Assembly: GCF_036370855.1 (NCBI RefSeq)
Contig: NC_088111.1
Span: 18,697,501 to 18,761,500, forward strand
Direction of reading: 5' to 3'
DNA from: Dromaius novaehollandiae
Lineage: Eukaryota; Chordata; Aves; Casuariiformes; Dromaiidae
DNA: 64,000 bases
The translations under genes were made by a program, and so were the position numbers. Each line of letters begins with the position of its first letter. Positions within the stretch are counted from its first letter, which is position 1. Positions 1 to 64,000 of this stretch are shown in pieces. The notes under the pieces are model-generated. The model searched no databases. It was not told the DNA's origin and was given only the letters and a program-made list of their open reading frames with translations.

Positions 1-1947
1 TATCAAGCCAGTAGTACTCTGCAGATCACATCTTACCCTAGACGCATCAGTCCTTCCCCCTGTGGAAATATCAATTTTCTTTGCATATTAAAAAAACCCA
101 AAAACAAAAACAAATTCATCTTCTTACCAGGATCATCCACTTTATCTGGTAGAACTTACTGTCTTTGGATAGATAATAAATAATCATGCCATGTAAGCAA
201 AGACAGAGCATAACCACTTAGAGCAAATACACCCACTGTGCTGGCAACACATCTCCCCCACCCATGCTTAAGACCCTCGTTGTCACATCTGGAGAGTCCA
301 GTTTCCCTGGCCTCCCCAGTAGGAGAGAGTGTTCTGGTGTGTTCTCCAACAGCCGCGCATACCTGCTTGGAGCTGTCTTCGGACCAGTCTCTTTCCTTTG
401 CACAGAGAATGGTGGAGCCAGAAGATTTCTATTCTTATTTAATTTCCCCATTCTTGAGGCATAATTTTAGCATCAGCAGAAAAGCTGTTCTGGGCTTGCT
501 GCCTGGAACGTAGCACCAGGAATCTGTTTGCTGGCTTCCCGAGGTACTGTCTTGCAGGTGCCCTATCTGCCAAGAATAAGAGCAAGAAACACCTGATTAG
601 TTTCCAGACTGAACTTCCTGTCTTCCCCCTGGAGAGCAGTCCACACCGCTGTCATGACATGCAGAGTCTTCTCTAGCCCACCTATGAAGGCCTGGAAGAA
701 ATGGTCCAGTGTGTGCTGCTGTTTCAGTGCTAATTGGTATTGGCTGCCTGCAAACACATACTGGAACGAGTAGAGAGGTTGAGTTTCCGCAATCCACTGA
801 ACTAATGTAGAAACCTGCTAATAAAATGAAGAGCTGCGTTGTTCCAGGTGGAACTGCATCTCATGCAGATGTTCACTGGAATAAAACTTGCAGTTCCTCC
901 ACTCTGCAGTAGGTTCAGAAAGTACAAGGTCAGTGATTAGCATGTCAGTATGAGATGCTTTCCACTTATAGTCAGGCAGCCTCTCTCAACCCTGGGCTGA
1001 GGGTATTTCACACTTCTCTGAAGCACTGGCCACCTCCAGAGACACCACACCTACCTAGAGGAATCTGAGTCTTTAGAAGATTGTTTCAGGTGAGTTTGTA
1101 GTAGGGGTAGCTCCAGAGCAGAAACTGAGCACCGTTGCTGCTGTCTTTGACAGCGTACCCCAGACCTGACCTTACCAGTGACATTAACTAGTCACAGGTA
1201 TCTCAGTCAACCAGCCCTCCCCAAACTTTCAGTAAGGGATTCTAAAACTATAAGAGAAAATACTTTTTTTAATAATTGAGTGGAATTTTCAAAAGGGATT
1301 TCAGTAACACGTGCACAAGTCTCTTTGGACTAGATACCTGCATTGCTTTTATTCCATGTAGGCCCCTTGTTGCAGAGGGGCTCTTCTCAGCTGTCATTGC
1401 CAGACCAAAACAGTGAACAAGAAAAGAAGGGCTCATTACCTCATCCCTGAGTCATCCTCTTTCCTCTCGCCCTATCCAGTTACTGTGAACTGAGTTCAGT
1501 TCCATCGAGGTGGAAATTACAGCTTCCAAAAATGTGAAGGCAACAGAGTAAGAGGCCAGCTGCAGGCAGTGGCTATACCACATCAGGAAATGGTGTGGTA
1601 AAGATCAGAGGATGATGGTGTGGTGTAATGCAAGACTATTGCACAAGTAGAGGGGAAGACAGCATGTGACTGCCCCTCCTTCACAGCTGCTAGGCTTTGA
1701 AAAGAGGAGAGGAGGAGGAGGGAAACAAAGCCAGGGATGTGTGTTGGACTAGCCTGCTTAGTTCTCTTATGGAAGATCTTATATTGATAAGAGTTCTGAT
1801 TGTCTTGAGAAGGCAAAGGCAGTGTGTCCAGACTGGGGCCCAGGGTACAGCAGTGCTGAAAAACTGAGTTATTTCCTCCCTATTTGTCAGGAAAACGTCT
1901 TACAATTGTAACATAACTTCTGTCTTTGTGTCCCTTCTATGTTCTAG
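1..1947 (+). other. SLX4 intron (or upstream part), no certain exon
   Basis: This stretch precedes the first recognisable SLX4 exon. I see no match to the upstream parts of SLX4 (the UBZ fingers or the MUS312/MEI9-interaction-like region), so those exons lie outside the window. An exon-like reading frame on the opposite strand at about 563-813 is listed separately. The rest shows no repeat or gene that I recognise. Confidence 0.5.
563..813 (-). other. Unidentified exon-like open frame, minus strand
   Basis: On the minus strand, a frame of about 84 codons is open from a good acceptor-like site (pyrimidine-rich stretch ending TTAGCAG, near 814) down to a stop at 563. The translation looks protein-like, with QWIAETQPLYSFQYVFAGSQ near its start and HTLDHFFQAFIGGLEKTLHV in the middle. 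The possible donor (CAG then GTGTTT, near 597) is weak. I do not recognise the product. It lies opposite the probable SLX4 intron, so it could be an exon of an overlapping antisense gene or a chance open frame. Confidence 0.2.
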
Positions 1948-2094
1948 TTCTCCCTCGGGTTGCTGTCTGCAGATTTCAGTGCAATGGTCAACAACCCCCA
2001 CTTAAGTGATGTCCAGTTTCAGGTGGACTCTGGGGAAGTCCTTTATGCCCACATGTGTGTGTTGTATGCACGGTGTCCTCGGGCTGTTCAAATT
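1948..2094 (+). CDS. SLX4 exon: N-terminal half of BTB domain
   Basis: The exon encodes 49 codons in phase 0, including MVNNPHLSDVQFQVDSGEVL and YAHMCVLYARCP, the typical start of the SLX4 BTB fold, which mediates SLX4 dimerisation. The donor is GTAAGT. The acceptor could be the AG at 1946-1947 or an AG slightly downstream, so the first dozen residues are uncertain. The cysteine in AHMCVLYARCP replaces a bulkier residue that I recall in human (AHKFVLYARCP). Confidence 0.9.
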
Positions 2095-5000
2095 GTAAGT
2101 ACTGCTGATACACTTTTCTCTTCTGCTCCAGTAAGGTCCTGTTTGCAGTAATGGGCATTTGACCAGCTCTTCCAGACCGACCACACCTAAATCGGCTAGT
2201 GCTGCTGCAGAATCAGCACAGAGTATTTTGGGGTCTAATGACAAGTGACTCTGGACCTGCAGTGATTTTTCAGCTTTTCACTTTGCCAGAATCCTGACAA
2301 ATTGGTGGAAAATGTGGTAATTTGTCCTGGGAGACAAGGAGGAGATGAGGATCCTTCCTTGCATTCTGCCCATGAGCAGTGGAGGAATTTTTCTAAGTGC
2401 GTCTTGCCCTTGAATTTTTGTACCTGTGCAAGTGCAGACTGCCCTGTCCTTCTTGGTATGTCCTGCCTTTCTTCCAGGCTGACAAGTTTGACTGTGGAGT
2501 AGAGAGTTTCTGGGCTGTGCTTGTAAATAACCCACACAGAGGTTTTGTCACTCCCACAGTTGCTGTGGAAGTAGCTGCACTGAACTGTGCTTTTGGCAAG
2601 GCCAGTGAAGTAGTTCTTATGTTCCCAGAAGCATTCTGGGTCAAACCGTGCCCAGCCTGCTCCTATGCAATCTCCTGTGAAGGCAATGAAAGGCAGTGAG
2701 CCGAAGAGGGGAACTCTGCTCTCTGACAGAGCTGCCGCCAGCCCGTACAACCAACTTCTTGACCAAGTTTTGTCTTTCTTAAAAGCTGCCTTTTTGTAAT
2801 CAGTGGAATTAGTTTTGTCCTCATGCACGATTGCAGTAGTTTCTACTCAAGGTGCCTCGGGCCATTTCTAAGGGGTCCATGAAAGCTGACAAAAAAAAGC
2901 CAGTATATACACGCCATCCTGCAGTCTTAATGTGAAATTTCTTAAGGGATCCTCACCACCGGTAGAAAGTGTGTCCACAGATCAAAGGAGTTTAAAAAAC
3001 ACTGAGTTGTCCAGGTTCTCTTATTATTTCCTTGGAACTTAATCTGACTTCAGCATTCCCATCAACCGCTTTTCATGCGCAGGAATCATTTGCGTGGATA
3101 GGGCTGTGCGATTGACTCTGTACTGTATTTTTGATTCCTGCAGAGGGCTGTTTTCGTCCTGCAGTCCCCTCTGCAGAGCAGCGTTTCGCATTTATTTTCT
3201 GCATAGGTGAGGGAGTGCTCTATTTGTCAAAGCTTTTGGATAACAAGGGGACAGAAATTAGTTAGCAACGGCTTTGGAGCTCATGTTTTCTGTTTGCATG
3301 ACATGCCCTAACTTTGGAGAGAGATTTTCAGATAGTGTATTAGGTGTGCTGGGTACAGAGGGAGTGAGAGCTCACTATACTGGAGAAGCATTTTCAGCAA
3401 AATCTGAGATGAAGGTGGACCAACACAGATAATGGCCAAGTTCAAGGGAGGGTTATTTGGTATGGTATCTCTTTTCCTGTGACACAGCAGAACTAGATTT
3501 TCAGCAGTGCATCGAGGGTAGGTAAATTCAAAACAGATCAAAAGAAGTTCTCCTGTAAGTGAGGTGTAGATATCTGTGGAATTTCTGCTCTAGGAAGTAA
3601 CTGGATTCGATTCCAAAACTGACTGGAGAACTCTAAGACCATCTTTTATGTGTGTGACTAATACAGATGACTACTCAGACCTTTATGCTTCAGGGTACAA
3701 GCTAACAGCTGTAGGGTCAGGAAGGGAATGGCCCGTTCCATTAAGAAGCTCTGCATATCCAGTCGTTTTAGCTTCCCTCTGAGGCATCAGATCCTGGCCC
3801 CAGGATAAGACTTTGGCAAACGAAAGCAGTAAACTGATACAGAGAAGATACTGGTGTTGCTGTTCCTTTACCAGCAAGTGGACCTTGTTTGCTTTCCTCT
3901 TACCCTCAGGTTCACAACGAAGGGTTCTTAGTGGAAGAGGATGGGAATGCGCAGACACGCCGTGTGCTGCTGAGCGATGTGACAGAAGAGGCAGCCTGTG
4001 CATTCCTGCAATACCTTTACACTGCTGATGCTGACATCCCTGCCAGGATGCTGCCCCAGGTGGGGGCTCTGGCTGCCAGGTTTGTATCATATGAGTGTGT
4101 TTTGGATCGCCTCATGCTTTCAGCCACATGCACTCTAACCCGATGTCTTCTGTTGTGGTTTGAGTGGCTTCAACAGAACTCATAGTCCTCTGCTTGCATT
4201 TTAAGTGAAATTTGAACACAAGAGCATCCTACCCTCATCTTTTTCATGAATCTGTCTTCAGGTTACATCTGCTTGAGATTTTCTGGTTTTGGTTTATGGC
4301 TAGTACACTTTTGCCAAGAGTTTTGTCTCAGGGTCTTTCATGACAGCTGATGATGAGTGTGTGATTCTCAAGGCATTGCACTAGTGACACACGGAACAAG
4401 ACTTGCAGAATGTAGTGGATGCATGGAACGCTAATTTGTTATGTCAGTCATGATCCTAGACACTTGTCAGTCATGATCCTAGACATGTGCTAGGTAAAGA
4501 GCTTGAAACAGGAGAAGGTGAAAGACATTCTATCAGATCAAAATCACTCTTAGTTCTGGAAATGTAGGTGTCGTCCTTTTAAAGTTACTCTGAAAAAGAC
4601 CAGAGAGAAAACATATTTTTTCTCTGTGCATTTATCTTGATAGTCACTTGATCAGCTCTCCTTGATTAGGCATGAGTTTATCCTCTGTAGTGGTAGGAAT
4701 ACATTGTTTTGAAGGGAAAAAATAAATGTGAAACCTGAGAAGATTATGGTGGCATGGAGAGAAAACCTGAAATTGTTATTGACTTGTTTTTATTAATGAG
4801 CGAACTGCATGTCTAATTTGGCACAACACATTCACAAATTAAGTTTAACTTTTTACTCCTAGCGAGAAGTGGGGAAACTATGGGGAAACAGAACAGACTG
4901 TGGGTGGGAGATAGCGTCTAGCTAAATAGATTTGCATGATTGTACTCTGCACGTGTAGTGTGTCGAACATACTGGGTAGACTGGATTAAGTATCTGTCCT

Positions 5001-8000
5001 TAATAAAAGATCTTAGTTCTAAGTCCAGGCCCTTGATAGCAATGACATTAAGGATTTTTTGCTGGTGGAGTGTCTGCAGTGAGCCTGCTGGCTTCTGTTT
5101 TGCTGAAGAGCTGCTCAAACACAAGACTTTAGAATTAAAGGACCCTATGGAAGAGGAAGAAACCAACAAAATTGTAAATGGGATCTTGTTTCTTGAGTGG
5201 GCGGTGATTTACCTCTTAGTTTCATGGCAATTCAGGATTTTTAACTGAAGTCAGGTGGGCTGCATCTGTGCTGTTACTGAGTCGATGTACCCTCTGCTTT
5301 AAACCACGATCCCTGTGCCCTAGCTGTTCTCACAGAGGTGAAGCACAGCTAGTAGTTTTCTTGGCAACAATTTCAGGTACAAGTTAGAGGACAGTCTGCA
5401 CTGGGATCCACATTAACTTTTGTATTATATTCTTGCAGGTTTGGTGTAGGGGAACTGATGGCCAAGTGTGAAAACAGCACTGGAGAGAGCCAGGTGTCTT
5501 CTGGAGTGGATTCAGAAGACTTGTCTGAACAAGAAGAGAAAATGCAGAGTATAAATAGGTGCAAAAATGTGAATGCCGCACAAGTTTTGTCATCACCGCT
5601 CATCAGAACTCGGGATGTTGCAGTTCAGGGCAAAATAGAGGCTGATGTTATTGTTATATCTTCTGATGATGAAATGGAGTTAGAACAAGAGAAGAAGTCA
5701 TCAGAGTCAGGCTGTCCCCTGAAGGAAATGGAAATCCCCAGGCAGCTGAAATGTGCTGATGTTATTGTTATATCTTCTGATGATGAAATGGAGTTAGAAC
5801 AAGAGAAGAAGTCATCAGAGTCAGGCTGTCCCCTGAAGGAAATGGAAATCCCCAGGCAGCTGAAATGTCCTGATGTTATTGTTATATCTTCTGATGATGA
5901 AACGGAGTTAGAACAAGGTCCTGAGATACCAAAACCTGAACATAACTCATCATCAGTCACTGAAACAAAGCAGAGATCATCCCAGGTCTCATGTGGCGTT
6001 ACAGATGCAGTACATGCAGCAGATAACAGTGTGACTGAGATAAAGGACAGTGAAAAAGAAAGAAGTCTAGTTTCTGTGAGTAGTGGCTCGCTTGGTGATG
6101 AGCCCCCGATCCCTGTTGATGACGGCTGGCATGCTGAATATCTGTCACCAGTCAGAGGTGACAGCTGGAACACCAGCCGGGTTAGCCATGCAAGTGCCAG
6201 CACTGCCAGTAGCCCCAGATCTGACTTCTGGCCTGACCAGTGGGAGAGCCCAGTCCAAGCACAGGGAATTAAGGACAGTACCCCTCTTCGAGGAAGTCCT
6301 CGTGACAGAACAACAACTTTGCTTCACCTTGATGAATGTGCCTCAACAGGACTCTTTTCAGAGGGCAGTAGCCTAAGTGGCCGGAACTCCAAGTTCTGGG
6401 ATGACTTGGATAAAGAAGAAGAGGAGGAAGAACTCCCAGTGATGCTTCATCTGATTCAGAATGTGTCAGCTGCAGCAGGTGCCTGTCAGACAGAGCCTGT
6501 AAAGACTCCTGGTGAGAGCCTTTTTCAGTACTAGATTCATTGAACTGGGTTAAATCGTTGTCATTTTAGGTGATCGTCCTGTTTGTTGTTCACCTGGTAT
6601 ATTGAGAGGGTATTTTGGCCTTCTGATCCAAAGTAGTCAGGGCCAGGCACAAAGAAGGTACAGTCAGCTTCTGATGTGGGAGAGAGTGCTTCTAAGTACG
6701 TGGCATTGTTGGAGCATAGCCATTTGCGTTTCATTCATGCTGGTTCTTTGACAGTGATAGTATTCACTGTAGAAATTATGAGAGGTTACCTGGAGGAAAA
6801 ACAAAACAAAACCCAGCCTTCAACTTGCATGCTAGGGAATGTTTATTCCTTGCAACAATGGGTCTTTTGTTTTCCATGCATTCATAAATTGACGTATGTG
6901 CTAACATTTACATGAAGACATCAGGTGAGCTTTGCACTCAGTGGCAGAGGTGCAGAGGCTGGCTGGGGGTAGGTGCCTACGCCTGCCCATGGGTAGGCTC
7001 CATGCATGGTTTCCTGCAAAGCTCTCCTGATGTGCCTTTGCCTTGACTTGTGCTGCTTTCTGTTTGCTGGTTCTGGGCTCTTGTAACAGATTTTTGTGTG
7101 CCCATCACATGTCCTGAGTGGGGGACACAGTGAGCGGTTACAGGGCGCACATAAGACCGAGAGCCAAGGTGCTCTTTGTCTTTGCCACCAGATTCCACTT
7201 AGTGGTGAGCAGGAGCTGAGCCTTCTCCACTTGAATGTCTGACAATGCACAAAATACTGACATACCTCTCTGGGGTCAACTGCTTACTGGGATTAATGTT
7301 TTAATTGTGTTGCACTTGCATAGTTCCTTCCATCTAAGATCTAAGAATAGTAATTGATCTCTTAGTATCTATTAGATATATTATTAATTATACTGTACTG
7401 AGTGATCAGTTTAACAACAGGGGTTTAGAACATGACCTATAAGACCAACTGTGCTTCACAGTATCAGTAAGTCAGTATCACTAAATCAGTACCTAATTCA
7501 GGCCCCCAGAATCTTGATTTGTTTGGTTTCTTCTGCATCAAGTCTCTACTATGAAATTTCCTTCCTGGTGGAATTTCACAGAATTCCGTAAGCATTTTAA
7601 CTTTTTAACTACCTTGCAACTGTTCTAACAAAGCCTTGAATGGGCTTCCTATTCAGACCTGAGATATATCTTGATTTAAGCTGTTTTCTCGTTTAAAGTC
7701 AATGAAAAACAAGTATCCCGGACCAAAAGGAGACAAAAGCGTTGATTGTTCTGTCCAATATAAAGGTATTTAGTAGAAGAGCTTGCAGACAAGCAGTGCC
7801 TCTTAAACAGTTACTATATAACATCAGAATATCTGCCACCAGGAGGGGAAGATATCCGCCCTCTTATGTCCTTCTGTACTAATTCTGATGACAATAATTT
7901 CATTCTGTTGCAGGACCTGCCTGTCAGGAGAGGGACAAACCGCCTGAGACTCCCATGACACCAATGCCAGCTTGCTCCACCATGGAGACCCCAGAGCTGA

Positions 8001-9791
8001 AGGAGGAGTTGAGCAGGTTAGCATTACTTCTGCAAGTACATCTCTTTATGAGCAGAAACCTGCTGGCAGGTAGTGTGAAAGAAAGCTCCTGCGCTGAAAG
8101 GGGAAACTTGATGATGTTCCAGTCAGTGTTGTTTGAGATCACGTCATGTTCTTCCAGCTGGCCACTGGACTTCCTGGCCTGGTCACACTCCTGAGCTGTG
8201 ACAGTGGAAGGTGCAGCATTATCTTAGCCTAAACTCCCACCTTTCTCTTCTAGATCTAAAGTTCCTCCTTTCCCAAAAGACCAGATGTTGTTAAAGCTGA
8301 AGAAGGCACTCCGAAAGATGCGTCTGAGCATGGAAGCTGCCTTGAAGAATGAAATCCCATCTTCCCATCCTCCCTTGCAGAAGTCCCCAGCCAAACGCTC
8401 TAGGCAGTTGGATGCTGACTTGGAGGATGAAATCCCGTCTTCCCGTCCTCACTTGCAGAAGTCCCCGGCCAAACGCTCTAGGCAGTTGAAGACAGACGAG
8501 ACTGCAGGTAGAAAGCGTGCCAAAGTCTCAAATGCTGTGAGGAAAAAGAAGCAGGCTGTTGCAACTTCCTCAGTGCTCGCTGTGGGGAGTGCTGGTGATC
8601 ACTTGGTTGGACGCCCTGAAAGAGGCTATGCAGGAGCTAAGGCCAGAATTGAAACGACATATCAGTCCAGACAAGCCAGAGAGCAAAAGAGGTCAACCGT
8701 ATCTCCAGAGAGGGGCTCTCTGGCAGCTGATGATGAGGAGCTGATGCTCTCAGCATCTCAGGAATCTTCAGCTTCTTCACTGGATGGAAGCGACATCTCT
8801 TTTGAGTTACAGAGGTAGGGGAGCAAAATACTAACAGAAGAGTCTCTCTACTGTGCAAGACAGAGGTTAGCTGGGAAAATGGGAAACAAAGAAATGAGTG
8901 TCAATGCAGAATACAGGGGTCTGTACTACAGCCTACCTTCCCTGGGCTTTTATCACTTGAAGGTCAATATGGTCATATGAAAGTAGTAAGGTTTTTTATT
9001 GTTTGTTTGTTTTAGTCTAAATCCTAGTGAGCTATTCTGAGGGCTCAGAAGTGCTCATGGCTGAAACTGCGTGTGGGTAGAGCCCAAACTTGGCATGTCC
9101 TGGCAGCTCTGCAAGTCAGAGTGCCAAGGAGCCTCACAGGATTGGGTGAGAGCCTCCAACTTAGAGTAGTGAGAAGACAGCACTGCTCAGCAGAGGCTGC
9201 ATGTGGTGCTGCACACAGCAAGCCTGCAAGTATGCCAGCAGTAGGTGCTGCAGGCAGGAGCAAGAAATGGCAGACAGCACAGGACCAGCACTGTCATGGC
9301 TGGGATGTGTAAGTTTGCAGAACACATACCATATTCTGCCTCGCTCCTTATTTTGTGAGTGCTGGTATTAGAGGGACTTGGGGAGCTGTTGGATATGCCC
9401 TTGATGACCATTTCTTTCCTTGATCGCTTGTCTACTTTTTCTCGCTTCTAGTTCTTTTGCCAATGAATTTGAGGCCTGTGGTGTTGTGTCTGAAGAGGAG
9501 GAGGAAGAGGAGCTTCCACCTTCTCAGGCAGCTGCCCAGGAGGCAGATAAGCTGGAGGCAGTGAGGAACTACATCCGTTCAAATCCAGATCTGTACCACA
9601 AAATCCTCTTCTATGAGCCGCTTGATCTGGCTGTACTGCACTCAGAGCTGAAACAGAAAGGCATTAAGATTTCCAAGGCAAATCTGCAGGACTTTTTAGA
9701 TGCTCAGTGTATCACCTTTACCACAGCTGCAGCCCGAAAAGAGAAGGAACAGAAAGGAAAGGGGAACAAAAAACAGATGAGACGATACTGA
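1948..9791 (+). CDS. SLX4 structure-specific endonuclease subunit, 3' part (6 exons)
   Basis: SLX4 is the nuclear scaffold that holds SLX1, MUS81-EME1 and XPF-ERCC1 for Holliday-junction resolution and crosslink repair. Exons seen: 1948-2094, 3910-4079, 5439-6511, 7914-8016, 8254-8814 and 9452-9791. All have GT-AG borders, and the phases add to 798 codons including the stop. Domain order is a BTB domain (first two exons and the start of the third), three repeated SUMO-interaction motifs, a conserved block PPIPVDDGWHAEYLSPV, the SAP-like MUS81-binding region (TPMPACSTMETPELKEEL, then KDQMLLKLKK), and the C-terminal SLX1-binding domain ending CITFTTAAARKEK plus a basic tail. The N-terminal half (UBZ fingers, XPF-binding region) is outside the window. 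From the BTB domain to the end it is clearly shorter than the human protein as I remember it (roughly 1,150 residues). Identification is firm; exon 1 could start slightly differently. Confidence 0.95.
2095..3909 (+). other. SLX4 intron within the BTB domain
   Basis: The intron splits the BTB domain. No transposon is recognised. A 197-codon open frame on the minus strand (2235-2828) is listed separately. Confidence 0.7.
2235..2828 (-). other. 197-codon antisense ORF of unknown meaning
   Basis: This is the longest open frame in the SLX4 introns, on the opposite strand, starting at an ATG. Its product would have a hydrophobic stretch (WLYGLAAALSES, FGSLPFIAFTGDCIGAGW) and scattered cysteines, with a basic tail. 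I do not recognise any family. DNA at this base composition should rarely stay open for so long, but no promoter or homologous domain is visible. It may be chance, an unannotated exon, or a remnant of an inserted sequence. Confidence 0.15.
3910..4079 (+). CDS. SLX4 exon: C-terminal half of BTB domain
   Basis: The exon encodes VHNEGFLVEEDGNAQTRRVL, LSDVTEEAACAFLQYLYTAD and ALAAR, matching the human SLX4 BTB order closely (RVLLGDVSTEAARTFLHYLYTAD). It ends in phase 2, so that AG joins the next exon's G to make the arginine of the conserved RFGV motif. Confidence 0.93.
4080..5438 (+). other. SLX4 intron with a 23-bp tandem duplication
   Basis: The intron lies between the BTB exons and the large SIM exon. 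A short direct repeat (two copies, period 23, at 4443-4488, containing GTCAGTCATGATCCTAGACA) is the only structured element I see. Confidence 0.65.
5439..6511 (+). CDS. SLX4 large exon with triplicated SUMO-interaction motifs
   Basis: This 1,073-bp exon starts by completing the BTB domain (FGVGELMAKCE). An acidic, serine-rich, probably disordered stretch follows, with three copies of DVIVISSDDE, a textbook hydrophobic-plus-acidic SUMO-interaction motif. It then carries the conserved segment DEPPIPVDDGWHAEYLSPVR and a second acidic run. Human SLX4 also has SIMs at the equivalent place (VILLLDSDEE), which bind SUMO and bring SLX4 to damage sites and telomeres. The long acidic region that follows the BTB domain in human is much reduced here. 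Confidence 0.92.
5641..5918 (+). repeat. 114-bp in-frame tandem repeat (SIM array)
   Basis: Two full copies (5641-5754 and 5755-5868) read as identical base for base. A third partial copy (5869 to about 5918) differs at a few positions. The unit is exactly 38 codons, so copy-number change keeps the frame. Each unit begins with the SUMO-interaction motif DVIVISSDDE and continues with a lysine/glutamate stretch and a PRQLKC segment. Identity between the two full copies points to very recent duplication or gene conversion. Confidence 0.93.
6512..7913 (+). other. SLX4 intron
   Basis: The intron runs between the SIM exon and the short SAP-region exon. I see no recognisable repeat or gene in it. 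Confidence 0.6.
7914..8016 (+). CDS. SLX4 exon: start of the MUS81-binding SAP-like region
   Basis: A 103-bp exon encodes PETPMTPMPACSTMETPELK and EELSR, matching the human ITPMPQYSIMETPVLKKEL block just before the SAP motif that binds MUS81. Phase 1 in and phase 2 out fit both neighbours. Confidence 0.9.
8254..8814 (+). CDS. SLX4 exon: SAP helix and basic linker
   Basis: The exon begins SKVPPFPKDQMLLKLKKALR, matching the human sequence around LPKRQMVLKLKEIF (second half of the SAP motif). A basic, serine/proline-rich linker contains a 26-codon tandem duplication, and the exon ends with ASQESSASSLDGSDISFELQ, close to the human ASQESVATSVDGSDSS. Replacement of the human FGVRPLP by SKVPPFP suggests that the loop before the second SAP helix has diverged. 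Confidence 0.9.
8333..8488 (+). repeat. 78-bp in-frame tandem duplication in SLX4
   Basis: Two 26-codon copies (8333-8410 and 8411-8488) share EIPSS, LQKSPAKRSRQL and flanks with about a dozen differences. They are therefore older than the SIM duplication in the same gene. Each copy supplies a basic KSPAKRSR cluster that could act as a nuclear-localisation or phosphorylated SP site. Confidence 0.88.
8815..9451 (+). other. Last SLX4 intron
   Basis: This 0.6-kb intron holds no recognisable element. The acceptor, CTCGCTTCTAG, is well formed. Confidence 0.6.
9452..9791 (+). CDS. SLX4 terminal exon: SLX1-binding C-terminal domain
   Basis: This exon encodes the conserved C-terminal helical domain that binds and activates the SLX1 nuclease: an acidic run, then AVRNYIRSNPDLYHKILFYE, ALHSELKQKGIKISK-like helices, FLDAQCITFTTAAARKEK and a lysine/arginine tail ending RRY. 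Human has YIRSKPALYQKVLLYQPFEL and FLDTHCITFTTAATRREK at the same place. The domain is intact and the stop is at 9789-9791. Confidence 0.96.
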
Positions 9792-11050
9792 GTGAAGCCC
9801 TCTCCTCCATTTCAAGAGTTTTGTACATCGAGACCTTCCTAATAAGCTAGAAACCCTGTTCCAGGCTGGTGCCCAATTTGCTGGTGTGATTGGTGGGTGA
9901 GCTGCTCCTCCTTGTGGCCTGCTGTCCAGATGACACACGAGAATGAATCTGAAATGAGTTCCTGCTCCCATGCAGTCTGCTCCAAGTCACGCAAACTCCT
10001 CCTGTTGCTGCACTGCCTTTGGCAGAGTTTCACTGGAGCCTCTGGTTGTCTCCCCTGGTTTTCCTCCTCCTTGCCCTATCTTTTCTTTCCATTTTTCTTA
10101 TAGGTTTTAGGTCTCCAACTTTTCTTCCTTTTGGTGCTTCCAGAGGCAGATGCTTCTTCCAGTGACACTTGCCCTGGGCTCAGGCTGCGAGGAGCTTCAC
10201 ACTTCAAGTTCCAGCATTCAGAAGAATAACCCACCAGCAAGAAACCAATCCCTTTGCCCCTCTATAAAGCACTCAGTGTTTGGACCCCAGTGACTCAGAG
10301 TCTTCATTTATTCAGTGTGTGAGTGGCCCTGCTGATTGTTAAGGCAGGAAACGTTGTGGAAATAAGAGGCCTCTCTCCTGTCCTTGGTTCGATTTGTGGT
10401 CTCTGGTAAAACTCCTATAGCTGTGTTTCTTAAACGGCTGCAAAACAATGCAGCTGTTTCTCCAATATATTTCTGATGGCTCCCCAAAGTGCCCTCTGAC
10501 GCCAGATATTGTGTGAAAGCCTTCTGGATTCCAACATTCAGCTGTGTGTGTTCACTCGCATGCTGGGATCTGTGTTAAAGATATCATCTGCTCCATTTTC
10601 TGAGGGCTGTGTTACCTTGTTGTAGCCTGACCAGAGTACATCCCTGACAGAGATTTTTTTTGAAGAAGACAGTATTATAGTGACCACTGGATCTTTTCAG
10701 CACTTCTTGTATCTTGATCTAAACCCTCTTCCTTGACCAGTCTCATTTCCAACCTGGAATGATCTTAGGTTGTAAACAGTATCTGGAACTCTTGGGGACG
10801 TCTCAGACCATAAACTGTCATCTTTTATGTATGTTCTTTCATGAACTCTTCTGACTTGCCTGTGTTTTGAGAGTTTTGAATCTGAAAAGGGTCTCACTCG
10901 GCAAAATGGACACAACGCTTTTAAAAAAGAAGCCAGATTTCTAAACGTATTTATGTATTTTGGAACATATAAATATTTTCTATTTTTAATACAATATAGC
11001 CTCAGTTTTATTTGATTTATATTATATACAATAAACAATTTATAAGGTAC
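9792..11050 (+). other. SLX4 3' UTR
   Basis: About 1.25 kb of non-coding sequence runs from the stop to an AATAAA. It is T-rich and becomes A/T-rich at its end. The exact cleavage site cannot be seen. Confidence 0.6.
11030..11035 (+). terminator. Probable SLX4 poly(A) signal
   Basis: A canonical AATAAA lies in an A/T-rich stretch about 1.24 kb after the SLX4 stop codon. I did not notice an earlier canonical signal in the 3' UTR. Confidence 0.55.
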
Positions 11051-11099
11051 TAATGATAAACTATAACAAGTAATGTCTTACAGGAGACTGGGGGGAGTC

Positions 11100-11760
11100 T
11101 AAGTAGCGGTTGTTATGGAAATTAGGCTTGTCAGCCACCGTAACAGGGCTGGACCCTAGGTTCCTGCAAGTAAAGTTCAGAGCCAATCAGAATCAAAGCA
11201 AATTAAATAATTAAATTTTAATCACATGCGTGCCGTAATTACAGCTCGAGCTGGGTGCCTCCAAAGAGGGACCCTAACAAAAACAAATCCTGGGCAATTA
11301 TAGTTTTTTCAACTTAAATTTCCCACCGCTCATGCGGTAGTTAGACCAATAGTAATTTTTTGGTCTGGGGTCTCCTGCTCCTCATTGGGTCTCATCGTCG
11401 CTCCTAGGTAAGGTGTTTTTCTCCTTATTTTTGTTTTTTGCGGTTTCTGATGACGGTTGTACCTCTGTTTTTGTTGGGTCTGGCGGTTGTCTCCCAAGGT
11501 CTTATTTTTCAGTTGTTTTGACGTCTTCCCTTTCGGAGTGGGTGACACAGGAACGCAGACTGCGTGTGGTTTCCTTATCTTCCCAGCCTGAATGAGCTCT
11601 GAGGCACTATTTTTTACTAAACTAGGTAAAGGTTCATTACTTTTCCCAAGTGTGGCCTAAGGCTTCAGCAAATTTAGCTACTCATGCTAAGCAAGTTTTA
11701 TATAAGTTGTGCTAAGCAGCTGTCTCTAGACAGTTTCAATTCACTGTTCTTTAACAGCGG
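11100..11760 (-). mobile_element. Possible LTR-element relic (family uncertain)
   Basis: This block of unusual composition sits directly after the SLX4 3' end. Read on the minus strand, it has an A/T-rich part with an ATTAAA polyadenylation-like signal, a compact GC-richer segment around 11,130-11,180, and a lysine/glutamine-rich short open frame. That arrangement is reminiscent of an endogenous retroviral LTR and adjoining leader. No primer-binding site, protease or polymerase is recognised, and target-site duplications were not found. It is treated as a broken fossil at most; age and family are unknown. Confidence 0.25.
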
Positions 11761-11890
11761 TACTGGGTCTAGCTGGGAGCAGTAGCAGCTCCGCAGTGCG
11801 CACACTGGCTAAAACTCTCAGCAGAGAACTGGAGGAAGAGGAGAGTCGTGTCCTGGGGGCCCAGCAGCAAGAAGAGCCGGAACGAGAGAG
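11759..11890 (+). other. Isolated exon-like stretch, unidentified
   Basis: A frame open for roughly 45 codons lies between an acceptor-like TTCTTTAACAG and a good donor (CAGCTG then GTGAGT). It encodes a serine run, then LAKTLSRELEEEESRVLGAQ and a glutamate/arginine-rich end typical of a coiled coil. No neighbouring exon was found that it joins. It could be a first exon, part of a non-coding transcript, or chance. Confidence 0.2.
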
Positions 11891-14800
11891 AGCAGCTGGT
11901 GAGTGGTGGATCGGTTACCTGGAGAGAGGCAGACTGCCAGGTTTGTCTGAGACGGGGAGCCCAAAGGCAGGGGAGACTCCGCGTAGGGCTGGAGAAGGTG
12001 TTTTGGTCTGCCAGGAGGACAGACTGGGGAAGGGTCTGGTCTGGCCTTGGAGGGGTGGGCAATGGCTAGGGGGAAACGGATAGTCAGCTCTGCAGCTGCT
12101 GAGGTCTTACGAACTTCCTCTTCTCTGTCGAACATCGCTGTGGCGTGCGTAATGGTGTGGGGACCTCCTAGCAGCCCCTTCTGCCGTGTCTGGTGAATTT
12201 TCAGGAGCTTTTTAAATAGTTTCCTTCCCTGTCAAGCACGTCATTTTTCCTCCCCCATTCTCCAGTGCAAGAGCTGCCATTAAGATGACTTTCTTGCCTG
12301 AAAAGGCCGAGGCTTGCCTTTAAGTGGCATTCCAGGAAGCACTGTTTCCCATAGCGTATCATGTATTTCTCTCTCAAGTACACATCTCATACACATCAAA
12401 AGTTTCAGTCATACTTACCAGTCTTAATATGTGAAAATAAGCAAGATCCCTTTCCAGCTTCTCTGCTGTATTTTTAAGTAAGATTTATATTTATGATCAA
12501 AGATTTTTGCAATCAATTATTATATCTTAACCTTCAACAAATGCAGTGTCACACTTCAGTGCATACAAATTACAATTGTTCAACTAATAGCACTTGCAGC
12601 ATAAGAAACTTCGTAGCATGTTAAGAAAAAAACAGAATATTAGTCACTGAAAGCATCTCCATCCTCCTCTCTGTCATCCTTAAGCCTTGCAACTGGACAG
12701 CCTGCCTAATGCAGAAAAATAATTTTAAACACCTGTGCTGTCAGGGTTTGGAGATAACATTTTGCAGAGTCTCGTCTCACTGTCCTTGTGGCTGAAGCTG
12801 GCAAAATGAAATGTCTTTGGTAATTCCAATACTTCTCTCAGAAGAGGAAAAAAGGTTTAAAATCTTTACAGCCTTCGAGATCACAATGACGTATCTGACA
12901 TACACTGCAGATTATCAGAAAGCAATTATTCGTTCGCATGCTCCATTAATCTGTAAGCAAAGAGTGTCTCTTCCAGCCAACGCTGATGTTGCCATCTGCC
13001 AGTGATGACATGTTATCAGTCAGTTTGATCTGTATATATTTCTCTGTTTCCTATGTTCCTAACGCAGACTCATTTCTGTCTTGGAAAATTCATTGTCTCT
13101 GTAATTATTCCTGTAATTATTTCCAACTCTGTAGTAACAGCTATCACAAATATTTTGATATTTGTTTGCTTTAACATTTCCATGGCTGCAAGAAAAGATC
13201 CTTTTCATCTAAGATTTTAATTGTTCTCTAAGTTAAAAAGTAGCAAATACGTTATTGGCAATGCATATAGCTTTTGTCTTACCAAGACGCACCAGATGAG
13301 CTCTGAATGAGCTTCGGAAAACACTGCTTCTAAATGGGCTGTGGCAACCAGATGATCTGTGTGATTGGCCACGGATACTACTAGGGCACACTTTTGCAGC
13401 TGCCAGCCTGTTGTTTTGTGCATTATCACATTTCCTACTTACAAAAATAGTCTCAAAAGGTTTATTTTGAATAGCTATGCTACATATGTTTATATAATAA
13501 TCTTGCATCTGGCAAGAGAGTTATTTTTCTTGTACAGGCGCAGTTCTGTGTCCACTCACTCTAGAAGACACCCTATCTCTCTTGGCATTTCTTAACTGGA
13601 TGTAATCCATCCCCCTGGTGTCTGCCATGGCCAAGACCCATGTAGGGACCAACTTAATTAAAAACTTCTGAATACTGTTAAACGTAGGGTAATGACTGTT
13701 GTGCCTTCCCTTTCTACTGGGCCAACAAACCCCAAATATTATGCTTACAGTGCTAAAGTTTAGGTACCGAAGGGCTAAATACAAGAGCAGTCCTTACAGT
13801 CCTTCAAGGAGACTAGAGGTGTTCTAGAAATACATTTCAAATGCACTTGTTTGCTTTTTAGTGGCAGCTTAAAACATTCCCGTATAAAATTTCTTTTAAA
13901 GGCAACAGAGCCTGGTCCCTGGCCAGAGGTGCAGGCGGGAGAAGCGATGGAAAGGGAGGCAGCATCTGGAAGAGGTGATGAGTACCCAGCTACGTTCAGT
14001 CCATGGCTGGTGCTGTTTCCTGCCCGGGCAGCCTCAGCCTGAGACCAGTTGCTCCCGCGCTGCCCGGTGTCTGCCTCCCGGCAGGAACAACCCACCCCAG
14101 CAGCAGCTGCGAGGGAGAGTCGCACAGACTTTCCTGCTGACTTTTTGACTCTGTTTATGGGAGCTGGAGTGAGAAGTCACCCGGACATTGCTTGGGGGGG
14201 GGGGGGGGGAGCTGGAGTGAGGAGTCACCCTGGCATCATAGCATGAGCCCAGATGGAGGGAGGATCTCCTCTACTGCCCCACTCTGTGCTGCTATTATTT
14301 ATTCAAGTTTGTTGCATCTCTTCTGTGCTCTGTGGGCAATGTTGGTCTGTCTTGTTCCCTGCTGAGCAGGGAGCTGTGTGCAGTAGTCAGGGCTTAGATT
14401 TATTGGCCACACGTACTCCATGCTGGGGATGCATGGGGTTAGAGCATGGACACTTTTTGCCTTCTCCAGGGCAGTAAACAGGAGCCCTGCACCTCCTTGA
14501 AATTGATGCCTAGAGCATAGAGGGCAAAAATACTTTTCCCCCTTCATTGCCCAAAATCCCAGTATGTATATGCTCTGCATATGAGCAACGTACCTTGAAC
14601 TGCTTTTGCTGCAGCTAATATCTCTTGCCATGAGTGATTTTTCTTTATGTATGTACCACTGTGGTGATACCAGAGCCAGGCCTAGTCCCTGAGGAGGTGA
14701 GATCTTAGAGTCCAAGGGGAGTGACAGCTGCTGGGCAGCTTTTTCTTCCTGGATCTTGCTGGATCTTCTTGAAGCTTGGTGATAGGTCAGGCTTGGGGGA

Positions 14801-16199
14801 ACTTTAGAAATAGAGGCCATCTGTGGGACTGGGGATCTTGTGCTGCATTATGCTGAAAGTTTGACTTATGGACCTTTTTCTTTTGTTGAAGGAAGTTGTC
14901 CTTGGCTGGAGAAAAACTGTGCTGCTTTGTTCAGCATTTGCACCATGAAGTGCAAGATGTTTGGGCTAGGTTTCCTGGGAGCACCTTGCTGGGCTTTGGC
15001 ATGCTCCAGACTCTGAGAGGAAGAAGGCTGGAAACCAGGTGTGTCTCAGCCATGCCAAAGCAAGCACTATAAGATTGTGAAGTATTGCCTTTGCACATAG
15101 CAAGTGTTTTGGCAGAAAAGCTGTTAGCTACCTGTGGATCAACTCATCTGATCCTCTGAGCACTGCACAGCCGCTGTGTTGCAGTGCCTGATTGTATATT
15201 CCAACAGAGACTCATCTCTCTGCCAGTTTGGAGATCACCAAAGACCAAAACCAAGCCTTGCATGTGTGTCTTCCCTCCCCATCATGTGTGATTTACCTCA
15301 ATTTCCTAGTGTGGTCAAAGCCGCTGTCCATGGCCAGTCAGAGTCTCCCAAACAAGGTAGGACAGACCTGAGTGCATCTTCCCCTGCTCCCCTGCAGGGT
15401 GTATGCAGGGATGCACACTTGCTCGCTGACAGCCAGAGGCTTACTAGCAGCTTCCAGTCACTAATTTGGTTTCTTTCTGTTGTCATTTTTGTGACTGGTT
15501 GGTGTCTTCCAAGCAAAGGTTGGGCCAGACTCTGAATGTTTTCCCACCACTGACTTTTCTTACCGCTAAACTCAGTTCAGGCTTTGAGGTATAGAGGAGG
15601 CTCTCGTGCCCATCTAGGGGCTTTCTCCCTGGTGGAGCCTTTGGCAGCTCCAGGCCAGTCAGATTCCTGTTGGCTTTGGCCAGGCTCGGTGGGGTTCAGC
15701 TCCGCCTTCGCCCGAGGAGAGGGCTGGGGAGCGAGGCCGGGCCACTCAGCCTCTGGGTGCGCAGGCAAGCAAGGCCCAGGCTAGGTAACACTGAGGCTCC
15801 CGGGGGCTCGGAATAAATACGGTCATGGTGTCGTCTGGCCTTAAACTGTGCGAACGTGTTAACTCTTCTCTTGCATATTGCTCCAGCCATTGTTTGTGTC
15901 TGATGTGCTCCTGTGGTGCCCGTTCTCCAGGGCCCCAGAGCCCTCCTGGCTGCCTCCCAGGAGAGGTCTCTGCTGCCTTGGCTTGTTTCCCTGAGATTTC
16001 GGAGGGGTCCTGGAGCATGGAGAACCTTGTCCCTTCTTCTGAAGAAGGGTCAGAACTAGCTCAGCAGAAAGTGTCTGTGACCTGAGATGTCAGTTCTCTC
16101 TCATTTGCGCCTTCTGGGCAATCATGTACAATAGTGGCGTTTCTGACAAGGGTGGGTAGTCGTGTTATTTAAGTGATGAACTTAGGTTTCTTATTTGGC
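11891..16199. other. Intergenic between SLX4 and the zinc-finger gene
   Basis: No gene is recognised here. The only clear structure is a 16-base G run at 14,194-14,209 inside a duplicated segment. The sequence becomes GC-richer after about 15,600 as it approaches the CpG island. Confidence 0.5.
14159..14238. repeat. Duplicated segment around a G16 run
   Basis: GGAGCTGGAGTGAGAAGTCA and GGAGCTGGAGTGAGGAGTCA lie on either side of a run of 16 G (14,194-14,209), giving a two-copy repeat of about 49 bases. Slippage on the homopolymer is likely. Confidence 0.85.
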
Positions 16200-16950
16200 A
16201 GTAATATGCGTGCCAGGACGGGTTTCACAGCATCCGGACCGCGGTGGAGGGGTTCAGGGAGCTGCCCCGGGGAAGGGGCAGGAGGGCTCCGGGTGAGCCC
16301 CGGCCTGCCCCGGCACCGGAGGCGCCGCAGCGGCGAGAAACCCTCCGCCTGCGCCCGGAGCGTCGCAGCCGCCGCGTCTCGCCGCGCACCACATCACCCG
16401 CAGCTCCGCGCCGTCATCTTGGGCCGCCATCTTGGGCCGCCCTCGCGGGCCGCGGGCGCCGCCCGCCATTGGCCGCCGCCGTCACACGTGCCGCCCGCCG
16501 CCGCCCGGCCTCCCCGGGAAGGCGCCGGCTCCCGGCGGCCGCCCGGCCCGGCCCGGCCTCGCCCGCGGGGGCGCGCTGACCCCGGCCGAGAGCAGGTAAC
16601 CGCCGCCGCCGCCGCGGGGAGCCGAGCCGGCCGCTCGGAGCCGCTGTCGCGGGGCTGCCCGCGGGCGAGGCCCGCACCCCGGCGGCCGCCGCGCCTTGGC
16701 GAGCTCCCGGCCCCGGTCAGGCCCCGCTCCGCGGCCCCGGCGAGCCCTCCTGCACCGCCGGTTCCCCCCCGCAGCCGCTGCGCTGGTTCGCCCCCCGGGG
16801 TCCGCGGGGGTGCTTCGAAGCGTCCCGCCGTTTGAGGCGAGCCCCGCGGGTTCAGGGGCCCTCGGGCAGCCGTGTGGGACGGGCAGCGGGCGCCACCCAG
16901 CTGCCGCCTCTGCGTATCGTTTTGGCCAAGACTTGCTAGTTTCTGGACCC
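16200..16950 (+). promoter_or_regulatory. CpG-island promoter of the zinc-finger gene
   Basis: The island is very CpG- and GC-rich. It contains two YY1-type motifs close together (CCGTCATCTTGG at 16,411-16,422 and CCGCCATCTTGG at 16,424-16,435), an inverted CCAAT box (ATTGG, 16,468-16,472) and an E-box CACGTG (16,485-16,490). A donor follows (exon end 16,595, then GTAACC), so the first, non-coding exon probably lies at about 16,450-16,595. The arrangement is that of a TATA-less housekeeping promoter with YY1 near the start site. Confidence 0.75.
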
Positions 16951-17059
16951 CAAGTCTGGAAGAGCCCCTCTCGATAGCAGCCCTCCGTGAAACGGTACAG
17001 CTAGCCTGACCTTTCTCATTTCTCCTCCCTGAGCAGGATCTCCTGGACTCAAGCTGGAC

Positions 17060-23751
<6,692 letters not shown>

Positions 23752-24730
23752 GAGGGGTGAGTGTGGGGAGCAGCTGTGTCCGATACCCTGTGAGCATCCC
23801 TGGGAAAGCGAAGCCCAGGGTCTCTCTCCTTTCAGTCTAATAACCACCCTGCTTTTGGAGGGCGAAAGCAGTATCTTTTTGGGAGAATGAGTCCTAAAAG
23901 GTAGAGATGGAAGAAGAGGAGGGGCGGTGCAAGGAGCTGCACTGGGAGTCTGGGGAAGAGTGTGTGACAAAGCAGAGGAAGGAGGTGGTGTTCAGAGGGA
24001 TAGCTCATGGGAATGGAAGAGGAACAAAGTAGTTTGACAAGGCTGGAAGATGTTTGGTGGTGTGTTTAAGAGAGGGGAAATATCTTGCCTTCTCTCTGTG
24101 CGCACAGTGTTTCAGACAATTTACAGAGGGAACTAAATGGACCATCTGAGAGCATGCAAAGCACTAATTAGAAAAATGAAAGCTCTCGCATTCCCTTCCT
24201 GCTACTGCTTTGTTTAGAGGCTTTGAATTACCTACTCCAGGCTGTGGTTGGTCTGTGCCTGCGGCACAGAGACACTGTAAGCCTGGTACGCCTCAACTCC
24301 CCGCTGCTGTTTTCCCACCCAGGCTGCGTCCCACGGCACGCTCGGTCACAGCACGGCAGAGTCAGTCTGAGGCCTTAGTCCCCCCCTCTGGGGGGGAGCC
24401 AGCAGCGCTGCTGGCGATCGCTGTGCAAGGTGTAATACTTGATGCCCACCTTGGTAGTGGCTGGAGGCCTCTGTGGGAACTGCATCCGCACAGTTGCTCA
24501 ATTTGTGCTACTGCTGCTCACTGGGTTTCTGCTTGGAGGAGCCAGCCTCTTTCTCCAGAAACCGTGCGGACAGGCTTCCTGGCGTTACAGGTTTGAGGAT
24601 CGTTTTTGTTTTTCCATGTGGGAATTGAATGTTCCTTCTGAAAACATTGGAAGTAAGAAGTGAATTGTACATTAATGAGACTTAACTATTTCTAAAATGT
24701 CCAAATAAAACCTTTTAAAAAACAGCATTT
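23752..24730 (+). other. 3' UTR of the zinc-finger gene
   Basis: Non-coding sequence runs from the stop to an AATAAA at 24,704-24,709. No other element is recognised. Confidence 0.6.
24704..24709 (+). terminator. Poly(A) signal of the zinc-finger gene
   Basis: A canonical AATAAA lies in an A-rich context (CCAAATAAAACC) about 0.95 kb after the stop codon. Confidence 0.65.
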
Positions 24731-26600
24731 TCCCCATTTTTCCCAGCTGTTTTGACGCCACAAGCAGACTCCTGTATAGTTCTTTTCACTCAGCAGCAGT
24801 GCTTGACCTCTCTGCAGCCTTTAGACATTGGTGCTTTTGAACATCAGCAGCTGGCAGTAACTGGGAACACTGCCTTATACAGGGTGTGTGGTACAGAGCA
24901 GGGCTCCGTGTGCTGCCTGAATCCCTGAGCCTCGTGGTGAGCGTTTGCTAGGAGCCGTATACAGCATAGTTTATGGCTCTGCTTCCTGTGCAATATGCCC
25001 TAACCCATCCTTGCAAGAGACTCCTATATTTATGGAGGAAGTTGCATGATACCAGATGATGGGTTTGAGCTGCAGTATCACTCTCCTCACACCGGAGATA
25101 CCCAATTTATTCTTAGGAAGACACCACAATAGCCAGCTCCCTGCAGCTTAGTACTTTGTGGTATCTGGCTGGCTGGTGAACTGCTGCCCAGTCTAAAAAC
25201 CCTCCAGCGCCAGCTAAGGCCAAGAGATCTGCCAGGCTTGGCCTGGGCAGCGGTGTCAGTACTGGAGCACCTGGGCACAAGGGTCACCACGGAGGAGGTG
25301 GCAGTGAGCATTTTGGAGGGTGTCGCTCCATCCCTCGTGGACTCTCTTCCACCAGGGTCAGTAGCAGCAGGCAAACATCCCAGGGCTGGACAGTGGTTTA
25401 GGTCACCCTCTTCCCTTAAAAGCAGTGTATAGAAATGGGGGTGCTCAGGGGTCATGAAGGAGGGACAAAACAAGCCCAGCCTCTGCCCAGCAGCTGAACA
25501 GGGGCCAGGCTCACCCAGCTACTACACGGCCACTCTGCAGAGGTGGGAGCGTAAAACCCGAGCAGTATTTGTGTCTGTGTGCTGATGATGACAGCACGTG
25601 TGCCGAGTACTGGTCTGACACCAAGGACAGCGAAGGAATGGAGCTGCTGCCTGGGTTGTCAAGTCAAACCCACCAAAGGAAGAACGTGGCAATAACAACA
25701 ATAGCGAATTTTGTTCTGATGGGCCAGGTTAACATGTCGGGGAAGCTCCTGTCTGAAAGGCTGGATGCACAAACGCTTCCGCCTCTCTGCTGATGCTGTT
25801 TTACATGAGAAATTCATTGAATGATTTATTCTTTCTCTCTAAAATAGAGCAGCCAGAGGAGCTCACTGACGGCCTGGCCAGGAGCTGTCCGACTTTTGGT
25901 TTTCATGTGATGCCCCAGTTGTGTTCACGGTTTTACTTTTCTGCGACATGCTTGTTTCCTACTGTATCTCTGCCTAAAGACTAAACCGTCTCTCCCTGAT
26001 GCTCTGCTGACCCACTTTCCACATTTCTCCTTGGAGATTCTGGCTTTGTAGCTAAGGCCACTGAGCCTCAGCCCCTAGACACTCACTGTAAAATCAGCCG
26101 CTTGCCTTGGTGCAGGCTGTCGCGTTTGTGCCCTTACTGGCCAGAATACCTGCCTGATCTGGTAGGAGCTGTAAGTCCACTACTGTGGTGTTTCATAAAG
26201 CCCTCTGCCCTGCATGCTGTGTGAACCGGAGCGCAGAGCACGGACGACTTTCTCCTGCCTCCAGTTTTACTACTGGCTCCTGTACCCCGAGCTGAATCCT
26301 CACCGTAGAGCAGTTTCGCGTTTCTTGTGGAGCAAGTTAATCTCGCGCAGGGGCAGAGCAAGCGCTGCCCGGGAGCCGCTCAGCGCCTTGCCACTCCTGC
26401 TGCTTCCACACAGAGTAAAACAGTGAAATAGCCCCAGACTGACTGGGGAATTGAGACGCTTTCTCAGCTCTACAAACGCTACAGGCAGACTGTAGGGTTA
26501 TACAGGCAATAGATAGGAGCAGCGGCAGAAAAATGACTCCGCGGTGCCTGCGGCCACTGGATATACAGGCAGGAAATTACAAAACTCCAGCGGGGAAGGG
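24731..26600. other. Intergenic between the zinc-finger gene and HMOX2
   Basis: I see no gene, clear repeat or RNA gene in this stretch of mixed composition. Confidence 0.5.
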
Positions 26601-26899
26601 GGGGACGTGAAGCCTGACTCCGAATTCAGAAGCATAGCTAGGCCGCGGGCGAGAGCAGGCACTGAAGCATCACGTGCCAGGCAAGGCGCGTGGCAAAGCC
26701 TGGGCACGAAGGCAACGCTACACCCGCTGCCCCTCCTGCGCAGGAGGGAGGAAAAATGGATGGGACAGTTGCACAGGGCATTTCTTTGGTGGGATGGCTC
26801 GCGTCCACGCGGGACAGGGCTGGCGCAGAAACGGGCTGGCGATTAGAGCTGTTGGGGCTGCCAGGATGGTAGCGGGACACGTGCTGTGCGCGGGGGGCC

Positions 26900-28680
26900 C
26901 AGCACGCCTCTGTGCCCTGAGCGCTGAAAGCCGGTGACTGAACTCTCCCTGCTTTCTCCTAAAACACCCCAAATCTCCCCGGCTGTACGTTAGGTCTGCG
27001 CTGAACGTGCCAGGAGCGCTGACTGTTTTCAGGAGAGGAAGCTCCTCGCGGTGACTCCGGTCATGTTTTGAACATCCTCCTCGTTTTCTCAGGCTCCAGC
27101 CCTGCCGCCGGGCTCGTGCAGCCGAGCCGAGGCCAGGGCAGCTCCGAGCGCAGCTCCCGGCGGGAAGGCGCGTGTCCGCGCCGGGGACCGCGGCGCTCCG
27201 GCGAGCCGGGCCACGGACGCGCCAGCGCTTTGACTCCCGGCTCCGCTCGGCGCCGGGGGCCGGGCGCACGCTGGGGTTCGCGGCCCTCCGCGCCTGCCCC
27301 GGCCGCCGCCGCCGGCTGTGCCCACGGACCGCGCCTGCCCTGCGCTTTAAGCAGCCGTTCACGACGTTTCCGTTCACCCGAGCGCGCAACGGCAGCGGCC
27401 GGGCCGGGGCGCCCCCCGCGGACGCCCCACCGGGCGGCACCGCCCCCCGCCCCCGCCACATCTGCGCCTGCGCGCTGCCACGCGCCGGCCACCCCGGGGC
27501 GGGGCCTCCAGCAGCGGCCGGGCCGCCATTGGCCGAAGGCGCGGCGAGGCGGGGCGGGGGCGAACGCTCCCCTGTGACGTCCCTGCCGCCTGCCCCAATC
27601 GGAGGCGCCGGCGCGTGGCGTCGGGCGTCCTGATTCGCCGCGTCGCCACCGCCTCCCGAATAAATCACCGGCGGCCGCCGGGCCCTTTTGTTTCGCGCCG
27701 CGGGGCAGAGCGCGGGCGGCGGCGGCGGGTGAGTGAGTGAGGGCGGGCGGCGGCGCGTCTCCATGGCAGTGCGGCGGGGCGCGGGGCCGGCCCCGGGCGG
27801 CGGCGGCTCCGGCGCCCCGGCAGGGTCGCTGCTGGCGTAGGGCGGGTGGCGGGGCCTGGTTCTCCGCCTCCCCTCGCGACTCGTGCGTTATCCGTCCCCG
27901 CGACCGGGAAACGCGCGTCGCTGCGGGCCCCTGCGTGAGAGCGGCGCCGGGCCGCTGCCGCCGCGGAAAGCGAGGGCAGAGGCGGCCCGGGACCGACTCT
28001 CGTCCCCCCCCCTTCCCCGAGCGCCGTGTCCCCGGCCCGCCGGGCGCTCCTCCGGGCCCAGCTCTGACCCTGTCGGTCCCCTCCCCGCCCGGGCCGGCGC
28101 TGTCGTGATGACTCCGGCCCCTCTCCGGCCCTGCCCCGGGGCCGCAGGCTCAGGCGCCGCGGTCGCCGTCTCTGTGCCGCAGGGCCGGGCGCTGCGGGCG
28201 GGCGGGCGGCCTGACACGCGCCTGGGGCCGTTGCGGCTCCGCAGCAGCGCTGCGCGCTCGGGACTAGCCGCGCCGCGGCCCTGCGCCAGGCCGGCGCTCG
28301 CGGGGCCTCGCTGCTCTCGTCCCGCCGCTCCCACGGGCCGGTTTCCGCACGGCAGCGCGGGCCCGAGGAAGCGGGTCCGACCAGGTGCCTGTTACCGCCG
28401 CGGTGATTACCGCTGCTCGCGGAGGGCACCGAGATCCGCGGGCACAGGAGTCCCGGGCTGCGATCTTGCGAGGAGCCTGGAGGATGAGCCTCCGAGGCCT
28501 CTCGCTGTCCCCACGCCGCCGTCGTTCCGGGGAGCAGCCGTCCCACTGAAGCGCTCGTACCCAGCGCTGCGCTGCCCCCGCCAGCTGTGAGCGCCTGTTC
28601 CCGGCCCTGCGCGGGGGTGTCCCGGGCACAGCTGGCTGCGCACAGCCTCCCCGTGGGATGGCACCGGGGGAGGCAGGGCC
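26900..28680 (+). promoter_or_regulatory. CpG-island promoter of HMOX2
   Basis: A strong CpG island holds an inverted CCAAT box (27,526-27,532), a CRE-like TGACGT (27,575-27,580), a direct CCAAT (27,595-27,599), several GGGGCGGGG Sp1-type boxes and an A/T-rich GAATAAAT near 27,658. It is followed by a donor (exon end 27,728, then GTGAGT). The first, non-coding HMOX2 exon therefore probably ends at 27,728. The island is long enough to be bidirectional, but no leftward gene was recognised. Confidence 0.7.
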
Positions 28681-28791
28681 GGGGCTGGCTCGGCTCATGG
28701 CACCGGGGCTCTTGGGTGTGTTCTGTGTGCTCATCCCTCCCCAGGGAGCCAGCCCCGACCGACTAACCTGCCCCCCGCGCTGTTCTCCTAG

Positions 28792-28835
28792 CCAGCGTGA
28801 GAAAACAGACTTCTAGGCCGACTTCTAGGCTGGAA
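28792..28835 (+). other. Candidate 5' UTR exon of HMOX2
   Basis: An excellent pyrimidine tract ending TGTTCTCCTAG precedes 44 bases without an ATG, followed by GTAAGT. The stretch contains the 12-mer GACTTCTAGGCC/T twice in a row. It would make an alternative leader exon spliced to 32,785; no transcript evidence is available. Confidence 0.35.
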
Positions 28836-30785
28836 GTAAGTGCCTGAGACTTGAGGTACTGCATATGTTTATGCTGTGTCTGGACAGAGCAAGTCTTAAG
28901 TTCACCTGGGATCAGGGGTGAATGAGCAGCGTCGGGGAAAACAGTAATTTGTGCTATGGATCTTGATTTCCAGCAGCAGCCTGTGCCAGATATTCCGGGA
29001 GGAGGAGGGGATGTGAAGCTCTACTGTTATTGCTGAGCCACGTTTGAGATAGCTCTCCAAGCTGCTAAGCTTGGAGGTCTGGGTCTTGTCTCTGCTGCAG
29101 GGATGTTCGGGTAGGTCCAGCTGTGTGCTGCTGCTTGTGCAGCTTACACCCTTACTCTAACACTTGCAAAACTAACGCCTTGAAGCAGCACACTAGCGTA
29201 ACAGTGAGCATGAACTCTATATTGGGTAAATGCTCTGTGAGTTGTTGAGCTGCTGAGAGTGCCCAGGCAAAGCTAGCACTTGCAGGCTGTTGCTTCCCTG
29301 CTGCATCAGTGTCTCCTTTTATGCCTTTCAAAAAGCTAGGGGTTATTGGAGTGTCTCGGATATCCTCCTATACTGAGAAGTACAGCCATGAATGCAAAGT
29401 TATGCAAACATGTGTAAGGAAAACTAACTGCTGACTAGATGAGAACGGGGGAGTTTCTAGGAGGGCTTGAAAACCATTACTAGAAAAGCCTGTAGTGCTC
29501 AGGTGTTCCATAACAAGCCTTTGCTCCATTTCTCCAGCTCTGCTCTCCTGATCCTGTTGGATCCCCCCTGCGCAGGCTGCTGTCAGGCCCTGGAGAGGCA
29601 TGTGTTTACTCTGAACATCGGCCAGGGTGTTGACGAGCAGAGCTCCTTGTAGCAAATGCAGTGACGTTCCAGCCTACGAAGCAAAGGCCAGCGCTGCGTG
29701 AACTTCCCTTTCGGTGTGTAGGACACTGCCTCTTTCAGAAGAGCAGATACCCCAAGAAACCAGTGTTCTGACCAGTGACCGTCTTGGGATTTCAGTTGCT
29801 GATTTTTGAGTAAAAGCCATAGTCTATAGTGGTGTGAGAGCTATAGTACCTTTTGTTTCCCTTCCAAGTTTTCATGCCCTATCCTAGCACTGAAAAGGAT
29901 AAGGTTTTGACTTGTGCTGACTTGTCTCTTGAATTCACAGCTCATCAGGGAGATGTCTGTACTGGAGACTATCAGGAAAAATCTTAGCTTCTATATTTTC
30001 TTGTGTTTATACCACCCTAACCTTAGGCTGTAGGGGCTGCTATTGTCACTGTCCCACATACTGCTGTAGAGAATAGGATGTCAAGCAGAGCCTTCACCCG
30101 TACTTTCCCACCTCCCCTCTCTTCCTCCTCTTTCCCTCCCCCAAAAATGAATCCTGGAACATGCAAGTCCTAGAGCGCATCAGAGTCCTTAAATGAGACT
30201 TTGCCTGCTACCTGCTTCTTCCAGCACAGGCCAGTACGACTTGGGCAAAACTCAGTCCTGATCAGTTGTGCCTCTACAGCACTGACAGCTTTAGATAAAT
30301 ACTTCTGTCGTGTGCCCTGTGGAGAACATGCAGAGCAAAGCTCCAGCATTGGTGAGTGCTGCTAAATACAGATGTGCTGAGATGTGGTTCTCGGGTGCAG
30401 GTGTGAAGGCTCTGAGAGGTAAGCTAGCAGACCTGCTGTCTTGTGCAAAGATGACCTCAGGAGCCATGCTATGTGTGTTTGGCTGCTGGGAGCCTCTAAC
30501 AATTATTGCTCTTAATTACTGCTGTTTCTGATCTGGTGAATTCCTTTGTGTTGGATTTATCTTCTACCTATGTGCCCCCTCCAAAGGATGAGCAATGCTG
30601 AAGTGCCCTTCATAGCTATAGTCTCACTGCTCATCTGTATCCACAGCAGTAGCATGTCCTATCTCCAGGATCCCAGCTCTCTGGGAGTATAGGACAAATC
30701 AGAACTAGTTCATCTAGTTTAAGTTTGGAATTTGCATCTCTTGAGCAGAGCCAGGCCTGAAGTAAGCTGAACAGCAAGCCAGGTG

Positions 30786-31682
30786 TCATGAAGCCCTGCA
30801 CGCCTGTGGTGGTGGGAGTCTGGCTGCCTTGCTGTGCTGCAGGACAAGCAGGCTGCTCCTGGTTGTGCCCATGGCAGACTTCTGCCTGCACCTGGGCAGG
30901 TCGTTTAGCTTCTCTGCCTTGATTTCCCTTCCTCGAGGTGGGTACTTCCCGACAGTCGAAGCATGACTGAAGCTCTGTAGTGTGTGGAGGTAGCTATTGT
31001 TTGCTGACCCAGTAGCTATTCTAGAGTAAAGATGTTTGCTGCTCCAGAGTCTCTGATCAGAGACCGTATAGCACCTAAGCTTGGTTTCCTCAGATATCTC
31101 TGAGCCCTTGTCCCTGTGGACAAGCTGTGTAATCCTGCCCTGAACTTCCCTATCCCAAGGATGCCGAGGCTGTGCTGTGCTGCCCTGTAGGGAGGTGGAG
31201 TGGGGTTGTGCAGTTGTCACCTCTAACAAGTCTTGCTGCTGAACCAGGCTAGCTTGCATCATTAAATGCCTTGGTCCTGTAAAATCCTCATCAGAGTTCC
31301 CACTTGAGGGAGGCTCCTTCCTGTTGAGCCCAAACACTGCGTGATCACAGGCGACGCCTCCACCCTGGTATTGTGCTCCCAAAAGTGGGTGCTGGGCCCG
31401 AGTCGGCGGACGTGCTGTACTGCCCCTGGGGATGTGTGCTCTGGCCCTGCAGGGCGCTTCTCTGCAGCGGTGCTGAGGGCAGCGAGAGTGGTGGAAAACC
31501 CAGAGGATTAGAAGCCCTGATGTGGAGACCTGGAGGGCAGTTAATTTATAACTGGTGCTCTTCTGCGTTAGCACATTGTGCTGGGAGCCAGTGACTGATC
31601 TGCTAACCGTGGCGCCGTGCGAGCCAGCTTGGCATGGTGTCAGCTCCTTATCTTGTTTACTGTTCTCCCAGCCTCCAAACAT
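30786..31682 (-). other. 298-codon antisense ORF in an HMOX2 intron
   Basis: An ATG-started frame is open for 298 codons on the strand opposite HMOX2. The predicted product is polar, rich in Ser/Thr/Gln/His, with no signal peptide, membrane segment or motif that I recognise. The local base composition is moderate, so its length is unusual. There is no visible splice structure or homology to support it as a gene. Confidence 0.15.
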
Positions 31683-32784
31683 GGGCTGAGCGGTGTCTGC
31701 AGATGCAGCCCACCTAGGGAGACCTGAGCTGGAGCGGGGGGAGCGTGAGGGATGGCTCCTTTATAGCAAGCTCGTTCTGAAGCACCAGCAAGAAGCTCGG
31801 TTCAGTGCTCGCCTGTAAATTGGTGGTGTCGCTCAGCACAAAGCTGATTACTGGCTCCATTTTATAGATGCAGTTGCTGGATTTATGGCTTAACTAGAGG
31901 GTCCACCTGGTATAAGCCAGGTGTCTTGCTCTGGGATCTGGAAGCTTCTTGCACATCCTGCCACATCTGAGGAGGAGGTTTTTCCTTTTCAAATTGGTGG
32001 GGAAGATCCCAGCCACTTCTGGGGTTTGAAGTAAAACCTGTTAGGCAGGAGAAGGTTGTTTGAGCGGTGGTAGCAGGAGTATTCTCTGCAGCTCACTCTG
32101 TTTAGACAGCAGTATCTGCTTTGCCTTCTCACGGAGCACAGCCCAGGAAAGGCAGAGCTGTAGAATCTGCTCCCTTTTTGCAATTTCCTCTTCAAATACA
32201 CTGCTGTAGGGGAGACTTTGGTTTCTCCTGTAAGCTGTCTGCCTTCAGAGCTTAGCTGCTCTGATTCACTGCTGCAGCCTTCTGGGGAGGCTCCATACTG
32301 CTGCAGGAGTGAAGCTGGTTGAAACTGCATCTCTGCAGGAGAGGTGCTCCCCTTTGCAGTTATTCTTCTGAGTCTCATGCTGGAGGAGAGAGTTGGCAGC
32401 ACCAGTGAAAGGCAGCTTGCTCACAATTTCAGTGCAGATTACTACCATGGCAGTCTCTGGTCCTCTTCAGCCAGGGCCCATCCTGAAGTGGGAAACCCTA
32501 TTCAGGCTGCTTCAGGTATTGTAGGTCTCCTCTGAGGGTGACATTTTGTGAGCTGGGTGTTAGTGCTGTGATGCTCTTTTGGGTGATGAGATGAGCTGAA
32601 CAAGCAAGACTCGCTTGCAAGTGCTTTGGTGTACAGTGGGGATGGCAAGGGGCTGTTCCTTGCCACCCTGTGTGGTGATGCAACTCTGAGGCTCTCTTTG
32701 AGACTGCTCTGCACTTCCTACCTATCCAATCCCCCTGGTAAGGTAGCTTTCCCTCTAAGACTCCTCTTTAATTTTGCCTTTCAG

Positions 32785-32910
32785 GTTGCCTAGTCTCCAG
32801 CCGTGACCTGGCCAGGGCTGCAGAGCCATGTCATCAATTATGGAGGGCTCAGAGAGGGGAGACAAAGGGGAAAACTTACACTATGAGGAAACGGAAGATG
32901 CCAATGTCAG
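32785..32910 (+). CDS. HMOX2 first coding exon
   Basis: The acceptor TTTGCCTTTCAG is at 32,784 and the ATG at 32,828. The exon encodes an acidic, weakly conserved N-terminus ([20 protein letters not shown]) and ends in phase 2 before GTGAGT. The 43 bases before the ATG are leader. Confidence 0.88.
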
Positions 32911-35900
32911 GTGAGTCCTGCTGGCCCTGTCTTACAACATGGCACAGATCCCATCCTGGGCAAGACAGGAAAGTCCCCAGGCAAGAGAGTGAACCTTTTC
33001 CTCATCTGTAAAGGAGTGAGTGACACTAATAGGTGACTGAAATGGGTGTGTTGCCAAATCCAGTTTCTATGTAGTAAAGTCCACAGGAAAGGTGGGAGGG
33101 ATGGGAAAGAAGCCTCTGGCTGAGGTTCACAACAGGGAGCTGCTTCCCTGTCTGTGCCATTGAATTCACATTTCAGAAATGCTTTGACCATTTGGCAATC
33201 ATGTTTATCCCTTCTTGGCCAAGGTTAGCCAGCCTTTCATGGCTTGCTGGACAGTGTCTCATGTGATAGCAGCTACTTACTTTGAAAAATGACTTGAGAG
33301 GTGAACTCTGCTCTAGTGAGCTGCATCTCTTGCCTTTGCAGAATACCCAAAGGTTTATGCAAGAATCTCTTCCCCAGACACTAGTTTAAAAGACAAATTC
33401 AAACACTGGTAAAATCAAGTTCTATAATCTCCTTACTCTGTTATGTCCCTCTGTAGCCTTTGTAATGTCTGTGGGACTGAACTGAAAAGTGGATGTGGAA
33501 CTGCTTGAATAAGCTGAGGCAAGAACCTGGCTGGCTGGGCCTGGGGCTGCTCAGCACTTGAGGGGAATATGTCATTGCATCTGTTCCTACAGAGACTGGA
33601 ACTGATGCTATAACATGATGTCTTAAACAACAGTTATTTCACGTATTCCTTCAAAGGTACAAGAGTTGTTCAACTGTACATCCATACAATGAATAGCTGT
33701 GTGCAGGTGAACATGGTGTACTTGGTTTTTTCCCCATGCACTTGCTGAAATATGCTCTAAAAGCAAAAGCTTCAGATTTGAAAATGGGTGAGAGCAGGGT
33801 GCTTCTCAAAATGCCTAGATAGGCTAGTTGACATGAGTCTAGTGTTCAAAGTCCATTTTCACAATTAATGTGAACACACCATCGACAGCAAGCCACAGTC
33901 AAGAGAACTATGTAAGCTGTGATGTGGCATAATCTCATGTGAGTGTAGGTGTTGGTAACTCTGTGCCAAACTCCAGGTAGGTGCAGTGGCTGTAGTCAGA
34001 GGTCTTAGGAGAACTTATAGAAATCTCCCAAAGCAGTGTAATTTAAGACAAACAAGCTTTTCAAAGATGGTGTTGTCCTGTTTCATCATTTGGATTCCAT
34101 CTCTCCCCAGCAGTTGACCATCCTTGATACCCTGATCATAAAAGCCAAGGTCTTGCCTGTGTGTGCATCTGCTGCTGTGTGAGCCTTTCTCCCTCTCCAG
34201 GATGAGTGCCAGCAAGGCTCCTGTGCCCTTTACCACTGCCCCTGTGGTGGCTCTTGATATGATCAAGGCCTCCTTTGATGTTATTGTTGAGGCTTGTATG
34301 GATGAGCAGCAAAAGTAATGGTCCAAGGATCAAAGGATCCTTGGCAATTGCTTCAGCATTCTGCATCTGAGCCCCTGGTAAGCACCAAGCCTCTTAAATG
34401 GCAAGTGTGGTTGGCAGATGAGTACCTGCATGTGCAGAAGGAGCCTCTGACTGCTGCTGTCCTGTTGCTTCTTCCTGATGCCAGTTCTAGCCTGTGGGCC
34501 TGGCCTTATGTCTCCCTGAGAGCTTCTGGCAACCATGTGAGGTGCCTGGGACAGGCTGCCTGTCCCTGTGTGCCCACTCCAAACTGTGCCTGAGATTGAG
34601 GGAGCAGGGGGTCCTCAAAGTACAGCAGAGACCAACTTGGTGCTGCACATGAAAGTTTGCTGGAGCTCTCTTGTTTTGCCTGCAGTCCCACCGACCTCTC
34701 AGAGCTGCTGAAGGAGGGGACGAAGGAATCCCATGATCGTGCAGAGAACTGTCAGTTTGTCAAAGACTTTCTGAAAGGAAAGATCAAGAAGGAGCTTTTC
34801 AAGGTGAGTGCTGCTCTGCTTTCTTGATGGAGAAGCCCTTTGCTGACATATCTGATGACTGATGCAGACTGAAGACTTACTGAAGCTGAGCACCACTGGG
34901 GTGTGTGTGTGTGTGTTGAGGGTGGGTTTCTAGCAGTCAAAACTCGTCAGGGGATCCCATGCAGTGTGTCCTGCAGCTGAGAACCAGGATGGTGAGGAGC
35001 ATGCTGGCCTAGCACAGGTTAGCTTTAGGTGTAGGTGCTAGGCTTCTGGCTGCACATCTGCTGACTGCTCAAGGATGGGCAGCTGTGGCTGCAGTAAAGA
35101 TACTGGTGGCATGAGCAGTCTCAAAGGGATAAAATCCTGGCTGGCTTATGGTGCTAATTCAAACCCCTGGAGATTGGTCTTGCTTTCACAGCTGTCAGGT
35201 CATATTGCTATTTAATCTGTACAGAAGAGATGGGATTTTTGGGTCTGAGCAGCACTGTCTGATCCTGAAGGTCTTGGGCCATATGCAGTAGTCTCCTATG
35301 GCACTAGAGTATTGGTGCTACTTGTACCTCTTGGGTGAACTCAGTCCCTGTGCCTTGCTCTCAAGCTGATAGAAGGCCCAGAGCATGCAGACAGCAATGT
35401 CAGACCAGTAATTCTCAGCCCATGCTCTGTAGGCGATGTTGTTATGGAACTAGGTGGAGAAGAGCCTCTGGTCCTTTGGGCGATACAGGTTTGCTATGGG
35501 CTCTCCAGGCTGGTTTTGCGCAGAGCCCTGGGGTTTCCTCTCTGTGGACCCAAACTCCATACTGGGGAGGAGTAGTCCCAGGGCACAGAAGGTGTGATGT
35601 ACAGATTGAGTGAGTTAACTTCTCATGTTAGCTGTGCTTTGTCTGCAGCTGGCTACTGTGGCACTCTACTTCACGTACTCTGCTCTGGAAGAGGAAATGG
35701 ATCGCAATAAAGACAACCCAGTCTTTGCCCCTCTGTATTTCCCTCTAGAGCTCCATCGGAGAGAAGCATTGGTCAGAGATGTAGAATATTTGTATGGAGA
35801 AGACTGGAAAGAGAAGATCCAGTATTCAGAAGCAACTAAGCATTATGTGGACAGAATCCGTCACGTGGGGCAGCATGAGCCAGAGTTGCTAGTGGCCCAT

Positions 35901-37557
35901 GCTTATGTACGCTACATGGGGGACCTCTCAGGTGGCCAGGTGCTGAAGAAGGTAGCCCAGAGGGCCCTGAAGCTGCCCAGTACTGAGGAAGGGATCCAAT
36001 TCTATGTATTTGAAAACATTTCCAATGCACAACAGTTCAAGCAGCTCTACAGAGCAAGGATGAATGTTCTGGACTTGGACAAGAACACTAAGGAAAGGAT
36101 TGTGGAAGAAGCCAACAGGGCCTTTGGACTTAACCTACAGGTACTAAATCCCTTGAGTCACTATACCTGTAGGTGCTGCTACACCAGCTCCTGGGCCCAG
36201 GTTAATGCAGTCAAACTGCTTATCTGGGAAAAGTGGTTTGGGTCTGAGACCACCAGAGTCCCCTTCACTGGGGGGCAGCAGGATTCTGCCTTTGTCTTGT
36301 GTGGGATTCTGGTCTGAATAGCTCTTTCTTTTGCTACCTTCTGGACACCTGACAAGTATTGGGCAGAAATTCCTCTCCACACACCAATGCTATACCTGAG
36401 CCTTTGATTTGGACTGAACTGAGACATCCTGGACTGCAAAATTCCCATGGGCTGGGTGGCTCTAAAGCAATGGCAAGAGCAGAGCTCTCACTGTGAGACA
36501 GTTTCAAACCACTTTAGCCTAGATGCCTGCTCTTGTGCTGTCATCTTAACAATGCCCCTTCCTGGTTATAGTGTATCTCCTGTCTCACCTGGTGATCTGA
36601 GATTTTGCCCAGTGGGCCAAAAGGTCTGTAGCCCATGGCCTCTGTTTCTTCCCATACTACCTTTATCTTGCATGAAATGACTGAGCTGTTTCCTGCTCTG
36701 GGAGGAGGGGCACAGTCTCAGTTACTGGACTGAAGTTTTAATCTGTGCCTATAGCAGGTCTTTGTGGTTTAAGCTGGTCAGAAATGTGATGGGGGTGTAG
36801 TAGGCTGCTCTGTGTCAGGATCCTTACAGAAGCCCCCGGCAGTGAAGCTGGAGGGGGCTGCTCCTGTGAACAGGAGCAGCGATTTCCTAGAGAAGGTCTG
36901 GCAGCAGGGAAACAAGAGCTCATTGCCTCATCTTGCATCCACAGCAGCCTGGAAGGCAAGCAGCAGGGCCATGCCATGTCTGTCTCCTGGGCACAGAGGT
37001 CTAACCTGAGATGCTCCTTGTATGGGCTGTGCCTTTGCAGAGGCCTAGCGTGTGCTAGCTCTCACCAGGTGTCTGCCTGCAAGGCTTTCTGAAGTAGAAG
37101 CAATTGCTCTGCTTGCTGTCTGGGTGGCTGGAGGTAGAAATGACTTCCTGTTCTCCAGATCTTCCACTGATCTGAGTGAAAGCTGTGTAGCTTTGCCTGC
37201 CTCATGCACTCACTGTGACTACTTTCAGATATTTGATGAATTGGACAAGATTGGCATGTCACTAACAGAAGAAGCCCAAGATGGAAGCATCCCAGTCCAT
37301 GATGGAAAAGGAGACCTACGCAAATGCCCTTACTATGCAGACAAACTGGGTAGGTTTGGGGCAATGACAGAGTTGCCAATCCTTTGCTCTATCTATGCTG
37401 CAGCACTAATGGCACTTTCTGTGTTCTAGCTGGCAAGGCAGGACCTGGCTGTCCCTATCACGCTGCCATGACCTTGGCGAAGCAGCCGCTAGTGCAGCTG
37501 ATCCTCGCAGCTTGTGTTGCTGTGGCCGCAGGAGCTGCAGCATGGTACGTAATGTGA
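32828..37557 (+). CDS. Heme oxygenase 2 (complete, 5 coding exons)
   Basis: This is the constitutive, ER-anchored enzyme that degrades heme to biliverdin, CO and iron with electrons from cytochrome P450 reductase. Exons: 32,828-32,910, 34,686-34,803, 35,649-36,140, 37,229-37,349 and 37,430-37,557, in frame, 313 residues (human HMOX2 is 316). The proximal heme ligand is His44 ([12 protein letters not shown]), the distal-helix motif GDLSGG is at 158-163, and a C-terminal membrane anchor spans about 292-313. Two Cys-Pro heme-regulatory motifs (KCPYY, Cys264; GCPYH, Cys279) distinguish HMOX2 from HMOX1. The Cys-Pro that human has near residue 127 is absent. An in-frame ATG four codons downstream is an alternative start. 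Confidence 0.97.
34686..34803 (+). CDS. HMOX2 exon with proximal heme ligand
   Basis: The exon encodes [20 protein letters not shown] and [16 protein letters not shown]. The histidine in SHDRAE is the axial heme ligand. The exon is conserved almost residue for residue with human HMOX2. Confidence 0.96.
35649..36140 (+). CDS. HMOX2 main catalytic exon
   Basis: The 164-codon exon covers most of the all-helical heme-oxygenase fold: [55 protein letters not shown] and the [19 protein letters not shown] helices. The flexible distal-helix glycines are present. Confidence 0.97.
37229..37349 (+). CDS. HMOX2 exon with first heme-regulatory motif
   Basis: The exon encodes [38 protein letters not shown]. 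The Cys-Pro in RKCPYY corresponds to human Cys265, part of the thiol/disulfide redox switch with the second motif in the next exon. Confidence 0.95.
37430..37557 (+). CDS. HMOX2 terminal exon: second HRM and membrane anchor
   Basis: The exon encodes [14 protein letters not shown] (second Cys-Pro motif) and then a 20-residue hydrophobic alanine/valine-rich tail anchor ending WYVM, equivalent to the human anchor ending WYYM. Confidence 0.95.
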
Positions 37558-37669
37558 TGGGAAGAGCAGCCTGCAGCTCTCGATGGTGGTGAAAGGAGAG
37601 GGGCACCCTGTCCTTCTTCAGACTGTTCACCTGCTACTGGTGGAGTTGACTGCAGGGTGCAAGTAAGAC

Positions 37670-37675
37670 AATAAA
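37670..37675 (+). terminator. HMOX2 proximal poly(A) signal
   Basis: An AATAAA lies about 110 bases after the stop codon. A second AATAAA at 38,256-38,261 could give a longer 3' UTR. Confidence 0.55.
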
Positions 37676-38255
37676 CAGAATCCAAGGGACTGTCCAGGAC
37701 TTTCTGCACACCAGTAATACAAGCACTGTAATATCATGTCTTAGCTAACTAGTGTACAGAGTTGAGTTGGTGAGTGGGTATGAGGATTCCAGGTCAGCAC
37801 TGCTCTCTTCAGGCTGGGACAACTTGTAAGGCTATGGATGGCTTGTCCTGTACTGGCAAAGGCTTCATGTGCTTGGCTTTCTATCTCCTCCTTGGAAGTG
37901 GTCTCCACAGGGAGTTTCCTGCCCTGGGCTGCAGCCCAGGGCAGGAATCATCAGTCTTTTCAAAGAGCACTGTTTCTTATCATGAGAAACTGGGGCAGAG
38001 GTACTGTGCTGCTGCAGTGGCTGTGCTGCAGTGGCTATGCCACAGGGCTCTTGGTTCAGAGAAGGAATGTATTGCTTGTTCCGGTGGCCTGGGGACCAAG
38101 TGTAACTTGTGCTGGGGGAAGGACTGTACCCTCTTATAGGATGGTTAGAGGGAGGGCTGTGCTCCCTGGATGAGGGGTGGGACCAAATGTGTGTGTGGGG
38201 GTATGAAGGTGACATGTTTATTGTGCAACAGTGATTTTGCTGAAGCCTTGACTGG

Positions 38256-38261
38256 AATAAA
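38256..38261 (+). terminator. Possible distal HMOX2 poly(A) signal
   Basis: A second AATAAA in the same orientation lies 0.7 kb after the stop and before the CR1 copy. Use of both signals would give two 3' UTR lengths. Confidence 0.4.
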
Positions 38262-39470
38262 AAGTTGCTATGCTGCAGCAGGGGAAAGCCAAAAGTGCAT
38301 CATTATGTGGGAGAAAACAAGCGAGCTGTGCTATGGCATAGGTGCATATGGGACATGTGGAAGGCAGGATAATGGATTTTAAAAAACCTCCCACACTGTT
38401 CTACTCATCTCCTTCTGACTCCCCTGTCAGACTGAACCATGCTGCTTCCCCAGAGACACTTTCCCCCCAGCTCCTGTGGGGAAAAAAGCTGTAGTAAGTG
38501 CCTGCTGCTCCTCCTTATGGGGTCTGGTTAAGCCAGGCATTGTCACTGCATGTGCCTTGGCCCTTATGCCTTCTGTCCTCTTTGAGGCCAGGGGCTGTGA
38601 CAGGATGCTCCTGCCCTTCTGCCTCTGAGCCCCTGTGCCCTTCCTGCCAGCTGAGGGGCTGCTGCACATCTCACCTGCTCTGCCCCAGCTGTGGGGGGAG
38701 GAGATGCTTCACCTGGAATCACAGAATGCTTAAAGTTGCAAGAGACTTCTAGAGATCATCTAGTCCCATGCCTCTGCTCAAGCAAGGTCACCTAGAGCAT
38801 GTTGCCCAGGACCTCTTCCATGTGGCTTTTGAATATCTGCAAGGCTGGAGGCTCCACAACTGCTCTGGGCAACCTGTTCCAGTGCTCAGTCACCCTCACA
38901 GTCAAAAAGAGCCTTTTCCCTGTGTTCTGATGGAATGTCCTGTGTTTCAGTTTATGCCTGTTACTTCTTCTCCTGTCACTGGGCCCTACTGAAAAGAGTC
39001 TGGCCCTGTCCTCTTTACACTCACCTGATAGTATATTTATATGCATTAATAAGATTTCCCCCCCCCCCCCCCACATCTTCTCCATGCTGAAGAGTCCCAG
39101 TTTTCTCTGCCTTCCCTCATATGAGGGATGTTCCAGTCCCTTAATCATCTCAGGAGCCTAAACTGGCCCCTGAGGCAGGTAAAATGTCCTGTGCCACACA
39201 AAGAGCTGCCTCCTTGCAGTGCTGGGCCTTGGTACCACATGCCTCCTTCTGCCTCCCTCCAGCCCAGCCATGGAGCAGTATTTTTCCTCTTTGGCTGAGC
39301 CCTTGGAGCAGGGCCTGCTGCCCACCTCTGCCTCTAAACCCAGGCCCTGCCCTGGCCTGGGGCAGCTGCTTGGTACCCCTGTGCCCTTGCCCATGAAATT
39401 GCTCCTTATCCTCAGCCCTGCAGAGGGGCTGGAGTAGGGTGAGAAGAAAAGCTGTACACTGAGCTCAGGA
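38262..39470. other. Short convergent intergenic gap with a CR1 copy
   Basis: HMOX2 (rightward) and CDIP1 (leftward) end about 1.2-1.8 kb apart. The gap is largely occupied by a CR1 fragment. Confidence 0.6.
38717..39175 (-). mobile_element. CR1 LINE 3' fragment
   Basis: On the + strand the element begins AATCACAGAATG, the complement of the CR1 3' tail, and continues through TCATCTAGTCCCATG-like, GGCAACCTGTTCCAGTGCTC and TGTGTTTCAGTTTATGCC landmarks. It is therefore a 5'-truncated CR1 on the minus strand. Its minus-strand frame still resembles the reverse-transcriptase ORF end (HKLKHRTFHQ, FLTVRVTEHWNRLPRAVVE). A 15-base C run (39,058-39,072) has expanded inside it. Confidence 0.88.
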
Positions 39471-40945
39471 TCTGTTATTTATTTATTTACATACAGACAG
39501 TGGGATGAGTGCCACAGTTTCACGTCCAAGCAAACAGCAGCTGCCTGTGCAGGCCAGACCATTTGCAAACCTGCTTATGCAGAGCCCCTCTGCTCTGCTG
39601 TGGGGCCTGCTTGCTCCAGCTGCCTGGGCTGCAGGAGCAGGGTGCGAAAGGAAGGCAGAGGAGCTGCCGGAGAGATGCTGAAAAATGGCTCCTGGGTCCC
39701 CTCGCCTTCATCTGGCACAGTGCTGCTGGCAGCGTGGTTCACTGCTTGCTTTGCCCTGCTCCTTTTGCCTCAATGAGGTGAGATTAAAAACAATCCCCTA
39801 GACCCACATGCAACAAGGACCCTCCATCAGGTGCATCGGTGGTAACTGCAGGGCGGGTGCTGTCGGGTGGGTGCCCCCAGCTCCTGCTGGGCTCGCGAGA
39901 GGAAGGGAGAGGGCTCTGGGGTGGGTGGGCAGGGGTCTAGCTACCCCAGAGCTGTTTTAGAGGATGAGCCAGCCATGGCTGGGTAACAAAGCCCTCTACT
40001 CTACGGTGCTGGGTGCGTGTAGCAACACTGGATGCGTTTTTGCTCATGGTTTGTAGGGTGGGTGAGAGACAGCGAGGGAGTTTCCCTCCCCGAAACAGCC
40101 ACGGCAGCTGCAGGGGCTGGGAGGAGGCGCATGCAGCTTGAGCAGCAGTGGCCGCCAGGCGCGAGGGCTGCTCCGGCAGGACAGATGTGCTGGTCAAGGG
40201 TGCAGCGCTGTGGTCCCGCCCTGCGCCGCGGAGGCGGCTCTGGGTGCCTGTTTGGGAAGCAGCGCTGCGCGTGGGCTGTGCTGAGCTGGCCCCGAGCCGG
40301 CAGCGGGGGACCCATGCGTGGCACTAACCCCTCTGCCTCCCGAAGGAGGTCTGTCACACTGAGCCTCCACCAGGCCCCTTCCGAAGGGGGCACAGCTGAG
40401 GTGGTGGTGGTGGTGCCCCAGTGCACCCCGTGCTCCCCCTTTCCCCGCGCTGCGCAGCAGGCGACCAGGAGCGAGCACGTGCCTGGGCACAGCACGCCCG
40501 CCTGCCCGCGGTGGCTCCCTGCCTGTGCAGCTGCCTCCTCATCCTCGCAGGCAGGCCCAACCCACCGCCCAGGGAGACGTGGTGAGGGGCGGGAGTGTGC
40601 AGCAGCCTCGGCACGCTGCCAGGTCGCTCCACACGAGCCGGGTGCCCTGGCGTGGGCATAAGGCGTGTGGCCTTGCTCCTGCGCCCGTAGCTGCAGGAGG
40701 CCGCTCAACATGGGGCCTCCTCCCGCAGCCTCTGTGCACCCGTGCCAGCGTCCCTACGCGACCCGTTCACAGCAACGCCCGGAGCCCGGGGAAGGTGGTC
40801 ACAGCGCTGCGAGGGGGTCGGGGCGGGGGCACAAACATACACACCACCAGAGGTTTAAGCGAAGGAGTGTTGCACACGCATAGACGAGGATGGCGGCAGG
40901 AGAGGGGCTGGTGTCATTCCAGTGGCTCGGGCTCCCGGGGTGCTG
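39460..40945 (-). other. CDIP1 3' UTR
   Basis: GC-rich, non-coding sequence runs from the CDIP1 stop to the poly(A) signals. Long shadow frames on both strands here carry no recognisable domain. Confidence 0.55.
39478..39487 (-). terminator. CDIP1 poly(A) signal (two overlapping AATAAA)
   Basis: On the minus strand, AAATAAATAAAT gives two overlapping AATAAA hexamers. They sit about 1.46 kb after the CDIP1 stop, a plausible 3' UTR length. Confidence 0.6.
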
Positions 40946-41057
40946 TTAGCACATGCGCTTGTACGTGTAGATATAGGCCTTGCAGTTGGGACACGTGTGT
41001 GTCACGTCCTTGAAGTCATCAAACAGGCAAGGAATCAGGCAGCAGCAGAGATCACAC
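40946..41057 (-). CDS. CDIP1 terminal exon: second half of LITAF domain
   Basis: The exon encodes [20 protein letters not shown] and [16 protein letters not shown] followed by the stop TAA. The cysteine pair CPNC completes the zinc site begun in the previous exon. Confidence 0.96.
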
Positions 41058-43582
41058 CTGGAGCAGAGGGAGATGCAAAGAGCCGTGAGCCTGAGCACCC
41101 CAGAGCCAGTCCACGGTTTGGGGTAGCGCCAGGGCCAGAGGGGTTGAGTGGTGAGTACGTGCCTCTGGGAGGCCACCATGGCCTGCTCTGCTGTGAAAGG
41201 CAGCACAAAGCATCCTGCCCCTTGCAACCATGCTGCTGTTGTTGCAAGGGTAAGTACAGACTGATGGAGGTTGGAAGGGGCCTTTAGAGCGCATCTAGTC
41301 CAACCCTGCCCAAGCAGGGTCACCCAGAGCAAGTTACCCAGGACCCTGTCCAGACTGTTTTTTAGTAGCTGTCTCCAAGGATGGAGATGCCACAGCCTCT
41401 CTAGGCAGCCCATTCAGTCAGCCTCACAGGAAAAAGAAAAAAAAAAAAAGTTTTTTTTTTTTTCTTCCTTATAGTCAGACAGAACGTCCAATGTTTCAGT
41501 TTGTGCCCATTGCCGCTCATTCTGTTGCTGGGCACCACTGAGATGAGTCTGGCCTTGTCCTCTTTACACCCCTTCATCAGATACTTGTACACATTGATAA
41601 GCCCCCCCACCCAAGCCTTCTTGTCTCCAGGCTGAACAGTCCCAGCTCGCTCAGCCTTTCCTCGCACGGGAGCCGCTCCAGTCCCTTCATCCTTCTAGTA
41701 GCCCTTTGCTGGATTCGCTCCAGTAATCCTGAAACACGTTGAGGGAGGGGAAAGCCTGGTGAGAAACACGAGGGATGAGCCCTAGCCTACCTCCACCACA
41801 GGAGCAAGGGTCTGGGACAAATGCCCCTTCCCCTCCAGCAGTCCCCATCCCTGCCAGCCCTTGGCTGCAAGGAGAGGAGAGACCGCGGCACGCTGCAGCT
41901 CCGTCTTGGTGCGGTAGGGCAGACGGCTCCTGCGCTGAGGCCCGCTGAGCCCAGTGGCTCCACAGCTGGCTGGCAGCCCTTGAGGTGCCACCATCACTTC
42001 CCCACACCGGAGACCAGCCTAGGAAGCCACATGCAGTCCCAGTAATGGTTCAGCACACATGGCAGCCCCACCAGCCCTCGCAAGCGCCATGGGCTGGGGA
42101 GACGTCTCTCCCCCCCCCACCCCCGGCCATGCCCAACAGCTTGGCCAGCTCTGCACAGTGCAGCCACAGGGCCACCGGGGCCTGGTGCAGAGCGAGAACG
42201 GCTGCAGGGCGGCTGTCATCAGCTGGCCGGGGGGGGGGGGGGGGGCGGGGAGGGCCCCAGCCCTCCGCTCGCAGCACCTACCCGACGAAGCAGCAGAGGA
42301 AGCCGAGAAGGAAGCTCATGAACCCGATCTCGTAGGTGACCTTGGTGGTGATGGCTTGCTGGCAGTGGGGACACACCGTCTGCACCGGGGCGCCCTGGAA
42401 GATCTCTCCCTGCAGCACGGTCACCGTGGTGGTGGCAGTCCCCGACGGGACAAGCACGGTCGCTGTGTGGCCGCCAGGAGCGGGGTAGTGGCCCGGGGCA
42501 GGGTGGTAGCCCATGGGCGGGTAAGGCCCCGGGTGCGGGTAAAAACCGGCTGTGAACGAGAGATGGGCACAGGTGACAACCTCCGTGCGGGGCAGGAGAG
42601 GCCAGATGCTCACCCTGGTGCCGCACCACGGCCTTGTTTAAAGGCTTGGGGGCGGCCACCTCTGCCACGCGTCCTCCGCACGCGCGGTCCTGGCTGTCCC
42701 CTCTCCCCGAGGAGCCGGGCTGCAAGCCTCCAACAGCAGCCCCATCCCCTGGCCCTCGTCGCCCACCGCCGCTCCCGCCTGCGCCCAGCCCGCCCGTACT
42801 CACCAGGCGGCACGTAGGGCCCGGAGCTGTCTGTGGGCATGTGGGGGGGCACGAAGCCCGGCTGCGAGGGCGGCTCGTAGGGAGGGGGCCCAAATTCAGG
42901 CGGGGGGACGGGAACCCCCTGGGGCTGGCCCACGGCAGGGGCGACGCCATCTGAAAGGAAACCCAGAGTCAGCAGCCAGGGCAGGAGGCGGCAGCTGCTT
43001 GTGGGGAGACGGTGGCTAAGCTGAGCAGCCTGAGAAATGGGGAGGATGGGGGTGAGCACCGCAGGGAGGGGGACATACAGCACACGGGGACAGGGACGGG
43101 AGAGGGGTGAGGTGCCTCTGCGCCCAGCAGTGTCTCTAGGACACTCATGAGAACCAGCTGCCCAGCAGAGCAGCCCAGACTCTTGTCCCCAGGGTCACAA
43201 GAGCCCCAAATTGGCCACACGTTACCCCCAGCAGAGAGCAGAGCCAGGCTTTGGGTCGGGGACACTTCTCTCCTCTTGTCCCCCGGCCTCCCTGGAGAGC
43301 TATCGGGGAGGGCCAGAGCCGGCGTCCCAGCAGCCTCCCCAGCGTGCTGCACACGGCAGGGCAGAGCTGCAGGAACAGGCCGTGGCTGGGGCATTCCCAG
43401 GGAAACCGCGCGCTCCCTGCTCCAGCCCGCTCAGCAATGCCCCCCGGATCCGGCCGGAGCAGAGGGTCCCCCGTCGCGGAGGGTCCACCCCGGGTACCTG
43501 TCGCGGGGGGCGGGCCGTGCTTCTCTTCTATCAGCGGTGCCGAGGGGCCTCCCGGGTAGGGCGGCGGCGGGTCGTTTGACAT
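40946..43582 (-). CDS. CDIP1, cell death-inducing p53-target protein 1 (LITAF-like; complete)
   Basis: This endosomal/lysosomal membrane protein of the LITAF family is described as a pro-apoptotic p53 target. Exons on the minus strand: 43,582-43,498, 42,950-42,804, 42,549-42,282 and 41,057-40,946, in frame, 203 residues (human about 208). The N-terminus is proline-rich with two PPxY motifs (PPPPYPGG at 5-12; GPPPYEPP) and a PSAP late-domain-type motif (13-16). The C-terminus is the LITAF domain: CPHCQ zinc knuckle, a membrane-dipping hydrophobic stretch ([14 protein letters not shown] and CCCLIPC) and the second knuckle [15 protein letters not shown]. Almost every C-terminal residue matches human. 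It is convergent with HMOX2. Confidence 0.97.
41262..41745 (-). mobile_element. CR1 LINE 3' fragment
   Basis: The + strand reads TTGGAAGGGGCCTTTAGAG, TCTAGTCCAACCCTGCCC, CACCCAGAGCAAGTTACCCA, TTTCAGTTTGTGCCCATTGC, TCCAGGCTGAACAGTCCCAG and ends near CGCTCCAGTAATCC. This is the complement of the CR1 3' part, so the copy is 5'-truncated on the minus strand. A homopolymer pair A13/T13 (41,437-41,463) interrupts it. It resembles the 38.7-kb copy but is less complete at its 3' tip. Confidence 0.88.
42229..42245. repeat. G17 homopolymer near a CDIP1 splice donor
   Basis: There are seventeen consecutive G on the + strand, which is C17 in CDIP1 pre-mRNA, 36 bases inside the intron from the exon 3 donor at 42,281. 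The run is likely to vary in length and to be error-prone in sequencing. Confidence 0.9.
42282..42549 (-). CDS. CDIP1 exon 3: proline-rich end and first zinc knuckle
   Basis: The exon encodes [60 protein letters not shown] and the start of the membrane segment ([16 protein letters not shown]). Human has the same order. It ends in phase 2 before GTAGGT. Confidence 0.96.
42804..42950 (-). CDS. CDIP1 exon 2: proline-rich region
   Basis: The exon encodes [20 protein letters not shown], then [20 protein letters not shown] and YVPP. It contains the second PPxY motif, a candidate WW-domain (NEDD4-type ligase) site. The donor is GTGAGT and the acceptor CTTTCAG. Confidence 0.93.
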
Positions 43583-43596
43583 TGCTCAGGGCCGCC
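43498..43596 (-). CDS. CDIP1 first coding exon
   Basis: The exon comprises 14 bases of leader and then [28 protein letters not shown]. Human starts [20 protein letters not shown]. The acceptor before the leader is TTTCCTCGCAG, so further 5' UTR exons lie to the right. The donor is G|GTACCC, slightly weak. Confidence 0.94.
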
Positions 43597-46500
43597 CTGC
43601 GAGGAAAGAAGCCCTTGGAGAAGATGCCGGCCTTTGACTCCACCGCGGCACCTGCGCAGAGCCGCGCAGGGCCAGCTGGAGTGAGGTGGCAGGTGACTGA
43701 GGTGGCACAACCCCACAGCACCAGCCTCAGGCTGTGAGACACATCTTTCAGCTGGCTCTGCGGCATTTCCCCTGTAAAGACCACGGCTGGTGCAACAGCA
43801 GGTCACCAGTGCAGTTCTCGAAATCATTTCCCACGTGCTTGGGTGTTACTGGGATGGAAGCCACTCTACCAAGGGCCTCAGCTGCACCATGCAGGACCAA
43901 AAATAGGAACGAGATGCCCAAGCTGACTACAGGCTCCCCCGATACCAACCAGGCAAACCTGCCCTGGAAGGGGAGGCAGGACATCTCTCCATTGAACCTC
44001 AAGCATAAACTTTGTGGGGAAGGAGCAAATTCAGAGAGAGCATCTCTAAATAGGCTCATTGAGTTAGGAGGAGACCAGCTTTAAGCATCAGAAAATTTAC
44101 CTTTCTCTTCCTTGTAGCAATGAGCTCGGAGGCTTCGACAGAGCTAAGAAAGCAATAATTCTTCTAAGCCACGTAGTTTGGAAGCCGTCTTATCCCACCA
44201 AAGCTGTTGGAAAGAAGAGAGCAAGTGAGTTAGAGGAGCCACTGCGACAGAGCAGTCTTAGCCACCAAGCCAAACCCATCCGCTCCTGGGATCGCTCAAG
44301 GGGACAGTGGCGCTGGTTGGGAGCCGGTTCTCACACGTGGCCCCCAATGGCAGGCACGACCGCCCAGCCTCGGCAGGACGGAGGCCACGTGCCCAGGGCC
44401 AGGGGGATTCACCTCGCCCCCAGCAACTCCTGCCAGGGGACAGGGTGAACCAGAGCCACGGCTGCGCAGAGCGGGGCTTGCACAGGGCCAGGGGCACCCA
44501 GCCACTCCCCCGGCCCTGGTCGAGCGCGAAGGGACTCAGCCCCAAGCGCGGCAGGTGACGGCACCGGGCGCACGGCCAGCACAGCCTCACCTGCCGCTGA
44601 CGGACGGCCACGTTGCCACTGCACTGCTACAAACCCCGTGTGCAGGGAAGCCGAGCCGGCGGCTGGGTACAGAAAGGCAGTGGGCAGGAAGGCTTGCAGA
44701 GGCGACGGCCAGCAGGCCCTGGTGCCACCAAGGGCTGAGCCCTGGGCACGCTCGCGAGCGCTCCTCGAGCCGTGTCCTGGCTGCAGCAGCAGGCCAAGGA
44801 GGGGACACGTCGGGGAACGGAGCCGGCCGTTCGCTCCGATCTCCAGGGAGGCGCAACGACATCCAGAGACCCGACTTCCCTGGTTCCTCTGGCTCAGTTA
44901 CGCCTGGTAGGACGTGACCAAACTGGGAAACAGAGACGAGAGGCTGCTCACGCTGTGCTCCGGCAGGCTGCCAGGAGGCATGGGGCCGGGGACACGGTGA
45001 CACTGCTGTCAGCGCCCGGGGGAGCAGCGCCAGGAGCTCCCCTCGGGGCCGGAGCACGGCGACCCCAATCCCCCGCCTTCGTCCCCAAAGGGCCAGATGT
45101 GCCCGCGCTTGTCCTGATCTCGCTACGGGCAGGTCGGGGCGCTCGCGGAGGACGGCGCTGGCTGCACGGCGCCTTTTCAGCCAGCTCCGGCAGCCCCGAC
45201 TGAGCAGGGAAAACACATCCAGGCCGCAACCACCCCAGCAAAAGCCCTTCTTCCCGCAGGCTGTGCCGGGGCAGAGCCAGGGTGGCCCTGGAGACCAGGA
45301 GAAGACCAGAGCGGGCACTGCTGCCCCGTCACCGCCAGGCACGGCCAGCAAGCCCGGGAGACGCTGCTCGACGGCACGAAGCGTGGAGACGGGGAGGTGC
45401 CCGCGGCGCACAACCACCTCCCTCTGCAGCTGCTCGGCCGGGCGAAGACAAGGCTCCAGCGAGCACAGGCAGTAAGATCGCTCTCCCCCCGAGCTGTTTG
45501 CTTTTCCAGCCTGCCCTGTCTGTCTCTCCGAGCAGCCTCCTGCAAGGTGGCACGAAATCACAAGTCTATCGAGGAGCATGATCACGAGTTGTCAGTCGTG
45601 GAGAAGCTTGCCGACACCCCCGGGAACCGAGCAAAGCCCAGATGGCCATATGGTCTCCCCAGGACGTCTGTATTTAATGACCAACGTTTCTTCTCAGAGG
45701 TCTTCAGTGATATGTTCCAGACACCCAGCTTCAAAGTGCAGTACTGTGGCAGCTGGGGAGTCGTCTTCCTCCTGCTTCCCTCCCAAATTCCTTCCTTAAA
45801 AGCCGAGGGGAAAGGAGGGATGGTCCCTGTAATGTTTACAGCAGAGCTGTCGCTGCACAGAGCACTTCCAGGCTGAGGAAAGCAGCCGGTACTCGAAGTG
45901 CCAAGCACTGCAGAGCCATCATTCTCCTTCAGTGACCTACAATGCTACAAATTGAGCTGTGCTCTTTTTAGCTTCGCCAGGGTGTAAGGAAAAAGAGGAC
46001 TTATTCTTCTGAGAGTAGGCAACCAACCCAGCCCGCATACACAGGCACCTCAGTGCCTTGGACCTGCTCTTCTCCGTGCTTGCCGGGGTTCCCGGATGAG
46101 CCCAGAGACAGTGATCCCCCAGAGAGCTTTTCTTCGCCTCGCAGGCCAGCCGAGCCCATGGCTTTTGTAATCTAACACATCTCCCATTACCACTCAGATG
46201 CTGCTTTCTGATCACTGCTTTCAATACACCCAGGCCTTTCTCACCCAGTAATCATCTAAGCCGCTAGCGAGAAAACCCAAGAGGCAACCCAAGAGACTAA
46301 GGGACAACGCCGCCCACATCCTCCACTCGTCGCCCCTAGGAACACCACTCACGCAGCAGCAGCGCAGGCCTCAGCTTTCCTCCTCAGAGCAGCCTTCTCC
46401 TGTTTACCAGCTTGTGGAGATAAAGATCAGACCGTCCGGGAAGCGTTGCATTACGTCTGCCTTGAAACATTCGAAAGGGACGTTTCCAGCAGCCGCCCAG

Positions 46501-48039
46501 GTGCTAAGTCCTCCGCGCCGCCCCAGCCCAGGCCTGCCCAGCCTCCGCGGCCGAGGCAGTGCCACCCGGGGCAGGAGAGCAGCGCGTGCCCAGAGCAAGT
46601 CCTTTGGCTCGGGAAAGGGCAGCGCCGTGCGTTTCCCAAGGACACCGCCCCCAGCCCTAACCTGCAGCAGAGACATCCCAACTCGTCGCGGAGCTGAGAT
46701 GTTCACTCCAACGCAGCTGAACCCGGGGGGGCCAGGGCCACGGCCGAAAGGGCAAGCCAGGCTTATTCCGGTGTGCGTGAAGCTATTCAGTGATGGACGG
46801 AGCCCCTGGATGGAAGGACTCGTCCCCACCTGGGCTCGAGCACGCTGCAGGAAGCACGGGCCACCCTGATCAGCGGGAAAAGGCAGCCACGAGGGCGACG
46901 GGTCAGGAGACCTCAGAGCCGAGCACACGCTGCGCGGAAGGAAGGACACTCACGGTCTGCAGAGCTGTTCTGCTCGGTCTTAGCAGACTCAGTCACTCCT
47001 AATGCGATATCCTGCGCACTTATTAAGAGCGCTCCCTGAAGAGCAAGACGCTGGCCTGTGCCCTTCTTGGAAGGAGAAGAAAGCCTGAGGCTTTTAAGCC
47101 TCTCAGAAGCTGTTTCGCCTGTGCTTTCTTTTATCTTTACGCAAGAAGCACAAAACCAGCTTCCGGCTATTTCTGCTAGGGAACTCCACGGGGAGCCCGA
47201 GGGCACAAGGATCCCCTTCTCCGGCCCGGCTGGCGCCGGATGGGAGCCAGCCCAGAACATCACTCAGCGCTGGTACAAAAGCCCCTGCAGTGCTCCCACT
47301 CCGAAGCAACCTGGCCGAAGCGAAGCACGCACATCCCCACGGCGGTGCCAGGGCCGCTCTCGCTCTGGAGCTCCTCCGCAAGACCCCTGCGGAGAACCGG
47401 CATTTCTGTGAGCAGCATCTACGCGGGGAACGGGAGCAGGGAGAGCAGCTGCTCTCACCGGGGTGTAAAGCACCAGCCCGTACTAGAAAGCCAACCTACT
47501 TTAACCACGTTGGTTTATTCAAGCTGCAACGCCAATGCATTTCTATCCCATAAAAGCAGCTCAGATGAAACAAGTGGTTTTTACGGAAGAAGAGACACTC
47601 CCAGTGACAGCCCCTCCAGCCTGCTGAAACTGCCTCCACACTGGGCCTTACTGGAACAACCCCCCCCCCCCGAAACTGCACACCTAGGAACAAAACAGCT
47701 TTACAGATAGTTCAGGCTAAGTTCACCAGGACTTAAGTTCAAGATCTGATGGAACTGCAAATGTCTAGTGCAGGTCCTTTGGGAGCAAGGAGCCATCTCG
47801 TGATCGTGAAACTCAAAAGGAGTTGGTTACCAGTAGGAGGAGGGACAGAAGAGATGCTATTTCCAGGAAAAAATGCAGATTAATTCTTCTAAAGTGGCAG
47901 AATAGAGTACAGCTTCTGCTGGTCAAATCACCCGGCTCCTCTACTTTGCAGATTAAATACAGCAGATCAAACCACCACACCATCCTTGGAAATGCTGCCC
48001 TGGTGAAAACCAGGGGACAAAAAGAGGGCACCCATGGGC

Positions 48040-48385
48040 CGGCAGCATGACAAACCAAGCACAGCAAGGATCAGAGGACAGAGGGGACCTGCTGGATCAT
48101 CCCGTCCCTTCCCTCTTTGGGGACAACACATCAAAACTTCCCTTCACATGCCAGCAGCACGTTGGTCATCCTGCTCCTGCTGCTCCCGTGGGACGCCCAT
48201 TCCAGGCCCTCACTGCTTTGCTGGGTAGGAATCCCAGTTTCTAGCCTAGGTTTATTTGTAGCCAGATTATAACCATCTGTTCTTGTGCCTGAACAGCTTT
48301 CCTTCACTCCCTGCTATCTGCAAACTGCCATTATATCCTGACTCAGCCTTCATTTTGCTAGACTGAACACACCAAACCCTTGCGG
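48040..48385 (-). mobile_element. Old CR1/L3-like LINE fragment
   Basis: The + strand contains GGATCAGAGGACAGAGGGGA, CTGGATCATCCCGTCCC, TAACCATCTGTTCTTGTGCC and CCTTCATTTTGCTAGACTGA. These match the complement of ancient amniote CR1/L3-type elements. It is heavily diverged; ends and subfamily are approximate. Confidence 0.5.
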
Positions 48386-50599
48386 GGTATTTCTGCACTG
48401 CGTTTTGAACGCAAACCTGCTCCCTCCCTCGAGTCCAGGACCGCCGCGGCGGAGACCCGAAGCGGTGCTCAGCTGCGTGGCCACGGCACACGTCTCCCGC
48501 CGAAGGAGAGCCTGGGCCGGCACGCTCCCCGCCACGTGCTGCCGCAGGATGGACAGCGCGGCAGATTGTGCCGGGCCTCGCTGCTCCAGCGGCACTGCCC
48601 TGCGGCTCTACGGGGACACGCCTGGTCCTCCTCCACCGTCCTGGGAGCTCGTGGCCTTCGTGGGTGATCCACGCGTCCTCCCCTATGGCTGGCTCTCCTC
48701 TACCTGATCGGCCCAGGGTGCTGTTGGAGGCAGCTTTTGGGCAAGGAGAAGAGCCAGCCTGTGTCCACAGGTCCCTTTGGATATCGTCCCAGACCCGGGG
48801 TTAACTCCCAGCCGGAGAGCCCTGTCCAAAGCTTCTCTACAGCAGCGAGCACAGCCGCGGGGCAAGCAGGACAGCGCGCACGGCCCTGCGTGCTTAAACG
48901 CAAGGCTTCTTCAGCAAGCAAGGCTCCAGATTTCCTGGTGATCGATACCGCAAGCTTCCCTACGGTGCCCATTACTGATACATCCACAACTGGCAACCAC
49001 AAAGCTCTGCCAGCTGCTCCCAGAGGCGATGAGGGAAGTGCACGGACGCGTTAGGGTCCAGGTTTGTTCTCAGCTCCCCAAAACACCTCTCTCACGCACA
49101 GCACATTTTCCCCGCTGGCTGTATTTGCCCCTCTGTCCAGTCGCGCAGGCTCACTGCAGACACAGTCTGGGTTTCAAACAGGGCAAGAGGCAAGGTCTGC
49201 CGGGCAGACCTGCTCCTGCGACAGGTCTGGTGGGCAGCACTCGCCAAAATCAACTAAAGCACGGCGTGCGGCGGGACCAGGCAGCAGGTAACGCTGTGCC
49301 ACCAGCACGGGTGCCAGCTGAGCCTCTGATAACGTGCCCCACAAGCACAGCCACCAACCAGCTCAGCGCATTGGAAATACCATGCCACAAAAAGGGCAGC
49401 TTCGGCCCTAAATCGAGCTGCTGCCCGTTAGGCTGCACTGCTTGGAGACCCGGACACTGGCTCTGTGAACCCCGCGCTCTGGCCAGGCGGAAGCTGCGTG
49501 TGCTTCGAGCCGCCTTCTCCCATACGAAGCCACCGCGGATGAGACAAACCAAAGGAGGGACCGGACCGCGGGCAGGTCTGACCCCCGCGAAACCCTGACG
49601 GCGCCGGGCTGAGCAGCTCTGAGCCGGCCTCGCAGCGCAGCTCTTCTGAGGACCACTCCAACGAGCGGAGACGCGGTCTGCGCTGTCCTTGCTCCTTCTG
49701 CGTGTGACAACGGGAGAGGCGCGGTGCTTTGGCTTTGTACGGCCTACCTGGGCCGCGGCTCTAGCCACGGCGACAGGAAGCGGGCTTTGCTAATCCTCAG
49801 CCATGATCGGTAACGTCAGACCTTCAAAAGCCCCCCACACACGTTTTTGGAGATCTTCCTCCACAAAAACTAACTTCTGATCTTTCTAAGAGGAAAAAGC
49901 ACACTAAGATTAAAATGAATAAACAAAAGGATGCGACCACTTTCAGTTTCTTTGCACATCAAACATAGACACAAATTTCAGCTTCCAGGCTTTTGTAAAA
50001 ACCTCTTTAAAAGCGAAGCTGAGAGCTCTGAGTGAACAGGGCTCCCTCCCTCAGGGAGGCCAGCTTCCTTCCCTTGGACCAGTGCTGTGGCTGCCACCAC
50101 CTCCTCCTCCCACCCCAGGGCCTCTAGCTGCTCCAGAGACAGGGCTGCACAGCCAGAAAATCTCTTGGAAGAGTTCAACGGCAAGGTCTCGTAGAAATCA
50201 AACACTGATAAAGGCCGACAAAGCTGGGACTCAGCTGGGCATGGTCCTTCAGACAGGCCGCTGCCGCTGCTCAGCCTCGTCTGGCAGGCATCTTACGCTG
50301 TCTGCTAGGAAAACACTTGGACAAAAAAAAGAAAAAGAAAGTATTTACCTGCTGTTTGAAGATTTAAAGGAGAGAATACTGGGAATAAGAAGACAGACAC
50401 ACGTGCTGGGTATGAGCACAAAAGGCAGATGAGATGCTAGAAAAATGTCATTTGATGGAAAGCATGTTACCCCTCGAAAGGGCTTTAAGAGCAGCGAGGA
50501 GAGTCTCTGCACTGAGCACTGCTGGATGAGAGGTGGCCGGAGCCACGTCCTCGCCGTGGCGATCACAGTCAGCCTCGGAGCATCCCCAGCCTGGTCCTG

Positions 50600-52220
50600 C
50601 TGCTCTTGCGTTACACCCGAGCCGCGGAGCAAGCCGCCACCGCTGCCCCTCCGCGTGCGTGCCCGCTCGCGGGGTCATGGCTCGGCTCCCCCCGCTCCTG
50701 GCAGTGCCACCGCGAGCTGCAGCCGACGGCTCTTACCTCGAAAGGAACTACAGCAAAAATCCCGGCTGTAAAAGCAGCTCCAGTGGTTACTCCTGCCTGG
50801 TGTCTTCTGCAGAACAGAAGATTTTTTCTATGTGAGTGAGTCAAACCGCCTCCTCCGCCTTCGCCCTTCCCAGGCGCGTCTGCTGTCTCCAGCCTGCGGA
50901 CGTCTCCCCGGAGCCAGGAGGGAAGCGACAAACGCAGCAGAGCGCGGCAGCCTCCTTAGGGAGGGGATACGCTGACAGCGCTGGACCAAGCAGCGCGCGT
51001 CCCCTCCGTCACCCCCCCTTAACCCTAGCGGTGCCTCATAAATTCACCCTCCCAGGTCACGGGCGGAACGGCAGGAGTGCGCAGGCCTCCCGCACGCACC
51101 GAAACGCGGGTCACGGGCTAAGGGAAAGGCCCGCTCTCTTCCTGCGTGACTCAGCCGCCTTTCCCCAGCGCGAGCCACGAGCCACGTGCTCGCTCACCAC
51201 CTCGGAGGGAAAACCCCCCGCGCGGGCGCAGCCAGGCTGCTGCAGGACGGCAGATCTCTCCCACGCTTCTGCAGGCAGGTTTCAGCCGCAGGAAACTGCT
51301 CCCTGCCCCAGGGCCAGGCTCTTCCCTCGGTGCAGGACGCAGAGCTCTGCTGGCAAAGCCGTACTCGAAAACGGAGGCTCGCGTGCCCAGGAGGAGACCG
51401 TGGTTCACCTCAGCAGTCCAGCTACGTCCGCCGGCCGAAGCTCCCCACGCTGCTCTGCCGCACGCGACTCTGCAGGAGCAGCCCCCATTCCAGTCACCCT
51501 ACCTTGGGACCCTGGACAAACCCTTGGACCTCCACGTGCCGGGGTAACCCAGCAGGCAAATTCAGTAAGAGCAGGATCCTTGCTGAAAGCCAGGTGTTGT
51601 GTCCAAAGCAGGATTTCCCAGAGGATTAAATCCAAAGCAGTCAGATAATCTCCCAGGCAGCCCGGGCTCAGCTGTCCTCAGCCAGAAATTCAGATTACTG
51701 CTTCTCGCAGCTCCTCTGTGTGGACGTCAGGAAAACCCGACCCAAAATCTCCCTGTTCAAGGCGAGGATGGTTTATCTGCAACACCCACAAAGGGTTACG
51801 GGCGGGGAGGAGCGCCTGGGAGGACCTGCTGCGCCGCGGGGCTCTCTCCAGGGCTCTTCGCCTCCGACGGGCTTGGCTCTCGGACGGGCTTGGCTCTCGG
51901 CACCGACACCGGTGTTGGCATCGCCAGGACCTGGTTAACCTGAACATTTAAAGCAAAACCAGCCGAAGCGAACAGAAGGCACGCGGCGAGCTCTGCTCTG
52001 TGCTGCGGGTGTCCGAGCTGCAGCGCACGCAGCTGCAGCAAGCGTCCCCGGCTCCGCAGAGCTCAACGCCGCCGGCACCGAGAGGGGCTGCGAGGGAGCC
52101 CGCGAGCCAGCGGCGAGCGAGGAGCCGTTGTCCCAGGCTGCGGCAGCCCCTCCCGGGAACCGGGCTCCAGCCTTTTCACACGTCGCGGCTCCAGGGGCGG
52201 CCTGGGCACGCACAGAGCAC
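50600..52220. promoter_or_regulatory. CpG-rich patch inside the CDIP1 5' intron
   Basis: CpG density is raised relative to much of the intron, with several CACGTG-type E-boxes nearby (for example in GAGCCACGTGCTCG near 51,183). It may be an internal CpG island, an alternative promoter or an enhancer. No transcript start can be defined. Confidence 0.3.
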
Positions 52221-55200
52221 TCTGGGCCACCCGAGCAGCTGTATTTATCCCTCCAACAAACAGTTTCCTGAGCAGGCAGGGAGCATGCTGCGGCTAGACT
52301 GCCTGGAGAACAAAACCCACCCTCCCACTCAGGGCTACCTTCTCTTTAGACATTATCAGCCGGTGACCTGGCCTCATAACGAAAGAGAGACTATAACGTG
52401 CCGGGTGCTCTCAGGGATGCACTGATCCGAAGTAAAAGAAACACTAAAGACGAACCTGAGCTCCTCTGCTCCTTAGCGGTCTGCTCCAGGAAGGCTCAGG
52501 TAAGACCAGGAGGGTGCTGCAGGCCACTTCCCCGGCAGCCAGCAGAGCTGGGCAGCGAGGCTTTCACCGAAGCGCACACACGGCCCCCTCTAATGCCTGA
52601 TAACATCCCCAGGAAAACACCCAGGGATTTCAGTGGCTGACCTGCAAGTCCAGTACATCCACCTAATTTTTACCCTGAGCGGATGAGCACTGCATCACGT
52701 CATCCTTTCGAACATTCGCTTCCTAGCATACTCCCATAACCTGCAACCGAGCTCCACTCCAGTACTACCACGATTTGACGTAACACCAAATGCTAACTAG
52801 GCCACAAGAATAATTGCTTCTTTAAACAAAGAAACAAAATCCCCAGCTCACAAAACTTAACTGCAATAAAAGTCCAAGCGGAGACCGGACAGACGCCCAG
52901 CAGGCCCCTTGCATTTAAGGCAGCCACAGCTCTGAATCTCATCTCTGATGGCAACCCGTAACGGATGCTGAAGGACGAGCGGAGGAAGAAAGCAAAGACA
53001 AAACGACCCCTCCGTCAGGCTCTCTCACCCCCAACACTGGTGTTTCAGAGATCGGGGACCACCCTGATCTCCGTACAGCCCAGCAGCTCTCTGCGCTCTG
53101 CCACGTACCGCAGGGGCGAGGGCTGCTTTTTAGTGACAGGTAGGAAAACGTCTCCTGCTGCTGCAGTCTGCTGCCTGCCCTTTTCACTGGGCGCCTCCTA
53201 ATTCTCACACGGAGCAAATGAATACAGAATGATTACTGACTACTTCGCCCGGTGCAATTCAAGATTTTTTAAATTTCCTTCCCCAAACAATATTTCATGT
53301 ATTTTATTCCCTTACCCACCCCATTTGCCCATTGTTACCTCATTCTGCTGAATTTTTTTGAGAGAAAGTCAAATAATATGGCTACATCACTTTCTGAATC
53401 AAACTGATTAGCTGCGTGACTTCCATTAAGTACCACACTAAGCTGCAGGAGAGGAGCAAATCAGAGGCATACCGAACCAGCACTTTAGGGGAGACGTAGC
53501 TGCATTTCAGCTTCAGAATTAATCAGAGCCCAAGAGCCTACGAACACAATGAAATAACTGTGAATACACTGATGGTGATTCCAGACCCATTTCCCTTCCA
53601 AGAGATGTACAAAACGCATGTCAAAATACGGATGTTTTCTTACCCAGGGCGCAGTACCAGCTTGCTGCACAAGCAGCTCCAGTCTCTAACAGCATTAGCA
53701 TCTCTCTCCCCACAAATAACCCTGCCTTGGCACCAGAGACACTGCTGACATTCAGATTTAACAGGTACAGTGTCACCTTGCTGGTTTTCCTGAGAATGAC
53801 TGAGAAATGCTCCAAGTCGCTCAATATTATTTAAAGTCATGGCTTATTCTTTGCAAAGACACGTGGTTTGGGGTTAAAGCACGAGCACACGTGTAAAATC
53901 TGAGATGTCTCCTGCGTCCTACCACTAACAAGGAGGACCTGCGCACATCTGGAAACAGGCACTGGCAGGAACCTCGCTGTGCTGAGACCACTCACATCAC
54001 CACGTTCAGCTTCTTGCTCCCACAGTGCGACCAGAGCTTCCCGTTTTAGCGAGGGAGGCAGCAGTCCAGACTGGAAAGTCTCTGTGGGAGACCCAGGGCC
54101 CTGCTAGCGGCAGGTTTTCTCTCCCTCTGGCAGTTTGATGGGAGGATGGTACCATGCACTTCTCTGCTCCCAAACTCGGTTCATCTGGGCTGCTCACGGA
54201 CACACTGCAATGTCCCAGCTCAAGATGGGGAAATTGCTGGTTAATCAAAAGCCACCGAGTGTGTCCATCCAGTGCTGGGCCATCTCCAACAGTACTGCAA
54301 CGGCTCGGCTGGAGCACAGGGATCGGCCCCGAGTCATACAGTTCCTCCCGGCCCCATTTCTCCCTCTCGGTCTAGCCAGACCTGCTAGACTGCACTGACT
54401 TTCCAGCCCAGGACACTCATTTTGATTCCTAAATATTTTGTCATTTTGGTTTCAGCTTGCAGCACCCAATTTCTGCCAATGGTCTCATGACCCCTTCCCC
54501 GAAACTCCGCCACTAGCTGTCGAATGACAGCACGGAGCCCCTTGCTACGTACCTGTCCCGCGGATCAAGCCAAAAGCTGCTTCCCCGTGACCCTAATTTG
54601 CCGCTGCTGCTCGCTCAAGGCAATACACGGCCGTCCCGCCAGCGGAGGCAGCTAAGACACGCGCAGCCACCTCCTCATCCTCGTTCGCTTAAACGTAAGT
54701 GGATCCGACCAGTACCTGCCCAAAATACAGATCAGCTGGCCAACTTCAGCAACGCTGGCAACCGGGCACGCAGCGCCGAACGCTCCCTGAAAACAAGGGC
54801 GAAGGAAGAGCGCTGACGTCCCCGTACCTCTCCAGGCCACAGCTCCAGCCACCGTCCCAGTTCTGGCACACGCGCACACGAGCCACACCACGACTGCGGA
54901 CAAAGAAAGCAGAAGACCTCTGGCTGAAAATCTAGACGCAGCAACTGAATTTAAAGCATCTCTAATAGTCCCAACACACTTCCTCAAGTCTATTTTAAGT
55001 TTTTCTAAATCTTTCATCTGCCTCTCTGCCAAGTTGACGCCTCACTGCTTTACTTTAAGATTAAAAGCTTTGTTGGTCAGAAGGTTTTCTAAGAGTCTCT
55101 GGAGCAGAAGAGTCCTAAACCTGGGTCACTACTCTCAGAGCAGGAGAGACTGGTGAAAATTCAATTACATAGAATTACAATCCAGTTACATGAATTACAT

Positions 55201-58200
55201 TAAATTACATTTATCTCCCAGCTGCTCTGGAGCATTCAGCACCGAAAGCATCTCCTGGGCCTGACGAACAGAACAGCTCCCACATCCACGACGCTAAACA
55301 AGCAGCAAACCCTTCTCTCTCATCAGCACATCCCAGCAGCCAGCTCGAAAGTGAGCTCTCCACCGAGCCAGTGTGTCCTGAACGGTGGCACTTTGGAAAA
55401 ATGAGTGTGGCTAAAATAACTGTGCCTGCAGCTCAAAGCAAAAGACTTTGGGGGAACCTCCAGTCCTGAAAGACGAACATGCTCCAGGTGACATCTCTGA
55501 GAGCTACAGGAAGCCCTGGGGGACAGCTGATTTTTTTGATGGTGAGGGAAAGGGTTTCAAACCCCACTGCCACTCTCTTGCTCAAAGACTATACTGAGAT
55601 TTTGGAGGAACTGGAACTCCTCCTGCTATTGCCTTCCTCTGCTCTCCATCCTACGCTAACAGCACTACCCTGAGCGCAGCTTTTGCGTCCATCATGTAAG
55701 TTATCTGCAGCGGGTGCCAGCACGAGCGGGTCTCACAGCTGCAGAGCGCCGGGCCTGTCTACATCACAACAGCTAAGTTATTCTCAGAAAGGCTAATTTA
55801 ATCTGGCAGGGGATGTTCTCGGCGCTTTCTCACACAGAAAAGCTTTTATCTTGGTTGGCTTAACAACAAGCCAGCGTTTCCAAAAATGCGGAGGGGTGGC
55901 TAAGGAGGAGCGTAGCCCTTGTATTTCGAGTTCTCCGGTGCTTTTGTCTGAGCAATTGCTTTTGGTAACCACGGACTTGGAGAAAACACAAAACATCTCT
56001 GTTTTTTTAATAAAAGCCAACCGTATTTTAAAAGCAAAATCGACAATATCTCGGGCTACTCCCCACACGCACATACTCTCAACTAAGTCTTGACAGAAGG
56101 AGCTCTGCTCTTAATAAAGCTAAAACCCAGCGAAGATTGTTAGATATTAGATACCACCTTCACTTCCACACCAGCGTAGCAAGCCTGGCAGCCAGCAAAC
56201 CTGGCCCGGGAACACGACCGGCCCCGGCGGGCGGCTTTCCCCAGAGGAACAAACTTCGGAAGAAAGCCCAGAGCCCTCGGCAGCGAGGAGCCGTGTTAGT
56301 CTCTTTGAAATCCTTTCCGATGCACTAATCCCAGCGCGCCCTCCCCATCGCCAGCCTCTGCAGTCCACGGGCAGAGGGGGGTAACTAGTTAAGGTGCCAG
56401 AAAGCTGCTTTTTGTCGTTTTCAAATCCTCGCTCACGTTTTCCCCTGACTCGTGACGTTACGCGCGGGGGTGGCACGCGTCCGGAACCGCGCTTGGCCAT
56501 CCGAGCCGAACAGGAGCCGCCCTCTCTCAGCCCCGCGACGGAGACCGCCGTATTGCCAACGCGCTGCGCTCGTCCGTCGCGGCGTTGCGAAGGGATCCTC
56601 CCCTGCCTGCACCGCTCGCGAGGCACAGCACGGAAAAGCCACGCGTGGCAGAGGCCTCGGGGTCAGAGAGGCTAAAAGACGGGTTTTAAAGCATTACACA
56701 GCTGTAACAACTCTCCGCGCTCTCAGGAGCGTCGCCACTGTCCCGCTGCACGGGAGAAGCAGGTGCGAGACAAGGATCACAGCCCGAATCATCCCCGGAG
56801 GGTCCCTTTGGTACGGGGGTAAGGCCGGGCCCTACATGGAGAACATCAGTTTAGGCTGCTGCAGCCATCAGGGAACAAGGCAAAGCTCAGAGGAAAGCAG
56901 GACGTTACGATCGGCCAGAGGAAAAAAACCAAACCAACACAACGCTCCCCTTGTTCCTACCAGCAAGGAACCGCTGTCCCAAGCACAGCCTGTGCAGAAA
57001 GCAGCAAGCTCAGAGGGCAGCAGGGATGGGCTGAGTCACGGCAATTCGGGGGAAAAAAACCCGAACAAACAAAAGGGAAAGAGTGACAACACGGACAGCA
57101 GCTGCCCTGGGTCTCAGAGACGCTACCAAGCCAATCCAGAACATATTAACCTTTATTTTTAAAAGCCCTGCGAACACATGGTACTGCTATAAAAAGCAGT
57201 CGCACCCCCTTCTCCGCTCGAGAGAGGCGAATTTAGCCCTGGCTGCGTTAGGCAGAGCTGCCCATGCTCCCAGGCACCAGCCTCGCACCACGACGCCTGC
57301 TCGCAGCGTGCCGGCACCCCGACGCAAACCGCTCCCGACTTACGCCCTGATGCTTTGCATTGCCATCCCCACAGCACAAGGCCTCACAGGCTGCAGCAAG
57401 GGTCTGCACAAGCCAGCTCTTCCCGGCGCTCCCGTTTCGCAGCCAGCCCCGGCACGGCTCCTCCAGCCCCCTGGAAGGCCAAGCCACGGTTAAGTTTCAC
57501 GTCCAACGTGACAATCTTTGTTCTGCGACCGAAACGAAATCCATTTTTAAAATAATTCTCCGCAGGAGAGTAAGCTTGTGCATTCACCCATGAGCTAAAA
57601 GATTATACCTCCTCTGCCAGCTGCGGGGCTTAGAAAGGGAGCGCGAGGGATTTCTGAGCAACGACGGCTGATTTCTAATCCAATTATTCAGCTACTCCTC
57701 ACAAACTACGGAGGGGGCTGTATTTCTCCAGCAAAATAATTCTGCTTCAGGATACGTTTGTAAAAAAACCTGCAGTTCACTTTCTCGGGATCCCAGCAGG
57801 GAGATGCACATGCTGCAGGATCCCAGACCGCCGTGATTTTTCCCTTCTGCAAAGCCCGTTTGCTTCTAGAATAGATTATTTTGTTCAGAGAGCCAGTATG
57901 AAACTACGGGGGAAGCTCGGAGAGTCTAACTCACCGCTCCCCCGTGGCGGAAGAGCCTCTCCCTGCAGGTCCCGGCCACGGCAGGGAAACGCACCCCGCC
58001 AAGGCGGCTCCCGGAGACGTAACCCGTTCCCAGCAGCGGGACCTGCCTTGCTGCCAACTCCCGGACAAAAGCTCAAGAAAACATCCTGAACCAAACAGGC
58101 TCTCACAGTTCAAATTTAAAATAAGATTCTTTTCCACCGTGGCCACGCACAGCCACAAGTAAATAAAGACGAAATATAGGTACAACATGGGACGGCCACG

Positions 58201-59879
58201 TGCTACAGTAAGATGGAATTTATGGTTGTAAGATGGAAAATAAATGCAACAGAAAACAATTAAGTGTGTTAACTTAAAGCAAGAACACTCCTTCCAAAAA
58301 CACCCCTTCCAAAAAACACTCATAGGTAGCTAGCCTGTTAGGGCAAGATAAGGAGGGTTTTCTTTCCAAATTAAGAGACTGGCTATCAAAGGCGGCTTGG
58401 GGACATCCACAGGTGGGAATGTCTACGTGAACCCTGTCCATGTAGACGTGTTCAGGGCTGTAAAATCACCATCTAAGGTAAAGAAAACATTACCGCTAAT
58501 ACGAAGGCCCCTCACTAATAGCAATATATAACAATCATATTGCTTGATTTGCACAGGAGACCCCGGCTCATTTCTCACATCTGCAATTTTTTGTTTTCCA
58601 CCTCTCTCGTCCTCCCTGTTTGCAGCAGATCAGCGCGGGGAGCAGCTTCGCACCGCTGCTGGTTTGATGTTTTCCTCCGAAGCTGGTGTACCTGTTGAGA
58701 AGCGTGCAAGTATGCTGTTCACGCCTGCTGTCTTCAGCATTATTTTAATCTCCATATTACTCAAATACTATTTCCTCCTTTTCCCACCTGGCAGCCATCA
58801 ATCTTTTCCTCGGCTTGACACAAAGATGAAGTCAGCGTGCCTGCGCATTGAAAAAGCTAGCACCGTACTTCCATACATGCAGCACGCGTACGCACCTGTA
58901 GTAACACCAACACAAGGAGCGCGTGGCCCTGCTACAGGCCCGATAAAAACAGCTATTAAAAAGGGATTTTAAGAACTAGCTTCTTTACGATCCAAGATAT
59001 TCTCTCCTGATTACAGCAATTATCAGAAAGCAAATGTAGGACCATATAATAGCACTACTACTTCGGAAAAAGCAGCTCCCTCTCTCTCGACTGTCCCAGG
59101 CATATCTGGAGCGAGAGCTCTGGGTCCTCAGGTGCACGTGCCCCGCCGATCTCGTCTGCCAGCTGGTATTTTAGACACAGCCTGCAAGGCGGCTACCCGC
59201 AAGTTCTGGCTGGTGCCAGGTGCCAGTCTCCGAGCGAGCTTCCGTCTCAAGGAAAGCACGGAGCTCTTAATTACGGGTGCGGTAACGACACTTGACACCT
59301 CTCTTTTCTGCGCCTGGTGCAGAAGGTCTGCCCGGCAGCGTCAGAGCTTGTTTTTAATACGATACCGAAAACCGTGCTGGGAGAGGTGTTTGGGGAGGCA
59401 GAGCTTAAAGCCCTTCGCTAGAAGACAAGGTGAACTGCTGGCGGCAGTTTGTCCGAGCTCTGCGAGGCCCCGCGCCTGTCACCACGCGCCACGGGGCAGC
59501 ACCTCTGCTGCGGGGCCTCCGCGGAAGCGCAGCCACGAGCGGGGCTGCGTGGGTGATCCAGAGGACGCCGGCGTGACGGTGCCCGTCCCAGCCCTGCTCC
59601 CACCCCGCCGCACCCGGAGGCGCCTCCAGGGTCTCCAGCCCAATCCCTCATGTTGGCACCCGTCGTGACATCCCTGTCACTGCACCAAGCAAGGCAACGT
59701 GGCTTTAAAAGCTGCTGCGGTTTTGCCTCTCCAGTTCCCTCGGGGGCCGCGACCAAGATCTCACTGCTCTGATGGTTAAAGGCCTTCCAGCCTCCGGCTA
59801 GTTCATTCACCGGGATTTGCCGGTGTGCAGCACCATCCGTTAGCCGGAACGGCTCCTCGCTACGCAGCGCTCACACCGC

Positions 59880-61660
59880 CGCTGCCTTGACAGGCAGCAG
59901 CATCGTCATCATCATCGTCGCTGTCCGTCCTGCCGGACAAAGGGAGCCGACGGGGCAGCTCCGGCCCAAGCCCACCTTCCCCGAGCAGCGATGACGGGAG
60001 GGCCGCGCGCTCGTGCCGGGGCCGGGCTCCCTCCTCGGCCGGGGACCTGGCGGGGCAACGGACCGCGGCTGCCTCTCCCTGCCGCCCTCCCCTCGGCCAG
60101 CGGGCAGCGGCGGCGGCCGGGCGCTCGCTTGCGGCGGGAGCCCTTCCTCCGGGCCAGCGCGCGGCCTGGCGCTTCGCCCCACCGAACGTCGCCCGCTGCC
60201 GCCGGCGCGTCCCCGTCCGTCCGTCCGTCCGTCCGTGCCGCCCGCGCTAGGGCGCCGCCAGCACCCCGCAGCCTGCGGCCACGGGCACGGCCATGGGCAC
60301 GGCCACGGGCGGGAGCGGAGCCTCCCCTCGGCCTGCGAGAAGCGGCTCCTCCACAGGGAGCCGCCGCCGGGGGGGGGCGGGGGGGAAGGTTCCCCGTTTT
60401 TTATGCGGTCGCGCCGATCCCGCGCCGCGTTTTACCCCCAAAGCTGCCGCCGCCCCCGGCCGCCGCCTCCCCCCGCCCGGGGCCAGGCGCCACCGCAGGC
60501 CCCGGCCCGCGCGGGCAGTCGGCCCGGCCCGGCCCGGCCTCCCCCGGCGCCGCCGCTCCCCGGGGCCGCCGGCGCGGAGGCCGCAGGCCCTGCCCGCCCC
60601 GGCCCCGGCCCCGGCCGCGAGAGGCCCCTACCGGCTGCCGGCTCCCGGCGGCGGCTGCGGCACCTGCCGCGGGGCGGAGCGGAGCGGCGCGGGGCCGGGC
60701 CGAGGCGGGGCCGAGGCGGGGCGGGCCCGGCCCCGCGGCCTGCTGGCACCGCCCACCGCCGCCCCGAGGCCGCAGGGGACCCCGCGCAGGCCCGAGGCCT
60801 CGGGGAGGGCCGCAGCCCGGGCCCGGCTCGCTCGCTGCCCCCCTCGCAGTAAAGCTACACTGCGGAAAGGGCCGCGGGTGCCGCGCAGGGCAGTGCCCGG
60901 CCTGGGCTCCCCGCTGCGTCGCCCCCTCCTCGCCTGCGCTCCCCGGGCGCGTGAGGCCGCAAGCGGGGCACCCCGGGCGGCAGCTCCCGTCCTTCCCCGC
61001 CCCGCTGCGCCCGCCCGCGCCCCACACTGCTCCGCCGGGCCTGGCCACGCGCCGGGCAGCCCCGCGGCCTCCTGGGGGGCCCGAGTCGGACAAGGCCCAG
61101 GCGAACCCCGGCATGAGGCTCCCGGGTGGCCCCGGCCGGGGCAGCGGCTCCCCTGGGTCACCGGCGCTGGGGAGGACTTAAAGCTGGGACACAAGTTGCC
61201 AGGGCCCGAGGGCTGCACGGGCGCCGGAGAGAGCGGCCACAGGCGGTTTCCGCCTGCCGCAGCAGGAGAGCAGCAACGCCGGTGCAGTACGATTACCCTC
61301 GCGGCATTCTGGGCACTGAGCCAGCGCTCTCCCGGGGACGCCTGGGCCCGGCCAGGCCCGCGCCAGGGCCCGTGGGTTGCCCCATCCCGCGCCGGGGGCA
61401 GAACGCCAGGGCCACCTCCCGGCAACGGCCGCTGTGACCTCAGCCCGCTGCCCCGGGCCGGGCGCCGCGGCAGGCAGAGCGGCCGTGGCCCTGCACCTCG
61501 CGGCCCGCCACGCCGCCCGGCTTTCCTGGCAACGCGCAGGAGCTCCTGGCGGGAGGCCAGCGGGAGCCGTGCCCCGCCAAGCCAGCCGTGACCGGGGCCG
61601 TGTTGTCGGCCATCCCTACGACAACGGGACCCGAGCGCTTCCGGCAGCCCAAAGAGACCA
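59880..61660. promoter_or_regulatory. CpG island, likely shared promoter of CDIP1 and C16orf96
   Basis: This is the strongest CpG island of the window, with many GGGGCGGGG/CCCCGCCCC boxes and a CCGT microsatellite. CDIP1 must start upstream of 43.6 kb on the minus strand and C16orf96 begins at 61,669 on the + strand, so a divergent promoter here is the simplest reading. The actual start sites are not visible. Confidence 0.6.
60213..60238. repeat. (CCGT)n microsatellite
   Basis: About six CCGT units are in tandem within the CpG island. Just downstream (about 60,276-60,310) a GGCCACGGGCAC/GGCCATGGGCAC 12-mer is repeated about three times. Confidence 0.85.
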
Positions 61661-61668
61661 AAGGCGAA

Positions 61669-62085
61669 ATGAGCTTCTCCATGACGCTGGCAGAGCTGGC
61701 GGACATCGCCATCGGCACGCCCGACGTTGGCAGCGTCAACTTCAACGCCCTCCACGTCCTGCTGCACGGCATCCTGGAGCACCTCCACCTGCGGGACGCC
61801 ACGGCGGAGGTCTCCGAGGACGAGAGGGAGCTTCTGAAGCCCGCCGCTGGCGTGGCCGTGGCGAAGGCTGCCGGGGCGACTGCCGAGGGGAAGAGCTGCT
61901 CCCTCTTCCACGAGATGCAGCAGCGGCTGGGGAGGGTTGAGAGCCAGCTGAGCCGCCTCAACGGGCCCCCGTCCACCGCGGAGCTGCTGGCCCACAGCCA
62001 GGCCCCAGGCAAGCCGGCCGCTGACATGTGGCAAATGATGCAGCTGAAGAAGAAGGTAGAAACGAATGAAGAGGGAGTGACAAAG
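61669..62085 (+). CDS. C16orf96-like protein, first coding exon (partial)
   Basis: The exon encodes 139 codons starting MSFSMTLAELADIAIG, VNFNALHVLLHGILEHLHL and ending VETNEEGVTK before GTGAGA. The human C16orf96 N-terminus has the same pattern (MSFSLTF, NFKALHLLLHGILEHIH, STAQLLEASQ, LRKMVEGNEEAMAK) as I remember it. The family is uncharacterised, coiled-coil-like, and related to QRICH2 through the DUF4795 domain, which lies further downstream and outside this window. The ATG at 61,669 is chosen because the human homology starts there (GAAATGA context). The frame is open further upstream but without similarity. The position right of CDIP1 on the opposite strand matches human. Confidence 0.88.
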
Positions 62086-64000
62086 GTGAGAAACCTGTCC
62101 TCTGGAGTGTCCCTGTGTCTGGTGACGCTGCAGGCCGGCCCATTGGCTCACTTATGTGCCATCTGGCCCAGCGTGCTGCCCTACGCAGTGTCCTGCCCTA
62201 CGTAATGACCTGCCCTACGCAGTGACCTGCCCACATGTGTATCCTCTCCCATAGTGCTGGGGAGGTCGCCGAAGCACTGAGGCGTGTTTTTGCACCCATG
62301 GTCTGGCTGACATGGGCCTAGCTCCTTCCCTGAGACTCATTAAAGAGTAGTATTTTAACACTGCTGCTGACCAAAGGTGGGTTTGGTCATTTCTCACCTG
62401 CCACGGAGGTTCTAGTGATATTTTCTCTTGAGATTTAGGTCCCTTGGGTCCCATCCTGCATCCCAGCAAGGGTCACTCTCCAGAGACCAGGCTCTGAGCA
62501 GGGCACTTTGCCGTACTCCGTCGCTGGGGGCCAGCGCCTGTCCCTCCCGTCCCCATCCTGTGCCTGTGCAGCCCCCGTGCTGGATACCCCAGCAGCTCCC
62601 TGCACTGGGCCTGGGACCTGGGGCTGGGATGGCGCTGGCTGGAGCACACAGCCCTCCACTCACCTGGCAGGGCCGTGGCGCCCAAAACGTGCTCCTTTTC
62701 TCACCTCTTCCCTGCGTTACTGTGAGCGGCTGAGCTGCGGGCGGCAGTGGTGGTGTCCCGCAGGCAGCTGTCCCCACGCCAAGTCAGGATCCCTTAGGAG
62801 ATGTTCACATGCCGCAGGTTCAATTTATTTGGCTGTCGATGTTTAGACTGTGAGTCAGAACTGTAACGTGTGAAAACAGCACTGTCCTCCTCACTCGAGC
62901 CACGGGTTGCAGCACAAAGATATCTCAGCTGCGGTCACTGTGCTCCCTGCCCGGCTTGGAGAGGGGCCGGAGTCCAGGCTGCTTTCTGCAGCGCCGGCTG
63001 GACTGCCGACTTCTCCGCAGGCCGCACGGGGCTGGCCTGGAGCAGAAAACCAAGACATCTTTTCATCTCTTCTGAGACCTGGGGCTGGTCCCATCTCACA
63101 TTTTCATGACCTTGGCTTTGAGAACAGCTATGGAGCAAAGGGGACAGCACTTTGCTGGGGTGAAGAGCCTGGAGCTGGGCTGCCGGTCCCCTTGGGCACC
63201 CTTTGTTTCTCTTTGGGAGAGCTGAGTGGGAGCTGCCCCACTCCTTCGGCATGGTCACGGGCTGGACAGACGTGGCCGATGCCATGGCAGCTGCTCTGGG
63301 ACTTACTCCTGTATCCCGGAGACACTCCTAAACCCGCGTCTTTGCCATGTGCTGCTCAGCCTCGCTTCTCTCCGCCAGCACGGCTGGGTAAGAGCATCTT
63401 GGCTGGGATAATCCTCCTCTGTGGACCCGGAGCCTGGTACAGACCCAGCAGCACAAGCTGAACCACAAATTGCTCGTGCAGCAAAGCCGGACACTGTCCG
63501 GGGGTGCAGGCTGGCGTCACACCGCAGCTGGCACGAGAAGCGCTTGCATGCCGCAGGGCAGGAGGCCTGATCCAAGCACTGCGGCAAGGCCACCCGAGCC
63601 TGCAAGGCTGCCCAAGCCCTGCGGCAGCCGCTTCCCCGTCACGCTAGCTCGGCGTGACCCCTTTCGTCAGCGTGACTGCAGGAGCTGGCCTGGCTGGTTT
63701 GGTTTCATGGAGGGATGGGTTTCAGCCAAAATGGGCCAGACCCCCCACAGACGATGGTGCAGGGTAGCAGCAGGAGATGCACAGGTTTGTGCATCAGTGC
63801 CTGCGGGAAGGAATCCCTTTGCAAAAGTGTTTTGGGGATCCTTTGTGGGCAGAGCCTTCTGCTGGGCTGCCTGTGCTTGGGAAGGACTTTGAACGTGCCA
63901 CCTCCTCGCGTGCGGACACTGGCAGAGCTCTGGCGTTAGCCTTCATCCCCCTCTCCTAGGCAGTGGGATCCCCTCCGTCCTGGGCGCTGTTCATCGCGCA
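62086..64000 (+). other. First intron of the C16orf96-like gene (incomplete)
   Basis: No second exon is recognised before the window ends. A short tandem repeat of CCTGCCCTACGCAGTGA-type units lies at about 62,173-62,232. Confidence 0.55.
62173..62232. repeat. 17-18-bp tandem repeat
   Basis: Three to four imperfect copies of TGCCCTACGCAGTGACC occur in tandem within the intron. Confidence 0.75.

Follow-up and report, generated by a model that had tools for sequence, protein, structure and literature searches.

A tandem array of candidate SUMO-interacting motifs in emu SLX4

SLX4 is a scaffold for three nucleases, and its SUMO-interacting motifs (SIMs) are needed for its localization to telomeres and damage sites (PMC8599992). 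SLX4 SIMs also help to target nucleases to stalled forks (PMC7610648). Within the window analyzed here, a stretch of 64,000 nucleotides of emu (Dromaius novaehollandiae) DNA, a 114-bp unit coding for a SIM-like peptide is repeated in tandem. Is this array a recent in-frame duplication of SIMs in SLX4, and what could it do to SUMO binding? Judged from the coding sequence, the array should change the number of SUMO-binding motifs in SLX4. If its copy number varies, the locus would offer a natural series of alleles that differ only in the count of near-identical, evenly spaced SIMs. With such a series, the influence of SIM valency on SUMO-chain binding and condensate formation could be tested directly in the native protein.

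The SLX4 gene and the 114-bp array

The window contains the 3′ part of the SLX4 gene on the plus strand. The open frame of the last exon matched the Pfam Slx4 domain (PF09494) with an E value of 4e-19 and 68.8 bits, against a cut-off of 24.8. This conserved C-terminal, SLX1-binding domain identifies the gene as SLX4, as the original prediction had it.

We modeled six SLX4 exons by eye, using AG/GT borders in the genomic sequence only. Joined together, they form one frame whose only stop is terminal. The first two exons (1973..2094 and 3910..4079) hold the putative first and second parts of the BTB domain. When the surrounding open frames were scanned singly and unspliced, both matches to Pfam BTB fell under the curated cut-off of 20.5 bits (frame 1948-2151, E 0.0091, 16.6 bits; frame 3838-4185, E 0.0023, 18.6 bits), and the two frames covered successive parts of the profile, 3-35 and 42-93. 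The third exon (5439..6511) is open throughout and holds the whole array; its acceptor reads TTGCAG before the first base, G, and its donor reads CCTG before GTGAG. The fourth exon (7914..8016) is presumed to be the start of the SAP region. The fifth (8254..8814) carries a second in-frame tandem duplication, and the last (9452..9791) encodes the Slx4 domain and the stop codon. Pfam scans of the array-exon frame and of frame 8228-8818 matched no family. Joined from 3910 to 9791, five exons give 748 amino acids free of internal stops. The UBZ4 and MLR domains of SLX4 are presumably encoded 5′ of the BTB exons, most likely ahead of the first base of the window.

Tandem Repeats Finder placed the array at 5641-5917 with a period of 114, 2.4 copies, 98% match, no indels and a score of 540. 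Base comparison gave the same units. Unit 1 (5641..5754, plus strand) consists of 38 codons and encodes the SIM ADVIVISSDDEMELEQ followed by the linker EKKSSESGCPLKEMEIPRQLKC. Unit 2 (5755..5868) matches unit 1 at every one of its 114 bases. The partial third unit (5869..5917) encodes the SIM PDVIVISSDDETELEQ, is identical to unit 2 at 47 of 49 bases and is followed by no detectable linker copy. Its two differences lie at positions 1 (GCT to CCT) and 35 (ATG to ACG) and are both nonsynonymous, A to P before the SIM core and M to T after it. The 30-base core is the same in all three copies. The array had been predicted at 5641..5918. The two identical units and the partial third were found as described, and the end moves one base earlier to 5917, where the similarity of unit 2 to the third copy stops (at position 50). 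The claim that the repeat is coding and keeps the frame holds, for 114 bp equal 38 codons inside the open exon.

The exact run of 114 bases was the longest in the window when the longest run for each period from 20 to 500 was compared. The next longest were 33 bases at period 228, from the same array, and 25 bases at period 84, from a zinc-finger array. In 20 mononucleotide shuffles the longest exact run was 11 to 15 bases. A chance origin of the 114-bp identity is excluded.

We searched both strands of the window for further copies of the 30-base core and found no other site with 8 or fewer mismatches and one site with 9. Diverged copies of the linker were rejected on both sides of the array. 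The downstream alignment score was reached by 172 of 500 DNA and 320 of 1000 protein shuffles, and the upstream score by 117 of 500 and 779 of 1000. In a collection of bacterial and archaeal contigs, which is uninformative on vertebrates, the array protein pattern matched 239 stretches, none of which was confirmed by tblastn, and the exact array DNA pattern matched none.

The encoded peptide and its surroundings

Each of the three copies encodes DVIVISSDDE. In a parallel SIM, a hydrophobic core of four residues precedes acidic or phosphorylatable ones (PMC12751080). The VIVI core and SSDDE tail of all three copies agree with this definition, with four V/I/L residues and then an acidic or phosphorylatable tail. 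Serines flanked by acidic residues are favorable targets of CK2 (PMC12751080).

We scanned the 748 residues with four SIM patterns: SIM-a, SIM-b, a reverse type and a loose hydrophobic type. SIM-a matched three times, always in the array; the mean in shuffled sequences was 0.171, and none of 1000 shuffles reached three. The predicted SIM-like nature of the repeated peptide is thus borne out at the level of the encoded sequence. SIM-b had no match in the 748 residues. The loose pattern gave seven matches, a number equaled by 94 of 1000 shuffles, and the reverse type gave one, EEELPVM, equaled by 150 of 1000. EEELPVM was therefore no better than chance as a reverse-type SIM. We make no claim for LVSV as a fourth SIM, since it fits the loose pattern only. 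With neither of these patterns enriched and SIM-b unmatched, additional weak SIMs are unsupported.

Searches against solved structures returned chance-level matches only, with a best E of 0.18 for the array exon and 2.8 for a 30-residue piece around unit 1. SIMs are short, so this result is no argument against them. The predicted structure of the array exon, a single-sequence model made with no alignment, had a mean pLDDT of 38.4, with 338 of 357 residues below 50. This lack of a confident fold is in line with disorder, for which it is weak evidence.

In the exon model, the first SIM core starts 70 residues past the BTB exon border (residue 127 against 56.7). The TRF2-binding motif (TBM), a human-type feature that may not define SLX4 outside mammals, has the consensus [YFH]xLxP. 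It is absent from the 748-residue fragment. Within the intron at 4080-5438, plus-strand stretches without a stop are at most 102 codons long, and its sole match to the consensus contains a stop codon. The solved BTB domain of human SLX4 spans residues 660-795 (PMC8599992), and residue 1090 of the human protein still lies between the TBM and SIM1 (PMC11143449). The human gap from BTB to SIM1 is therefore at least 295 residues, compared with 70 in the emu model, where it corresponds to the region 4080-5641. On this reading of the sequence, the TRF2 contact may be absent from this lineage, or an exon may be missing from the model.

Age and origin of the duplication

Each unit has about 23 synonymous sites, none of which changed between units 1 and 2. 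Recency or homogenization fits these unchanged sites better than selection at the protein level does. The identity is thus consistent with the original prediction of a young or homogenized duplication. The lack of any difference in 114 bases puts the 95% upper bound of divergence at 2.6%, or about 6.6 million years at an assumed rate of 2e-9 substitutions per site per year. The third copy, with 2 of 49 bases changed, may be older than the split between units 1 and 2; two changes make this difference weak. The youth and the variability proposed for the array are both read from one sequence.

Gene conversion would leave the same picture of identity. The three SIMs could form an old array whose copies were homogenized by concerted evolution, through gene conversion or recurrent unequal exchange. 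Two of the human SLX4 SIMs are spaced by about 43 residues and joined by a similar linker, which counts for this explanation, as does the small divergence of the emu third copy. It also agrees with the three SIMs of human SLX4 (PMC8599992). However, the identity of units 1 and 2 extends to all 114 bases, linker included, and the sequence after unit 3 showed no linker copy. We consider concerted evolution of an old array improbable. The human count bears as well on the word "multiplied" in the original prediction, which is to be read with care. The in-frame duplication is real, but with three SIMs present in human SLX4 as well, the overall number may be unchanged. The emu copies may stand in place of more diverged SIMs rather than next to them.

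Perfect identity of adjoining copies is also the expected look of a false duplication, in which unit 2 would be an assembly artefact copied in tandem from unit 1. However, the copy is exactly 38 codons long and keeps the frame, as a random error would do only about one time in three. The third copy, moreover, has its own differences. Units 1 and 3 differ and are therefore both independent of any false copying of unit 2, which leaves at least two SIM copies that such an error would not explain. An artefact is quite improbable in our estimation.

A second in-frame tandem duplication was found in the same gene at 8331..8486 on the plus strand by Tandem Repeats Finder and base comparison. It has two copies of 78 bp (26 codons), which differ at 8 of 78 bases. 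Its exon follows the one presumed to begin the SAP region, and the strict SIM patterns had no match in the duplication. Tandem copying in SLX4 is therefore not confined to SIMs, which favors a neutral component. The array could be a neutral in-frame minisatellite, real and recent, in which a disordered linker tolerates copies and an added SIM has no measurable effect. The composition of the surroundings, where 68% of 221 residues are D, E, K, R, S, P, Q, N, G or T, together with the exon's low-confidence predicted fold, would suit such tolerance. On the other hand, the duplicated segment is centered on a functional-type motif whose core is identical in three of three copies. The 9.3 synonymous sites available over 16 codons are too few for this identity to prove constraint. 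A purely neutral origin seems unlikely to us, though it deserves weight.

SIM valency and comparison with known systems

We prefer, and give an even chance to, the reading that a SIM-plus-linker unit in a probably disordered stretch of SLX4 was recently duplicated in tandem and in frame, and that this raises SUMO avidity. Unequal exchange or replication slippage between neighboring SIM copies would be the probable origin of the duplication. The predicted product has three near-identical parallel SIMs at 38-residue spacing near the putative BTB dimerization domain, and a BTB dimer, if formed here, would present six. SLX4 would then be likely to bind poly- or multi-SUMOylated partners with higher avidity. 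SUMO-dependent clustering would become easier, and recognition by each single SIM would be unaltered.

The array is real and amounts to a modest variation on a protein already known to carry several SIMs, and the meaning proposed for it is plausible. The SIMs of human SLX4 are not known to be identical to one another, in contrast to the near-identical copies on a strict 38-residue period in the emu. Human SLX4 has the order of BTB domain, SIMs and conserved C-terminal domain (PMC8599992, PMC11143449), and the emu model follows it with its putative BTB exons. SLX4 SIMs prefer SUMO-2/3 chains in vitro (PMC8599992). Multivalent SUMO:SIM contacts account for SLX4 condensates at least in part, and oligomerization acts as a multiplier of valency (PMC12751080).

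RNF4 likewise has several SIMs in one segment and binds SUMO chains by avidity (PMC3901395). Its chain recognition is set by the sequence and the spacing of its SIMs, of which four are putative and three functional, and their spacing is uneven (PMC3901395), whereas the SLX4 copies are near-identical and 38 residues apart. RNF4 SIMs are also described as closely spaced (PMC12751080), unlike those of the array. ZNF451 resembles the emu protein in having repeated SIMs in one region. However, it has just two, closely spaced, with a spacer that is critical for interaction and function (PMC12751080), compared with a spacing of 38 residues in the array. By analogy with chain-binding SLX4 SIMs, multivalent condensates and the spacing in RNF4, three equal SIMs should favor multi- or poly-SUMOylated partners. 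However, a single SIM often dominates (PMC12751080), so an added SLX4 copy may do little.

A wider proposal is that SLX4 SIMs turn over by tandem copying, with a strong SIM-plus-linker unit expanding and overwriting its diverged neighbors. In this lineage, SIM valency would then evolve fast, might be polymorphic, and would set how the repair nucleases are recruited and clustered in a SUMO-dependent way. We regard this as a long shot. Among the literature matches listed, judged by titles and abstract openings and with most subscription papers outside the scope, none dealt with the copy number of SIMs in the SLX4 of birds, which does not prove that no such paper exists.

Other genes and frames were seen in the rest of the window. 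Rfam at gathering thresholds gave no match in the window, and neither did a search for a pair of octamers typical of CR1 ends. Two open frames, 42219-42968 on the minus strand and 61438-62205 on the plus strand, matched no Pfam family at E 0.001; by eye we take them to resemble CDIP1 and C16orf96. Downstream of SLX4, an open frame at 22498-23751 encodes a C2H2 zinc-finger array (Pfam zf-C2H2, 1.8e-70), in which 10 stretches pass E 0.001. At 35619-36317 an open frame encodes heme oxygenase (Pfam, 1.4e-67), and its best solved match is heme oxygenase 2 (E 8.3e-85). Its position close to SLX4 presumably differs from the human gene order.
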